Positions 1-64,000 of a stretch of 64,000 nt of DNA are shown in pieces. Source of the DNA: Chrysophaeum taylorii (taxonomy: Eukaryota; Sar; Pelagophyceae; Pelagomonadales; Pelagomonadaceae); contig JAQMWT010000379.1 of NCBI GenBank assembly GCA_029834535.1, positions 1-64,000 of the forward strand, written 5' to 3'. Numbering within the stretch: the stretch's first letter is position 1; the number at the start of each line of letters is the position of its first letter. The notes under the pieces are model-generated. The model saw nothing but the letters and a program-made list of their open reading frames with translations, was not told where the DNA came from and did not search any database. Both the position numbers and the translations under genes were made by a program.

Positions 1-29
1 TCAGTGTTACTTCGTTCAGTTACGTATTG

Positions 30-969
30 CTAGACGAGGTTTCGAAATCGCTTGCAGCCCTTGCACCACTTGAAGTAGCAGTTCGTGGCGGTGTGTTTCC
101 AGGTGGCCTTGTCGCATTCGCGACACACGTCCTTGTTCTGTTTTGGGATGACGGCGCCGCCGCGCGCAACGGGAGGCTCCGAGGTGGCGTCCTCGGGCGC
201 CGCCGGCGATGGCTTGGTCGCGTCGTCGGGCTTGGCGTCGGTCGAGTCCTCGGGTTTGAGACCGGGCTCGCTGGGCGCGGGAGCCCGACCGCACATCACG
301 CAGTGCCTCGCGCCACGGGCCTTGGCGCGCGGGTAGTTGATGAGCGCGTCGTAGACGGGCGCCGCGCCGTCGGGCAGTTCGGCGAGCGCGGGAATTTCGG
401 TGACGGTCGAACTCACCGCGCCCTCGACCGTCGCCGGCATGACGCGGGCCTTGTCGCCCCCCTTATCGCCCTTCCTCTCGTCCTTGGCGGCAGAGGTCGG
501 CGTCTGCGCGGCCGAGGACGGCAAAACACCGCCGCGGAGGCCCTCGTCGACGCCGTCGTCGGGCTCGTCCTTGAGGGGGGTCGACGGCGCCTCCGTCGTC
601 GTCTTCACCCTCGCTTCCGAAACCTTCTTGCGGCGCATCGAGGGCGAGGGCTTCCGGTCGTCCTCCTCGTCCTTCTTCTTACGCCTCGCCGGCGAGGCCT
701 TCGAGGAGGACGACGACGAAAAGCTCTTCTGGCGCGACACGCCGGACGCCGTCCTCCGACGCGACGACGACGACGACGACGGCATCTTCTTCGACGCCTT
801 GGGCTTGCGGCGCGTCGTCCTCGTGTCGAGCCCGTCGTCCTCCTCCTCCTCCTCCTCCTCCTCCGAGCCGTGGGTGCTCGTCCGCGACAGAGCGTCGCTG
901 CCGATGCGCACGATGAGCCGCGCCTGCGCGACCTCGGACGGGTTCTCGCCGCGAACAAACCCGTCGTTT

Positions 970-1000
<31 letters not shown>

Positions 1001-2318
1001 ACACGTCGCGAACGTCGGCGTCGTCGAGGACGCCGTCGAGATCCATCTCGAAGGCGACGTCGTCCCCAAAGTCCCACGAGGCTGCGTGGTTCCCCGATCG
1101 ACGCCTCCCCTTGGAAGCGGGTGCCGCCGCCTCGCGAGACGGCTGTTTCGCTTCGGACGCGCCGCCGCGACTCGATTCGCGCGACGAGAGCGAGTGCGAA
1201 AGAAAGAACGAGCCCGAAATCTCGGCGGGCGACTCCCCCACGGCGGCCGCGGCCAAGGCCGCCGCGTTCGCGACCGATTCCATCTCGTCCGAGTCCAGCG
1301 ACACGCCCGAGAGGCCCCTCGCGCGCTGCTGCGCGCGCGGCAGCGACGCGCACCCCTCGATGTCCATGAGACTGTCGAACTCGTGGCCGACGCTCGCGAT
1401 CGAGTCCGAGCGCCGCGGCGAGTGGATGCCGTCGAAAGTACCCGCCGCCACGAGCTTGAGGATGAGCGTCGCGTCGCAGCTCGAGACGTACTCGTCCAGC
1501 GCCGCGTGCAGCTCGTCGTGATCCCCGAGTATCAACAAATCTTTGATCGCGCTCTTCTGCTTGTCGTCGATCACCCCGGCCGCCTCGAGCTGCGCGCACG
1601 ACCGGAGCCGCCCCAGCGCGATACCCTTGCTCGTCGCCGCCGCCGCACTGCTGCTGCCCCCTCGTCTCTCGTGCCCGTTCGCGTGCTGCTGCGACGACGC
1701 GTTTTGCGGCGACAGCCCCAGGCGCATCTCCGACAGACTCGTCGACAGCTCCTCGCCCGCGCTCTGCGGCGCCGAGTCCTCGCCCGTGACCTTCCGCCCA
1801 CCCCACGTGTGCGCTGACTGCCGTTCGAGCGTGTTGTGTCGCGGACCCAAAACGCGACACTGCTTGCTCGTCCTCGCGCCGTAGCTCGACGGCGTCGCGT
1901 GCGGCGGCGTGTGGCTCAGGAACATCGACGCGAGCTCGCGCGCGTCGAGCATCGGCGCGCCCTTCCCCCACTCGGACGACGCCCGACCCTCGCCCTCACC
2001 GTGTGCCCCGTGGATCTCGGGCGCGAACACTTTGTCGAGGTCCGCGAGCGACTCGGTTATCATCTCCTGCGGTGACAACCCACGCTTCCCTTCCTCGCCT
2101 TTCCTTCTACTGTGGTTTTCGCCCTCACCTTGCTGCACCCCCGATACGTCCGCGCCGCACTCGCCGTTCCCGCCATTCAGGCAACCCTGCCGCTCTTGGT
2201 TCCCACACTCATCCGCGTGCGCCATAACACTCTGTGCTCCTGGTTGGCAGGCTTGCCCGCGTGTTCCGCACCGCAAGGTGTGCTTCGGTTGGGTCCCTTT
2301 TTTTCCTACGTGGCTCAA
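30..2318 (-). CDS. Acidic, Ser-rich protein with C-terminal Cys-rich (zinc-finger-like) motif
   Basis: One 762-residue open frame. I do not recognise the family. A predicted helical segment near residues 240-295 (containing QLEAAGVIDDKQ and ALDEYVSSCDATLILKL) is followed by long Ser, Asp and Glu runs. The last 110 residues carry ordered Cys pairs (CVMCG, then CREC, then CYFKWCKGC), which suggests a zinc-binding fold. Highly charged low-complexity stretches suggest a nuclear or regulatory protein, but that is only inference. The start is the first in-frame Met; the first 80 residues look poorly conserved in character, so a later Met is possible. The overlapping plus-strand frames of similar size are antisense products of the same codon bias. 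Confidence 0.75.
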
Positions 2319-5300
2319 CGTTGAACTTCAAGAGGCGATAAACACCACTGCATCTCGCTTACCCTCTATTCAACGAGTTGAAGACCCGCAGCTTTATGAA
2401 TTATTATTCCACGAGGCACAGTAATAATTGTTTTTTACATAAAAAAGAAAGTGGGGTTTCCAATGATAGTGGTAGGGTTTTGAGAATCGGCATCTGTCTG
2501 TCTCTCACGCCTGTTTCAAACGACGCAAATTTCGGCGGCTTAGGGACAGCTCACATTAAATAAAAACCCTCGTTTAGTTAGTAGTTAGTTGCTTTTTCAC
2601 CTTACCCTCTCCAAAGATGCCTCGACCTCCGACGACTCTAGCGCGACGTAGTAGGCATCTTGGCGTCACGTCCGCGCGCCCAAGGCTGGCGGCGAGAGGG
2701 CCTGTTGTCCTGTAGGTCCTGCCGGCCCAGGACTTCGAGGCTTTGAGCGCCGACTCCCGCTTGCCGGCGCCCTTGGCGCATGGGCAGTGACGGTTCAGCT
2801 CGTTGGCGACCTTGTGGATCGCCTCGCAGGCGTCCTCGGTGAAGAATCCTTACGTGTGCCAGCGTGTGGCAGCTTACTTGACATGGTCATCGATGATATG
2901 GAGCTTGAGCTTCACGTGGATGGTCGGATACACCGTGCGTGCGGCGGTTGACGGCGCAGAGCCTCTCAACCTCGGAGTCGGTGAGGAGACGCGCAGCGCG
3001 AATGAGATGGAAGAGAGGCGCGTAGGCGCGCTAGAGGGGGTTGACGCGCTAGATGACGGCCTCGATCTCTTCCTTTGCCTTTGTCATCGTGTGACCATCC
3101 GTCTCTATGAGCTCATCGGTGGGTAATCTAGTCCATATGCCGTCGATGTCATCCAGAAAGAGGCCTTCATGGTCGCTCACGAGGCCACGCTGCAGTACGC
3201 CCGACGTGCAACCTGTGATGTATCAAATGAGATCAACGCAACTATTTATCTAACTACATGTGAGCACTATGCATGGGGGATATGCTAATCCCAGCGCCTC
3301 GACGCGCGGGATAAAAAGGCACGGCGTTCAGAGGAGGGCTTCAGAGAGGAGAATTTAAAGGGTGTGAGAGGAGAATTGAAAGGGTGTTACTATCCTGTCG
3401 CAATTTGTCACGGTCTCGAGCGAGGAAGTCAGAGGTCGTTGGTATGCGGAATCCGCGGAGTGCCTTGTTGAGACCCGGCACGTGAACTGTGGGGACTCGC
3501 GCGGATGTTTCGAGGCGCACCTTCATCGACTAGAAATCCTCGTGGTGTTTCGGGTCGTGGCAGGCCTTGACGGTAGCCTCGGGACCTAACGAGGTGTGGT
3601 AGGTGAACCAATAGATGGGCCTGCTGTTGTCGTCCGTGCCGAAGGGTTGGCGGTCAGGATACGCCCCGAGCCATTGACGTAGTAGATGCTGTGCAGCGCC
3701 GGCTGCTTCTTCCCATTGCCGAGTCCCTCCAAGGCCTCGTCGAAGTCCTCGGGGTCGAGCTGGAGGACCTCGTACCAGGTGCACTTAGGGTGGCCAGCCC
3801 AAAAAAAAGGTGTGACCGGGCTTCACGCAGAAGGGGATGCCCTGGAGTGCGCCATTCAACTTGACGTTGAGGCCTTCGATGCATCCAGCAGCACCTTTGA
3901 TTGGAGGACCTGCGTCGAGGGCGCAGTCACGGTATGCTCATGCGAATAAGCGGCCGGCACCGGCCGGCGTGCTCACGCATCAGGCGAGAAAAACCCGGTC
4001 CGTGCGGTTAGCCGGACTTTTCTCGACTGGTGCGTGAGCACGCCGGCCGGCGCTTTGCCCGAAAAGCGCATCGCGTCCTTAATTCAAACAGCCCACAAAC
4101 ACCGCCGCCGACGCGACACATACAAATTCGCGCGCCGCGGCGCCGCTTACCATGACAAGGATGTGTGTCAAGGAGATCGCCTAGCGAGTTTGGTCACTCT
4201 TCCTCCTCAAGCATCGACGGCCGGCGCCACGGCGTTCGGCCTCCAGATCAACTTAGTGTTGAAATGTCGATTAGGGTTTTAAGAGAGAGCTGTCACTAGC
4301 CGCCGGAGCGAAACAGCTGTGCTCTGCGCCCGGGTGGCCAACACGAGCGGATATATGGCCTCGCTGGTGCGTCGGACAGCTTTTTTTGTCTACGACGGAA
4401 CCAGAGCCTGGCCTTGTTCCCGCCGGCGCCCCGGAAGTTCAGGCCCGACCCCTTCCTAAACATAGGGATTCGTGGCTCTCGAAGGCTATGAAGGACTAAG
4501 CCGCGCGGCGGGCGGCTGGTAAATCCCAGGGGCTCAAGGCGATCATGGTAGAGTGCGATGCGATGTACGGTGCGAACGCAGCGTCCTCTGAGCGTACGGT
4601 CCAGCGCTACCTGATCTCCTGTAATATCGTTGCCGGCGCAAAGTCTCGAAGCCGGAAGGCGAGCTTCTCTCCCGGCGTGCTCTCGACGCTTGTCGAGCTC
4701 GTCGGCATCGTGCGCTCTATGCCCATCCCCGTCTACAAGCGTCATCGACTAGGCTCAGCGCCTCATCGCCCAGCACTCATCGTACAACCCTGAGTTCGTG
4801 GAAACGGATGACGATGGACAGTCACGCCGTGACGACCAAGGCAACTTCGCTCTGACGAATGGGACAGTGCCAAGGTCGCCTTGATGCGCGCCATCGAGAA
4901 CAATACGGCAAGCAGATTTCCCTGCCTGGTTCCCTGAGAAGCTCAAACCGAAGTTCGGTGCCGGCGTCCACCTCCAAGAAGAAGCAGACAACATCAAACT
5001 TCGAGATGGGCGGTTGCGTCACGTGGACCCGTATGGTGAGCATATCCAGCGCCTCTCTGCCGCCGCTGGGTGACCTTCCGACCAACCAAAACACCACAAA
5101 CTAGCCACTCTATACTCAGGTTCTCGTTACCTACTGAAGGTGGTATGTGGTACTATTAACATATGATAAAAAGACACTGAAAGAAAAGAAATCCCCTTGT
5201 CCGAATCGTCCATGTACAGAAAATATAGCTCGCAGACTCATCTTGTGGTGCGTTATCGTCGTATGAGAAAACCCGAAACTAGATGGAAGACCTCCGAAAA

Positions 5301-5951
5301 CGACGAAAGAGAGGCGCCATTTTTTGTGCGCTAACCCCGCCTCAATCCTATGTCTTCCATCCCTCGGACCGACCACAGAGGGAGAGATCTCGAAGCCGCC
5401 ACGAAGAAGGAGAGAGGGATTAAAAAAATTAAACAGAAGCGAGCTCTCCCCCGCAGCGCAAACGCGCTTGCGTTTTCGAACCCCAATACGACTCCAGCGA
5501 CACTCCAGACCGACATACTATAAGGGGCCTCATCAAAGAAGAAAGGCGCGCAGCGAAAATTCGGCGCTCGATTTTGAACTCGGCCACTCCCCCTGCAGAT
5601 GTAGACGGCTTATCGGGACAGGAGCACGCAGGACAACCAGCGCGCTCGTTTTTTCTCCGTCGACAACGGCGGGGATGTTTACAGTTGTTGGAGGAAGGAG
5701 GATTTCTCTCCACTAGTGAGGGGAATGCGATGAGCACGGGTATATGGACATGGTGAGGGAGCTAAAAGGAGAGCGTCGCTCTGGCGCGCACGTGGGCGGT
5801 GGTACGTGCGCATTCGCTCCGCCCGCCAATCATCATCACCATCATCATCATCACGGGATCGTCGTCGAAGACCACCAGACAAGGGGAAGTGACGTGCACC
5901 ACGCCGGGGTGGGGTGACCCGGAGGAGGACACGGAAGGAGGCGTCGAGGGG
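2319..5951. other. Gene-poor DNA with decayed coding fragments
   Basis: No intact gene is seen over 3.6 kb. Minus-strand sequence around 3,530-3,950 still reads as coherent protein text in adjoining frames (for example PKCTWYEVLQLDPEDFDEAL), which indicates a dead coding region of unrecognised family. Plus-strand 4,545-4,740 contains a helix-turn-helix-like stretch (SSERTVQRYLIS) of the sort seen in DNA-transposon transposases, but too little is left to classify it. The rest, including 5,100-5,760, shows nothing I can support. Confidence 0.5.
3959..4051. repeat. 40-bp near-perfect fold-back (inverted repeat)
   Basis: The left arm (about 3,960-4,000) and right arm (about 4,011-4,051) are reverse complements over about 40 bp with only a few mismatches. 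A loop of about 10-13 nt separates them. The shared core is GGCGTGCTCACGCA. It could be two abutting terminal inverted repeats, a fold-back element or a structural hairpin. Confidence 0.75.
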
Positions 5952-7535
5952 CTAGTAAGAGCCGAGGCGCCTCGGTGGCTTGTGGCGATGGTCGTGAGGA
6001 TGAGAGTGATCGGGCGAGTCGTAGGCGGACATCGCGGCGGTGGGGCGCGCGCGGCGATGGTCGTCCGCGCGCGGGTCTTTGGGGGGCGTCTTCACGGGGG
6101 TTTCGGCGGTGGTGGGTCTAGCGTCGTCGTGGCGCGGGGGTCGGTCGGCGAGGCCGTAGTCCCGACAGCGCTTAAGGTCGAGCTCGAGTTGCTGAAGGCT
6201 GAGGGGGGGTTCTTTGGCGAGGGTGAGGGGGGGCGGGTCCTTGGCGACGTGGACGATTTCGGCGACGGCCTCGACGACGGTCGCGCCAAGATCTTCGTCG
6301 TGTTCGGGGACGTCGTCGTCGTCAAAGGCGAAGGGCGGGGGGTCGTATTTGGGGAGGGGTTCGTCCTCGTCCGAGTCGACGCTCTGTGCCAGGAGGCTCG
6401 CGCAGAGTGGTCCGCCGACGCGCGCGGGGAGGCCGACGAGACCGTCGTCGTCGAAGGGGTCGACGATGTCGAGGGTCTTGGGCCGGACGAAGGGCGACGA
6501 GTCTTTTGCGAGTGGAAGGGCGCCGCGCGCGCTCGGGAGACCGCGCGAGCGACTCGAGCTCGCGCCGGGTCGCGAGGCGTCGCCGCGGTCGTCCTTTCGA
6601 TCGTTTTGGTAGTCGTCGTTTTGGTCGTCGTTTTGGTCGTCGTCGTCGTCGTCGTCGTCGGAAAAGAAAGCCTGGGCGTCGACGCCGCGCGAGGTCGAGT
6701 GGCTGTCGAGGTATTGGGCGCGGTCGAGGGGCGAGGTCGGGGAGCTGCCCGACAATCGGCGGGCGAATCGGGCCGCGCTGACAAACGGCGGCGAGGAGCT
6801 CAGGATGCTCTTCGGGAGCTCGAAGCCGTCGGGGGACGAGGAACCCGGGACAAACGAGGCGAAGGGAGGCGGTTGAAGGCGCTTGAGGTCGTCGTCGGCG
6901 GGCGACGAGGGCGAGTAGGCCGCGAAGAGGTCTTCGCGGCGTCGCGAGGTCGCGGACGAGACGACGGCGGACGAGTTGACGACTGGCGGCTTAGTCGGCG
7001 TCGCGCGCGCGGCGGGCTCGGAGGCCGGCGCGCGGCGGGGGGGGACGGCGGGAATGGGCCTTTTGGCGAACATGAGTGGGGACGGGAGACGACGGTGGCG
7101 ACTCGAGCCCGAGGAGCCGCCCTCGTCGTCGTCGTCGTCGTCGGCCGCGTACCCGAACGGCGCCGCGAAATGCGGCGGCTTGTCCGCCTTGGCGGCTAGG
7201 TGCTCCATCATGAGGCGCTCCCCGCCGTTCCGGTCTTCGGCGCTGCGCGAGACCTGCCGCACCCCGAGAGGGAGTTGCTGCGGCATGCCGACGGCGCTGG
7301 CCGCGAGGTGCGCGGGACGCTTGGACGACGGCGCGTCGAGCGACGAGCCGGGGGGCGACCGCACCGCCGCCGGGCCCGCCGACGTCCTCGGCTCGTTCTC
7401 GCGCAGGATCCACTTGGTGGCAGCGTCTTTAGTGTCGTCGCTCTCGAGCGGGGCCGTCCGCGCGCGTTGGACGAGCGGTCCCTCGAGGAGGTGGTGGTGG
7501 TGGACGTCGTCGTTTTTGGCCGTCTTGGCGACGCG

Positions 7536-7573
<38 letters not shown>

Positions 7574-8516
7574 TGCGGCCCTCGGCGCGCTGGTGTTTGT
7601 TGGCCGCGGGGGGCTTGAGCGCGGGCGGTGGCAAGACGATGTCTTCGGTCGAGGAGGCGCCGTTGTCGAAGAAGAGGGGGCCGCCGTCGAGCTTGGAGGC
7701 GTCGAGGTCTTCGTCGTCGCTGTGCTTGGGCGACGAGGCCGAGAGCAAGATAGAGAGGGCCGAGGGGGTGCGCTGCATGTCGGGGGGGGGCAGCTTGGCC
7801 GCCTCCTCGACCTGCTGCTCGGCGACCTGCGCGCCGAGATCGGCCCGCGGCGGGGCCTCGTACGAGGCACCGATCGAGTACGTCCCAAAGGCGCACTCGG
7901 CGACGGGGAGAGCCAATTTGGAGACGCGCGCGTCGGCAAACTCGAGGGGCGGGTTCGGCTGGTACGCGGCCGAGTCGTGGCCGTTTAATAGCAACCACGC
8001 GTCCGAGTCGGCCTCGCGCGTGCAGACTGCGAACCCGAGGGAACCGGAGGGCCTTCCGACGCGACGCGCGTGATCGGCTTCCCTCGCGAGCCGAGTCGCC
8101 GGCATCAGCAGGCTGCGCGAGTAGAGCGTCCGCAGGAGCAGCACGAGCCGCTTCCAGAGCGACCGGACCTCGGCTAGGAGCTCCTTCTCGTCCTCGGCCC
8201 CGCTCAGCGGCCGCTCGCTCGGAGCGAAGTGGAGGTCCCATCGCTCGAGGAGGCGACGCTTCTCGCTCTTCTCGGCCGGCCGCCACACGATGAGGATCCG
8301 CAACGGCAGGTGCAGGTCGCGTCGCCAGTACTCCATCATACCCCGCAGCACGTCGACCTCGTCGATGTCGATGTTGAACCGCGTCCGACCCACGCGCCGA
8401 CCGAGCTCGCGGGACTCGTGGATGCGGTTCAGCAGAACGATCTCCGCCGCCTTGGCGAGAGCCTCGAACATCACCTGGTCGCACTTGGCGCGCGCGGCAC
8501 CGTACGCCATTGCCAT
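5952..8516 (-). CDS. ATG13: Autophagy-related protein 13 (HORMA domain)
   Basis: 854 residues. The first 215 read as the ATG13 HORMA domain: an opening helix (KCDQVMFEALAKAAEIVLLN), then RFNIDIDEVDVLRG, then LPLRILIVWRP and LLERWDLHF. These are followed by the helix LWKRLVLLLRTLYSRSLLMP and the closing strands LPVAECAFGTYSIGASY. The remaining 640 residues are disordered, rich in Ser, Pro and Asp runs, as expected for the ATG1-binding tail. ATG13 is the regulatory subunit of the ATG1/ULK kinase complex that starts autophagosome formation. The tail is longer than in yeast or human proteins because of simple-sequence expansions. It is divergent from the next gene, with 211 bp between the start codons. 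Confidence 0.85.
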
Positions 8517-8706
8517 GATTTCTAATTTATTTCGCTGACAACGGCGTTGCCTTCATGATCGTCGCCGCCTTGTTGGCCGGCGACTCGCTGAGTTGTTGTT
8601 GTCCTTCCTTGTATATACTTAACGCTACGCGAGAGTCTTCCCGCACCTTCTTTTATGCTTCCTCTTCATCAACGCGTATTGCTTACCCTTCTACAGTTAG
8701 CATCTG

Positions 8707-8727
8707 GACCGACCGACCGACCGACCG
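8707..8727 (+). repeat. (GACC)n microsatellite abutting a start codon
   Basis: Five tandem GACC units end immediately 5' of the ATG at 8,728. The same arrangement recurs at three other start codons in this window (12,628, 35,979 and 49,789). Confidence 0.9.
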
Positions 8728-11151
8728 ATGGGCCCCTCCCCTAGAGTCCTCCGCCCTGAAGACGGCGACGCCGTCGGGCCAGCCTGGCGCAGCCCCGGAG
8801 CATCCGTCGAGGCATCGCCCTCGGCGTGGCTCGCGAGCTCTCCTCGGCTCGGCCCCGACACGACCGGTCGCACCGAACTGTGGAACATGCAGTCGCCCGT
8901 GACCGTCGAGGAGACCGCGTTGCGGCGGCGGCTGGGGCTCGCCCTCGGGGACGAGCGGAAGGTCACCTTTTGCTCCCCCCGCAGCGACGACTCGGGAAGC
9001 CCCCAACGGCGGCAGTCGTCTCACCGCGGCGCGTGCGCGCGAGCGGTGTCGCGACTCGTGGTCGTCGACAAGGACGGCTCGCTGTGCCGAAACGCCGCGC
9101 TCGGCGCCTTTGTTCGCGGGCCGCCGCTCCGCGGCATCGCGGTGTCGGCCTTGCGCGCCTGGGCCCTCGTTCCCGTCCGCGACGACGACGCACCCGCCAT
9201 ACGAAGACTCGCGAGTCGTCCGCGTCAGGCGCTCCTGCCGTTGGGCGTCGAGGCCCTCAACCTCGGCGCCACCAAGGTTGGCGTCGACGCTCTCGTCCCC
9301 CTCGTCTACGCCGGCGAGGGCGGCGCCGTGCGCCACGCGACATCACTCTGCACCTACGCCGAGGCCGCCGCCGAGAAGCTCGCCGTCGCGATCAAGGCTC
9401 ATGCGGTCGGCGCCGGCGCTTCGCGCTCTGATCTCGTCTGCTCCGTCGACCCCGCGACCGGCGAGTGCGCGCCGCTCTACGAGACCAAGCACCTCGACGT
9501 TATCGCCGTCGCCGCGCCGCCAAGCGGGGCCGTCGACGGCGCCAAGGCCGCCGGCACGACCAAAACGGCGCTCTGGTGGCGAGACGTGACCTTCCTCGTC
9601 CTCTGTCGCGACGCCGGCATCCTCGTCGCGCGCGCCAAGCGCGCCGCCCTCGCGCCCCTCGCCCTCGGCCGCCGTCCGCCTGGCGACCCAAAATGGCTCG
9701 CCATCGGCGGCGGCAACAACGAGCCCCCCATCATCCTCGTCGGCATCGGCGATGCCGTCTTCGCGGCCTCGATTCGCGACCACTGCCTCGTCGAGTGCGC
9801 GCGATCTCCCGCCAAGAACCCCGTGGCCGCCTTCGTCGTGCCCCCCGCCCCGTCGGAGGACGACGACGGCGTGCAGGAGGAGACCCCGACGAAAACCATT
9901 ACTCCCGGAAGCCGTCGTCTTCCGGCACCACCACCCGGAGCCGACGACGAAAACGACGACGACGCGGGCTCGGGGCGGCAGCGATTGGCGGATCGGTACC
10001 AACCGCTGACGCCGTACATGATGGGATCGTTTTACCAGGAGGACGACAAGATCGCGAGGAACGAGGAATGCCCCGAAACCGATCGGCGCGCGCCCGCGAC
10101 GCTCGAGCAACGACCGCGACGAGCGCCGCCGCCGCCGCCAGTCGAGGCCCCCGCGGAGGTCGCGCCGTGGCGCGAAAACCTCGGACCGCTCCTGGTCGTC
10201 GACCCGAGCGGCGGCGTGCTGCGGTCGAATTGGAACCTCACCGAGTTCAAAGACATTCCCGCGAGCACGTCCGCGTTCCGCGTCGACGGCCTCGCCTACG
10301 CGACGTCGACCGAAACGATTCTCGCTCTCGACTCGGAGAGACGCCAAATCGCGAGCCTCGAGTTCGACCTCGATACCGTTGCCGTCAAGAGCCGTTTGCA
10401 ACTCCGCTTTGATGGCGTCCCGATCGAGGACCTCAGGATCGCCTCGCCCTGCGTCGTCGACGATCAACTCAGCGTCGTCCTCAAGTGGTCCCGAGACGTT
10501 GAGGCGACCCTCGGCTCGGTCGACGGCGACGCCATTGCTCGCGTCGATCTCACGACCGGCGACCTCGACGTCGTCCACGTCTTTTCCCGGAGGGACGTCC
10601 TCGCCCTCGCGTCGCGCTCCGACGACGATGGTTTTTTCTTTTGGTCGCGCGCGGACGGCCTCTGCAAACTCGACACTTCCGGCGAGCGCCAGATGTCGTC
10701 GGACCGTCGCCGTCGAGGAGAAGGTCAGCTCCTTATTTCACTCGTTTGAACTCACCCCCGGTACGGTACGGTAGGCGACGACCTCATCTGTGCGATGACG
10801 TCTTCTTCGAGAGACCTGTTCGGCGTGGGCCGAGACCTCGTCTATACGATCTGCCCCGCCGACGGTGCGCTTCGACAAACCTCCTTCTGGAGAGATTCAT
10901 GCCTTCCTCAGGTTCGCTCGGTCGCACGGCCGGCCTCCCTCGTCCGGACCCAGCGTCCTGTGTCTCTGCCCATATTCATTCATCGCCGCGAATACAGGCG
11001 AGGCGAGCGCGTGTTGTTGGATCGGCCACGCGGGTCTCTCCGCCGCCTTTCATCATCACGCAAGTCGAACCTACGACTTCTGACGACGCGCCTGGACCAA
11101 GGCCGCGCCGGTTCGTCGTTGCGGCACAATTTTCTTCTTCTTCGGGATTGA
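8728..11151 (+). CDS. Unidentified spliced protein, possible beta-propeller
   Basis: Exon 1 (8,728-10,723) encodes about 665 residues. They are a Pro/Arg-rich start, then repeated short beta-strand-like blocks (LVVVDKDGSLCRN, LLVVDPSGGVLRSNW, TILALDSERRQIASLEF) separated by an acidic linker. This resembles a WD-like or other propeller, but no family is recognised. A 51-nt GT-AG intron (10,724-10,774) restores the frame as GEGDDLICAMTSSSRDLFG and continues to about 10,911. Downstream exon borders are uncertain: a second GT at 10,912 can join acceptors at 10,953 or 10,997, giving ends at 11,151 or 11,246. The end given here is the simpler one. An APC1-like identity was considered and not supported. 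Confidence 0.6.
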
Positions 11152-11500
11152 TTCCCCCACTTCACGCGCAGCAGAGATTTCTTCTCTTATTTGAAGCAAG
11201 CTGCGTCGCGCTACGACGACGTGAGCGGGGGCTCTCGGCGAGCTGAGCTTCCCTTATCATCTTCGGGGGTCCCTCATTCATTCATTCATTCATTCCTTCG
11301 TTCACTAATTCGCGCAAGATCCTCCTATAGTAGTGCACGCAAGCGTGCGTGCGTGCGTGCTTCGTCGTCGCCAGACAGGCGGCACACTACCGCTACACTG
11401 CGGCGTGCAACGAACGACGACGCGGATTGTGTCGTTGCTTGCGCCCAGAGAGAGCGCGCTAGTCGAGCCAACAACAATCAGGATTGACGACAACAGACTG
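11152..11500. other. Intergenic, convergent 3' region with (ATTC)n array
   Basis: This lies between the 3' ends of the plus-strand unidentified gene and the minus-strand Deltex-like gene. It contains an (ATTC)n run at about 11,275-11,296. Alternative terminal exons of the upstream gene may extend to 11,246. Nothing else is supported. Confidence 0.5.
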
Positions 11501-12628
11501 TTATGTGGTTGTGGTGGTGGTGGTGGTGGTGGGCACGATACCGTTGTTTCCGAGCTCGACGAGAAGCATGCTGAGATAATTGTCGTCGGGGTAGCCGAAT
11601 GAGCCGTGGCCTCGGTTTGTCTTGTGGTGAATGCTCCCCCAGACGACGCAGTTGTCGCGGCCGGTCGTGATGGAGCGGCCGACTCGAAAGACGAGGCGGC
11701 GTTTGAAAGCGATCTTGAGGAGCTCAAAATGCGTGTCGCCCTCGGGCGTAGGCAGGTAGGCGGTGCGGGTGGTGCCCGAGAAACGGGCGCCGGGGTGCGG
11801 GTGTTCCGGGCCCTGTACCCCGTCTGGAAAGTGGTACGTGATCGTGCGGGTGCGAGACGAGGGCGGAAAGCCCGGGAGCGGCATGTTGTCGATGTAATCG
11901 GTCATGCTGCCGCTGAGCGGCTGGTTTCCTATGGTAATGCGGCAATTCGCGCGGCACACGGCACATTTGCCCGAGCCCGTGGCGAACCACTCCTCGATAC
12001 AATCGCGGTGGAACGCGTGCGTGAGCCCGCCCTCGCACTTGTCGAGTTTGAAGGCTCGCTTATCTCGCGTAAATCCGTCCATGCAGATCGAGCATGTCAA
12101 CTCGAGCTCGCGCGCTCTGGCCGTGCATTCCGTCTTGGCGACGTCGCCTTGGACCTCGACTCGAGGTCGCGACTCTGTCTGCCGTCGACGAACGTCGCGC
12201 TCGAAGCGAGTCGCGACGTTGCGCTGACGCATATTGCGCAAATCAACAACGTAAAGCCGTTGCGGACCGACGGCGAAGCCCGTTTCGTCGTAGCCCGCGT
12301 TCCTCGCGGCTTCGAGGTGAGCGCTCGCGTCGGGAGAGAACTCCTCCCATCGGTGCGATTCCCAGTACTCCCACGGTACCGGCGCGGGCGATGGCGCGAG
12401 GCGCCTCACGGCCCGCGGAAACCGCTTTCCCTTCTCCTTGAGCGTCATCTCAGTCAGCGACACATGCGCGACCTGGGACCCAATCCGGACGATGGCGTTA
12501 CAGGCGCAGCTCAAGAACGTCGTCTCCAGCTTTCGAGCCGTCTCACCATCGAAGGCGCGCCACTCGTACCCTGCCCACCATTCCCACGAAGGCTGTGAGG
12601 GACCACCATCGTCACTGAACAACAACAT
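11501..12628 (-). CDS. Deltex-like E3 ubiquitin ligase (WWE-WWE-RING-DTC)
   Basis: From the Met at 12,628 the protein is 375 residues. Two WWE domains (about 15-76 and 85-148) open with WEWWAGYEWRAF and WEYWESHRWEEF. A C3HC4-type RING follows, with Cys179/182/198, His204 and 207, and Cys210/222/225. It runs straight into the Deltex C-terminal domain (234-370), recognisable by GNQPLSGSM, HFPDGVQGPEHPHPG, RRLVFRVGRSITTGR and IHHKT. In animals the RING-DTC pair ubiquitinates and binds ADP-ribose, while WWE binds ADP-ribose chains or a partner. The open frame extends 67 codons upstream through a tetranucleotide repeat, so the 12,628 Met is preferred. The Thr run at the C-terminus is a repeat expansion. 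Confidence 0.9.
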   Translation of the reverse strand: MLLFSDDGGPSQPSWEWWAGYEWRAFDGETARKLETTFLSCACNAIVRIGSQVAHVSLTEMTLKEKGKRFPRAVRRLAPSPAPVPWEYWESHRWEEFSPDASAHLEAARNAGYDETGFAVGPQRLYVVDLRNMRQRNVATRFERDVRRRQTESRPRVEVQGDVAKTECTARARELELTCSICMDGFTRDKRAFKLDKCEGGLTHAFHRDCIEEWFATGSGKCAVCRANCRITIGNQPLSGSMTDYIDNMPLPGFPPSSRTRTITYHFPDGVQGPEHPHPGARFSGTTRTAYLPTPEGDTHFELLKIAFKRRLVFRVGRSITTGRDNCVVWGSIHHKTNRGHGSFGYPDDNYLSMLLVELGNNGIVPTTTTTTTTT

Positions 12629-12630
12629 CG

Positions 12631-12652
12631 TCTGTCTGTCTGTCTGTCTGTC
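12631..12652. repeat. (CTGT)n microsatellite abutting the Deltex-like start codon
   Basis: A run of five or more CTGT units (GACA on the gene strand) lies 2 nt upstream of the preferred start codon at 12,628. Confidence 0.9.
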
Positions 12653-13653
12653 GCAAGAACAAACAAATCGGACAAATCGCACACTATCGGTCGTGTCCGT
12701 TAGTGCTAACCACCGCATCATTTCGTCATTTTCTGGGCTCCCTTCGCAACACCCTCGGCGACTTCCCAGATCGATCGATCGCCGAGGCAATATCAAACTT
12801 AAAGAAGCAATAAACTTTGCAGCGTACATTATGGTGCAGATTGTGACGCCGACACGTCGGAATGTCGAGCATTCTTTCTGTGGTTGTACGAGAGCAGCAC
12901 ACGCTCAAAGGGATGTATTCCACTAAATTAACGTATGCACACCCCGGTCGGTACCTCATGCTCTTGAAGGCGAGTGTTGATGATCGAGGCCGCTTTTGCG
13001 ACTGTGGTGGCCTCTCGTTCTGCTTACCACACCTCTGACGGACTCGGACTCCTCTCGGAATAAATCACGTCAACTCTTCGGCATTTGTGATCGACACGTG
13101 CAGGGGCTCGGAGCTCCCGGAGGCCGAGATCGATCGAGGAACCTCCTTCATTATCCCCTCCTCTACTGAGGTGGGGCGTTTCTCGCGTCGTCTTGCCTCG
13201 TGCGACACCGAATATTTATTTAGTTCGTGAGTTAGATGTAAACAAGCGAGCAAAAGGCGCGCTCGTCGTCGAAAAGATGATAATCGGAGAACATAGAAGG
13301 CAAGATGAGAAGAAGCAACCAAACACGCATCGCGCGATACCCATTTCCCAAGTGAGATTACACCTGTAGCGCGGGTAAGACTGGCTCATTCGAGCGCGCG
13401 GTAGGAATCGTAATGCACGCACGCCCCCCCCCCCGCGTGATTGCAGCAGCAGCAACACGCTACGCTCTACAGGACCGAATCAGCCCAAACGAGTCGGGCT
13501 CGCGCGCGATGTGCTAAATTCCATTGAGATCGGCGGTTTCTTACTTCAATAACGGCTCGAAGCCTGCGCCGTACTGGGCTATATTACCGAGACCTTGCTG
13601 CCGTCTCGGCTTTCGAACGGTGTGGATTCAAGAGACAACCCATCGTCGCCACC
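12653..13653. other. Intergenic
   Basis: About 1 kb of mixed composition. It includes a poly-C run near 13,427-13,436 and no frame that resembles a protein. It presumably holds the Deltex-like promoter and the 3' region of the COMM-domain gene. Confidence 0.4.
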
Positions 13654-13991
13654 TCAGTGCACGTACTTGACAAGGCGACTTGTCCGAGTAGTGGACAATT
13701 GCGCGACAGCCGCAGAGAGTTGGGCCTCGAGATGCTTCATGTGCGCTGCGTCTGCCTCTAAAATGACGGATCGGACCTTCTTCGTGTCGTCGTCGGTACC
13801 GTCTGAGAAAGTCTTACAGAGAAGAAACGCAAGCGCACCTTGCATATTCAGCTTCAAAACAAAGGTCGGCTCAACGGTATGCATCAGCGAGCGCTTGGCC
13901 AACTACAGTCAGTGCCTTGAGACACAACCAAGGGTGAGCGCACCTCGACGTCTAAGCGCCACTCGAGGTTGAAATAAGTAGGGAGCTGCAT
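13654..13991 (-). CDS. Minimal COMM-domain (COMMD) protein, three exons
   Basis: Splicing exons 13,944-13,991, 13,839-13,902 and 13,654-13,802 on the minus strand gives 86 residues. The introns are 41 and 36 nt, both GT-AG, and all phases match. The product reads LEWRLDVELAKRSLMHTVEP, then TFVLKLNMQDG, then SVILEADAAHMKHLEAQL. This is the COMM domain: a W-R-L-D-V strand, P-x-F-x-L-K-L strand and terminal helix. COMMD proteins act in the Commander endosomal recycling complex. Most have an N-terminal helical domain that is absent here, as in human COMMD6. The start Met is the first in frame, but upstream exons cannot be excluded because an AG precedes codon 3. Confidence 0.7.
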
Positions 13992-14594
13992 CCTTCGCGC
14001 GGTGACGCCAACACACACTGTGTGTGTCCGGCGGTCGCTCGGCAAATGCGTCGCGAGGGTTTTTAAAGAGATCGACTGCTCTTAGAGAGGGGTTTTGGGT
14101 GGTGCGTGTGGTTGCTTCGCGAGGGTTTTTAAAGGTCGACTGGGCTGCTGACAGTGCTGTGCGGGGGGTTAAGGGTTTTGGTGTTTTTTTTTGGGGGGGT
14201 TAAGGGTTTTGGTGTTTTTTTGTGCGGAGACATGAGGGGTGTGCCAGGAAGGCGGAAGAGATTATCCCGTTCGGGTGTCCCGGTCGGGTAAAGACGACGT
14301 GAGGGCTGCCTGAACTGCGGGGCCGATTCTTTTGTTTTAAAAGGTCGACTGCCAAGCGGGGGAGGTGCGGACGGGAGCACGCAGGGTGTTCAGGTGTTTT
14401 TAGACGTGGCGAGGATTACAACACCTAAGGATGAGAGACTCCCATTGCCGATGGGGGGTGTTCGAACACGTTGGTCGATTGCGGCAAAATTTCCACACGA
14501 GGTGTCGACACCGAGCACGACACAGCCACCATCAGTGTGAAGAACGACGACGACGACGACGTCGGTCAAATGTGGCTTTGACCTACGCCAGAAT
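13992..14594. repeat. G/T-rich repeat block
   Basis: Short motifs recur here: GCGAGGGTTTTTAAAG twice (about 14,052 and 14,117), TTAAGGGTTTTGGTG twice (about 14,169 and 14,201), and variants of TTTAAAGGTCGACT three times. Related sequence (GAGACATGAG, then GGAAGGCGGA, then TGTCGACTG) is found at about 31,750-32,000, and TTTAAAGGTCGAC recurs at 38,566. This suggests a dispersed repeat family. No gene is seen. Confidence 0.55.
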
Positions 14595-15929
14595 CTACCT
14601 ACTTCGGGGCCTCGCGGCGGCGCCAGGCGGCAAGAAGCAGTCCTTCTCGTAATTGGCGCAGAGAGGGTGGAGCGCGTAGAAATCCGCGAGGCATGCGTAG
14701 GTCTGTTCCTCGAATTGACACCATCTTCTACGCAGGTCGCAGCTTTCGCGGAGGGCGATCTCGGGGTATTTTTTTAAGAGGCTGCCGAAGCCATAGATGA
14801 CCTTGCCCCTGTTCTCGATCGCGGCAAACTCGGCAAGTTTTCCCGCGAAGCTCGGCACGTTGGTGACGTTGACGACGTGCGGGGTGTCGACGTGCGAATG
14901 CGCCATGGCGTGCGGGTCGCCGTAGTGGCGAAGCTTTCGCAACAACTCTGATTCTATTTTGAGCGCAGGCGAGGGCGGTCCCGCGTCCGAGTCGCGGCTG
15001 ATAAGATCGGCGAGGCGGTCGAGGAGGGCCTTGAAGCGCATCGTGAAGTATTCGAGGGGCACCACGATGTAGACCGGGGGATCGATGTCCTCGGGGGGTG
15101 TCGCCAGAAAGGAGTCGATGCTGTAAAAGGAGACGCGTTTCTGCACGAACGGATCTTGGTAGAAGTGGCTCGCGAGGCCCCAAACGCGGAGTTGGTCCGT
15201 ATTTTCGCACGCGGCCTGACCTCCTGTCTCGTATCTCGACACGAAGGACTCTATGAATCTCGAGTGCACAGCCTGGGGCGTCGTCTTCTCGACACCCGGC
15301 TTGAGTTTTGCGACCTGCGCGAACGACGACGCGAGGTGCGAGAGCGGCTCGCGCACGAGGTGAACGATGGCCTGGGCTACCGAAAAGTTCACCATGTTAT
15401 AGTCGTGGTTGCACGCCTCGTGCTTCCCGAACCGACCTCCGCGGTAGCTCTCGCATAGCTGCTGCGTCGACGTCGCGGCGACTTTGCACGCGATCGGGCC
15501 CCACCACAAGCTTCCTCTGCCGTTCGGTTCAAAAGTTATAAATTTTCCGCGGACCCGGTGGTGCGTCTTCATCGAAAATCTCGCGAGGTCCTTAGACAGA
15601 AGACATGCTTTCAAGCTATCGGATCCGACCGGCCTCGATGGCCCCTCCTCGGCGTTCGCGGGAATCGTCTCGTATTTGTATTTTGGCTCGCTCGTTGCTG
15701 CCGGTCCTTGTGACAACCGCCCCGCGTTGCTGCTGCTACTCGAGCGGACGCTGCCGTAGCTACTGGTGCGGCCACTCCTGTGGGAGCTGCTGGTTAGGCT
15801 GTTGGTAAGAAGACTGCCGCTGCTCGTGCGGGAAGAATCGTAGGTGGCATACCCACTACTTGTTAATCCCTGGAGCTTGGCGACCGGAATCGCCACTAAC
15901 CCAACGAGCGGCCCAAGTGCCCATCTCAT
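14595..15929 (-). CDS. Sulfotransferase-like protein
   Basis: 444 residues. The N-terminus is hydrophobic (LGPLVGLVAIPVAKL) and could be a signal or membrane anchor. A Ser/Tyr-rich stalk follows (30-75). The central VHLVREPLSHLASSF matches the sulfotransferase R-x-P-x(6)-S-x-F type 3'-phosphate-binding motif. The domain ends in a Cys-rich region (CDLRRRWCQFEEQTYACLADFY). This layout suits a Golgi type II sulfotransferase acting on sugars or proteins, but the 5'-PAPS loop is not clear to me, so the substrate and exact family stay open. Confidence 0.6.
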   Translation of the reverse strand: MRWALGPLVGLVAIPVAKLQGLTSSGYATYDSSRTSSGSLLTNSLTSSSHRSGRTSSYGSVRSSSSSNAGRLSQGPAATSEPKYKYETIPANAEEGPSRPVGSDSLKACLLSKDLARFSMKTHHRVRGKFITFEPNGRGSLWWGPIACKVAATSTQQLCESYRGGRFGKHEACNHDYNMVNFSVAQAIVHLVREPLSHLASSFAQVAKLKPGVEKTTPQAVHSRFIESFVSRYETGGQAACENTDQLRVWGLASHFYQDPFVQKRVSFYSIDSFLATPPEDIDPPVYIVVPLEYFTMRFKALLDRLADLISRDSDAGPPSPALKIESELLRKLRHYGDPHAMAHSHVDTPHVVNVTNVPSFAGKLAEFAAIENRGKVIYGFGSLLKKYPEIALRESCDLRRRWCQFEEQTYACLADFYALHPLCANYEKDCFLPPGAAARPRSR

Positions 15930-18900
15930 CTCACCGTCTCCATCATCTTCATCATCACGACGTCAGGATTGCGAAATATACCAATCATCACTGCGGCAAT
16001 TTTTGCACCCAGAGCTTTAACTTCAGACGACGATTTGTCCTGGTGACTCGGTCGTCGTCCAGAACTGCTCGGCGGGGTGGAATGTCCAAGGAGGTGCTTG
16101 GACTGGATAGAATGCACTACGTCGCCTACTCCGGGATGCTTTTTGCTTGAAAGACAATCACCCAGAACGTCACCGTCGTGCTCGAGGGCGTCGTGGCGGG
16201 CGGGCGCGACGCGGAGAATCGTGTCCCGCGTCCGGCGATCCGAGCGACGAGCCTACAGCCCCTCGATCCGATTAGCTCGTGTGATCTACTCACAACGTCA
16301 TCAGGTATCTTCGGTGATTGCTCGCAGAAAGAGATAACCAGATCCAGCAGCTCGAGAGAGCCAAGGCGGCGCCAGAAGGGCGCGCTACCGAAGCCGAGCG
16401 CGTAAGGAACCACGCCGAGGCTCTCGATGCCGAGACGGAGTTGGCCATGGCCGAGGCGGGGCGTCTTGAGGCGGAGCGAAAGTACGAGGACAAGGTCGCA
16501 CGTCGGGAGGAGCGATTCCGGGTCCGGAACGAGCGCCAGGTTGCCGCGAGGGAGAAGCAGTACGACCGCGATGCTGCTGCGAAAGAGCAGCAATCCATCG
16601 GCGAGCTCAACGCGACCAAGGCTCAGTCAAAGATGGCGGCAGGACAGGCTGCGGTGGCGACAAGGCACGGACCAGGAACCGGCTGATGAAATCGGACCCT
16701 CGGGACGTGCGACAACTCAAAGCCAATATTATGTCGCCGTCAACCACGAGCTGAAGCAAATAGAGATCGGCGGCCGCGTCCTGGCCAAGGAGGAGTAGTT
16801 CGAGCAGCTGCAGGATCGGGTGAAGAGACGGGCGAGAGACATGGATGGAGCTCCCGTCTGAACGCTTCAATCGCGACCTGCGCTCCGAGATGGGCGGCCT
16901 TCACAAGACCGCCGTCGGCCTGGGCTAAAGTGACGTCGTCGACGCGGCGAGCCGCCGCTCGATGGCAAAGATATGTCGCCACCACCCACGTTCACGGCAA
17001 ACTAGGCGGCAAGACCTGGACGCTCAGCTCGTACGAGATCTCCGACCAGAGCGCAGCTGGCGAGGCCAAGGCGATCGCCAATCGGTTCCACGACCCGAGT
17101 CGAGTGCTCCATCTCGTTCGTCGAGCTCACAACTTGGTGCGCTACGGAGCCGATGTCGCGATGGTTCTCGAGCTCTCGCCAGCCTCCTTCAGAGTCTGCC
17201 AGGATAATCATCCACAACTCGTCGCGACCGCCGAGTATAAGGCCTTTGACACCGAGGTCGCCACATACCCCCAGTTCGTCGAGACTCGGACTGGGTCGGC
17301 GAAGCTGTCCGTCGACGGCCAGCCCACGATCCACGACGTCGGGGCCGTTCGGGCGCAGCTCTAGCTCCTACTGACACCGGTGATCCGGAGACCAAGCTCG
17401 ACGCGCTCCGGGACTCGGGCCGCGGCAGCACGTTGGAGGGAGGGGCAGTCTATGCGCTACGTTGGCGACGGGCGGCGGTCCCGCCAGACGTCGGAGCTCC
17501 AGAGGGCTTTCAATCTCACGCGGGGTAACTCGAGTTTAGCACGCACCTTGACGTAGTACAACGCCGCCTTCTTCAACACGAGCGTCGAAAGCCAGTGTCG
17601 TCTCGTGCCAACGGGACAACACCCTCGACCGCGTCTCCACAAGTTTTGCGGCCAAGCGCCAGCGACGCGGACGAGGTCGCTGGTCGAACGACAAAGAAGG
17701 CTAGAACGTCTGATTGACTTTATAGAGGACGCCTCGCCACGCTCAGCGACGACGTTCAAGGAGCTTTGATGCAGGCGGCTCGTCGTGGTCGCAGAACCAC
17801 AAGGTGCAGGCTACCGCGCGCCGGGGGGAGGCGGCGATGGAGCACCATTGCCGTTGGCCGTTGAGAAGGCCCTCGAGCGTCGAGCGAACGACCACTCCAA
17901 GGCCCCGGAAGCAATGAAAACCACCAAACCTGTTGTCGACGAGCGTGCCCTCTTCGGGGGGGGGGGGCGGGGCAGCTCTCGACGGTCAAGACGTGACTCG
18001 ACGCGGCACCCAAGCAGCTTCCGAGCGACGCCGCGCGGTCGAACGTCCTCGAGGCGAACATCGAGATGTATGTCGTCAGCACGGGCGTGGGCATGGGCGA
18101 CCTCAAACCCAAGTCCTAAACCTCAGGCAAGGACCCGACGATCGGCCAGGCCGGTTCCAAGACCAACGTCGAATTCCTCCACCTCAAGTACGTCTACGAA
18201 GACATCAAGACCAAACTCCCGCGAGTTGGTCGCCGAGGCAGTGGCGCGATTTCCGACTGCAGCTGCCAGTGTTCGGGACCGCGAAGACCCAGCGTGTCTA
18301 GCTCGACGCGAGGCGGCACTTGAGCGTTGACGAGCTCTTCAAGTCCAAGGTTGTGGAATGCCGCGCCTCTCGCCACTCTAGGAAGCGGACACGGACAACG
18401 AGCGGCAGCTCGAAGCTATCGCCGATCGACGCGGCGTTGTTAGGGTCTCGCGTCGAGGTTATCTATCAGGGAGTTGTCGGGTCATCCGGGTTGCTGCTGG
18501 ATGTCCGACACCATCGAGGCGATATTCGACGAAATCTCGCTCCTAGGACGGTCGCTAGAAACTCGGGCTGGGTTGGATCTTCCTTGCTGGTGACTCTTAA
18601 TCGATACAAAGCCGGCTTCCTGGCGCTTCTCGTCCGAGGGCAACGAAAACGACGACGAGGAGGGGAAGAGGACGTGATGGACGTCGATGACAAAGACGAC
18701 TTTGAATGTCTGTGTTCGCGGACCCCGACGCAGGAGGTCGGTCTTCCACGAGGATGCCCAGCGTGAAGACTGGACCAATAGAAGCGACCTCCCTCGGAGC
18801 GCGAAAGGCGAAGTCTAAACGCCCGCGCGACCCTCGTTGGGCCTACAGAAGACGCTCCCGATGCGCCGCCGGATGTTGTATTTGCAGCCGATGGCATCTT

Positions 18901-19694
18901 GCAGAATAAATAAAGCCACCTGGGAGCCTCCCCAATCGAGGTGTGGGTCTAAAATACCTCACTCCCGTGTAGATACTCCAAGTCGGCAGCTACCGACTTG
19001 GCGACGATGACGACGACGACGACGGACAAAAAAAAAGCCGGCAGATCCTTGGTGATTTTTGGCCACGGCACGGGACCCCCATCCGACCCCAATATTAAAC
19101 AAGATAAACACGGCCAGCACCCGCGTAGAGACGCACTGTACTCTCGTGGTACTGCAGCTGCCGGCCCGCCCCCCCCCAAAAGAAAAAAAAACGTGCGGTG
19201 CCAGCAAAAAAAACCCGGGTTTGTTTGTTTGTTTGGTGCGAGAATTCATTCATGTTACACAAGTAGAGATCATGGCCGGGCCCTCGGGCGGGAATGACGA
19301 AAATCCGAGAGACACCGTCTGGCGGGCGCTCGCGAGGAGGAGGTCAAGATGCATCACCCTGCTGCTGATGCGCGATAAAAGAGGCACCGTGCTCGTCAGA
19401 GCGAGCGCGGGGAGGCTTGTGCAGGCTTGAGGTGGTCGGTAGACTATAGCAGTGGTGGGCACTAGTGAGACCTCGACGCGGAAGGTTCTTCGTTGACTCG
19501 ACGAGTCAACGACGCGAGCAAGTTAACGACCCCGGTTGTTTTTTTTTTTTTTTTCTTAATGGGAAAACGGGTCGGGCTGGCTCTGCCATTGTGTACCGAG
19601 GGAGCGAGAAGCAAAACTCGTCGTTCGTTCGTTCGTTCGTTCGTTCGTCCGTTCGTCGCGCGACGTTAGCAAGCGAGATCGTCGAGCAATACGC
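15930..19694. other. Decayed coding DNA of unknown origin and intergenic sequence
   Basis: No intact gene is seen in 3.8 kb. Plus-strand stretches retain protein-like text: a charged coiled coil (16,318-16,686) and a 144-residue frame (16,930-17,364) containing KLGGKTWTLSSYEIS and RAHNLVRYGADVAMVLELSP. Further short runs lie in 18,040-18,260 (KTNVEFLHLKYVYEDIKTKL). The pieces lie in changing frames with several breaks, so this looks like one or more dead genes or a dead mobile element. The family is not recognised. A perfect 9-bp hairpin sits at 18,978-19,001. From 19,000 to 19,694 there are homopolymers and a (GTTC)n array at 19,622-19,648. Confidence 0.5.
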
Positions 19695-22600
19695 CTACGA
19701 GGTAGTCGGAGTGAGGGGGGCGCGCGATCGGGACAGCTGACGATTTTGGTCGACGACAAGTCGGAGCGAGCCTGTCGGCGCGAGGATGAACCGTTCAAGA
19801 TGCGCCTGCGGACGAAGAAACGTCGCCACCGGCAAAACAACAACGAAGCGAGGAAAGTACGCACGGCTCCCGCTCGACGCGAAGGGAGGGGAGGCGTTGC
19901 CGCGAGACTCTCGCCAACGAGAGCGTAGGGGAGGGACGCGAGTTCTGCGACGAGCGCGTCGGGTGGCGCGTCGGCGATGGCGAGGAGGTCCCAGCCGCCG
20001 AGGCCGCGGTGCATTCTTCGACGCCTGTTGTACGCGCGCGCCGCGACGACCGCGTCGACGAGGCTCGTCGTCGTCGTCGTCGTCGTCTCGAAGGCGACGA
20101 GGCCGCGATCGTCGCGAAGGTCGCCGTCGTCGACGCGGCGCAACAACACGCAGCATCGCACGAAGGACTCGTCGTCGTCGTCGTCGTCGTCTTCGACGAT
20201 CGCGACGAGAACCCGAGCTTGGAGGTCGGGCCGCGTCGCGAGCTCGAACCAGTCGGTGTCGCCCTCGGACGCGTCGACGACGGCATCGGCGGGAGGACGC
20301 GGCTCTTGGTCCTCCTCCGTAAGAACGAGAACTGCGCGGTCGACTCGCCTACGTTTCGTCGTCGGCTTCTCTCGCTTCGGTTCGACGACGACGGCATCGT
20401 CGTCGTCGTCGTCAAAACCCGGCGGCGGCTTTCTCTGTCTGACCAAGAGGCGACGTCGATTCTGGCCTCGCGAGGAGAGTCGTCGCTCGTCGCCCAGGGC
20501 GAAAGGCTGGAACCGTTTTTGGACGGGAGGCTTACGATCTTCTCGGAGGTCCTCGGGCCGCCGCTTTTGGTCGTCGTCGTCGTCGAGGTCGGCAAGAAGA
20601 GTAGTTTTGTTCTGGAGTGGAGGCGCGGCGGCAAAGACGGCGTCGGCTATCTTCGCGCGGCGGGCGCCGCGGTCGTCGCGCAGGCGACGCTCGCGGTCGT
20701 CGTCGACGAGGAGGTGGGCGGCGGAGCCGAGGACGGGTTCGGCGGCGGCGCCTCCGTCGGCGGCGCGGGGTCGCGCCGGCGAGGGCGCCGAGACGTCGGC
20801 AGAGTCCGGGAGCACGTCGAGGCTCTCGACGGCGTTTCGCATGAGGTAGCGAAGCTGGCGCTCGCGCATCTTCTTGGTAGAGGTGAAGCGCTCCTCGACC
20901 CGTTGTTCGATCTTGTCCTCCAAATCGCGTCGAATTTCGGCCTGGATTTCGCGCCTCTCCTGGACCCGGCGATTGATGTCGTCGACCTTGGATTGGGTCC
21001 AGAGGTTGACGACGCGATCTCGGCCGATACGTTCGTAGGCGTCGACCGCGAGCGCGAAGAGCGCGTCCTCGAGGACGGGAGTCAAGACGTCGACGGCCTT
21101 CATCACGTGGAAGCCCTGGGTGCCGGACCGATCGCGGAACCGTCCGTTGTAGGCGACGGCGTTCGAGAAGACGCGCCGCAGCTCGAGCGCGAAATCGGCC
21201 AGGGATTCGTAGGGTTCCGCGTCGATGCGCTGGCCCGCCTTTCTTTCGGCCGTGCTCTGGTTCAACCGCTGCTCGATCGCGTCCAAACACGTCGGCTCGG
21301 CCACGAACTGCGCGTAGTCGAAAACCTCGACGGGCTTGTCGAACCACTGCGAGTATTTTTTGAGTTGTTGCTTGCGGAGCGCCTTGAGAACGAGCCTCGC
21401 GTCCCTGGCCGCGTCCTTGTTGAAGCCGAGCCGCGACGGCCAGACCACCTCGTCGCGCCGTCGCCGCGCCGCGAGCCGTCGTTCCCAAGACAACGCGATA
21501 TTCTTCTTCTTCTTCTTCTTCTTACTTTCGGACTCGTCCGCCTCCGGAGCCTCGGTCGCCGGCGCCGGAGCGGCGCTCTCACTGGCGGCGGTCGTCACGA
21601 AATTCTCGAGCGCCGCGGACGAGAGGTCCGCGTTCGCGCGGGCATCCCGGGCCTTTCTCGCCTCGAGCTCGTCGCGGCACCGCGATTCGCGAAGCTCGGA
21701 GGCCGTGACCGCGCAGACGTAGTCCCCCCGTTTCGTCGACCCGGCTGTTTTGGCGTCGGCTTCGATGAGGTACTCGAGGGACAGATGCAGCGACCAGTCG
21801 CGAAGATGCGTCGCGACGTCGTAGACCTTGACCGCGAACTCGACCTCGCCGCCGACCCGCGGCGCTTTTTTCGCGTCCTCGTTGTAGGCGACGGCGTTGT
21901 CGAACACCAAGACCATGTCCTCGGCGAAGGCCTCGGGTGCGGAATAAGCGTGCGTGCGGAGCCGCGCGGAGATCTGCCCCAAGTCCATGGGGTCCGAAAT
22001 CTTGGCGAGGTAGGCGTCCTTGATCGCGGGGAACGCCTCCACCGCCGGGATGTGCCACATGACGCCCCTCCCGAACTCGCCGTCCAGCCTCACCCAGTCG
22101 TGTCGCGAGAGCTTGTTGTATATCCTGTCGGCGGCGGCCCGCCACGGTTCCGCTGGAGGGGCGCCGCCGCCCGAGGAAGACGAAGACTCCGCCGCCGTAG
22201 GCCAAGGCGGAACCTTCGTTCCGGCGGATTTGCCCTTCTTCTTGCTCGTCGCCGTCGAGATGCTGTTTTCGCCGTCGTTGTTGTTCTTGTTGACCTTGTC
22301 GTCGTCGTCGCCGCCACCTCCCGACGCTGCAGATTGGCCGACGTCGCCGTTGCCGGCCTCCTCGACGTCGTCGTCGTCGGGAGGCGGCGGCGGAGACGAC
22401 TCGGCGCGGACGCGCTTCGCGGCCGACGGCGTAGGCGACGCGGCCAGCTTTTTGCGGTCGGGGGCCGGCTTTGGCGCCTTGCGTTTTTTGGAGGCGACCG
22501 CCGCCGAGGGTGCACTGGCTTCGGCCGGTGCTCTCCTCCCGTTCTTGGTCGTCGAGGCGAGGGTCTCGACGTCCTCGTCGAGCTTATCCTCCAACACGTT

Positions 22601-24448
22601 CTTCAGAATGGCCGCGTACCTCCAGGACTCCCGAGCTTGTTTGACGTCGGCCTCGCTCAAACCCCTCTCCTCGAGAACGCCGTCTCGGTGGTACCGCTCG
22701 AGCGCGGTCTTCCACGCGCGCGCGTTGTCCAAGCACCGCCGGACCTCGCGGCCAAAGGCCTCGAGCGACTCGAAGGCCCCGCGTCGCAGTTCGGCCTCGA
22801 CCGACCCCAGATCGGCCGCCTGGTTCATGCCGCCGATGGCGGCGGCGTACTCCTCGCGATTCTTCGGAAAGACGGCCTTCGACAAGAACGGCGTCGCCGT
22901 CGCCCACCCGTCCTTCATCCGGTGCTCCTTTATCGCCGCCAGAATCGCCCACATGGCCGCCTCGACCGCTTTGTCGGGCGCGGCCGCCTTTCTCCCGGAG
23001 GTGCTGGTGCTCTTCTTCGCCTTCGCCTTCGCGGGGGGTGGCGGCTCCTCCGAATCCGAGAGCACGACGGGCGTCACGGCCTCCTTCATTCCCAGAGATT
23101 TACCGGCGAGTGCGAGCGCTTTGCCGCCCGCCGCGGCACTTCGAGGCTTCTTTCCGGAAGAAGAAAACGACGACGACGAAAACTTCTTATCCGCCATCGC
23201 CGGCGCGGAGTGGTTCGCCGCAGGAGGAACACCACCACCAGCGTACGGGGAGGAGGAGGAGGAGGTGGAGGAGGAGGTGGTGGAGGAGGATACGGCGGCG
23301 GCGGCGCGCTTCCGCTCGGCGTCGAGCAGCGGATCGACCATCTCGCGCCATCGACGCTCGAAGTTTGCCGAGAGATCGCACAACGCGTCCGCGTCAGCGT
23401 CGCCGTGCGCGCGACGACCCACGCCGTTGGGCCCAAAGAATCGCTGGCAGTTCGAGAAGATGCGCTTGACGTCGCTATCGACGTCGGCGACACTCGCGTA
23501 GTCACCCCCTTGCATAATTTTGGCGACGATCTCGCCGATCGAGACGGGGTCGGGAACCGCGCGCAGGTACTCGTCGATCGCGTCGCGCGAGTCGTAGTAG
23601 GACGCGATCGGGTGGAAGAAGGCGTAGGCGCGCTGGATTCCCTCGGCCGTATACGAGTTGAACATGAAACCGGCCTCGATCTTCGCGATGATGTCGCCCC
23701 AGTTGTCCAGGAGCCGCGGGCACGCGAGCTCGACCGCCTCGACGCCGCCCTCGAGCCGCAGCGCCGGTTTCAGCTTGGCCTCGAGCTCCTTCTCGACGGC
23801 GGCCGCGAACGCGAGACCCGCCATGCGCCACTCCCCCGGATGCGTGTTGTACCGCACGCAGTTGGCTCCGATGCGCCGCGCGTCGAGCACCCACGCGCCC
23901 GCGTCCCGCTCGTACTCGCCCTTCTTCAGCTTGGCCTCGAGCTTGCCCAAGTCCATCGCGACCTCGACGCGGCTCGGGTAGTCGGGCGGCGCCGTCTCGT
24001 CGATCGACTCGGAAAATATGCGCCCGTACTTGTGCTTTTTCAGCCGCACCACCATCGCCCCCGCCGCCTCCGCGACGCCGTTCCTCATCGCGACCTTCTT
24101 TCGGGGCGGGGGGCGATCGAGGAACCGCTTGAGAGACTTCTCGCTCTCCTGCTGAAACACCTTCAGGAGCCGCTTCGCCTTGCCGTAGATGTGTTTCAGC
24201 TCGGCGCGCGGCCCGCAGTAGGTCATCGAGTTCTCGAACACGAGCCTCACGTCGGCGGCGAAGCTCCGCGCGTCGCGGTACTCGCCGAGTCGCGTCGCGA
24301 TCGTTCCGAGGTCCATCGGACGCTCGATCACCTCCAGATAGTCCTTCAAAAAGGTCGTGTCCACGGGAACCTGGAAGAACCTCTCGGGATCCTTGGCGTT
24401 CAGCGTCCCCAGCACCTTGCGCGCCTCCTCCAATTCCAACCCCTTCAT
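19695..24448 (-). CDS. Polybromo-like protein with six bromodomain-like modules
   Basis: From the Met at 24,448, numbered in the long frame that starts 33 codons earlier, bromodomain-like modules lie at about 38-145, 170-262, 275-405, 528-660, 800-930 and 1050-1180. Each has a recognisable P-M-D-L-G or equivalent loop and an F-x-N-A-x-x-Y-N type helix. The acetyl-lysine-binding Asn is present in modules 2, 5 and 6 (RYN, AYN, AYN) and replaced in 1, 3 and 4. Six bromodomains is the count of animal PBRM1 (PBAF remodeller), but no BAH or HMG box is visible. A 59-nt GT-AG intron (19,806-19,864) leads to a short last exon ending at 19,695; without it the frame runs into repeats. Nuclear chromatin reading is inferred. 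Confidence 0.8.
19806..19864 (-). other. Intron in polybromo-like gene
   Basis: The donor GTGCGTAC and acceptor CCGCAG are in phase 0. Splicing joins SRRAGA to AHLERFILAPTG and replaces about 100 residues of repeat-derived readthrough. Confidence 0.6.
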
Positions 24449-24686
24449 CGGCGCCACCAGACGCCACGCCACAAGGAGAGCGGCGGAGCCCGCCCAAGCA
24501 GCGACCGCTACGCGGCGCGGACCCGCGACCTCTCCCAGCGCCAACAAGCCTCCTTTTCAAGCCTCCGATTGCTCACCACCCGGCGGGTCCGTCGTCGCCG
24601 ACGCAATCGACAACGAGCCTTGATGGCGTGGGCTTCATCTTTTTTGTTCAGCCACTTGCTGCATCATTACCCCAGGCCGCCCGGCG

Positions 24687-25303
24687 ATGGGGGTCAACAA
24701 CAACAACAACAACAACAACAACACGCGCGGCCAAGCCCCGTGCGTTGTCTGCGCGACGGTGCAGGCCAAGTACTCCTGTACGTTCGTGCCCGCGATTATG
24801 ATGATGATTATGATGATGATGATGATGACAGGCCCGCGATGCCGGAGCCCCTACTGCTGCGTGGCGTGCTGTGCGCGTGGAGAGATCTGCCCCCCTCCGT
24901 CACTTTCGTCGCAGGCAAAGAGCACAAGACGAAATGCGCCGGTGCTCCCCCCAAGCCGCCGCGCCGCCAACGCCAAGACCTCTCCGAGCCGAAGCGCGAC
25001 AGTCATCGCCTCGCGCCCGAACACAGGCGTCGCCTCGACGCCGCCAGGTGGATCCACGAGGAGCTCGACCGAGACCCCGCCCTGCGTGCGATCGTCGAGA
25101 CCATCGACACGGCGCAAAATCGCCCCGCCGCCCTCGACCAAGCGCGAAAGACCAACCAAAAGTTGGCTTCCTTCGTCGACCGTGTCCTGCTCGACATCGG
25201 CATTTGCGAGCCGAGTACCGACACGCCCGGCGGCGTCGTGTTCGTGGGAGTGTCGCCAACGACACAACAAAACACGCAGCACCACCCACCGGTCGTTTCA
25301 TGA
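24687..25303 (+). CDS. HIT-type zinc-finger protein, ZNHIT3-like, three exons
   Basis: Exons are 24,687-24,777, 24,832-24,876 and 24,915-25,303, with GT-AG introns of 54 and 38 nt. Spliced, the N-terminus becomes a complete zf-HIT: CVVC, then KYSCPRC, then YCCVAC and KEHKTKC. Both introns fall inside the finger. The C-terminal part (LDAARWIHEELDRDPALRAI, then NRPAALDQARKTN and FVDRVLLDIG) matches the ZNHIT3/Hit1 C-terminal region. In other eukaryotes this protein helps assemble box C/D snoRNPs. An Asn run follows the start Met. The promoter region is shared with the divergent polybromo-like gene (238 bp between starts). It is convergent with the methyltransferase gene, with 44 bp between the stops. 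Confidence 0.8.
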
Positions 25304-25347
25304 TACTAATTTAAGGAGGAGGAGCAGCTGTAGCTATTCGCTACTAC

Positions 25348-26197
25348 TCATCGGTGGACGCTGACCTCGACGCCATCTTCCATGTCGGGCCCGCCCCCGG
25401 AGTACTCGACAGAGGCGGGGTAAAAGACGCTTTCGACGAAGGGTGATGTGGTGGCATCTCCTCCTCGCACATAGGCGAGGTAGTCGCGCATGCTCGCGCC
25501 CCCGTCAAAGGAGAGGACGTTGTCGGCAACTACGACACCCCCGGGTGACGCGAGCTTGGCTTCGACGGCGCGCAAATCGCGCAAATAGGCGGCCTTGTCG
25601 TGATCGATGAATAGCACGTCAATGGCAGGCCACGCGCGGCGCTCAATTTGAGCGGCGAGCGTCGAAGCGTCGGCGCAGCAGATCTCGATCCGGTGCTCGA
25701 GACCCGCGAGCCGCACCACGCGGCGCGCCCACTCGCACGCGCGCGGGTCGATCTCCACGCCGAGAAACCGGTCGTCGGGACCGAGAGCCTTGCCGACGAG
25801 CACGGCGCTGTACCCGACGTACACGCCGAGCTCGCACACGCATATCGGACGCCCTCGACTCTTGACGCCGGCGACCGCCGAGAGCAAGATCTTGCCCTTC
25901 TCCGGACCGACATTCATCATCCAGTGCCGTCGCTCGCAGAAGTCGTCCACGGCGCGGAGTACGAGCTCGGGATCCTTGGCAACAGACCCCACCGTCGACT
26001 CGATGGTCGCCAGCAAAGCTTCTTCGGTACCACTGCGTGCGATTTTTTGGCTTTGCGAACGTGTCCCGACACTCACTCGTGAAAGACAAGCACGCCGCAA
26101 TCTGCGTTGGCACACACGTGGACGACGCCAAGTCCAGACACTTACTCGCCGGTCGGGCATCGTCGTCATCGTCGTCCTCACCGTCGAAGAGGTCCAT
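25348..26197 (-). CDS. Catechol O-methyltransferase-like enzyme, three exons
   Basis: Exon 1 is 26,146-26,197, exon 2 is the 25-nt micro-exon 26,077-26,101 and exon 3 is 25,348-26,032. Both introns are 44 nt with GTAAGT or GTGAGT donors and CAG acceptors. Splicing yields NCGVLVFHDGTEEALLATIE, which restores the COMT N-terminus. The core has ID/VDDFCERRHWMMNVGPEKG, the SAM-binding ELGVYVGYSAV, the acidic EIDPR, the metal-site LFIDHD and ADNVLSF. This order is that of COMT: SAM-dependent methyl transfer to a catechol-like hydroxyl with Mg2+. The real substrate is unknown. The unspliced frame to 26,466 is not used. Confidence 0.85.
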
Positions 26198-26291
26198 ATT
26201 GACGATAATACCCTCGGCGCAAACACATCAATATCTGCGCGAGGATATGGCCGGAAGATCTTCCTAGTGGGGAGAAGAGGGCGCGCTACAG

Positions 26292-29200
26292 ATGACGGTC
26301 GATATGGCCACCACGCTCGCTTCCCTCCACGATCCGAGCGTGGACTCCGATTCACCTTACCAGCTGAGCCTCGGCGACCAGGTGTACTACGCTGCGAACG
26401 GAGCGAACATGCCATTGAACGACAAGCGCGGAAATTGGAAGCTGAGACCCGAAGAAGAGCAAGCATGCGTCTACAGACGCGACGACGAGCTTGGGGACTT
26501 TACGAACGACGTCAACTACCATCAGGCAAAGGCGAACTTCGCCAAGCTCGTTGGGAAGACGGAGCCGTACGCGAAGAGGGTCGCTGACTACGAGGCGCTC
26601 GCTCGCAAGCAGTACAAGGTCGCGTACCAAAAGGTCTACCAATCGTGCGACGCCTTTCCCGCGGGCCGGAGCGACTTTAGCGACGTGTCGCGGCAAACAT
26701 ACGCGACGCGGTGGCAAGATACGATGAAACCCAAAGGCCCCGCGTTCGACCGCCAAGAGGAACGTAACGCGAAACGCAGGCCAGCATCGGTCGAGCTGCA
26801 CGAGGCCAGGCTCAACACCATCGCCGAACACCGCGAGAAGGACATTGCACGCGAAAGAGTGGGCGACCACGTCCGGTCGCTGCACCCCCAGGTCAACTTC
26901 AAGTTCGCCCGCTGGGATCTCAACGCGAGGGCGTTCCCCGCGTCCAACGGAAACCAGGTCATCGAGCCAAACGGTCCCGCGTACGAACGAGCATTGGAAC
27001 GCGCGATCGCGTTCAAGCGAGAGAGCGAGCTCCAGGTGGCGACGCGCCACGAGACGAGCGAGCCTCCAAAAAATGGCACGCTCGCACACTTGATCGCCCA
27101 GAAACGACTGCAGCGCGCGCGCGACTACTACGTCAACGAGATTCTTGCGCGCGAGTTGGTCGTTTCGAGCGCTGTCGAGGACGAGAGCGACGTTAGGGTG
27201 GCAAAGCAAAAGAAACGTCGTGACAGAAGACGGACGCGTCTCCTGAATAAGGCAAAGCGCAAACGCGACGGCAATACTCTGAACGGTAAGCGTGATTTTT
27301 CAAGACAGAAGGGACTTCTGCGCAACGCGATCAGATTTACCACGCAATTCAAAACAAATGCACGCCGGCTGTCGTCGAGCGAGATTCTTCATCGCATTCG
27401 ACGATTTTCGATACGAAAGCAGCAACTGCTGGCAACGCGGGACGACGATCACGACGCGACCGCCAAACCGTCGATGAGTGGACACGACAGAAATGACGAT
27501 GTCAAGCACGTGCCGCTTGACGACACTCTAAACTCGACGGCCCAGGCGGTGGAGGCAAGCACGCAGCACTGCGACCACGCACATGAACACGTGGACAAGA
27601 TGCCGTATTACGTCGCCACCTTCGACTCGGCGGACCAGACCGCGCCAAAGCGCATCGGTCGCCTCCCACCGCTTGAGACGCGGGCGTTCGGTCGTGCAAA
27701 GAAACGCAAAGACCGTCGAGTTGTAGTGCAGAAGCAACAGCAGCTGAGCGGCGACGCGGTAGAGACCGTGATGATAGAAACCGAGAACAACGAGAGAGCC
27801 GTTGAGAGCGTATCGACGCGCAATGACCCTAGAGGCGAGGAACAGAAAGCGTCAATGGAGCAACCCCCTTTGGAGCGCATGCGCAAGAAGCGGGAGCCCC
27901 AGAGAATGCACGCGAATTTTCTAGAAGAAAAACCGATCGAGAGCACCACCAAAATCGGCGTCCGAGCGGTCCAGAGACACCAACGTCAACGGCGATTTGC
28001 GAGATTTCCGACGACGTTGCGCGGTCTCGCCCGCTGGTTCCAAGGGAGCCGGAAACGACGTGTTGCGTGCGAAGAGGTCGACAGCCATCCGTTCGAAGAA
28101 CGACAACGTTTGCAACGTGAGCTCGCGAGAGAACGCACCTTGTGTGCGCGAATGGCTCGCGCATATCGGGCCGTTAAGCGGCACATCCCATCGCCGAGCG
28201 ATGTGTGCCGCATGAGACGACAACTTATCCAGGCATACCGACAGTCTCGAGTGCCGCGACCGATCGTGAAGGCAGTCCTTGGAGCAATCGAAGGTAGCAC
28301 GTATGTCGCGGAGAAGATGGTATTGGCGTACGTGGACGCCTACTTCATCGCGACGAAGCTGTCCCAGTTCTTTGCCATTCGGTGGTTCCAGGAGCCGAGG
28401 TACCACTACGACGACTTGGTCTCGGCGGTGCTCGAGGGCCAAGCCGACGAGATATCTCTGATGTTAATGGACAAATGGGCTGGACTCCACGTTAACAAGA
28501 CCACAACGCCCTCGGGCATGACGATGCTGTTCCTCGGCATGCAAAAGGCACTCTCGCTCGATAGCAGACTTAAGCTGATGCTGCAGCGGGACGCGAAACG
28601 AGGCGGGCCGCATCCGCAGGACGCCTACAACAAGCTCAAGGCCCAGAAACACCGATTGACCCACAAAGACAAGATAAGTCGTATCTTGAAACGTGAAGGG
28701 ACGGTCTACAAGGACGACAGCGCAGTCGACCTCTTTGTGCAAGCTGAAGCACAAACACGTGTCTTGAACTGCCTCATGAAACACGGCGCCGACGTTAACG
28801 CGCAACAGGACCCCCGAAGGCACGAAGGGACTGGATGGAGTCTCCTGCATCACTGCGCCGTCTTCGACAACGTTGACCGCCTTCGCTGGCTCACGGATCG
28901 CGGGGCGATTATCGACATCGCTTCGGAGTCGGGCGAAACCCCGCTCATGATGGCCGCACACAATCGTGCCACCAACGCGCTACAGCACTTTCTCGAGTAC
29001 GAGGCTGTTGTCACGCGTTCCGATCACAACGGTTGGACGGCGCTGCATTACGCGGCCGCTGCGGGCGCAAATGACTGCGCCGCCCTGCTCCTGCGCGCTG
29101 GCGCCAACAAGGACGCCCGCACCATCGGTGACGTCAAGTCTCCTGGCGATCTGGCGAGGGCGAACGGCCACACCTCAACTTATTGGCTCGTTTCCCTGTA

Positions 29201-29303
29201 CAGAGAGCCAGAGATTCCGGTCCGTGAGCTCTTCAAGGTCATCGAAGACGGACTCGAGTCTCCTGTCGCAGACGACAACCCCGAGACGAGAACACCGAAC
29301 TGA
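26292..29303 (+). CDS. Ankyrin-repeat protein with long basic N-terminal region
   Basis: 1,003 residues. The N-terminal 700 are charged, helical and basic, with no family I recognise. Ankyrin repeats occupy about 825-960, for example LMKHGADVNAQQ, TGWSLLHHCAVFDN, SGETPLMMAAHNRAT and NGWTALHYAAAAGANDCAALL. The function is likely a scaffold or binding protein. The gene is divergent from the methyltransferase gene, with 94 bp between starts, so the two probably share a promoter. Base composition is less GC-extreme than in neighbouring genes. Confidence 0.85.
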   Translation: MTVDMATTLASLHDPSVDSDSPYQLSLGDQVYYAANGANMPLNDKRGNWKLRPEEEQACVYRRDDELGDFTNDVNYHQAKANFAKLVGKTEPYAKRVADYEALARKQYKVAYQKVYQSCDAFPAGRSDFSDVSRQTYATRWQDTMKPKGPAFDRQEERNAKRRPASVELHEARLNTIAEHREKDIARERVGDHVRSLHPQVNFKFARWDLNARAFPASNGNQVIEPNGPAYERALERAIAFKRESELQVATRHETSEPPKNGTLAHLIAQKRLQRARDYYVNEILARELVVSSAVEDESDVRVAKQKKRRDRRRTRLLNKAKRKRDGNTLNGKRDFSRQKGLLRNAIRFTTQFKTNARRLSSSEILHRIRRFSIRKQQLLATRDDDHDATAKPSMSGHDRNDDVKHVPLDDTLNSTAQAVEASTQHCDHAHEHVDKMPYYVATFDSADQTAPKRIGRLPPLETRAFGRAKKRKDRRVVVQKQQQLSGDAVETVMIETENNERAVESVSTRNDPRGEEQKASMEQPPLERMRKKREPQRMHANFLEEKPIESTTKIGVRAVQRHQRQRRFARFPTTLRGLARWFQGSRKRRVACEEVDSHPFEERQRLQRELARERTLCARMARAYRAVKRHIPSPSDVCRMRRQLIQAYRQSRVPRPIVKAVLGAIEGSTYVAEKMVLAYVDAYFIATKLSQFFAIRWFQEPRYHYDDLVSAVLEGQADEISLMLMDKWAGLHVNKTTTPSGMTMLFLGMQKALSLDSRLKLMLQRDAKRGGPHPQDAYNKLKAQKHRLTHKDKISRILKREGTVYKDDSAVDLFVQAEAQTRVLNCLMKHGADVNAQQDPRRHEGTGWSLLHHCAVFDNVDRLRWLTDRGAIIDIASESGETPLMMAAHNRATNALQHFLEYEAVVTRSDHNGWTALHYAAAAGANDCAALLLRAGANKDARTIGDVKSPGDLARANGHTSTYWLVSLYREPEIPVRELFKVIEDGLESPVADDNPETRTPN

Positions 29304-29714
29304 ACCGCGCGGTGGTAACTTCCCCTGCAGGGAGCCCGCAGGGGGTCTGTCGTTAAACGACTGTGGATAAACATACTTTAAGAGCGAGAATCAGTGCTGC
29401 CGGCGGAGCTTCGCGGCACGACGTATACTTTATTAAATTCTTGACTGCCAGGCCCTTCGTGTGGCCGGCCTTTGAGTGCGAACCTTGTGATCAGCATAGC
29501 GCTACACCCTGTCGTATCGCCCCCCTCCCCGCGCGGGGTCTTGGCGCCAAGACCCGCGTGTCAAGGAAGATACGTTTTCGTGAAGATTAATTCTTACTCC
29601 CCCCGGGCGGGGCGGGGCGGGGCGGGGCGGGCCGTTTGTTCGACCAAAACCCCTAGGAAATCTATTTCGGGCGAGAGCGAGAGCAGGCTCGAGACCGCCA
29701 AGAATCTTGTAGGC
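29304..29714. other. Intergenic / 5' region of phosphoserine aminotransferase
   Basis: 411 bp. It contains a GGGGC-type tandem run at about 29,606-29,632. The aminotransferase frame is open through part of it, but the sequence lacks family similarity, so it is read as 5' UTR. Confidence 0.5.
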
Positions 29715-30872
29715 ATGGTGGTCAACAGACTGGTATCGCGAGGAGTGCGGTTGATGTCGACGGCGCCGGAGGTGCGGCCCGCCTGCCCAAATTTTTCGAG
29801 CGGGCCATGCGCCAAGCGGCCGGGGTGGACGCCGTCTGTGTACGCCGACGCGGCCGTCGGGCGATCGCACAGGTCCAAGCTCGGGAAGAAGAAGCTGAAG
29901 GACGCGATCGAGATCACGCGGAAGGTTCTGGGCGTACCCGCGGAGTACAAGATCGGCATCGTGCCCGCCTCGGACACGGGGGCGATCGAGATGGCGATGT
30001 GGTCTATGCTGGGCGCGCGGCCCGTCGACGTGTGCCACTGGGAGAGCTTTGGGAAGACATGGTTCGCCGACGTGAAGAAACAGCTCAAGCTGAAGGACGT
30101 CACCGAGTTCACCGCGCCGTACGGGGAATTGCCAGACTTGAAGGCAACTAATCCGGACCACGACATCGTTTTCACGTTTAACGGAACGACGTCGGGCGTA
30201 CGCGTGCCAGACCTCGAGTGGATCTCGCCGACGCGCACTGGGTTGACCTTCAACGACGCCACCTCGGCTGTCTTCGCGATGGACGTCGACTGGTCAAAGG
30301 TCGACGTCACGACCTACTCTTGGCAAAAGGTCATGGGCGGCGAGGGCGCGCACGGCGTGCTCGTCCTCTCGCCGCGCGCGGTGGAGCGCATCGAGTCCTT
30401 CCAGCCCGATCGCCCCCTTCCGAAGATTTTCCAGCTCGCTAAGAACGGCAAGTTCATGGCCGACATCTTCGAGGGCTCCACGATCAACACGCCGTCCATG
30501 GTCTGCGTCGAGGACTACCTCGACGCCCTGGCGTGGGCCGAGTCGATCGGCGGCCTGCCCGCGCTTAAAGAGCGCTCGGAGGCAAACCTCAAGATTATTG
30601 CGGACTGGGTCGACCGGACACCCTGGGCCCACTTCCTCGCCAAGGACGTCGCCCACCGATCCAACACCTCCGTTTGCCTCACGCTCGACACGCCGCCGGA
30701 GATCGTCAAGAAAATGACCTCCTTTCTCGAAAAAGAGGGCGTTGCCTATGACATCGGCGCGTACCGGGATGCCCCGCCTGGCCTCCGTATCTGGTGCGGC
30801 GCCACGGTCGAGGCCAGCGACGTCGAGGCTCTGCTCCCTTGGATTGAACACGCCTTAGAGCTCCACGCGTAG
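29715..30872 (+). CDS. Phosphoserine aminotransferase (Methanosarcina-type family)
   Basis: From the Met at 29,715 the protein is 385 residues. It contains [56 protein letters not shown], and the PLP-lysine segment [17 protein letters not shown] (Lys205). It catalyses the second step of serine synthesis: 3-phosphohydroxypyruvate plus glutamate to phosphoserine. The motif set matches the second PSAT family (TIGR01365-like; alpha-proteobacteria, Methanosarcina) rather than the common SerC/PSAT1 form. The first 20 residues ([16 protein letters not shown]) look like an organelle presequence. The frame stays open upstream to 29,472, but that part lacks similarity. Confidence 0.88.
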
Positions 30873-31236
30873 ATTTTTATGATGATGATTCGCGTTGGAC
30901 TATGACCGCGTTGCACGCTGCTGATTGTCTCGCATTCGCGCCCTTCATCCTCTTGATCTTAGATGATTTCCTACCTCCTTACGGCCGCCCTCGCTTTCCA
31001 CCTCCCCTGCTGCTGCTGCTGCCAGGTTGCTGGAACCCCTTCCACGGCACTCACGTCTCTCGTGACCCCTTGAGCATAGCGACAGCGCCCCTTCCATCGT
31101 GATTTAGGTTTCTTAGCCTCGTGAAGTTGCTCTATAGTCGGACGATATTCCGTAGTACGTACGGTTTCGGATCCTCCTCGGGTTTAATGCACGCCTGCTA
31201 CTTCGACGTTCGTTTACACCGGCGTTGACAACGACC
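30873..31236. other. Intergenic
   Basis: Nothing is seen beyond mixed-composition sequence 3' of the aminotransferase gene. Confidence 0.4.
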
Positions 31237-31383
31237 ATGCGGTCTTCCAACGGAAATGTCAGTCAACAAGGCGTGTGGCGGCCCTCGCGGTTGCTGTCGG
31301 CGTGGGTGCTGGTGATCGCGCACTCCGACGACGACGACGACGAGGAGCGCGCGTTCAATCTTGGACGCGCCCAGATGTAGGCT
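31237..31383 (+). pseudogene. Truncated copy of the PIG-L gene start
   Basis: The sequence parallels the start of the intact gene at 34,135 nearly base for base over about 110 bp: ATGCGGTCT versus ATGCCGTCT, then GGCCCTCGCGGTTG versus GGCCCTCACGGTTG, then GTGGGTGCTGGTGATCGCGC in both. It keeps VLVIAH but the catalytic PDDE is changed to SDDD, and the frame stops after about 48 codons. It is a 5' fragment of a duplicated gene, now separated from the intact copy by the LINE-like relic. Confidence 0.75.
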
Positions 31384-31599
31384 CCTGGGATACCAAGTGT
31401 TCCTATGGCACCGTCGCCACCCTACCTGCGGCGAGATTTTCGTTTAACGACGCCCTCAAGTGTAGTGCTCAAGATACGCCAAATCGCCCCGACGACACCG
31501 AGACGCGCCCGGTTTTCGGTCGGTCCGACATACCCTGGGCGCGGTTTGCAGCGGAGTGGCGCTCGGCAGCATTAGGCGGCCGAAACAGCCCCATATAAG

Positions 31600-34105
31600 T
31601 CTCGAGGAGCGCGTGTTGCCACGAGCTGGGCCATGAGCTCGGCGACTTTGGCCACGGCTTCAGGTGTGCGCAAGCGAATTCTAAGGTTAAATTGGAGGTC
31701 GGCGGCTTTTATTTGGTTCGAACGCGAGCACGCGGGGCGCTCAGCGGCTTGGGGGATGTGTGGAGACATGAGTGGTCCTCGAAAGCGAATTTAAGCTGAG
31801 GCCTACCCGAGGCCTAGGCGGGGTCATCGCCAAGCCGCGAGGCAGGCGTCGAGAGGAAGGGCGCCCCTGCTCGCAGTTCGTACACGTGCTGCCGCCGGGC
31901 GTATGCGAGGTTTTTTTATGTCGACTGTTGAGAGGGGGGGCGCAAACGTACGAGGGTTGTGGGGAGACGTGTGGGTGGTGCCTGGAAGGCGGATGAATCC
32001 CGAGGATTCGTTGGGGTTTTATCACTAAGCCACGGGCTAGGCGAAGAAAGGAGGAGCCCTACCCGCGAATCGTACGCCTGCTGTCACCAGACGTATCTGC
32101 GACGAAGTGAGACGCCCTGCAGGGTGCGGGCGGCCTGGGTGGGGCTGCCCGAGGCGGCGACATGGCTAAGAGCGGCGAGGGCACAGCGCGCCCGGCCCAA
32201 GGCGTTGGCACTCTCCACCCGCGTCCGCGCTGCGATGCGCGCTGTGCAGGTTTTCGCGAGACCATGGCACTAAGCACTATCCTCACCAAAGGCACCAAAG
32301 ACGAGGCCAGCGACGGTGCCGTAGCTGCGTACCCTCTGTTTGACAGGCCCCGGGAGGCCGAGCGAGGGCGCAGCGCCAAGATGGGTGATGATTTTGTTGA
32401 CGTCGCGAGCGTCCTTGAGGTATTCGGTGCGGACTTGCGCTGTGCGCCGATCGACAGGCGACGGGTAGGAAGGGTGAAGGGCGTAGGCGGTGTAGAGCGA
32501 GCCCCAGGCGAGCATCTTGACGACGTCGTAGAGTTGCTCACTATTGAGCGTGGTGAGGATGTCAGGCAAGACGTGACGTTGGGCAAGATTGCTTTGATAT
32601 AGGACGCAGAGGCGCGCGCGCGAACAGCAGGGGCGACGATGTCAGCAAAGGTACCTCGAACAGGGCGCCGGCCTCGCGGAGGGGGTGAGGTGGCGGCCGA
32701 GTCAGTCGTCATGCCAGGTGGTCCTTGCTATGCCGCGGTTGCGGATCCGGAGATGTGTGAGCGGGATCTTGCCGAGAGCATCGAGAGCAGCGTCAGCGCC
32801 CCGAATACCTACGAGGTCCGAGCAAGCCGGAGAAGAAGAGGTAAAGTATTGGGCACATATCTCGGTTTAGCAGCGATTGGATATAAGAAGGGAGGAGCTG
32901 GGCCACCACGAGCTAATAAAGGCGGTCGAGAAGCGATCCCATGAAGACGTCGCTACCCGACGAGCATCGGTGATCGGAAGGCTGGCCACGAGTCGCTGGA
33001 GTGCAGTGGCCCGTGCTACATCGTTCTGCGAGGTAAGAGCACGTCGGAGCTTAGGGGTGGAGTCAACGTGGACGCCTATGGAGAAAACCTTGCTGGCGAG
33101 AGGACCGTCGACGAGTAGAACGCTGGCGGGGTCACCGGAACCAGCGCTGCCGTGGGAGGCCAGCGTCGTACGGAAATCAGCGCGAAGTCCGTCCCGCGCA
33201 GTCTCGAGTGCCCGCGCCAGGCGGCAACCGGATACAAGTTGGCGCCAACGGCGTAACTCGTTACCTGCATTCCGAGCCGGAAGGCGGAGGAGCACGATGT
33301 CGGTGGAGTCAAAGGCCTGAAGCGGCTCAGGGCCGAATGCCGTGGCGACGAAGATGAGAACGGCGTCGTCGAAGCGGCGGAGCGCGCTCGAGGCATTGAC
33401 GGCGCGAGGTAGTCCACGCGTGGAGCGATGCAGTAACGGCCCAAGGAGGACATGCAGTGGATCGAGACGTTCTGGAGCTTGGTGCGAATTGTGTTCATGT
33501 AGCTCGCTTGATCGTCAACCTCGGCGTTGCAAAGTAGAGTCGACATAGGTAACTCCGGCTGTCCGGGGGGGGGGGGGTTCCTGCAGGAGAGCGTCGACAA
33601 CCGCGCGAGATGACACCGTCATCCATGCCAAATCGTGCGTAGCCGCCGCATGTGCGTAAGCAGGCATCAAGGGCCTGTGCGGCAGCATACGTCGCCAGGC
33701 GGGTAGGTTGGATCGCCTTGTTGGCCGACTTCTCGAGAGTCGAAAGGGGGCGGGAGCGAGGCCGGTCGGGCCATGAAGTGCCAACCAGGATGCCGGCTGA
33801 AGTAGCGTGAACATGAAGTAGCCAAAGGCTCGCAGCTTAGCATTGGCGTGGTGGGCGAGTTTGTCCACGACGGACCGTCGCTTGAGCTCGTTGAAGGCGT
33901 TGCGTTTGTCGAGCTTGATGATGATGACCTGGTCGGGGTGTTGCTCCGCGTGGGTGCCGACGCCAAAGACGAGCTGCGAGGGGCCGCCCTTGACCTCGAC
34001 GGCAACGACGTTGATCGGGTTTGACGCCTCAGGGATGGAGGCAACGCACAACGCACCGTCCAGTGGCACGGCTGTGGATGGTGTAAGCGTCAGGGTATCT
34101 ATCAA
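31600..34105 (-). mobile_element. Decayed LINE-like reverse-transcriptase relic
   Basis: On the minus strand, around 33,515-34,105, the text VIIIKLDKRNAFNELKRRSV resembles the K-x-D-x-x-N-A-F-N motif of non-LTR reverse transcriptases. The surrounding hydrophobic blocks are also of that type. Further on (about 33,200-33,330) lies FDSTDIVLLRLPARNAGNEL, in the place of a post-RT region. The polymerase YxDD box is not found and the reading changes frame repeatedly, so the copy is old and dead. The 31,740-32,090 part holds two diverged direct repeats about 215 bp apart. Only the reverse-transcriptase assignment is argued; exact ends are not visible. Confidence 0.5.
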
Positions 34106-34134
34106 ACGTCGAACGCCTCTGGTTGGTTATAAGC

Positions 34135-34857
34135 ATGCCGTCTTTCGATGTCAACAAGGCGCGGTGGCCCTCACGGTTGGTGTCGGTGTGGGTGCTGGTG
34201 ATCGCGCACCCCGACGACGAGAGCATGTTCTTCTTGCCGAGTCTGATGATGATGCGGGAGCGCGAGGTCCATATCCTTTCGCTGTCAAACGGCGGCGCCG
34301 TCGGTTTGGGGGCGACGCGAGCCGAGGAGATGGAATGCGCGGCGCGGTGGCACGGCGCCAAGGCAAGGATCATCGACGACCCGCGGCTCGCGGACGGCGC
34401 GACGTGGGACGAGAAGGTCGTTGCCGAGCGCGTGCGCGCTTATCTCGACGAGGTTGGGGAAGCGATTGGCGTCGTGACTTTTGATTGGCGCGGGGCGTCT
34501 GGTCACTCGAATCACGTTGCCACGTCCGCTGGCGTGCGCTTGGCGCTTAGAGAGCGTTCTGTGATTCATTTTGAGCTCGAAACGGTCGACGTGACACAGA
34601 GGTTCCTGGGACCGTTGGCCATCGCGTTTGCCAGGTTCGCGTCCGATACGGACGTGGTCACGTACAACATCGACGCTCTGGCGGGATGGCGCGCCATGAC
34701 GTGGCATGCCTCGCAGTTTGTGTGGTATCGCAAGGCCTTCGTCGTATTGTCGGCGTACACCTTCGTCAATAGACTAAGACTCGTCCCACCCGAGGCGACG
34801 ACGCAGCGTCCGGACGAGACCCTATCATTATTGCGGGTGAAAACAGCGCGCGGATGA
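34135..34857 (+). CDS. PIGL: PIG-L-type N-acetylglucosaminyl-phosphatidylinositol de-N-acetylase
   Basis: 240 residues from the Met at 34,135, chosen because the truncated copy at 31,237 aligns from this ATG. A second in-frame Met lies 12 nt upstream. The family motifs are all present: IAHPDDESMFF (His25, Asp27, Asp28), LSNGGAVGLGATRAEEM, DDPRLADGATWD and FDWRGASGHSNH. The enzyme performs the second step of GPI-anchor synthesis at the cytoplasmic face of the ER. The N-terminal membrane anchor of animal PIG-L is not evident. The stop codon abuts the stop codon of the next gene with no base between. Confidence 0.9.
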   Translation: MPSFDVNKARWPSRLVSVWVLVIAHPDDESMFFLPSLMMMREREVHILSLSNGGAVGLGATRAEEMECAARWHGAKARIIDDPRLADGATWDEKVVAERVRAYLDEVGEAIGVVTFDWRGASGHSNHVATSAGVRLALRERSVIHFELETVDVTQRFLGPLAIAFARFASDTDVVTYNIDALAGWRAMTWHASQFVWYRKAFVVLSAYTFVNRLRLVPPEATTQRPDETLSLLRVKTARG

Positions 34858-35979
34858 TCAAGGAGCAGTGCTCTTTTCGGTAGGAGGGAGGGCGACGGTG
34901 AAACGGACGCCCCCGCCGCCGCCAGCAATACACCGGCGCGAGGCCCGGACGAACTCTCTGACGGCAACGGGCGACGTCGAATCGCGGAGGTGCTCGGGGA
35001 GCTGCTTGAAACACTGGAGCGTCCACTTGCCGCGGGACCAGAAGTCGCGACGAGAGGCATCATCCTCGGTGGTGAGAACGCGGGCGCCGCCGTGGAATGC
35101 GGCCGCTTCGAGGGTGGCACTGTCGTCGAGCGACCAAAAAACGCACGCCGCGCCGCGACGCGGTTGCAAGCGGAGGCCACCCCCGGGAAGATTTTTGTTT
35201 TCCTCGCGACAGAGCGCCGCAGCAGCGGCAACGACCTCGCAGCCGTCGTCGAATAGACTCTCGTCTTCGTCTTGGTTGAGCGCGGCGTCGGTGTGATGGA
35301 CGCCGCGACCGAGAAGTCGCTCGGCCGCGTCGAGGCGTCCACGGCGTCCGGCGGCCGGGAAGCAGGTCGCGCCGCCGAGGTGGCTTGGGATGTCGTTGAG
35401 GTAGCAGAGGACCGTCACGAACCGATGCGGGAAGCCGTTGTTGACATCGACGTGCACGCCGGCTTGAGAGAGGAACCAGAGGCGCGCGTCGAGCGTCGTC
35501 GGCTCGCCGCTCAGAGCGTCGGGCGGAGCGGAAGACGCTGCGACGGCCGGCGTAAAATTGAGCTCGAGCTCGTCGGCCGAGCGGCTCTTGGTGACTGCGT
35601 ACACGCGCGCCGCAATCGACCGAACCACGCGATTCGCGCGAGGCGGCAACCACGTCCACCCCTCTCCCAGCGCGACGTAATGCTTGAAACGTAGCTGGCG
35701 TGCCCTCAGCCGACTCTTGAGCGCGGGCGCCGCGGCGCTCGCGATGCGGCCGATCGCAATCAGCGCGCGACACTCCTTGTCGCTCAGAAAGTCGGCACCG
35801 AAGAGGATCTGCGGCGAGGTCGACATCAACGTCAACGCGATTTCGCGGTCGGGTGTCGTCGTTGTCGTCTCCACCAGCAAAGCGGCATCCTCCAAGAGGT
35901 CCCGCAAGCGAGTCGACGAACATCTGAGCCGACCGACCTCGCGCGCTGTCACGAAACGCAACCACAGAGCCTCCAGCAT
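34858..35979 (-). CDS. Prolyl-4-hydroxylase-like 2OG-Fe(II) oxygenase
   Basis: 373 residues. The catalytic core lies in the middle: VHVDVNNGFPHRFVTVLCYL supplies the H-x-D pair, GGATCFP follows, and AFHGGARV gives the distal His. KWTLQCFKQLP supplies the Lys that binds 2-oxoglutarate. This is the layout of the P4H alpha-subunit family, with an insert of about 60 residues before the last strands. The first 35 residues (LWLRFVTAREVGRLRCSSTR) look like a degenerate F-box helix pair, an unusual addition. The substrate is unknown. A (TAGC)n array lies 2-3 nt upstream of the start codon. Confidence 0.85.
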   Translation of the reverse strand: MLEALWLRFVTAREVGRLRCSSTRLRDLLEDAALLVETTTTTPDREIALTLMSTSPQILFGADFLSDKECRALIAIGRIASAAAPALKSRLRARQLRFKHYVALGEGWTWLPPRANRVVRSIAARVYAVTKSRSADELELNFTPAVAASSAPPDALSGEPTTLDARLWFLSQAGVHVDVNNGFPHRFVTVLCYLNDIPSHLGGATCFPAAGRRGRLDAAERLLGRGVHHTDAALNQDEDESLFDDGCEVVAAAAALCREENKNLPGGGLRLQPRRGAACVFWSLDDSATLEAAAFHGGARVLTTEDDASRRDFWSRGKWTLQCFKQLPEHLRDSTSPVAVREFVRASRRCIAGGGGGVRFTVALPPTEKSTAP

Positions 35980-35981
35980 AT

Positions 35982-36052
35982 CTAGCTAGCTAGCTAGCTA
36001 TCCCGTGGCGGGTAGCTATCTCGTGGCGGGTAGCCGTCGTTGCGAAGCGCTT
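35982..36052. repeat. (TAGC)n array and 18-bp tandem repeat upstream of P4H-like gene
   Basis: (CTAG)n runs from about 35,982 to 36,000. It is followed by two diverged copies of a unit of about 23 bp containing CGTGGCGGGTAGC. Confidence 0.85.
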
Positions 36053-38175
36053 AGTGCGTTTGTGTGCACCGCTGCTGATCACCACGAAATAGTACCGCTT
36101 CGCGCAGCTTGGCGTGATTCTCTTCGATGATCTGCCGATGCATAAAAAGGTCTCCGAGTCGCCTTGGCTGGGGGCATTCTGCCTCGCTTTGATGGCTGCG
36201 TTTTTCTTCTTCGATTGAGAACATATTCATCCTGGGAACGTTCGCGATGATTCCGGGAATGTGAAGTTAAGTCGTGGGCGGCTGCCCTGTTAATAGACCG
36301 ACCTCCAAGCACGCCGTGTGGCCAGCAAACAGAGCCAACGACTTTAGTTGATTGACATACATGGTGGGTGCGTCCCTGGAAGCGTTCAATCAGCCCTTGG
36401 GGTTTGAGGCTGTCGGCCTCGGAGTCGGTGAAGGGGACGACTACAACGATTGCGGCGGGGGAGCCCGCGACGTTGGGCCCGTCGCTGGAAGGAGGGGCAA
36501 GACGAGGGAGGCAGAATTTTTTGTACTCGGGGTGCATCACCGCGTGAGGCTTGAGCAACTCAAGCAGCGCGGGGACGTTCGGGCGCCCTGCCGACCGCTT
36601 TTTGAGGGAAGTGGTCGCATCGCACAACACGTTGCGGACATCGATCTCGGTCCGGACTTCGGAGGTGTTGTTGAACCTGGCTAACGGGATATCGTTTGTG
36701 AGGTTATGCGACACGACGGTTTCATCGGTCGGCACTGGTAGATTCCAGAACCGTTCGAGGCGGCCACCGCTTGGGCGGTCGGACCAAGCTTGTCGGAAGG
36801 AACTCGGCGACTCGTTCTGCTCGACGCTTCCGTTCGCCGTCGGCGCGGGTTCGGTTGTGGCGTCCGCATTCGGCGACTTGGGTAGTGACGTGACGAACGC
36901 GGTAGCAGTGGCGGCGAGGCGATGCACTTCACCGAGATACTGGTTTGAAGCCTGCTGGGAAGATCGGAAGCGATAGTTCTTCGACGGCGGTGGTGGTGCT
37001 GTGAGGTCAACAGCATCGTCGTCCCGCCGCTGCCGTCTGCGAACGTGGCCCTGTATGCGTGCCCGCATTATCGGCTCGACGCCATTCGTCGCGGGCTGGC
37101 GCCGCTAGAACTGGACAAAATTCTCCCCCCTTCTTCTTCCGGGGTCGTCTTGAGTTGCGCCCAACAAGAGGACGACCGGGCCCTCTCGGGGCGCCGGCGT
37201 CAACACTGACATCGAATTGTATAAACTCGACTGTCGGCTGCGTTGGAGCCAGGCGTCGATGATGGTGCGGGCGATGGCGCCTTGCAGGGAGATAATTCAT
37301 CGGAGTTCGGGGTGTTGGTGTCGGATAGAGTCGGCGACTGTGGGATCCATCACGGCAGCGTCGGTGACGCGCGCGGCCTTTTGGACGGCGTCGCGGTCGA
37401 ACCATTGGGCCGCCTCGAGCTCAGTGGGGTCGAATTGGAGGGGTCGCATCCGCGTGCCGCGCTCGAAACATTTCCTGATGGCTCGGCGGCTGTCCTACGG
37501 CCTTGGCCCGCTTGACCTCAAGCTCGTTGCGCTTGCGGCCGAAGGCCTCGAGAGCGTCGAGATCGACCCGAGACAGCTCATCGGCCGTTCAGCCCCACAG
37601 TAAGACGCCCGCGAGATCACCAGATTAGTCCTGGAGCTACGGTGGGAACTCCTCGGTAACGGCATCGACCACTTGCTTATCCAGTTCCAGGAAGAACTTG
37701 TGGATGTCCTGAATCTTGACTTTTCTCCCGTTCACGCACGGGCTCATTTCAGCACGGGCTCACGTCTACATCTTTGAACAGGGAGGAGACCTAGGAAACA
37801 GGGCCGCTTGGAGCAAGGTGTCGCGGCTCACCCCACAGCAATACGACACTACCTCGATACGTACTGCTTGCCGGTGCAAATCCTCGGGTAAATCGGCCGC
37901 AAACTCGAACCGCGAAATGTCAATCATCCTCAGGTGCCGAAACTGACTCGTTCCGGGCGAAGGCATCGACAACCGTTGAAGGGTAAAGGCCTCTATGGCC
38001 GCAGAATGGGTCATGATGAGGACTTTGTCGTGTTACCCGCTCGCCTCGGGCGCTCTGGGCGACGCACTGCGGCGTCGAAAGCCGGGCTCCGCTCCAACGC
38101 GAATAGAATTTGACATGGAGGGTTTCAGGATTGCAACAGCTTAGGGTTAAAGTTAGTGCGGCCATTCACACACAT
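36053..38175. other. Gene-poor DNA with an orphan minus-strand frame
   Basis: A 329-codon open frame occupies 36,079-37,068 on the minus strand (internal text IPLARFNNTSEVRTEIDVRN). It has no recognised domain and lies among decayed sequence, so it is not called a gene with confidence. Upstream on the same strand are remnants of other coding text, including the Nudix-like fragment listed separately and VNGRKVKIQDIHKFFLELDK near 37,650-37,730. Confidence 0.35.
37225..37449 (-). pseudogene. Nudix (NADH pyrophosphatase-like) C-terminal fragment
   Basis: The minus strand reads LQFDPTELEAAQWFDRDAVQ and, after one in-frame stop, GAIARTIIDAWLQ. These correspond in order and spacing to the tail of NudC/NUDT12-type Nudix hydrolases (E-L/I-E-x-A-x-W-F, then x-x-A-I-A-x-x-L-I-x-x-W). 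The Nudix box itself is not seen upstream, so only a broken fragment of a host gene remains. Confidence 0.45.
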
Positions 38176-38559
38176 TTCCCAGCAGGATACCCTGATCGCC
38201 GACCGCATGGTTGCGATGGAGGACGGTGCCTCATGAATCCTGAGCCTTGCGAGGGCATCCGCCCTCCCGGCGTAGGTTGGCACCTATTCGCCTCTCGGGC
38301 GGGCCGGTTGGCAGCCGGAACGTTCGCAGTGGGACGGGGTGTGGCCGGGGGGCGCAGACGGAAGGTTATCGACGAGTTGGTTGTCAGTCACATCGCGGTC
38401 TCCTCGTCGCATGGCGACAAGCTTGATGATCACTCTCCGCCGACCCACCTTTCGGCGCCCCTCGTCTACAGGCCCGTGATTCCGGACTGGCTCCTGTCGG
38501 TCCGGCCTGGCTCCCATGCTCGGGAGAGGTCTGAAGTTAGTTAGTTAGTTCCCAGCAGG
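38176..38559 (+). mobile_element. SINE-like retroposon, copy 1 (full length) with target-site duplication
   Basis: An element of about 362 bp (38,187-38,548) ends in GGTCTGAAG plus (TTAG)n. It is flanked by perfect 11-bp direct repeats TTCCCAGCAGG at 38,176-38,186 and 38,549-38,559. The 3' end has a CTCCC-ATGCTC-GGGAG hairpin before the tail. No open frame fits a protein. The tetranucleotide tail and target-site duplication are hallmarks of LINE-driven retroposition. Confidence 0.85.
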
Positions 38560-38672
38560 GGGGGTTTAAAGGTCGACGCCTAACAGGGGGGGGGTCGTGT
38601 GGCGGTTTGAGGTCCGGCAGGGGTTCCATGAATGCGACGAAGCAAGCTGGGGAGAAGGTAAAGACCTTCCCT

Positions 38673-38926
38673 AGACAAAATAGACGTTCGCAGTGGGACG
38701 GGGTATGGCCGGGGGGCGAAGACGGAAGGTTATCGACGAGTTGGTTGTCAGTCACATCGCGGTCTCCTCGTCGCATGGCGACAAGCTTGATGGTCACTCT
38801 CCGCCGACCGACCTTTCGGCGCTCCTCGTCTACAGGCCCGTGATTCCGGACTGGCACCTGTCGGTCCGGCCTGGCTCCCATGCTCGGGAGGGGTCTGAAG
38901 TTAGTTAGTTAGTTAGACAAAATAGA
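38673..38926 (+). mobile_element. SINE-like retroposon, copy 2 (5'-truncated) with target-site duplication
   Basis: The body (about 38,686-38,913) starts inside copy 1 at CGTTCGCAGTGGGAC and matches its 3' 228 bp with about seven base differences by eye. It ends in (TTAG)n. The flanking 13-bp duplication TAGACAAAATAGA is at 38,673-38,685 and 38,914-38,926. Truncation at the 5' end with an intact 3' tail is what target-primed reverse transcription gives. The high identity implies a recent insertion. Confidence 0.88.
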
Positions 38927-39327
38927 ACCCGTTTGGTCGGCAGGGAAGCCTACGACGGCGAAGGCATAGACACAAGGGAATGAGAGTGCGGATGTGGGCA
39001 CTAAGAGATGAGTGCAGGGCGGTGAAAGAAAGGAAGAAGCACAGGGGTATATACATAGCCCCGGGCACTCGCACACATCGAATCCGCCCCATCGCTGCAC
39101 CGCGAGATGTGTGTGTGTGCCTTGGAGGCAGTTGGCGTCGCCATCTGCTGGGTCCCCATCTTCTAGCACGCACACTTGACCCCCCACATCTGGGCACTCT
39201 CACGCACCATGTTCATCTCCGATGCAGATGTTCATCTTAGGCAGGTATTGTTACGGAGTAATGCAGAGTGTTGTGAGATGGATGTATGTGATTTAAGGGT
39301 GAATCGAATCTTTTGCAGGCAGAAAAT
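38927..39327. other. Intergenic
   Basis: A region of about 400 bp containing GT-rich and CA-rich stretches and no supported gene. It precedes the five-exon gene and probably holds its promoter or further 5' exons; an AG acceptor-like site (TTTTGCAG) lies at about 39,311-39,318. Confidence 0.4.
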
Positions 39328-40345
39328 ATGGCGGCAGTGATTGACACGAACGATGATAAACACGCCGCACGACGAGTGCTCTGGCGCATTCTACCCTCAA
39401 AGGCGAAAGGGTCGTCACGAAAGGAGCAGACTGGCAGTGCCAAACTGTACATTGACGATGAGGGGGTGCTCAATGCGAAGTCGGAAGACCTGGGCCTCCA
39501 CATGTATTTGCAAATGCCGGACATGAAGTCTCGCTTTGAATTTTCCGAACCGTGAGCCCGTCGTGTGTCGAGGTGACTTTGAGACAGGCCGATGGGAATC
39601 CACCTGCATGAGCACACGTGTGCCAGACTCCGCCACGCTTCGCCGCTCCTCTCGACCAAACGTGAGTACGCTCGAGGTACGCGTGACACGTCGGTGAGAT
39701 AGGTGTGTGGGAGTTCTTCATGGTCGTCGAGGATTGCAAGTGTTCCGTAGTGTCGACAAAGAATGGAGGGTACGCCGCGGAATGGTTTCGAGGCACCACC
39801 TGACAAAACCACAGGAAACAACTACAAGCGATCACCACGACTAGGATAGTCGGATTCTCGCAGTGCGCTGGTTGCTGTCCTTTGGGTGAAACACGTGTAC
39901 CGCAGAGATCTCGCGACTGGAGGTTTCAACGTGGTCGTTTTCAAGGTACGGCCCGACACGACTTCATTTTCTCATCCGTCGCCGGCAGGAAAGTGGCCGA
40001 TTCTCTCCGATCTTCGAATTCGTGCTTACCAATACACAATTTCTCTTTGCTCGAGGTACGCTGCGTTTGAGCCGCAGTCCCAACCTTCAAATAGGCCCCA
40101 GTGCAATCGCCGTTGAGCCCGCGGCCTCGAAACTCAGTCTACTCCACTCGGCCGATCAGCTAAACAGGGTTGCTTCGAAGTATCGCAGCTCGACGAGCAG
40201 TGCAAAAGAAGTCAATCTGCTCGACTTGCCGAACGAAGAACTCGAAAAAGCTAGCACTCAACCCCACGGCAGCGACGAGTATTATATCCACTCGCCGCCC
40301 ATTCCTGCTAGTCTGGGCGGAGCACCTGCAGGTCCCACGAAGTAG
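39328..40345 (+). CDS. Unidentified five-exon gene
   Basis: Proposed exons are 39,328-39,551, 39,588-39,661, 39,703-39,769, 39,864-39,945 and 39,989-40,345. All four introns are GT-AG (36, 41, 94 and 43 nt) and all phases agree, giving 267 residues. Joined segments read smoothly: LYIDDEGVLNAKSEDLGLHM, VWEFFMVVEDCKCSVVSTKN, LVAVLWVKHVYRRDLATGGF, FSPIFEFVLTNTQFLFARG, then a polar tail (VNLLDLPNEELEKA). I do not recognise the family. Exon 2 is the least certain because it reads least like protein. Convergent with the HtrA-like gene. Confidence 0.5.
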
Positions 40346-40599
40346 CGAGGCTCAACTCTCCTTTTCACGACTATCGTTTCCCGTGTGCTGAGATTATACT
40401 GGTTGCTGCTGGCCCAGTTCGATCAGAGCCAATTTACCTAGGAGTATACGACGCCTGTTGCGTTGCACGTCGCGATGCTCCGACTCTTCGAGACGTGCAA
40501 GGCACTGTCATGTCGCCCGCCTTCGGATGGATTTTACCACTTTCATAACACTGGCGCGGCCTGCTGGTGCGGAGTAGGCTGGTTACCAAGAACCAGGTG

Positions 40600-40626
40600 A
40601 TCGATCGATCGATCGATCGATCGATA
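40600..40626. repeat. (GATC)n microsatellite
   Basis: Seven or so tandem GATC units lie about 45 bp beyond the HtrA-like stop codon, in the convergent interval between it and the five-exon gene. Confidence 0.9.
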
Positions 40627-40668
40627 TCGCGCGGAGTGTGCCCAAACGCAGGAAAAGATAGAAAAGCA

Positions 40669-41793
40669 TCAGCCCTGGGTAGCGGCGGCCACGTCGGGGG
40701 GCATGTCGGTCTGTGTGACGATGGTGACTTCGAAGACTGAGTGCGAAGAGAAGGCGGACGAGGCCGGCCTGAAGATCTTGACACGAATCTTCTGTTGCGC
40801 CTCGAAGCCGATGCGCGCGAGGATGTCGGGGACGGCGCGCACGGGGGCGCCGTCAAATTCGAGGATGACGTCGCCGGCTCGGACGCCCGCACGGTCGGCG
40901 GGCGAGCCAGGCATGATCTGGGCGACGACGATCCTGTCCTCGTCGGGTTCGCCGCCGAGGACACCGCGCGCGTCCCTGACCGCGACCATTTTGAATCCCA
41001 CGTAGGGTCTCGCGACGCGGCCGTGCTTGAGGAGCTGGCGGACGACCTGCCACGCCGTGTCGATCGGAATCGCGAAGGAGATGCCATCGGCGCGTTGCGC
41101 CTTCATCGTGTTGATTCCAATGACCTTGCCGTCGAGATCGACGAGAGGTCCGCCCGAGTTGCCAACGTTGATCGCGGCGTCTGTCTGGATGTATTCGGCC
41201 CTCTGCTGGACGATGCCGATCTCCGAGCCGTGCCTGGCGACCGCCGAGACGATGCCGCACGTCACCGAGTTGGACAAGTTGAGCGGGCTCCCTAGAGCGA
41301 CGACGAAGTCGCCCGGCCGCAGGTGAGAGGAAGAGCCGATCTTGGCCACCGGGAGGTCGCGCGCATTCTCGATCTTAACGAGGGCCACGTCTGACGAGCG
41401 GTCCATCGCGAGCAGCTTCCCGCGCGTCTGACGGCCGTCGTTCAGGTTGACTTTGATGTTGTTGCCGTGCGACACCACGTGCGCGTTGGTCACCACCAGT
41501 CCGTCCTCGCTCACGATAAAGCCCGAGCCGGCAGACATGGCCTGCTGGACGCCCAGAAACGTATGGTGCTGGACTTGCGAGGTTATGTTCACCACGGCAG
41601 GCAGGGCGAGCGATGCCGCGTTCGCCACGAAGTTTCGTCCGAGGTACGCCTCCTGCTTGGACTCCTCCAAACACAGCGCCGCTGTCCCCGAAGCGACAAC
41701 TGCGATGCCCGCACCGACCACGGCCGCGTGCCTTCGCGCCGCCGTCGCGACCAAAGGCGCAGCAGAATTGGAGACCAATCTTCGCAATAGCAT
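40669..41793 (-). CDS. HtrA-family serine protease with PDZ domain, organelle type
   Basis: From the Met at 41,793 the protein is 374 residues; the frame opens 20 codons earlier. The presequence (MLLRRLVSNSAAPLVATAAR) and a hydrophobic segment suit mitochondrial import and anchoring, as in HTRA2/Omi. The trypsin-like triad is TNAHVV (His125 in the longer frame), SSDVALVKI (Asp155) and INVGNSGGPLV (Ser233). A PDZ domain with GSPADRAGVRAGDVILEFDG follows. The enzyme degrades misfolded proteins. A plastid Deg location is a possible alternative. Confidence 0.88.
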   Translation of the reverse strand: MLLRRLVSNSAAPLVATAARRHAAVVGAGIAVVASGTAALCLEESKQEAYLGRNFVANAASLALPAVVNITSQVQHHTFLGVQQAMSAGSGFIVSEDGLVVTNAHVVSHGNNIKVNLNDGRQTRGKLLAMDRSSDVALVKIENARDLPVAKIGSSSHLRPGDFVVALGSPLNLSNSVTCGIVSAVARHGSEIGIVQQRAEYIQTDAAINVGNSGGPLVDLDGKVIGINTMKAQRADGISFAIPIDTAWQVVRQLLKHGRVARPYVGFKMVAVRDARGVLGGEPDEDRIVVAQIMPGSPADRAGVRAGDVILEFDGAPVRAVPDILARIGFEAQQKIRVKIFRPASSAFSSHSVFEVTIVTQTDMPPDVAAATQG

Positions 41794-41853
41794 GTGGGCC
41801 ACACAAACCCTCCTTGCCAGAGTGAGTGAGTGGTACCAAGGGGGGATGCTCAC

Positions 41854-43843
41854 GCTGCGAAGCGGCCGTAACGCTTACCGACGCGTGTCTAAAGACCGCC
41901 TCACATCATCCTTGACCGACGTCGTCGACGACCAAGTCCGAAGTCGAACGGCCGCCTCGATTCGGCCGAGAACGGTCTCGCGGCGCCCGACGGCTGTTTC
42001 GTGAGCCTACGAAGCTGCGCCGTTCGCGGCGTTCACCCGTCTGACCGGCCCATTAACAGGTCGACGATCGCTGCAGACCTCTAAGGGTGGACGGGGTCAG
42101 ACTCTTTGATGGAGATGCAGCTTCAGTGGCCGGCGGGTCCGAGCTGCCGTCGGAGCGTCGGCATCTCGACGGCCTCGTCTACAGTTGTTGCGTCGGCAGC
42201 CTGATTTGCGTCATCGACGGCCTCTGGCGCAGGACGCGAGGACTAGGCCTGCGCCGCGCTTCTTGAGAGTCGATCATGCACTCGACCACGTATGACGCAC
42301 GCGTCGCGACCGACGACGCAGTATAAGGGAACAACAACAACGCTCGGGTTCAAAGAGCAAGAATGTGTAAAATCTCGCAGAAGAGGAAGGAGGAGAAAAG
42401 ACCAAGACCACAGACGACCGCAGTATAGCAAAAAAGTGCGAGTTGAAAGAGGCGGGAGAATAAGAAATTGAGGGGGGATGCGAACAGTCGGTCCGTACGC
42501 AGGAAAAGCGCATATGTGGAAGGCGGCAGAACGAGTGTAGGAGAGAGAGGTTCAGAGGCAGGGACGCCGCAACCGCCGTCGCCGCCATTACCGCCCATGT
42601 CGTGGGGAAATCCAAGTCCGCCGCTCGAACTCGGGCGGGAGAGTGATCCCGCTCAGCGCAAATTTATAATGTTGTAGAAGGGCGGCGAGGCATATGCCGT
42701 ATCCATAGAGAAAGCTGAACGCCTCCCGAGCGTAGAGTACCGAGACATCGTCGACGGTGGCGCCTTCAGCGCCGCGTTGGGCAAGCTCATCCACGAGGTC
42801 GGAGGCAGAATACCAACAGACGTGTGCCTAATCCGGGAGGGACGTGGCCAGCTGCAACAAAAGAGGTCCTTGTCGAAGAGGGCGCGTCGGCCAGCGCTCT
42901 GGCTGCGTCACCGGCTCGCCGATGACCTGGCGCCGCAAGAGCGGCAGCTCGCGCGTCCGCAGGAGCTGCTAAACGGCGGCGGCAAAGTCAGTGGGCTCGC
43001 CGCTCCGCATCGACGGCGGGAAGTGCAACATCAGCGACTGGAAGGGAGGCACGACGTCCGTATAGACGTCGGGTTCAAAGCGCACGGCCTCAGGCGTCTC
43101 GCCGTCGACGTGGTGGCCGTGATCATCTCAAAGATTGATTCCCAGTACGTGCAGTGGAGCTGTGCTGCGTAGAAGAGAAGAGAACTTCTAGGGCTCGTCG
43201 ACAGAGGCGGCGGGGTGCTGCTTCACGTAAAACATCTTCGTCTGACCATAGACATTTGTGATTATCTTGTGCTCTGTCGCATCCAGGAAGACATTCCTCT
43301 TGTTGATAGGTGTCCTTGAGGTACCACCACCAGTCGAAAGGTTCAGGCCAAGAGGCTTGAGAAAAAGAATAGGGATCGCGACGGTTCACGGACGACAATG
43401 ACTGCGCGCGGTTGGCCTTACGTATGTCTGGACTTCTTGCCGCGGATGCATCACCGGACGGGCCAAACAACTGGTCGACCACCCGCCGATGGTGCCAGTG
43501 GACCACGAGCATGAAGCGTTCCACCGCCGCAGGAGACCACATGGCTCCATGGTACGAACTCAAACTCACGATAGAGGAGTCTCGCCGACCATCGCAGGGC
43601 AAAAATGAATACAATCACACCTTCGCGCCGACGACGCGACATCGCACGCACCAGACTCGCGTTTCGACGGCAGGGAAAAGCTCGGCGAGGATAACCTGGG
43701 GGCGTGTGGAGCCGGTATAACCGGGGGGCTCGGCGCGAAGACACTCGGCTTCGACGGCTCCTCCAAATTCGCAACGAAAACATGAACGGACGCTATGCAT
43801 ACATCATCTTAAAATTTGGGACGTGCACTGGCGTTGAGGACGG
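41854..43843. other. Gene-poor DNA with decayed coding fragments
   Basis: About 2 kb with no intact gene. On the minus strand, 43,000-43,160 reads DHGHHVDGETPEAVRFEPDV and continues as FQSLMLHFPPSMRSGEPTDF. The stretch 43,380-43,560 reads AVERFMLVVHWHHRRVVDQL. These look like remains of one or more genes or mobile elements whose family I cannot name. Confidence 0.4.
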
Positions 43844-44956
43844 TTGAGGTCATATCCGAATTCGATAGAGATGTGTGAGAAGCCGGTGGTCCTCGCGCAG
43901 CGGTACTGGACTATCTCGAACTCGTCGCTCGAGATCGCGCTCCTCGCGTTGCTGTGGGTCGTGGTGGTGGCCGCCCGCGGCGCGCTTGACGTTCCTGGTG
44001 CGACGTGGACTCTTGGTGACGTGGCCCTTCTGGGAACCCTGTCATCGCTCGTGCGCCGTGCCTACACGGCGCACCTCGAGGCCTGCTACTACAAATACCC
44101 CCAACTCCGGACCCAGCCGCCCAAAAAGGCCGTCGGGGAGACGCCGCGCGACGTGACGGGCCGCACGGACTTGGAGCTCGCGACGATCGACTTCCACGAC
44201 CGCTTCACGATGCTCTCGAAGCTCTTCGCGTGCGACCTTCTCTTCTACTTGACGATTGGTCGCATCCTGTATCCCGTCTTCGCGACATCTCACAATCCTG
44301 TCTACTGGCTCGCGCGCGTCGTCGGTCACCACTACGTCTTGTCGTTCGGCATGTACTGGGCCCACCGCAACCTCCACGTCAACCCCTTCCTCTGGCGCCA
44401 CATCCATTCCCTCCACCACTACGCTAAGACTCCACTCGCCCGCGCGACCTACGAGGACCACTGGCTCGACAACTACGCCAACGCCATCGTGTCCGAGGTC
44501 GCGACCCAGATTATTCTCCCTCTTCCAAAGCCTCTTTTGTTCGCCTCGCGCCTCTTCCGCGTCTGCGAGTCCCTCGAGAAGCACTCGGGCATGTCGGGCC
44601 CCATCAACGTCGCGCACACCGCTCAATTCTGGCTGCCCTTCGCCCAGATGCCCCACCACCACGACTGGCACCACGAAGGCCACAAGGGGTCCAACTATAC
44701 CTTTGCCAGCATCGGCGGTCTTTGGGACTTCCTCTTTGGGACACGCCACCCCGGCCGCTCCGCGAAAAACGCGGCTCGCGCTGCGACCTACCGCGACGCT
44801 AACCAGAATGCCGCCGAAGGGGGGAAGAAGCTCAAATCGCGCTACACGGCATTCCTTGACAATCCCGTCGTCTGCGCCGTGCCCCCGCTCCTATTCTTTG
44901 CGGTCGCTGTCCAAAAGGTCGCTATGGCTGCGGCGGCGGCGGCGGCGGCTTCCTAG
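43844..44956 (+). CDS. Fatty acid hydroxylase / sterol desaturase family protein
   Basis: 370 residues, or 361 from the second Met. There are several hydrophobic segments and the three di-iron His boxes of the family: HRNLH (174-178), HIHSLHH (186-192) and HHHDWHH (271-277). This is an ER membrane oxygenase that hydroxylates or desaturates a sterol or fatty acyl chain; which one cannot be read from the sequence. The C-terminal Ala run comes from a (GCG)n repeat at about 44,931-44,949. Confidence 0.88.
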   Translation: MRSYPNSIEMCEKPVVLAQRYWTISNSSLEIALLALLWVVVVAARGALDVPGATWTLGDVALLGTLSSLVRRAYTAHLEACYYKYPQLRTQPPKKAVGETPRDVTGRTDLELATIDFHDRFTMLSKLFACDLLFYLTIGRILYPVFATSHNPVYWLARVVGHHYVLSFGMYWAHRNLHVNPFLWRHIHSLHHYAKTPLARATYEDHWLDNYANAIVSEVATQIILPLPKPLLFASRLFRVCESLEKHSGMSGPINVAHTAQFWLPFAQMPHHHDWHHEGHKGSNYTFASIGGLWDFLFGTRHPGRSAKNAARAATYRDANQNAAEGGKKLKSRYTAFLDNPVVCAVPPLLFFAVAVQKVAMAAAAAAAAS

Positions 44957-45536
44957 AATAATTGCTTATAATAATAGACCAAGGAAAAACCCCTCTCTTT
45001 GCCTGCGCGGCGGTTCGACACGAGTCACTAGCCCGGCGGCTCGGCGATAACTCCGACGACGCCCCGCCGCCTCTCAGGAAGGAGCCGCTTACGTGTTCAC
45101 CTCGAGCCACTGTACGGGATACCTCCGCTTTCCATGCATCCAACACGTCGCACCAAATCCCCCCAACACGAACACGCCATCCCGTCGACTTCCCTTGCCC
45201 CCGCACGAACGCACATCCCCGACTAGGTCCCGCGTACTTATTTATCTCCGCCCGTCAGGCACATCCCTCATACCCCACAAACCCACCCACATCCTTCATG
45301 CTCCCCACACACACCCCCTCTTAGCAGTCGTCGACATTTAAACACATCCCCCAAATTCTTACCAGTAGTCGGACCTTTTTTAAAAACCGTTGAACCAAAC
45401 CCTAGATATGATGACCCTCCTTACCCCCCTCTTCTTCAATAAACCCTTGAACGGGAGGCGTCTTCCCCAGCATCCCTTAGCACCAACACGCCCCGGCAGG
45501 CTAAGAGTTTTGAAACCCTTCTTGTTTGCCGCCGAG
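44957..45536. other. Intergenic, AT-richer
   Basis: Mostly C-rich or A/T-rich single-strand-biased sequence with no gene. The PPIL2 frame is open from 45,390, but that part lacks similarity and is read as 5' UTR. Confidence 0.4.
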
Positions 45537-47120
45537 ATGCCCAAGCACAAGACGAAGGATCGGATGTTCATCACGGCGACGGAGTGGGCGACCGAGTACG
45601 GGGGGCACAAGAAGCGTGTCGAGAAGCGTGTCGAGGGTGCCCTGCCGTTCGAGTGTTGCGCGTTGAGTTTGCTGCCGTTTGAGACCCCCGCCTGCACGCG
45701 AAAGGAAGGTGTGCTGTTCGACTGGGTCGGTCTCGTGGAGTTCGTGCGCGCGCACGGGACGAGTCCGGCGACGGGGGCGGTACTGACGACGAGGGAGATC
45801 GTGCGGCTGAGGATGGCGAAGAACGGCGAGGGGCGGTGGATGTGTCCCGTAACGCACAAGGTGTTCACGAATTACTCAAAAGTCGCGGCCGTCGGAACGA
45901 CGGGAAACACGTACGCGTACGAGGCGCTGAAAGAGCTGTGCCTCAAGCCGAACAAGCTGTTCGATCTGCTCGACGGCACGCCGTTCGCGCGATCGGACGT
46001 GATCGTCGTCCAGGATCCGGACGACCCGGAGTTGTCGCGCCGGCGCGACGTCTCGAACTTGCACCATTTGAAAAACCACGAGCAGGAGGCGCCGTCGATT
46101 CGTCCGCTCGGCGAGGGCGCCGAAAAGGTGCTGGCCGCGGCGCGGGAAAACGTCGAGCGCGCCCAGGCCGACCGCGACGCGAAACGCCGCAAGACGGCCG
46201 AGGACCTGGCCGACCCGGCCAGACCCGAGAACGAGGGCCTTACCGAGACATTTTTGCGCGTGCGCAAGCTCGGCGCGCGGACGGACGAGGTCCTCGAGGG
46301 ATCCAAGCTCACCTCGGGCAAGACGAGCGCATCGCTCACCTCGTCGGCCGTCGGCGTGGCGACGTCGAACGAACTCAGGGAAGCGACCGACGACGAGCTC
46401 AAGGCCGCGCGCTGGAAGATTTTGAGGTCCCTGGGAAAGAAGGGGTACGTCAGGCTCGAGACATCCCTCGGGCTCCTCAACATCGAGGTCCACTGCGACA
46501 TGTGTCCGCGGGCGGCGGAGAACTTTCTCGGCCTCTGCTCCGCGGGGTACTACGACGACCTCCAATTCCACCGCGTCGTCCCCGGCTTTGTCGCGCAAGC
46601 GGGCGACCCGCGCAACGACGGCACGGGGGGGGAGAGCTTGTGGGGAGCGCCCTTCGCGGACGAGTTTGACTCGCGATTGCGCCACGACGCGCGCGGTATC
46701 CTCGCCTACGCCAGCGACGGACGCGACCGCAACCGCTCGCAGTTCTACGTCACCTTCGACGAGTGCCCAAACCTCGACAACAAGCACACCGTTTTTGGCC
46801 GGGTCGTCGGTGGTATGGACACGCTTAACCGCATCGAGCGCGCCGACGTCGACGAAAAGGACGACCACCGCCCGCGCCGGGGTCGAGAGGTCGTGATTCG
46901 AGCTGCTCTCGTCTTCGTCGATCCAACGTCCGAGGCCGACGACCGCTTCGAGAAAAAAATCGCGCACAATGTCAGAGTGCGCCGCAATAAAAACCTGGCA
47001 CCGCCTGTGGCAAAAAAGCGGGCTCCCCCTGGACGACCTACTACTACTACTACTTCTTCTTCTTCTTCTATGCCCCACACGGCCGCCACCGTTGGCAAGT
47101 ACCTCCAGCGTCGCCCTTAA
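45537..47120 (+). CDS. PPIL2: PPIL2-type U-box cyclophilin (peptidyl-prolyl isomerase)
   Basis: 527 residues from the Met at 45,537, where MPKHKTKDRMFITATEW matches the PPIL2 start. A U-box-like region follows (LPFECCALSLLPFETPAC, then GRWMCPVTHKVFTN). A charged linker leads to a cyclophilin domain at about 300-460, with LQFHRVVPGFVAQAGDPRND, SQFYVTFDECPNLDNKHTVF and GRVVGGMDTL. PPIL2/Cyp60 is a spliceosome-associated isomerase and E3-like protein in the nucleus. The lysine/Thr/Ser-rich tail comes from simple repeats. Confidence 0.9.
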   Translation: MPKHKTKDRMFITATEWATEYGGHKKRVEKRVEGALPFECCALSLLPFETPACTRKEGVLFDWVGLVEFVRAHGTSPATGAVLTTREIVRLRMAKNGEGRWMCPVTHKVFTNYSKVAAVGTTGNTYAYEALKELCLKPNKLFDLLDGTPFARSDVIVVQDPDDPELSRRRDVSNLHHLKNHEQEAPSIRPLGEGAEKVLAAARENVERAQADRDAKRRKTAEDLADPARPENEGLTETFLRVRKLGARTDEVLEGSKLTSGKTSASLTSSAVGVATSNELREATDDELKAARWKILRSLGKKGYVRLETSLGLLNIEVHCDMCPRAAENFLGLCSAGYYDDLQFHRVVPGFVAQAGDPRNDGTGGESLWGAPFADEFDSRLRHDARGILAYASDGRDRNRSQFYVTFDECPNLDNKHTVFGRVVGGMDTLNRIERADVDEKDDHRPRRGREVVIRAALVFVDPTSEADDRFEKKIAHNVRVRRNKNLAPPVAKKRAPPGRPTTTTTSSSSSMPHTAATVGKYLQRRP

Positions 47121-47533
47121 TATGATGGAAGGACCACTCTTCCTTCACAACAAGGAGGAAGGAAGGAGGATCACAACACCCTGCGCCGTACATCACATAT
47201 TATTCGGCGGCGTTTTGTTTGTTTGTTTGTTCGTTGGTTGTTTACCGAGGTAGATGAGGTTTGGAGAAGGAAGTTGCCAGGGTGGTTTTGGCGACGGCGG
47301 CAGCAGCAGCAGGGGCGCATCATAAAAAGAAGAAGGAGAAGGAGGAGCTCAGGGTCGTTCGTTCGAAGAAGGAAGAGGTGCAGAAATGAAGGTGAGGAGG
47401 AAGAAGAAGGAGAACGGAGCTCACGCGGCGGCGGCGGCGGCGGCGGCCTTCGCGGAGCAGCGAAACGAGATGAGAAGATACAACAACACACACACGCACA
47501 CACACACACGCGCGGGAGAAGGAGAGAGGATGT
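47121..47533. other. Convergent intergenic region, purine-rich repeats
   Basis: 413 bp between two 3' ends, filled with GAA/GGA-rich runs, a (GCG)n stretch and a CA repeat (about 47,488-47,510). No gene is seen. Confidence 0.6.
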
Positions 47534-49789
47534 TTAAGCTTCGGCGGGGTCCTCGCTGGTGGCAGGTGTGGTGCGCGCGTCCTTGGTGTGCGTGGCGCTG
47601 TAGGCGGTGAGCCTGACAATAGCGCGCTCGGCGGCGATGACGCGCTCCTTGGCCTGCTTGATGTGGGCGTCAAGCTGGGCGCGCTCGTCGTTGACGCGGA
47701 CGGTGGCTTCGGCGTGCTCGGTTGCGAGGCGGTCGCGTTCGGCCTCGCAGCGGGAGACGAGGTCCTGGGCGTCGGCGAGGGCGTCGTCGATGTCGTCGAC
47801 TTTGAAGTCGGCGCCGTTGGCGGGGGTCGAATCGTCGCCGTCGTCGAGGCCTCCGTCGGTATCGTCGTCTTCGGCGGTCGGGAAGAGGCGGAGGCGGTCG
47901 ACGAGATCGCCGGGGAAGAGGGGCTCGTCGTCGTCTTCGGGGTAGACGCCGCGCGAGGTCTCCTTGGCGAGGAGCGAGAAGGCGGGTCCGGCAACGAGGA
48001 GGGCCTCGCGGGTCGCGACGGCAAAGTCGGCCTCGGTCGCGTCGACCAAGGCCTCGTAGCTCTGGCGGCGGAGCGTGGCGACCTGTTCCTCGCGGTCGGC
48101 GTGGCGCGTGCGCCAGTCGGTCTCCTTTTCGCTCGCGTCGCGGACGAGGCGATCCCGGACGCGCTCGAAGGCGTCGGCTCTTTCGCGCGCCTCGCGCGCG
48201 GTCGCTCGAGTCCACGCGGTCGAGGAGACGCACTCGGCCGCCGTCGCCGCCGAAACGGACGCGGCGAGCTCGGCCGCGCGGGCCTCGGCCTGGGCCCTGT
48301 CGCGGACGAGGACGGCGTCGGATACGCGCTTGCTCGCGCGTCGAAGCGCGTCCTCGCGCGCCGAGAATATGGCGTCGGCGGCCATGACGCTCGCGGTGAG
48401 GGTCGAGGTCGCGTGATCGTCGCGGAATTCGGCTTCGAGGGCGTCGATGCGGTGGGAGAGGAGGCGGAGGGGACCGTCCCGCAGGCTTGCGGCCTCGCGG
48501 GTCGCGGCGGCGGCGACCATCTCGCGGCGCGAGGCGTCGTGGGCCTTCCAGAGGCGTTTGGCGCGCCTCAGTTCGCCGAGGCGGGACCGCGCGATCGTCG
48601 CGCGGTCGTCGCACGTCTTCGCGAGGCGCGTGGCCTCGTCGGTGGCCTCGCGGAGGGCGTCGTCGCCGGCCTCGCGGGCCAGCTCGAGGGCCGCCTTGGC
48701 GTCGGCCGCGCGCGTCGCAGCAACATCGGCCTCTTCGCGGCGCGCGGCCGCCTCGGCGACGACCTCCGCCTCGCGACGCTCGAGGTCGGCGAGGCGGGTC
48801 TCGAGGTGGCGCGCGACGCCCTCGGCGTGGTCGTAGGCTTCGGAAGCCTCCGAGGCCTTGGCACGCGACGGAGCCCACTCGCCGCCGCGGAACGTCTCGA
48901 CGTCGCGGGCCTCGGCCGCCGCGTCCGCCGCGCGTCCTCGCTCGTTCGCGACCACGGCGAGGCGCGCGACGCGCGGCCGCTCGACGCCCTCGACCTCGTC
49001 GCGCCGGATCGCGGCGACCGCGGCCACGAGCTTGGCCTTGTCGCGCCGCGCCTGCCGCCGCGCCGTGTCGACCTCGAGCGCCCGGAGCTGCTCGAGCCGG
49101 TCCTTGTGCTTGACCGCGCACGAAGTAGCGTCGCGCGCGGCCGCCAACTCCGAGGCGAGCGTCGTCACGACGACGGCCGCCGGGTCGTGGCCGTCCTCGG
49201 TCGCCGCGTCCAAGGCCTGCCGCTCCGAGACGAACCGGTCGAGCTCCTGCCGCGCCCGCGCGAGCGCGCCCCGCTGCTCTCGCACCGACGCGGCCACCTC
49301 GGGGTCCTCGATGCCCTCGTCGTCGACGTCGACCGCGTCCTCCGCGTCGGCAAACTCGGGGGGATCGTCCCAGGCGCCCACGTTGACGCTCAGAAAGTCG
49401 CGCACGGCCTCGCTTCCTCCCGCCGCGACCACCACAGACCGCAGGTACACCTGGAGCCGGGTCGTCCGCTGGCGGATGATCCGTTCCGTCGCCTCGCCCG
49501 AACGGCCCTTGGCCACGTCCTGCATCGTCCGCACGGGCGCGCACTCGGGGAGCTGCGCCGAAAAAGATGACCCCGCCTCGCGCTTCGTCGCGGCGTGCAG
49601 CGCGCGAAAGTGTACGTACCGCCGCCGCACGCGCGGCTGCGTCCCGACGGCCACGTCGTACACTATCTCGCAGGACGGCCCCGTCGGCGATCGCTCCACG
49701 CTGTGCGTCAGCCCGACCTCGTCGTTCGGCCCCGGCGCCCGGTACTTTGGGGACTTGGAGCCCCCCATCATCGTCGACAAAAACTCCAT
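47534..49789 (-). CDS. PX-domain coiled-coil protein
   Basis: 751 residues. Residues 25-140 read as a PX-like phosphoinositide-binding module: CEIVYDVAVGT, VRRRYVHFRALHAATKRE, LPECAP, then RTTRLQVYLRSVVVAAGG and FLSVN. A long Ala/Arg/Glu-rich coiled coil covers about 170-600, followed by an acidic patch and a final helix. The layout resembles sorting nexins, suggesting an endosomal membrane role. The PX call rests on strand and helix pattern and is moderate. A (GTCC)n array lies just upstream of the start codon. Confidence 0.7.
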   Translation of the reverse strand: MEFLSTMMGGSKSPKYRAPGPNDEVGLTHSVERSPTGPSCEIVYDVAVGTQPRVRRRYVHFRALHAATKREAGSSFSAQLPECAPVRTMQDVAKGRSGEATERIIRQRTTRLQVYLRSVVVAAGGSEAVRDFLSVNVGAWDDPPEFADAEDAVDVDDEGIEDPEVAASVREQRGALARARQELDRFVSERQALDAATEDGHDPAAVVVTTLASELAAARDATSCAVKHKDRLEQLRALEVDTARRQARRDKAKLVAAVAAIRRDEVEGVERPRVARLAVVANERGRAADAAAEARDVETFRGGEWAPSRAKASEASEAYDHAEGVARHLETRLADLERREAEVVAEAAARREEADVAATRAADAKAALELAREAGDDALREATDEATRLAKTCDDRATIARSRLGELRRAKRLWKAHDASRREMVAAAATREAASLRDGPLRLLSHRIDALEAEFRDDHATSTLTASVMAADAIFSAREDALRRASKRVSDAVLVRDRAQAEARAAELAASVSAATAAECVSSTAWTRATAREARERADAFERVRDRLVRDASEKETDWRTRHADREEQVATLRRQSYEALVDATEADFAVATREALLVAGPAFSLLAKETSRGVYPEDDDEPLFPGDLVDRLRLFPTAEDDDTDGGLDDGDDSTPANGADFKVDDIDDALADAQDLVSRCEAERDRLATEHAEATVRVNDERAQLDAHIKQAKERVIAAERAIVRLTAYSATHTKDARTTPATSEDPAEA

Positions 49790-49793
49790 CGAC

Positions 49794-49817
49794 GACGGAC
49801 GGACGGACGGACGGACG
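49794..49817. repeat. (GGAC)n microsatellite abutting PX-gene start codon
   Basis: About five to six GGAC units lie within 5 nt upstream of the ATG at 49,789 on the minus strand. Confidence 0.9.
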
Positions 49818-49941
49818 AGATGCGAGATGCTCTTCGCCCACCACCACCACGGAAAGGACCACCACCCACGAGGGTCAAGTCGAGGCGTGCACGAGAAGAA
49901 GGGTAGGGTAGGGTAAGTAAGTAATAGTTTTTTTTTTTATC

Positions 49942-51492
49942 ATGTCGGTGGTCCGCCTCCTCCTCCTCCTCGTCGTCGTCGTCGCCGTCGTCGTCGTCGA
50001 GGGCTTCTTCCAGCCCGAGGCCGAGTGCGGCGCCGCGAGACGACGACGAGGGGCGCCCTCGGTGGTGGTGGTCCGCAGCAGCAGCAGCAGCAGCAGCAGC
50101 GCCGACGAGGTCGCGAGTGCGTCTTGGAGTAGTAGTAGGAGTAGTAAAAGTGAAAGGCCTTGTTGTGAATCCATCCCCACAGAAGCGGCGGGCGAGCTGA
50201 CCTCGGCTCTTGGCGACATCGTGGAGAAGGTGCGGTCGCAGTGGATCAACGGGGGCTGGCAGGTCCGGAAGCGGGCCGGGCGGTGGCTGCCCGAGATCGT
50301 CCAGCAGCCGAGCGAGGCGATGGCGGCGGCGGAGCGCGAGGTCGAGTGGCTGTCGACGGGCGTCGCGACCAAGGCGCTCGCGTCGGCGTCGATGCCCGAG
50401 ACCGAGCGGGAGCTCGCGGTCGCGAGCGAATTCGGAACCTTTTTGCGGCGCGCGGACGTGACCGGAACCTTCGAGCGAGGCGTCGACGGGTCCGTCGTTT
50501 TCCCGTCCGAGGCCGCGTTGTCGGCGAGCGTCGCGATGTTCACGGTCGAGGTGAGCAAGGAGCTCGGTGCCGCCGCGCGGGCCCTCGCGCGATACGTGGA
50601 CGACCTCGAGACGGAGCTGGCGGCGGCCGACGCGACGGCCGTGAGGCTCCGGACCGAGGTGACGGAGGCGGCGCGCGAGGCTCGGGAAAAATCGGAAGCG
50701 GCGCGCGAGGCGCTCGACGAGGCGGATCGGTTGATGCGGACGCGCGCCGAGCTCGAGGAGACCTTGGGCGTGGCGCAGGAGGCGGCCCGGCGGTTCGAAG
50801 ACCAGGCCGAGACGGCCTCTCTCCGCGTCGTCGAGCTCGAGACGACCGCAAAAGCCTCCAACTCCGACCTCGCGACCGCGCTCGAAAAGGCCGCGCGCGC
50901 CGAGGCGCGCCTCGAAAAGGCCGAGGCCAGCGTGACGCGCCACTCGGAAGAAGCCACGCTCGCAACCCAGCGCGCCGAGGCCGCCGAGAGTCTCGCGAGA
51001 GCCGCTACTCGAGACCGCGACGCCGTCGAGGACGTCGCCGCCGCGTTGCGCCGCCGCGCCTACGCCGCCGAGCAGACGGCCAACGAGACGGCCGCGCGTC
51101 TCCAGGCTGCCCTCCTCGACACGATCGATTCCGAGGCAAAACTCTCCGGCGCCCTCGACGAGATCCCGGACGACGGCGACGTCCGCCACTCCCTCGAGGA
51201 CGCCCGCGACGCCGTCCGCCAGCAGCTCGACCGCGGCGGCGGCGGCGTACTGCCCTCCATCTGGAAGCTCAAAAAGGCCGACCTCAAAGCGGAACTCGAG
51301 TCCTACGGTCGGGATCCGACGGGCTTCAAGGTCCCCGAGCTCCGCGCGGCGGTGCGCGTCGAGCGACTCAAGCGCGAATCCGCCGCCGCCCCTGCGTTAT
51401 CGTCGACGACGACTCCCCCGGAAAAGGTGGAGGTGGAAACCACCGACCAAGGCCTCGTCACCACCCACCCCCCCACGTCCGACGACGACTGA
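49942..51492 (+). CDS. Signal-peptide coiled-coil protein with SAP-like C-terminus, possible plastid protein
   Basis: 516 residues. The start MSVVRLLLLLVVVVAVVVVE is a strong signal peptide followed by G-F-F-Q-P. An aromatic residue just after signal cleavage, with a Ser/Arg-rich stretch next, resembles bipartite plastid targeting in heterokont algae. A coiled coil fills about 190-400. Near the C-terminus LPSIWKLKKADLKAELESYG, then FKVPELRAAVRVERLK, has the shape of a SAP-type nucleic-acid-binding helix pair. A plastid nucleoid or structural role is only inference. Divergent from the PX gene, with 152 bp between starts. Confidence 0.7.
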   Translation: MSVVRLLLLLVVVVAVVVVEGFFQPEAECGAARRRRGAPSVVVVRSSSSSSSSADEVASASWSSSRSSKSERPCCESIPTEAAGELTSALGDIVEKVRSQWINGGWQVRKRAGRWLPEIVQQPSEAMAAAEREVEWLSTGVATKALASASMPETERELAVASEFGTFLRRADVTGTFERGVDGSVVFPSEAALSASVAMFTVEVSKELGAAARALARYVDDLETELAAADATAVRLRTEVTEAAREAREKSEAAREALDEADRLMRTRAELEETLGVAQEAARRFEDQAETASLRVVELETTAKASNSDLATALEKAARAEARLEKAEASVTRHSEEATLATQRAEAAESLARAATRDRDAVEDVAAALRRRAYAAEQTANETAARLQAALLDTIDSEAKLSGALDEIPDDGDVRHSLEDARDAVRQQLDRGGGGVLPSIWKLKKADLKAELESYGRDPTGFKVPELRAAVRVERLKRESAAAPALSSTTTPPEKVEVETTDQGLVTTHPPTSDDD

Positions 51493-51635
51493 GAAAAAAA
51501 AAAAAAAAAACAGGGGCCTGCTTGCCTGGCTGGATGGTCGCCGTTTTTTTTTCCGAGAATCAATCCCAACGGAACGGAATGAAATGTGACATGAACGGCG
51601 CAGCCAGGAAGGAGGATCTCTCTCTCTCTCTCTTT

Positions 51636-52682
51636 CTAATCGTCGTAGAAGAGCGCGGGACCGTCGTCCGCGTCGGGGGAGACCACCCCGGTCGTGGTGG
51701 TGGTGGTGGTGGTGGTGCTGTTTGCGCCGCCGAAGAGGGAACGGATGAGGATGTCGGGGTCGACCACCGACATCCGGCGGGGAACGGGGAGCATAAAGTT
51801 CTGGAGTTTTTCGTGGGTTTCATACCTCGTCTTCCGGCCCTTGGAGGCGCGCGCGTCGCGCTCGTCGCGACGGTGGTTTCTTTTCGGGTCGGGGTGTTTT
51901 GCGAGGTCTGAAGAGGGCCGCAGATCGCCCAAGTCCCGGAGCAGGGTCCGGTAGAAGGGTCCGTCGTCATAGGTGTCGGCGTCGAGACCTCCCGAGGTCG
52001 CCGGATGCATCTTCTTGAGAGCGCGGTCGCGGTCGGCCATCGCCATCTTCGCCGCCTCGAAGGGTCCGAGACTTACGGCCTTGAGGGAGTGCCTCGCCGC
52101 GGCGGCGCCGAGATGGGTGCGGCGGCGCCAGGCATCCATCGCCGCCTCCCAGCCTTCGCGTCTCCGCGAATGAGCTCTGTCGATCTCGCTCCACTGCTGG
52201 TCGAGGCAACGCCTCTTCTCCAAAGGTTTGTCGTCCTGCGTCGCCGTTCGCAAGTCGATCAGCGCGTCCAGGAGCCGCCGCACCGCCGCGACCGCGCCGC
52301 TGCCCCCGCCCTTGGCCCTCATCATGGGCTCCATGAGCGCGCGCGCCTCCATCGCGTCGCCCAACAGCCCGCGCTGCTGCCGCGCTGCCTCCGACGACGA
52401 CCTTTTAAGCGGCGCGTCTGTCTTCGTTTTCGCGTCCTCCTCGTCCAACCGGGCCATTAAAGCCTCCAGCTTGGCCGACGACTCCCCACCATCCAAGAAA
52501 GTGCTACCAGACGGCGAGGACTCAAAATCGTCACCATCCTCTTCTTCTTCTTCTTCTTCTTCTTCTTCGTCGTCGACAAGTCGGTCATCAAGAGCACCGG
52601 AGGACTTGACGATCTCCGGCGCGAAGCACCGGTCCTCGTTTGTGTCGGGCTTGAGGAGGTCGTTGATCAGGTCGTCCATCAT
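51636..52682 (-). CDS. AATF: AATF/Bfr2-like ribosome-biogenesis protein
   Basis: 348 residues. A Glu/Asp run (39-48) sits in an acidic N-terminus. The central helices are LLDALIDLRTATQDDKPLEK and EGWEAAMDAWRRRT. The C-terminal signature is DDGPFYRTLLRDL, then RASKGRKTRYETHEKLQNFM and PVP. These match the AATF leucine-zipper-like and TRAUB regions. AATF/Bfr2 (Che-1) acts in small-subunit rRNA processing in the nucleolus. Divergent from the NAD synthetase gene, with only 58 bp between starts. Confidence 0.85.
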   Translation of the reverse strand: MMDDLINDLLKPDTNEDRCFAPEIVKSSGALDDRLVDDEEEEEEEEEEDGDDFESSPSGSTFLDGGESSAKLEALMARLDEEDAKTKTDAPLKRSSSEAARQQRGLLGDAMEARALMEPMMRAKGGGSGAVAAVRRLLDALIDLRTATQDDKPLEKRRCLDQQWSEIDRAHSRRREGWEAAMDAWRRRTHLGAAAARHSLKAVSLGPFEAAKMAMADRDRALKKMHPATSGGLDADTYDDGPFYRTLLRDLGDLRPSSDLAKHPDPKRNHRRDERDARASKGRKTRYETHEKLQNFMLPVPRRMSVVDPDILIRSLFGGANSTTTTTTTTTGVVSPDADDGPALFYDD

Positions 52683-52740
52683 CGCCGGAACAGGAGTACG
52701 AGCAGGAGTAGTAGTAGTAGTACCGGATCCGAGAAAGATA

Positions 52741-54960
52741 ATGGGGTATGATGATCATACCACCACCGCCGAGAACAGGTGGAGTGCGGGACGCAGCTTC
52801 TTCGACCTGTACGCCCACAACATGGTCCGCGTGACGGCCGCCGTGCCCCGCGTCAAGCTCGGGGACCCGATGGGAAACGCCGAGGAGATCGAGGCGCTGT
52901 ACGCAGCGGCCTGCGATGCGGGGTCCGCCGTGTGCGTCTTTCCCGAGCTCTGCGTGACCGGGTACGCGCTGGACGATTTACATCAGCAGGACACGATCCT
53001 CGACGAGGCACTCGCGGCGCTCGCGCGGCTCAAGGCGGCGACGGCGGGCCGCGAGGGCAGCGTGCTGGTGGTCGGCGCGCCCGTTCGGCTCGCGCGAGGC
53101 CTCTACAACTGCGCCGTCGTGCTATCGCACGGCTCGACATTAGGAATCGTGCCCAAGTCCTACCTCCCGAACTTTCGCGAGTTTTACGAGTCGCGGCAGT
53201 TCGTTCCGGCGTCGACGCTCTTGGAAGACGACGTCGCGTTCCTGGGCGAGACGGTGCGCGCGTCGCCGTACACCGTCTTCGCGTGCCGCGAGAACCCGAA
53301 CTTTACGATCGGGGTCGAGGTCTGCCAGGACCTCTGGGTCCCGATCCCCCCGAGCGCCTTCCAGGCGTGGCGCGGCGCGACAGTGCTCGTCAATCTGAGC
53401 GCGTCGAACATCACGATCGGCAAGGCCGAGTACCGGCGCCAGCTCGTCGCGCAGGCCTCGGCAAAGTGCTACGCGGCGTACGTCTACGTGTCGGCGGGCC
53501 AGGGCGAGAGCACCAACGACCTCGCGTGGGACGGCCAGGCCGTGATTCACGAAGCGGGCGAGCCGCTCGGCGAGACGGAACGCTTCGCGCCGGGACCGCG
53601 TCTCCTGCGCGCCGACGTCGACCTCGACCGTCTCCTCCAAGACCGGGCGCGCGACATGACTTGGCTCCATAACGGGGCCGACTTCCGGGACCGCGTGCAC
53701 CGGGTGCGCCGCGTCGAGTTCTCCTTCTCGCCGCCCGCCGTTCGCCTCGCGCACCGCGTCGTCCCCAAGCGCCCCTACGTCCCGAGCGATCCTCGCACGC
53801 TCAGCCAGTTGTGCTACGAGTGCTACAACGTCCAGGTCAGCGGCCTCGTCCAGCGCATTCGCTCAAGCGGGCTCACCAAGCTCGTCATCGGCGTCTCGGG
53901 TGGCCTCGACTCGACCCACGCGCTCCTCGTGTGCTGCCGCGCCCTCGACGCGCTCGAGTATCCGCGCGCCAACGTCCTCGCCTACACGATGCCGGGCTTC
54001 GCGACGGGTGCGACTACCAAAGCCTACGCCCTCGACCTCATGGCCGCCCTCGGGGTCGACGCCCGCGAGATCGACATCCGCCCCTCGTGCGACCGCATGC
54101 TCCTCGACATCGGTCACCCCTACGCCGTCGACGGCGAACCCGCGTACGACGTCACGTTCGAGAACGTCCAGGCCGGCGAGCGCACGAGCCACCTCTTCCG
54201 ACTCGCCAATCACCACGGCGCCTTCGTCGTCGGCACGGGCGACCTCTCGGAGCTCGCGCTTGGCTGGTGCACCTACGGCGTGGGCGACCACATGTCGCAC
54301 TACTCGGTCAACGCCTCGCTCTCAAAGTCCCTCATCCAGTGCGTCATCCAGTGGGTCATCGACGAGACTTTTTTCGGCGACAAAGTCAATGCCGTCCTCT
54401 CTAACGTCCTCGCGGTCGAGATCTCCCCGGAGCTCGTGCCCCCATCCGACGGCAAAAATATCCAGTCGACCGAGGCCGCGATCGGACCCTACGATCTCCA
54501 CGACTTCCAGCTCTACCACGCCACGCGCAGGGGCCTCTCGGCCCCCAAGGCCGCCTTCCTCGCCGCGTACGCCTGGGCCCGCGACATCCCGCGCGCTTCG
54601 GATGCTCGCCCCGTCGAGCCCCAGCCCAGCTTGACGGGCGCCAAGAGTATCCTCAAGGACCGCGACTTCGCGCTCGCCGAGATCCTCGACTTCCAGCGCG
54701 CCTTCTTTCGCCGCTTCTTCCTCACCACCCAGTTCAAACGCACCTGCATTCCCAACGCCCCCAAAGTCGCCGACGGCGGTTCTTTATCCCCGCGCGGCGA
54801 CTGGCGTGCCCCTTCGGATTCCTCCTGGGCGGCCTGGAACCGCGCCTGGCTTCGCACGGCCACCTGGGCCCTCGACTCGGCGCGAGACCTCAACACCGAA
54901 GGGGGCGCCGACCTCCTCCCGGCCCTCCAGGCTCTCGTCGACAAGCATCGACCCCCCTAA
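52741..54960 (+). CDS. Glutamine-dependent NAD+ synthetase, bacterial long form
   Basis: 739 residues from the Met at 52,741. The frame is open upstream but antisense to AATF. The N-terminal nitrilase-type glutaminase has Glu69 (FPEL), Lys139 (PKSYLPN) and Cys195 (EVCQDLW). The C-terminal ATP-pyrophosphatase domain has VIGVSGGLDSTHALL at about 382-396, then FATGATTKAYALDLMAALG, GDLSELALGWCTYGVGDHMS and a terminal FKRTCIPNAPKV with GGSLSPRGDWRAPSD. These features follow the bacterial NadE of actinobacteria (about 680 residues) closely, rather than the animal or yeast NADSYN1/QNS1. It converts deamido-NAD+ plus glutamine and ATP to NAD+. Possible horizontal or organellar origin. Convergent with the receptor-PARP gene. 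Confidence 0.92.
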   Translation: MGYDDHTTTAENRWSAGRSFFDLYAHNMVRVTAAVPRVKLGDPMGNAEEIEALYAAACDAGSAVCVFPELCVTGYALDDLHQQDTILDEALAALARLKAATAGREGSVLVVGAPVRLARGLYNCAVVLSHGSTLGIVPKSYLPNFREFYESRQFVPASTLLEDDVAFLGETVRASPYTVFACRENPNFTIGVEVCQDLWVPIPPSAFQAWRGATVLVNLSASNITIGKAEYRRQLVAQASAKCYAAYVYVSAGQGESTNDLAWDGQAVIHEAGEPLGETERFAPGPRLLRADVDLDRLLQDRARDMTWLHNGADFRDRVHRVRRVEFSFSPPAVRLAHRVVPKRPYVPSDPRTLSQLCYECYNVQVSGLVQRIRSSGLTKLVIGVSGGLDSTHALLVCCRALDALEYPRANVLAYTMPGFATGATTKAYALDLMAALGVDAREIDIRPSCDRMLLDIGHPYAVDGEPAYDVTFENVQAGERTSHLFRLANHHGAFVVGTGDLSELALGWCTYGVGDHMSHYSVNASLSKSLIQCVIQWVIDETFFGDKVNAVLSNVLAVEISPELVPPSDGKNIQSTEAAIGPYDLHDFQLYHATRRGLSAPKAAFLAAYAWARDIPRASDARPVEPQPSLTGAKSILKDRDFALAEILDFQRAFFRRFFLTTQFKRTCIPNAPKVADGGSLSPRGDWRAPSDSSWAAWNRAWLRTATWALDSARDLNTEGGADLLPALQALVDKHRPP

Positions 54961-55639
54961 TTTTATAACATGCATGTAGGGGGCCTAATAACCTTTTTTT
55001 GCCACAACGGCGCGTACTTCTTTGTACGACATACTGAAGAAGTAATAGTTATCACGAATATGCATGACAACGGCGAAAAGCGGAAGGTTGTTGTCTACAC
55101 GAGAGCACAACCAAAAGAGGTTTCTCGCGTCGGGATAATTCGACGGACACCTTCCAAAGGGCGGACTCGCGCCTACGTAGTGACGACGCCTTGATGCAAT
55201 AATATGACGACACACAACTGGCGTGCTGCTCCCGGAGCCCCATCCTCCTCCTTGCGATTCGTTTGACACCAACCAACGTCGGCGGGCCCCAAATCACCAC
55301 TGGACACATCCAGGGCTGCTACTATAACTTCGATACAACGCGCGCTCCTCCTCCCACGGATTAAGTTAATACGTCGCACACGCCCTTCCTTTGTTTTTGT
55401 TTGTTTGTTTGTTTGTTTGTTTGTTTGTTCGTTCGTTGGGGCACGTCATCACTCTCCAGATTTGTGTGTGTCGACTTTGGTGTCGGATGAGAACGCCTGG
55501 TGTTCTCTACCACGGTGGTGTACTCGCTCTTGGCTCGGAAGAAGGTGCGGCCAAACGGCTAAAAACTCAGAATTATTTTTTTATCAAAGTTTCAAACGCA
55601 GAAACTCAGAATTATTTAATCATCAAACGCAGAAACTCA

Positions 55640-55682
<43 letters not shown>

Positions 55683-55780
55683 TGCCACGATCGTAATCCA
55701 TAAATTAACGGCCCAAAAGCAGCAAGACGGAGAACGAGTCACGCGCCGCCAAAGAAGAAGATAAAAAGAGGCGTGTCCCG
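54961..55780. other. Convergent intergenic region with simple repeats
   Basis: 820 bp. It contains (TTTG)n at about 55,391-55,437. Three tandem copies of a unit of about 30 bp with AAACTCAGAATTATT and CAAACGCAG lie at about 55,562-55,640. An (AAT)n run of about 40 bp is at 55,641-55,681. No gene is seen. Confidence 0.6.
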
Positions 55781-58700
55781 TCATGGGTTCAGCTTGGCCT
55801 GGACGTAGTAGAGTGGGTAGGCTTGCTGCACGTCGTAGGTGACGAAGACTTGGGGATTGTGATGATCATCGACGGTGGTGTCGTAGTCGTCGCCGGCGTC
55901 ACGATCCGCGCGGTTGCCTTGGCGATAGCGGCCTGAGACGATGCGGCAGACGAAAACGTGTTGGTTCCCATCTTCGTCAGGCTTGGCCCACTGGGCGAAG
56001 AGGGCGCGACGCGCGGCGACGGCAAAGTAGGCGCCGCGGCCATAGCGAGAGTCGGGGCTCGCGAAGCCAGGCTTGAAGCCGCCACGGATTATTTTGTCGA
56101 CATTTTCTTTGGACGTGCCATGGTAGACCGGCGCACGCTCGAGGCTGCTGTAGAGCTGCGCCCCGAAGATGTACGAGCCTTCCAACGCGGGGAAATGATG
56201 TTGAACTTGAGAGACGGCCACGCCGTACTGCTGCCACTTGAAGACATCCTGAATGCGGACGATCGAGACGACGTCGTAGTCGTCGCACGCAAAGCCGCGC
56301 GCGACGGCCCGCCACTCGTCCGAGAGAGGGTCAACGCCGACGCGTTGGACTGGCTCGCCGTTCCCACGCACCCACGACAGCGGTTGACGGAAAGTGCCTA
56401 GGCCCTTGAAATCGAGCGATTTGTCGACAAGGCGCGCGGCGCAAGCGAGAGGCAAAAAACCTTCGCGATTGCCGGTCGCAGTGCGCCGCGTCTCGTCGCT
56501 GACGATGACGGCGCGGCCCCAGTTGCCGTCGGCGATTGTCGATTTGAGGGCGACGACGTCGTCGATTATGACGGGCAGGCACTCTGCCGCTTCGACGCCT
56601 TCGGGGAGCCTCGCGGTCTCCGTGTCGACGAGGTCTGGCGCGGCCGGGAAGGCGAACGTGACCTTGACGTTCCGCGCGTGGTCACTCTCAAACTTGACCT
56701 GTTTCTTTTTCCGAAAGTCGACCCGGTACGTCGTGAAGGAGTCGAATTGCGAGGTGCGCTCCCACTCGTCGTTGAGGCAGACCTTGGCCCCGCCTGCGCC
56801 GACTAGCCACTTGGCGTAGGCTGCCGAGAGTACGGGCTGCGCGCGGTCGCAGTAGGCTCGCCAGCGCGTGTTCGGGATAGGTGGAATGGTGAAGTTGATT
56901 TCTGGAACCCAGCCGGCATCGACTTTGCGCTTCTCTTCCTCAAAGTACCAGCACATGGGCGTCGACCACGCTCTGGGCGATCGGAGTACTTTTTGCCGAT
57001 GTTCGGTTTTGACATTGATCTGGGTGAAATGGGTGCGGGAAGCATCGCCTGCAAAGAGAATGAGGTACTCCACCCCGTCGATGTCGAGCTTGACCTTGTT
57101 GACTTCACCTCCGACGAGCGACTTCGACGACGTCACGGCCGGGGACGCGTCGACATTGCGGTCCATCTCGCCGGTCTTCTGCACCACCGACAAGTAGACG
57201 CGCCAGGCATGCGCGATGGTCGCCTGTTCCTCGTTACCGAACAGTTTCCACCGGTTGTCGTCGCGGTTGTCTTCATTTGGGTTGTCGAGGTCGATCTCGG
57301 TGTTTTCGTCTGTCTCGACGTCGTCGTCAGCGAGCCAGTACCACGCGTCGACCGTGTACGTAATGGCGAGCGGGTTGCTGCTGGCAGCGTCCAGGAGTTC
57401 CCGCTCTCCATCATCGTATTCGTCAAAGTCGCTGTTTTTTGGAAGAGGTAGGAGCGCGCCCGTATTGGGATCGAAAGCTTGCTTGATGAGGTAGAGCTTG
57501 TCGACGTCGCCAACGGGGATGGTGCCTCGACGCGTGTAGCGGCGGTAGATGGCGACAAGGGCGCAGGAAAGGACCACGATCACGCCCGTCAAAGCCAAGG
57601 TTGCGATGAAGAACATGGTCGGGTTACCGGAGGCCTTTTTATTCGAGACAATCTCCGGCGCGTCATCGCGGTCCAACGGGACGGTTTCTGTCGGTCCGGG
57701 ATAGATGATGTCGCTGTCGACCACGAGTTCGTCCTCTACGGAATCGAATTCGCCAACTTCGACGAGCTTGGCGATGTCGCTTTGAAGCTCGACGTCGAGG
57801 CGTCGGCGAGGACTGGTGATGACGAGATTCAAGAAATCGAGGTAATTCTCGCGGTCGCCCGACGCGGGGTCGAGAACGACGCGGCCGGACGCGCCGTCGA
57901 ACTCCGTTTCGAGCATCGCCCGGTAGACAAGGTCTGGATCGATGTCGCTGGCGCCCGCGTCGGGTAGCCCGCCGACACTGTCGAGAGCAAGAACGTAGAG
58001 GTGGGCCGCGTCGGCAAATAAGAGCGAGTACTCTGCGGCGGTAGCGCCGTTGTCGTCGAGGTCACAGTAAGTAGTTCGATTCCTGTCGGCACAACACATG
58101 GCGGCGTCCGCGCAGCCATCGGAACTCGAAACCTCGGCCCAGGCGTCGAGGTAGTTTTGGGTGACGCGCGAGCTGTTGTAGGTTGCCCGGCGCTCTTGAA
58201 AGCCGATTTCACCCTGGGCGCCGATGATGGCGTCGCTATCGGCTTGGCCCGTCTCCGGGTCCCTGAGAGCCTCTTCCGTTGGGAATCCAGCGATCCAGGC
58301 GAAGCCGACACCGTGGTTCGCGTCTTGTTGGTAGGAGGCTTTGTAGATGGCATGCTGCATGCCCTGGAGCGTCGAAACGAAGACGATCTTTGCTCCAGAA
58401 TCGACGACGGCGTCGATGACGGCGGCAGCGTCGAGCACGCCATCGTTGAAGTCTTGGAGCGAGAAGGTGATGCCCACGGGCGTTCCGGTCGCGGGGTCTC
58501 GAGCTTGAAGGTCGCACGCGGTGCCGATGCACTGGCCTTGACCGAGGACGACGTTCGAGTTGTCGCTTTCGACGAACGGCTCTGAGGCGACGAAATTGTC
58601 GATAAATATCTGGGTGAGCTCGGTCGAGTAGAGCGAATCTTCGGTTACGACACAGATCCGGCCCCAGTTGTTGAGCGCAGCGACCTTGTTGATCGCCAGG

Positions 58701-60916
58701 GCGTTCTGCGACTCGGGCGTTGTCAGACGCGTGAGATAGGGGTATAGCGTCTCGTTGCCCAGCGACGGCGCCGTCGAGTACGCCGAGACGACGACATAGT
58801 TCCCGGCGGCTGGCGACTCGGGGACGTCTCGCGCGATCTGCTTCCGCGCCGCGACCGACGAGATGTCTCGAACGTCGTTCGAGCAGCTGGCCATAACAAA
58901 GCTGATGGCGGCGGGTGCGGCGTCGCGGAGAACGGAGACGAGGCCGTCGTAGGCGCGCCCGTTCGAACAGCCGATGTTGTAGCCGTGGGCGACGATACGA
59001 ACGTTGGGGAGGACGTCGTCGTACACGCCGTCGTGACGGTTGTTGATGAGGTCGAAGGCGTGGTGCGTGTGGTCGCACTGTTCGCGGAAGAAGATGTCGT
59101 CGCCGCACAGGATGGCGACGTGGAGCTCGTGGACGTCTGCTGTCTGCTCGATGCGTGCGGCGGCATACTCGACGCCGGGATCGAGCGCCATTGTGGGCTC
59201 GCCATGGAAGGTCGCGAGGTAGTCGACAAGCGCGGCGTAGGCCGGCCGGCCGACGAGGTCTACCGTCTTGTCGTCAATGCCGATTGCCGCCGCGTAGTCG
59301 TCGTCGTTGATCGCGCGGCTCGAGACGGCAACATCGTAGAGTGCCTCATCGGGGACGGCCGTCCCATTTTCCCAAAGACCGGCGACAGTCGCCTGCCCAG
59401 ACATGATGTTGTGGAACCACGTCATCTTGAAACCGACCGAGAGCTGGAGGATGGCGACGGTGGCGTTCGAGTCGCCGAGCGACGAGAGCGGAGCCACTGA
59501 TGTCGCGAGCGTCCGTTTTAGCTCGGCGCCCGTGACCCTACGCACGACGACGATCTCGTCGCCCAAATCCGGCACCATGGCCAGCGCCTGGGCGCGCGTG
59601 ACATGGTACCGCTCGATATCTTCACCGAGAGAGTCGCCCGCGACCAACGCAACGTCGGAGCCGGCGAACCACCGTAGCGCGTCAGCCGCCAGATTGCCAA
59701 TCTGACATTCGCCAACACGGCAGCCGCAATACGAGTCGTCGGACCCGGCCGGAGAAGCGCAGCCGCCTCCAGAAACGACCCCGCTTGGGCCTCGAATGTT
59801 GTCAGTGACGTACCCAGCATTGAAGGTTTCGAGAGTTAAATCGACTGTCGCCTTTAAGGCGTTGAGGAGGTTCTGGCCGACTGCAGGTGCGTCGCAGTCC
59901 AACTCGATCGCCTCGATCACGGCCGAACCGTTGTATGTAATCTTCGCCGCCCTCGTTCCGCGATAGGTGTCCGGCATTGCGACAATTGTCGCCGTTCCGC
60001 GTGCCGTTTCCACCTTTCGCGGGGTGCCAAAAAACGCGCCATCGCCGCTGTCGATGACCACGAGGTCGAAGTCCCACTGGCGCGCGAGCTCCTCGATAGC
60101 ACGTTCCTCGCGGTCGATTTCTTCGTCGTCGTCGTCGTCAAGAGCAGACGCACTGCTGCCTGACAGCAAGTCGTCGACGTCAGACGCCGGCACGCCGTCC
60201 GAGAGGAGCAAAACAAAAATCTCTATCTGAGCCAGCCTGTCCGTCAGTGCCAGCTCTCTGTAAGCCGACAGGAGCGCCCGATCGTACGACTGGAACGCGA
60301 CACCCTCGAGGTCGCCGATCCTCGTCGGGTCGGCGAGCGAGAAGACGGCAACCCGCTCGAACACCCAGACTGTCTGCGTCACGTCGTCGAGCGGCGAGGA
60401 CGCCACCAGGTTCGACATGACTGCCGGGACACCAGAAGCGTTGAGATGCGCCGTCAAGACCTCGACGCCGCCACCAAAATCGCGAAATGTCAGTCCACGC
60501 ACCGCGTAACCCGCCGACGCGAAGAGCTGCGCCGACGCCATTCCTTCGTTCACCTCATAGAACAGCCCTGATCCACGAAAGTACCCACCCATGTCCAGGG
60601 CCAGCGTGCGATTCGCGACCGTAAAAGTCGCTGCGACAGCCGCTTCCCGACGCGCCGCGCCGCCAAAGCAGGAACAGGGCGACGACTCAAAGAGCTCGAC
60701 GCTGCATCTGCGCCATTGAAATCAAAATGTTATGAAGATATTTTTGTGTTCGAAAGACACTGGCTTCTACTCGCTGCCGGCGGCGTCGACGGGATACGCC
60801 GCGCCATTCACCCGCGAGGTGACGACCAGCGTCGTCGACAAGACGTCCTCCGCGCGCACCGTCGCCGGTCCCGCCGAGAGAAAGCCTCCAAGCCACCACC
60901 AAACACGACGACCCAT
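55781..60916 (-). CDS. Single-pass receptor: pseudo-5'-nucleotidase + ANF/periplasmic-binding ectodomain, WWE and PARP cytoplasmic domains
   Basis: Exon 1 (60,771-60,916) encodes MGRRVWWWLGGFLSAG, a signal peptide ending in TVRA. A 69-nt GT-AG intron (60,702-60,770) joins it in frame to the large exon, giving about 1,688 residues. In order: a 5'-nucleotidase-like fold (about 25-480), with LALDMGGYFRGSGLFYE and ECQIGNLAADALRWFAGSD; a ligand-binding region (about 570-1010), with VHELHVAILCGDDIFFREQ and NNWGRICVVTEDSLYSTEL; one transmembrane helix (about 1077-1101) followed by RRYTRRG; two WWE-like domains (about 1168-1400); and a PARP fold (about 1515-1685) with PVYHGTSKENVDKIIRGGF, YGRGAYFAVA and QAYPLYYVQ. 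The nucleotidase metal motifs are replaced, and the PARP third residue is not Glu, suggesting mono-ADP-ribosylation. Confidence 0.82.
60702..60770 (-). other. Intron 1 of receptor-PARP gene
   Basis: Donor GTAGAA at 60,770 and acceptor GATGCAG ending at 60,702. An alternative acceptor ending at 60,708 is also in frame and would add two residues at the junction. The upstream exon otherwise ends in a stop directly at the donor. Confidence 0.6.
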
Positions 60917-61188
60917 GTTTGGGGTTTTGCTTTGAATTAAGATCTTGATGGTGCCGCCCTTTCCGTTCAAGGTCCTGACAAGTAAGGAGTTTATCTGATT
61001 GATGGATTTCGTAGGGCTTCAAGTTGCACGCCACGTGTGAGTAATTCGGAGCGCAAAATAGAGGTGACGAAACAGAAGATACAATACAGTATCGAGCAAC
61101 ATCGCAACAATGACATCGACCTGCAACAGCATGAAAGAATGGAGAGAGCGCACGCGCCTAAGAAGGAAGCCTACGTATTTAGGAGGAC
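60917..61188. promoter_or_regulatory. 5' region of receptor-PARP gene
   Basis: About 270 bp of AT-richer DNA upstream of the receptor start codon. It lies between that gene and the third SINE-like copy. No specific promoter element can be named. Confidence 0.3.
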
Positions 61189-61610
61189 CTTCACGAGAAC
61201 CCTGCGATCGCTAACCGTTGGTTGCGATGGAGGACGGCGCCTAACACGCTTGCTCCCTGCGGCGGCCCCGGCCGTCCCGGAATGAGACGGTGCCTGCTCG
61301 CCTCCCGGGCTGTGGCCGGGTAGCACCCGGAAAGTCCGCGCTGGGATGGGGTTCGCTCGGTTGGGCAGAACGGGACGGACAGGTCGATTGTTCGTGGACC
61401 AACACGTCCGCGGCCTGCGACGCTTTTGCACGACCTCGCACAAGACCGCGCGCAGTGGCGGTCCACCATCAACAAGTCCGTCCTCGTCCCTCGCCTCTGC
61501 CCCGACTGTGTGATTTTCCTCTGTGATTCCGTACCGGCTCCTGCCGGTCCGGCCTGGCTCCCATGCTCGGGAGAGGTCTGAAGTTAGTTAGTTAGCTAGC
61601 TTCACGAGAA
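61189..61610 (+). mobile_element. SINE-like retroposon, copy 3, with target-site duplication
   Basis: An element of about 400 bp (61,200-61,599) shares the 5' segment GGTTGCGATGGAGGACGG and the 3' end GGTCCGGCCTGGCTCCCATG with copy 1, and ends in (TTAG)n. Perfect 11-bp flanking repeats CTTCACGAGAA lie at 61,189-61,199 and 61,600-61,610. The middle is clearly diverged from copies 1 and 2, so it is an older or different subfamily. Confidence 0.82.
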
Positions 61611-61741
61611 GGGCGAGCGGTGTAGAGCCACCTGCGGCCCTTACACTTGCGAATCACGGAGCGCAGCTTCACGATGCTCATCTTCGGTGCTCATGGCAAG
61701 CGCCAAAGCAGCCGCAGAAGTTGGTGAATCTCGCGGATGTT

Positions 61742-63778
61742 TCAGACTATGGTACACACGCAGTGCATCTTGACCGTTGGGGCAGTCGCGGCACCCAGCT
61801 TGTCAGGATCGCTTGCCATAAAAGGACGGCTATCATCGTCCTGGAGGAGGTTGATGAGGCTGCCGGCGCTCATGCGATTGTTGACGCTGTCTGCTTCCGT
61901 GCTGATCGAATCGAGCGCCTTGATAATACCGTCGAAGTTGCGGATGCGGGTCCTGTACTCTGATTTGTGGCTAGCTAGTCTCCAGAGGATGGCGATCGAG
62001 TCGCGGTCGGTGTCGTTGTGATAGGGTCTGAGGACTAAGGAAACGAGAACATCGAGGCCGTTTCCCGTAGCAACGACGTCAAAAGCCTTTGGGGTGGTGG
62101 TGAGGCAGGCGAGGGCGTTGAGGAAAGCGCGCTTGTCCTCGCGGTTGGAGGTCTTGAGGAGTTGGATTAGCGTCTTGATTATTCCGGTTTCGGCAATGCG
62201 CTCTAGGTTGATGGCACTTGCGCCCGCAAGGATGGCGAGGACTTTGGCCGATACGCACTTGGCGCGTCGCGAGCTGTTGCCCTGGACGATGCCGGCTAGG
62301 GTATGGACGGCGCCGTTGGCAACGACGGCGTCGCAGACGTCGTCCGGCTTGTCTTTGACGAGGCCGACGAGGACTATGCCGGCGTGCTCGACGACCGTCC
62401 AGTTGACAGCACTCTCGCCGCCGCTGTCGGCGATAATCTCGGCGGTGTGAACGAGACGAATGAGGAAGACGGCGGCTTTGGCGGGTTTTTCCGCGTTTTC
62501 AAAGGCCGTCCACAGCAGCGCACGAGTGATGGCGACGCACGCATCGCGACTGTCGTCATCAACAACGGTCGCTTCGAGGAGGTGAACGATAACATCGTTG
62601 GCGGGCGTCATAGCCAGGACATCGTTGGCGGGTAAGAATCCCAGGAGTGCCTCGAAGAGGATGCCGACGGCTTGCCGTTTGATGTCCATCACCCGGATCT
62701 CGTCCGAAGTCCAGTCGACGAGGGTTGCCTCGACCTCAATGACCTGGATGAGTCCCTGGGACAGTGCGCGACGCGCTCGCGGCGCCTCGTCTCCGAGCGG
62801 GGCCTTGGACAAAATCACGAGCGCAGCCACGACAAGGAAGGAGCGTTCGAAGTGTGGGTTCGAGCACGACGAGTCTTGTTGTCGATGGTCGTGCCGGGTC
62901 CCACGGACAGATTGCGTTCGGTCAAACGTCACGGCTTCGAAAGCCGCGACGAGCTTCTCAAGCGGATCGAGAAGATCGAGCGCTTTGGCGATGACGGCGG
63001 CGCGGTAGGCCCCATCTCCTGCGTCAAGGCGCTTCCAGAGCTTGAGGAGGTTGGTAACATCGTACTGCTTCTCGTCGTAGGCTTGGAGCCGCACGACGAG
63101 TGCACAGACCAGGCTCTTGCGCTTCGTCAAGACCGCGACCCGCGCCGCCTCAAAGGCGATGAGCTGTTCGAGCGCAACAACGGCCAAATCAAGTGCCGTC
63201 TCGTTTGTCATCAGCGTCGACTGTATGAGGTCGGCGACGATCGCAACGACACCCATCGTCGCGAGAGACGTGGCGAGGTCTGGATCAGCGTTGCACGCCA
63301 TGGCCAGCTTCTGTGCTGCCTTGGCCTTGTCTCGACTCGCCGCCTCACCATCTCGCAGGAGATTCACGCTCTCGCAAACCTCGGCCGGCAGCGCATCCGG
63401 GTCCGGAAGGTCGGCACAAATCGGAACAATACCAGCGCGCGATGTGTGGTCGGTCCACGCGGCTGGATCGGTCGCCTGCTCCCCGACGGGCCCCGAGATT
63501 CCCGACACCTCGGTCGGCGCTGAGGTGACGACGTGGTTCGCGATCCGCACCCGACACCTCGCTGGTACGCCTTCGAGATTGTCGGGCAACTCGCACCAGT
63601 CCCCGTAGTCGTCCTTGTACGCCAGGACCAATCCTTTTTTGTCACATCCCACATCGCAGCGCAACGCCTTGACTACCTCTGTCTGCACCGCCTCGGCCGT
63701 CGAGAGCTCGACATCGTCCACCTTTTTCACCACATCTGAGTGGTCCGGACGCTCGATGAGCAGCGTGAATACGACCAT
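61742..63778 (-). CDS. ARM-repeat-like protein with N-terminal ubiquitin/PB1-like region and C-terminal CaaX box
   Basis: 678 residues. The first 80 (FTLLIERPDHSDVVKKVDDV, then GLVLAYKDDYGDWCELPDNL) resemble a PB1 or ubiquitin-like fold. The rest is a long series of paired helices of ARM/HEAT type, for example LEKLVAAFEAV, VVANGAVHTLAGIVQ and AETGIIKTLIQLLKTSNRED. The protein ends in K-M-H-C-V-C-T-I-V, so the last four residues form a prenylation (CaaX) motif. It is probably a membrane-tethered scaffold. Its start at 63,778 is followed by 222 bp of non-coding sequence to the window edge. Confidence 0.8.
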   Translation of the reverse strand: MVVFTLLIERPDHSDVVKKVDDVELSTAEAVQTEVVKALRCDVGCDKKGLVLAYKDDYGDWCELPDNLEGVPARCRVRIANHVVTSAPTEVSGISGPVGEQATDPAAWTDHTSRAGIVPICADLPDPDALPAEVCESVNLLRDGEAASRDKAKAAQKLAMACNADPDLATSLATMGVVAIVADLIQSTLMTNETALDLAVVALEQLIAFEAARVAVLTKRKSLVCALVVRLQAYDEKQYDVTNLLKLWKRLDAGDGAYRAAVIAKALDLLDPLEKLVAAFEAVTFDRTQSVRGTRHDHRQQDSSCSNPHFERSFLVVAALVILSKAPLGDEAPRARRALSQGLIQVIEVEATLVDWTSDEIRVMDIKRQAVGILFEALLGFLPANDVLAMTPANDVIVHLLEATVVDDDSRDACVAITRALLWTAFENAEKPAKAAVFLIRLVHTAEIIADSGGESAVNWTVVEHAGIVLVGLVKDKPDDVCDAVVANGAVHTLAGIVQGNSSRRAKCVSAKVLAILAGASAINLERIAETGIIKTLIQLLKTSNREDKRAFLNALACLTTTPKAFDVVATGNGLDVLVSLVLRPYHNDTDRDSIAILWRLASHKSEYRTRIRNFDGIIKALDSISTEADSVNNRMSAGSLINLLQDDDSRPFMASDPDKLGAATAPTVKMHCVCTIV

Positions 63779-64000
63779 TATGATTCTCGTAGGTGTTTTT
63801 CACAGAACACTCCTGGAAAGAATTGTTGTTTCCGGCTTCACGTGGCAGCCCAAGATTATTATGGTTTGCAACTCCCAGGTTCTACAAAGTGGCAGAACAT
63901 GGTGGGCCAACCGGGCCAACCCCGCACGTGATGCAACAACCCTGGCACTGTTCTGCCGATCTCATGCGTCCACGTGACGAGATGGATCGGGTCCGCGTCA

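Follow-up and report, generated by a model that had tools for sequence, protein, structure and literature searches.

The receptor-PARP gene and its layout

The marine, single-cell pelagophyte alga Chrysophaeum taylorii carries, within the window (the whole 64,000-nucleotide stretch of DNA that was analysed), a single minus-strand gene (60916-55781) that encodes a protein of 1690 amino acids and matches GenBank CTAYLR_001206. From the N to the C terminus, the protein comprises a weak signal peptide, a 5'-nucleotidase fold, a Venus flytrap, one transmembrane helix, a WWE-like region, a WWE domain, an SH3-like domain and a PARP domain. All these features are collected in Table 1. Exon 1 codes for residues 1-48 plus two bases, and the frame of exon 2 extends for more than 1,600 codons without interruption. 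The gene coordinates and the domain order of the original prediction were right, as seen from the exon structure and Pfam, and the observation of a receptor-PARP gene is confirmed as real. The intron, given there as 60702-60770, was off by 6 nt: the boundaries in Table 1 follow from the GenBank protein, which reads GSECSVELF, and from the Glu-Cys pair at the exon junction, which is unchanged in all seven other proteins of alignment A1.

Table 1. Features of the receptor-PARP gene, in window positions and protein residues
Feature	Position	Strand	Basis or remark
Exon 1	60771..60916	-	holds the start codon, an N terminus like a signal peptide and the beginning of the nucleotidase-like domain; agrees with GenBank P0001
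Intron	60708..60770	-	63 nt, GT...CAG
Exon 2	55781..60707	-	one open frame up to the stop codon at 55781-55783
5'-nucleotidase-fold domain, residues about 25-575	59129..60844 (intron inside span)	-	profile A2 and Foldseek
5_nucleotid_C, residues 371-512	59318..59743	-	Pfam 3.4e-16, above cut-off
ANF_receptor / Venus-flytrap ligand-binding-type domain, residues 613-1004	57842..59017	-	Pfam ANF_receptor 3.3e-11, above cut-off
Single transmembrane helix, residues 1082-1104	57542..57610	-	followed by basic residues
WWE1-like region, residues about 1165-1290	56984..57361	-	paralogue alignment; weak here
WWE2, residues about 1300-1405	56639..56956	-	Pfam 0.0028
SH3-like domain, residues about 1422-1477	56423..56590	-	position by alignment
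PARP catalytic domain, residues about 1490-1690	55784..56386	-	Pfam, profile, Foldseek
Triad His1578	56120..56122	-	alignment
Triad Tyr1609	56027..56029	-	alignment
Third triad position, Val1669	55847..55849	-	alignment; Ile in most relatives

The proposed sensor half and the predicted catalytic tail

The N terminus resembles a signal peptide, as had been proposed, but it is weak in the window copy, where no 19-residue stretch exceeds 1.6. Behind it, the two-domain 5'-nucleotidase fold is recovered by Pfam, by profile A2 against the PDB (2z1a, 1.4e-13; CD73, 1e-10) and by Foldseek (CD73, 3.4e-18, with an rmsd of 18 that reflects a mismatched relative placement of the two domains). The fold is thus shared with CD73 and the bacterial 5'-nucleotidases, whereas the metal-binding and substrate motifs of these enzymes are altered: the window copy has LDMGG in place of LDAGD and TFRDF in place of GNHEF, and the family consensus lacks the NGGGIR substrate motif. 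In the first metal motif, judged by eye, both the Asp and the His are absent from the window copy, while C242 retains the Asp only. The motif check covered LDAGD, GNHEF, NGGGIR and the first motif. Because these key motifs are lost, the nucleotidase half is probably a pseudoenzyme, and an active ectonucleotidase is unlikely for the aligned copies; of the earlier assignment, therefore, the fold stands and the catalytic motifs do not.

The ANF-receptor or periplasmic-binding-like region is borne out by Pfam and by fold matches, which place it among the periplasmic-binding-protein type I ectodomains, with a flytrap of the class-C-receptor type. Class C GPCRs (GABAB, mGlu) have a seven-helix domain, in contrast to the window protein, in which none was found. 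The structure models are of moderate confidence (pLDDT 71.6 and 66.3), and the VIA list for the ectodomain model covers the flytrap part only, the nucleotidase resting on Foldseek and profiles. The proposed transmembrane helix is clear. Twelve cysteines are invariant in the eight-row alignment; all of them lie N-terminal of the helix, and the last 586 residues contain none. Sequons fall from 0.70 per 100 amino acids before the helix to 0.40 after it (14 proteins). Overall sequon and cysteine densities show only a modest difference between the two sides, which was counted against the receptor reading preferred below.

On the C-terminal side, WWE2 scores 18.4 bits in the window copy, below the Pfam cut-off of 21.1. 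Of the 17 further family proteins that were scanned (P0002-P0015, L010, L017 and L018), 16 have a WWE match above this cut-off, for instance P0004 (4e-9), and P0013 does not. Y1376, Q1385 and R1394 of WWE2 are invariant in alignment A1, and four weak PDB matches include the HUWE1 and PARP11 WWE domains. WWE1 was not found by Pfam in the window copy and is placed by alignment with paralogues in which two or three such stretches occur. An SH3-like domain between WWE2 and PARP had been overlooked. It has no Pfam match in the window copy itself; among relatives, SH3_2 is matched at 0.0006-0.01 in P0003-P0005 and above the cut-off in P0013, and the Caskin SH3 is a weak PDB match. As all of the best 50 structural matches listed for the intracellular model are PARP domains, the fact that WWE and SH3-like folds are not seen there is no evidence against them.

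The PARP domain is identified by sequence and by fold (Pfam 5.7e-9, above cut-off; family profile to PARP15, 2e-39; Foldseek to PARP15, 7.2e-16, TMt 0.86), in agreement with the original prediction. PARP15 and PARP14 are its best sequence and fold matches, and the H-Y-[I/V/L] triad pattern is shared with the animal WWE-PARPs and macro-PARPs (PARP7/11/12/13 and PARP14/15). The window copy has the triad H-Y-V, and those relatives that retain the His have H-Y-[I/M] wherever it can be read. Of 21 family rows, which represent 20 genes because L014 and P0007 belong to the same gene, 18 have both His and Tyr; 17 of these 18 have I, V or M as third residue, which is cut off in P0007. By alignment, the catalytic His is lost in the remaining three (P0010, P0011 and P0012), all of which still have the receptor-type layout. 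Poly(ADP-ribose) polymerases proper carry Glu at the third position, which in the window protein is Val1669. Given this H-Y-[aliphatic] triad, the domain is a predicted mono-ADP-ribosyltransferase, a pattern already proposed and supported by family conservation, and 'Poly [ADP-ribose] polymerase', as it is called in UniRef, is a misleading name. No match to the PARP regulatory helical domain (PARP_reg) was found by Pfam in the window protein; C552 and C360 have one. PARP13 is inactive, owing to its changed His. The human PARP13 likewise has Val as its third triad residue (PMC2964712), which was counted against the receptor reading preferred below.

That source defines a clade 3E, described as animal-only, in which PARP is preceded by one to two WWE domains and the third triad residue is Ile or Val (PMC2964712). 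The window protein agrees with it in layout and in Val1669, its WWE being below cut-off, and differs in its ectodomain, as the domain lists given for the animal proteins name zinc fingers or macrodomains and no ectodomain (PMC2964712). That WWE and PARP are combined beyond the animals is no novelty by itself, since the paper reports WWE-PARPs of the inactive RCD1 type in land plants and one Dictyostelium protein with two WWE domains (PMC2964712).

A family with varied sensor-type domains

The C. taylorii genome contains about 16 receptor-type loci, to which eight relatives from other sequence sources are added. It has 21 PARP matches, and 14 of these fall within genes of the receptor type. The domain order of the window protein is repeated, without interruption of the frame, at seven further places in C. 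taylorii (C125, C129, C242, C370 and three in C323), and is identical in P0006 and in P0003, the latter from another source. These homologue counts are lower bounds, because the A1 profile search returned only the window protein and P0002, although A1 contains P0003-P0005, and because another search for relatives omitted the window protein and P0002. Related tails are found on other sensors, namely a flytrap alone, two PstS-like domains, or a nucleotidase with a multi-pass membrane domain. The receptor-PARP is thus a modular family and not one protein. The claim that no described protein has this order agrees with a limited literature search, in which none of the titles listed deals with a receptor of this kind.

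Close paralogues are under purifying selection, with dN/dS values of 0.27-0.33 in four close pairs, three of which are drawn from the same three genes. In three of five paralogue pairs, constraint is strongest on the PARP segment; in the other two it is not. No relative was found in one viral-contig scan with A4, nor any prokaryotic one in a scan with P0013, both weak tests that used few peptide patterns. The window also contains a Deltex-type gene, and the genome has three macrodomain loci.

A putative receptor with ADP-ribosylation as output

Profiles and fold matches support the receptor-PARP architecture, as does its conservation across the family, and the three folds sought by profiles and structure prediction (nucleotidase, ligand-binding and PARP) were all found. 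The explanation considered reasonably probable is a membrane receptor of type I whose effector inside the cell would be an ADP-ribosyltransferase. Weighing against it are the moderate confidence of the models, the weakness of the signal peptide, WWE1 and SH3-like domain in the window copy, its WWE2 score below cut-off, and the two paralogue pairs in which another part than PARP is the most constrained. That separate genes or a misassembly were fused in one frame has next to no probability: in its favour, the evidence consists of DNA and a gene model, but against it stand the long frame of exon 2, the GenBank gene model and nine more copies, one of them from another source, that share the order in one frame or model. 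This reading was rejected because copies on other contigs keep the domain order, and a chance fusion is likewise ruled out by the single GenBank gene and the repeated order. The usual role of 5'-nucleotidase and PstS-like domains is to scavenge phosphate and nucleotides, which would suit a surface protein that takes up or processes nutrients and has an incidental PARP tail. This is very improbable, as none of the seven aligned copies retains two of the metal-site motifs, a transporter part was looked for and not found, and the sensors vary while related tails recur.

Two further alternatives are unlikely, to an equal degree. PARP16 is a membrane-anchored mono-ADP-ribosyltransferase with a cytosolic catalytic domain, proposed to answer lumenal stress; it is a small, tail-anchored ER protein without a ligand-binding ectodomain, WWE or SH3-like domain. 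The window protein would likewise be membrane-anchored with a cytosolic catalytic domain, adding these other parts, and might similarly report the lumenal state of the ER or another internal membrane to a cytosolic PARP. The same topology is expected in that case, and the present data fit plasma membrane and ER alike, but ligand-binding folds of surface receptors and several unrelated sensors, PstS-like pairs included, suit solute sensing better. Alternatively, the PARP domain might bind NAD or partners without useful activity, in a membrane scaffold assembled in response to ligand through the WWE and SH3-like domains. The three His-less rows with their retained layout and the Val of the window copy favour a scaffold, against which stand the His and Tyr of the other 18 rows and the strong constraint on the PARP segment in three of the five paralogue pairs.

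The receptor explanation has a parallel in the natriuretic-peptide receptor guanylyl cyclases and receptor kinases, in which an ANF_receptor-type or other sensor is joined by one transmembrane helix to a cytosolic enzyme; the window protein would have the same layout, with a PARP-type output and a nucleotidase-like domain in front. Ligand-controlled signalling is inferred to run as follows. The N-terminal half would lie outside the cell or in a lumen and bind a small solute, and closure of the flytrap would rearrange a dimer so that the cytosolic tails are joined or freed. The PARP domain would then add single ADP-ribose units to the partner tail and nearby substrates, the WWE domains would read ADP-ribose, and the SH3-like domain may recruit partners in the manner of SH2/SH3 adaptors around receptor kinases. 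His-less members could be non-catalytic partners, comparable to pseudokinase receptors, and the mark might be read and removed by the Deltex-type E3 and the macrodomain proteins that this genome also encodes.

Among membrane receptors that carry their own enzyme, the well-known ones use kinases, phosphatases or cyclases. The most likely reading of the sequences is a class of enzyme-linked receptors whose output would be mono-ADP-ribosylation; the fuller proposal of a new class, in which an outside ligand switches on mono-ADP-ribosylation inside, with exchangeable sensors, product-reading WWE domains, an SH3-like adaptor, His-less partners and a pelagophyte expansion, has about an even chance of being correct. 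Such a family would add an output chemistry that spends NAD and has WWE, macrodomain and Deltex proteins as its readers, and, if true, an unfamiliar route for carrying outside signals into the cell. Aureococcus is itself a pelagophyte. A 2010 survey gives no PARPs for two diatoms and Aureococcus, the latter placed under brown algae (PMC2964712). With the PARP matches of the pelagophyte C. taylorii, this view of how PARPs are distributed among ochrophyte algae would be revised.

Gene model and genomic neighbourhood

In the pelagophyte alga Chrysophaeum taylorii, the receptor-PARP gene lies in an assembly of 70.8 Mb, and its translated exon 2 matches the GenBank protein CTAYLR_001206 from end to end at 100% identity. 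GenBank holds a single protein of 1690 amino acids here, in agreement with the original prediction of one gene. The same protein corrects the intron, previously placed at 60,702-60,770, whose acceptor was six bases off. According to the genome paper (PMC10366177), C. taylorii gene models were built with RNA-seq and homology evidence; the terms PARP, ADP-ribos and receptor are absent from its main text. The glutamine-dependent NAD synthase, whose product would be the PARP substrate, adjoins the receptor-PARP tail to tail, probably by chance.

Features of the window
Feature	Position	Strand	Evidence
Receptor-PARP gene	60916 to 55781	minus	matches GenBank gene model
Intron of receptor-PARP	60708-60770	minus	set by GenBank 1690-aa protein
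Glutamine-dependent NAD synthase	52228-54960	plus	CN_hydrolase and NAD_synthase
Probable armadillo-repeat protein, upstream of receptor-PARP	61742-63778	minus	ARM_ARMC5 7.8e-10, under cut-off
Deltex-type E3 ligase	11504-12829	minus	two WWE stretches, RING, DTC 3.5e-39

Membrane topology and the nucleotidase-like domain

The window copy contains one strong hydrophobic segment (residues 1082-1104), with basic residues on its C-terminal side, and all 12 cysteines that are invariant in an eight-row alignment are N-terminal to it. Judged from these sequence features, the protein fits a topology in which the N-terminal half would face an oxidising compartment (the cell surface or the ER) and the PARP domain would be cytosolic.

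Comparison of the nucleotidase-like domain with CD73 covered the first metal motif, LDAGD, GNHEF and NGGGIR. The last three, which in CD73 bind metal and contact the substrate, align with lDlGG, nprDF and aagalgas in the family profile; none of the seven aligned rows has the second LDAGD Asp or the Asn-His pair of GNHEF. By eye, both residues of the first metal motif are gone in the window copy, while the Asp is kept in the C242 locus. Since the distant relative P0015 retains an NGGAIR motif despite metal motifs that look degenerate by eye, a nucleotide-binding role may possibly be ancestral to the domain.

Family members, sensors and divergence among paralogues

The C. taylorii genome yields 21 PARP matches, 14 of them within genes of the receptor type, namely C125, C129, C242, a tandem trio in C323 (frames L010, L011 and L012), C370, the window, C388, C439 (three), C673 and C389. 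The C388 and C439 copies are tied to their nucleotidase and ANF matches by same-strand order within about 5 kb, without a spliced model, and C388 may be broken or spliced, as its match contains one TGA. The other seven matches are C360, C552, C495, C474 (two), C480 and C122. Pfam scans of the PARP frames of C360, C552 and C495 assign the first two to the PARP1/2 type; C474, C480 and C122 stand outside this classification, the C474 frame scanned as PARP being an adjoining SNF2 gene. With two further receptors, C149 (P0006, whose PARP part is outside the 21 matches) and the His-less C606 (P0012), receptor-type loci number about 16.

A family search returned 17 proteins out of 6118 candidates. 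Thirteen of these belong to the family, and the remaining four are vertebrate PARPs, of which three carry the name PARP14 or PARP14-like. Eight family proteins without a C. taylorii assignment are probably environmental. The sensors vary: C673, C389 and P0014 each carry two PBP_like_2 (PstS-like) stretches, P0013 has the flytrap as its sole sensor (ANF 2.5e-42, PARP 2.2e-24), P0008 and P0009 have a flytrap and no nucleotidase match, and P0015 places WWE and PARP behind a nucleotidase, a stretch rich in cysteine and several membrane helices. A PstS-like pair of the kind seen in C673 and C389, one member under cut-off, also occurs at C695 (L029), where, judged by eye, a multi-pass membrane region resembling a class C GPCR takes the place of the PARP tail.

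Whole-gene dN/dS (Nei-Gojobori, five paralogue pairs) comes to 0.27, 0.32 and 0.33 within C323 and to 0.28 between C125 and C129; window/C370 gives 0.41, at a dS of 1.2. By segment, PARP has the lowest value in three pairs, C323a/b (0.09), C125/C129 (0.16) and window/C370 (0.33); ANF lies below it in C323a/c (0.24 against 0.27), as does the nucleotidase-like segment in C323b/c (0.13 against 0.34). C323a and C323b have near-identical tails (dS 0.025-0.04) and far more diverged ectodomains (dS 0.16). Such a mosaic suggests that gene conversion, or swapping of sensor and tail, took place between them.

Catalytic residues, novelty and proposed mechanism

A scripted alignment of 25 rows (21 family rows from 20 genes, plus four vertebrate PARPs) places both His and Tyr of the triad in 18/21 family rows. 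At the third position, 17 of these 18 have Ile, Val or Met; the sequence of P0007 is cut off there, and its genomic frame, L014, has Ile. The receptor-PARPs P0010, P0011 and P0012 retain Tyr, with Gln, Lys and Glu respectively in the His column and Arg, Glu and Leu at the third position, and form a single clade in the tree of family tails (support 100/99). If P0010 and P0011 belong to organisms other than C. taylorii, loss of the catalytic His would be old and the His-less proteins would have been retained.

According to PMC2964712, WWE-PARPs with Ile or Val at the third position form a clade restricted to animals, land plants have inactive WWE-PARPs, Dictyostelium has a protein with two WWE domains, and the diatoms and Aureococcus lack PARPs; the word 'transmembrane' is absent from that text. 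A literature search of limited reach found no protein like the receptor-PARP, which is likely to be new to the literature. UniRef already labels such proteins, by domain, as 'Poly [ADP-ribose] polymerase'.

The WWE2 invariants Y1376, Q1385 and R1394 align with Tyr, Gln and Arg of HUWE1, residue types through which other WWE domains bind ADP-ribose. The Deltex-type E3 ligase sits some 43 kb from the receptor-PARP, and the genome has three macrodomain matches. In the mechanism we propose, binding of a solute would close the flytrap and change a dimer, whereupon the tails would put single ADP-ribose units on each other and on nearby proteins, with partners held by the WWE and SH3-like domains; the Deltex-type E3 is a potential reader of the ADP-ribosylated proteins.
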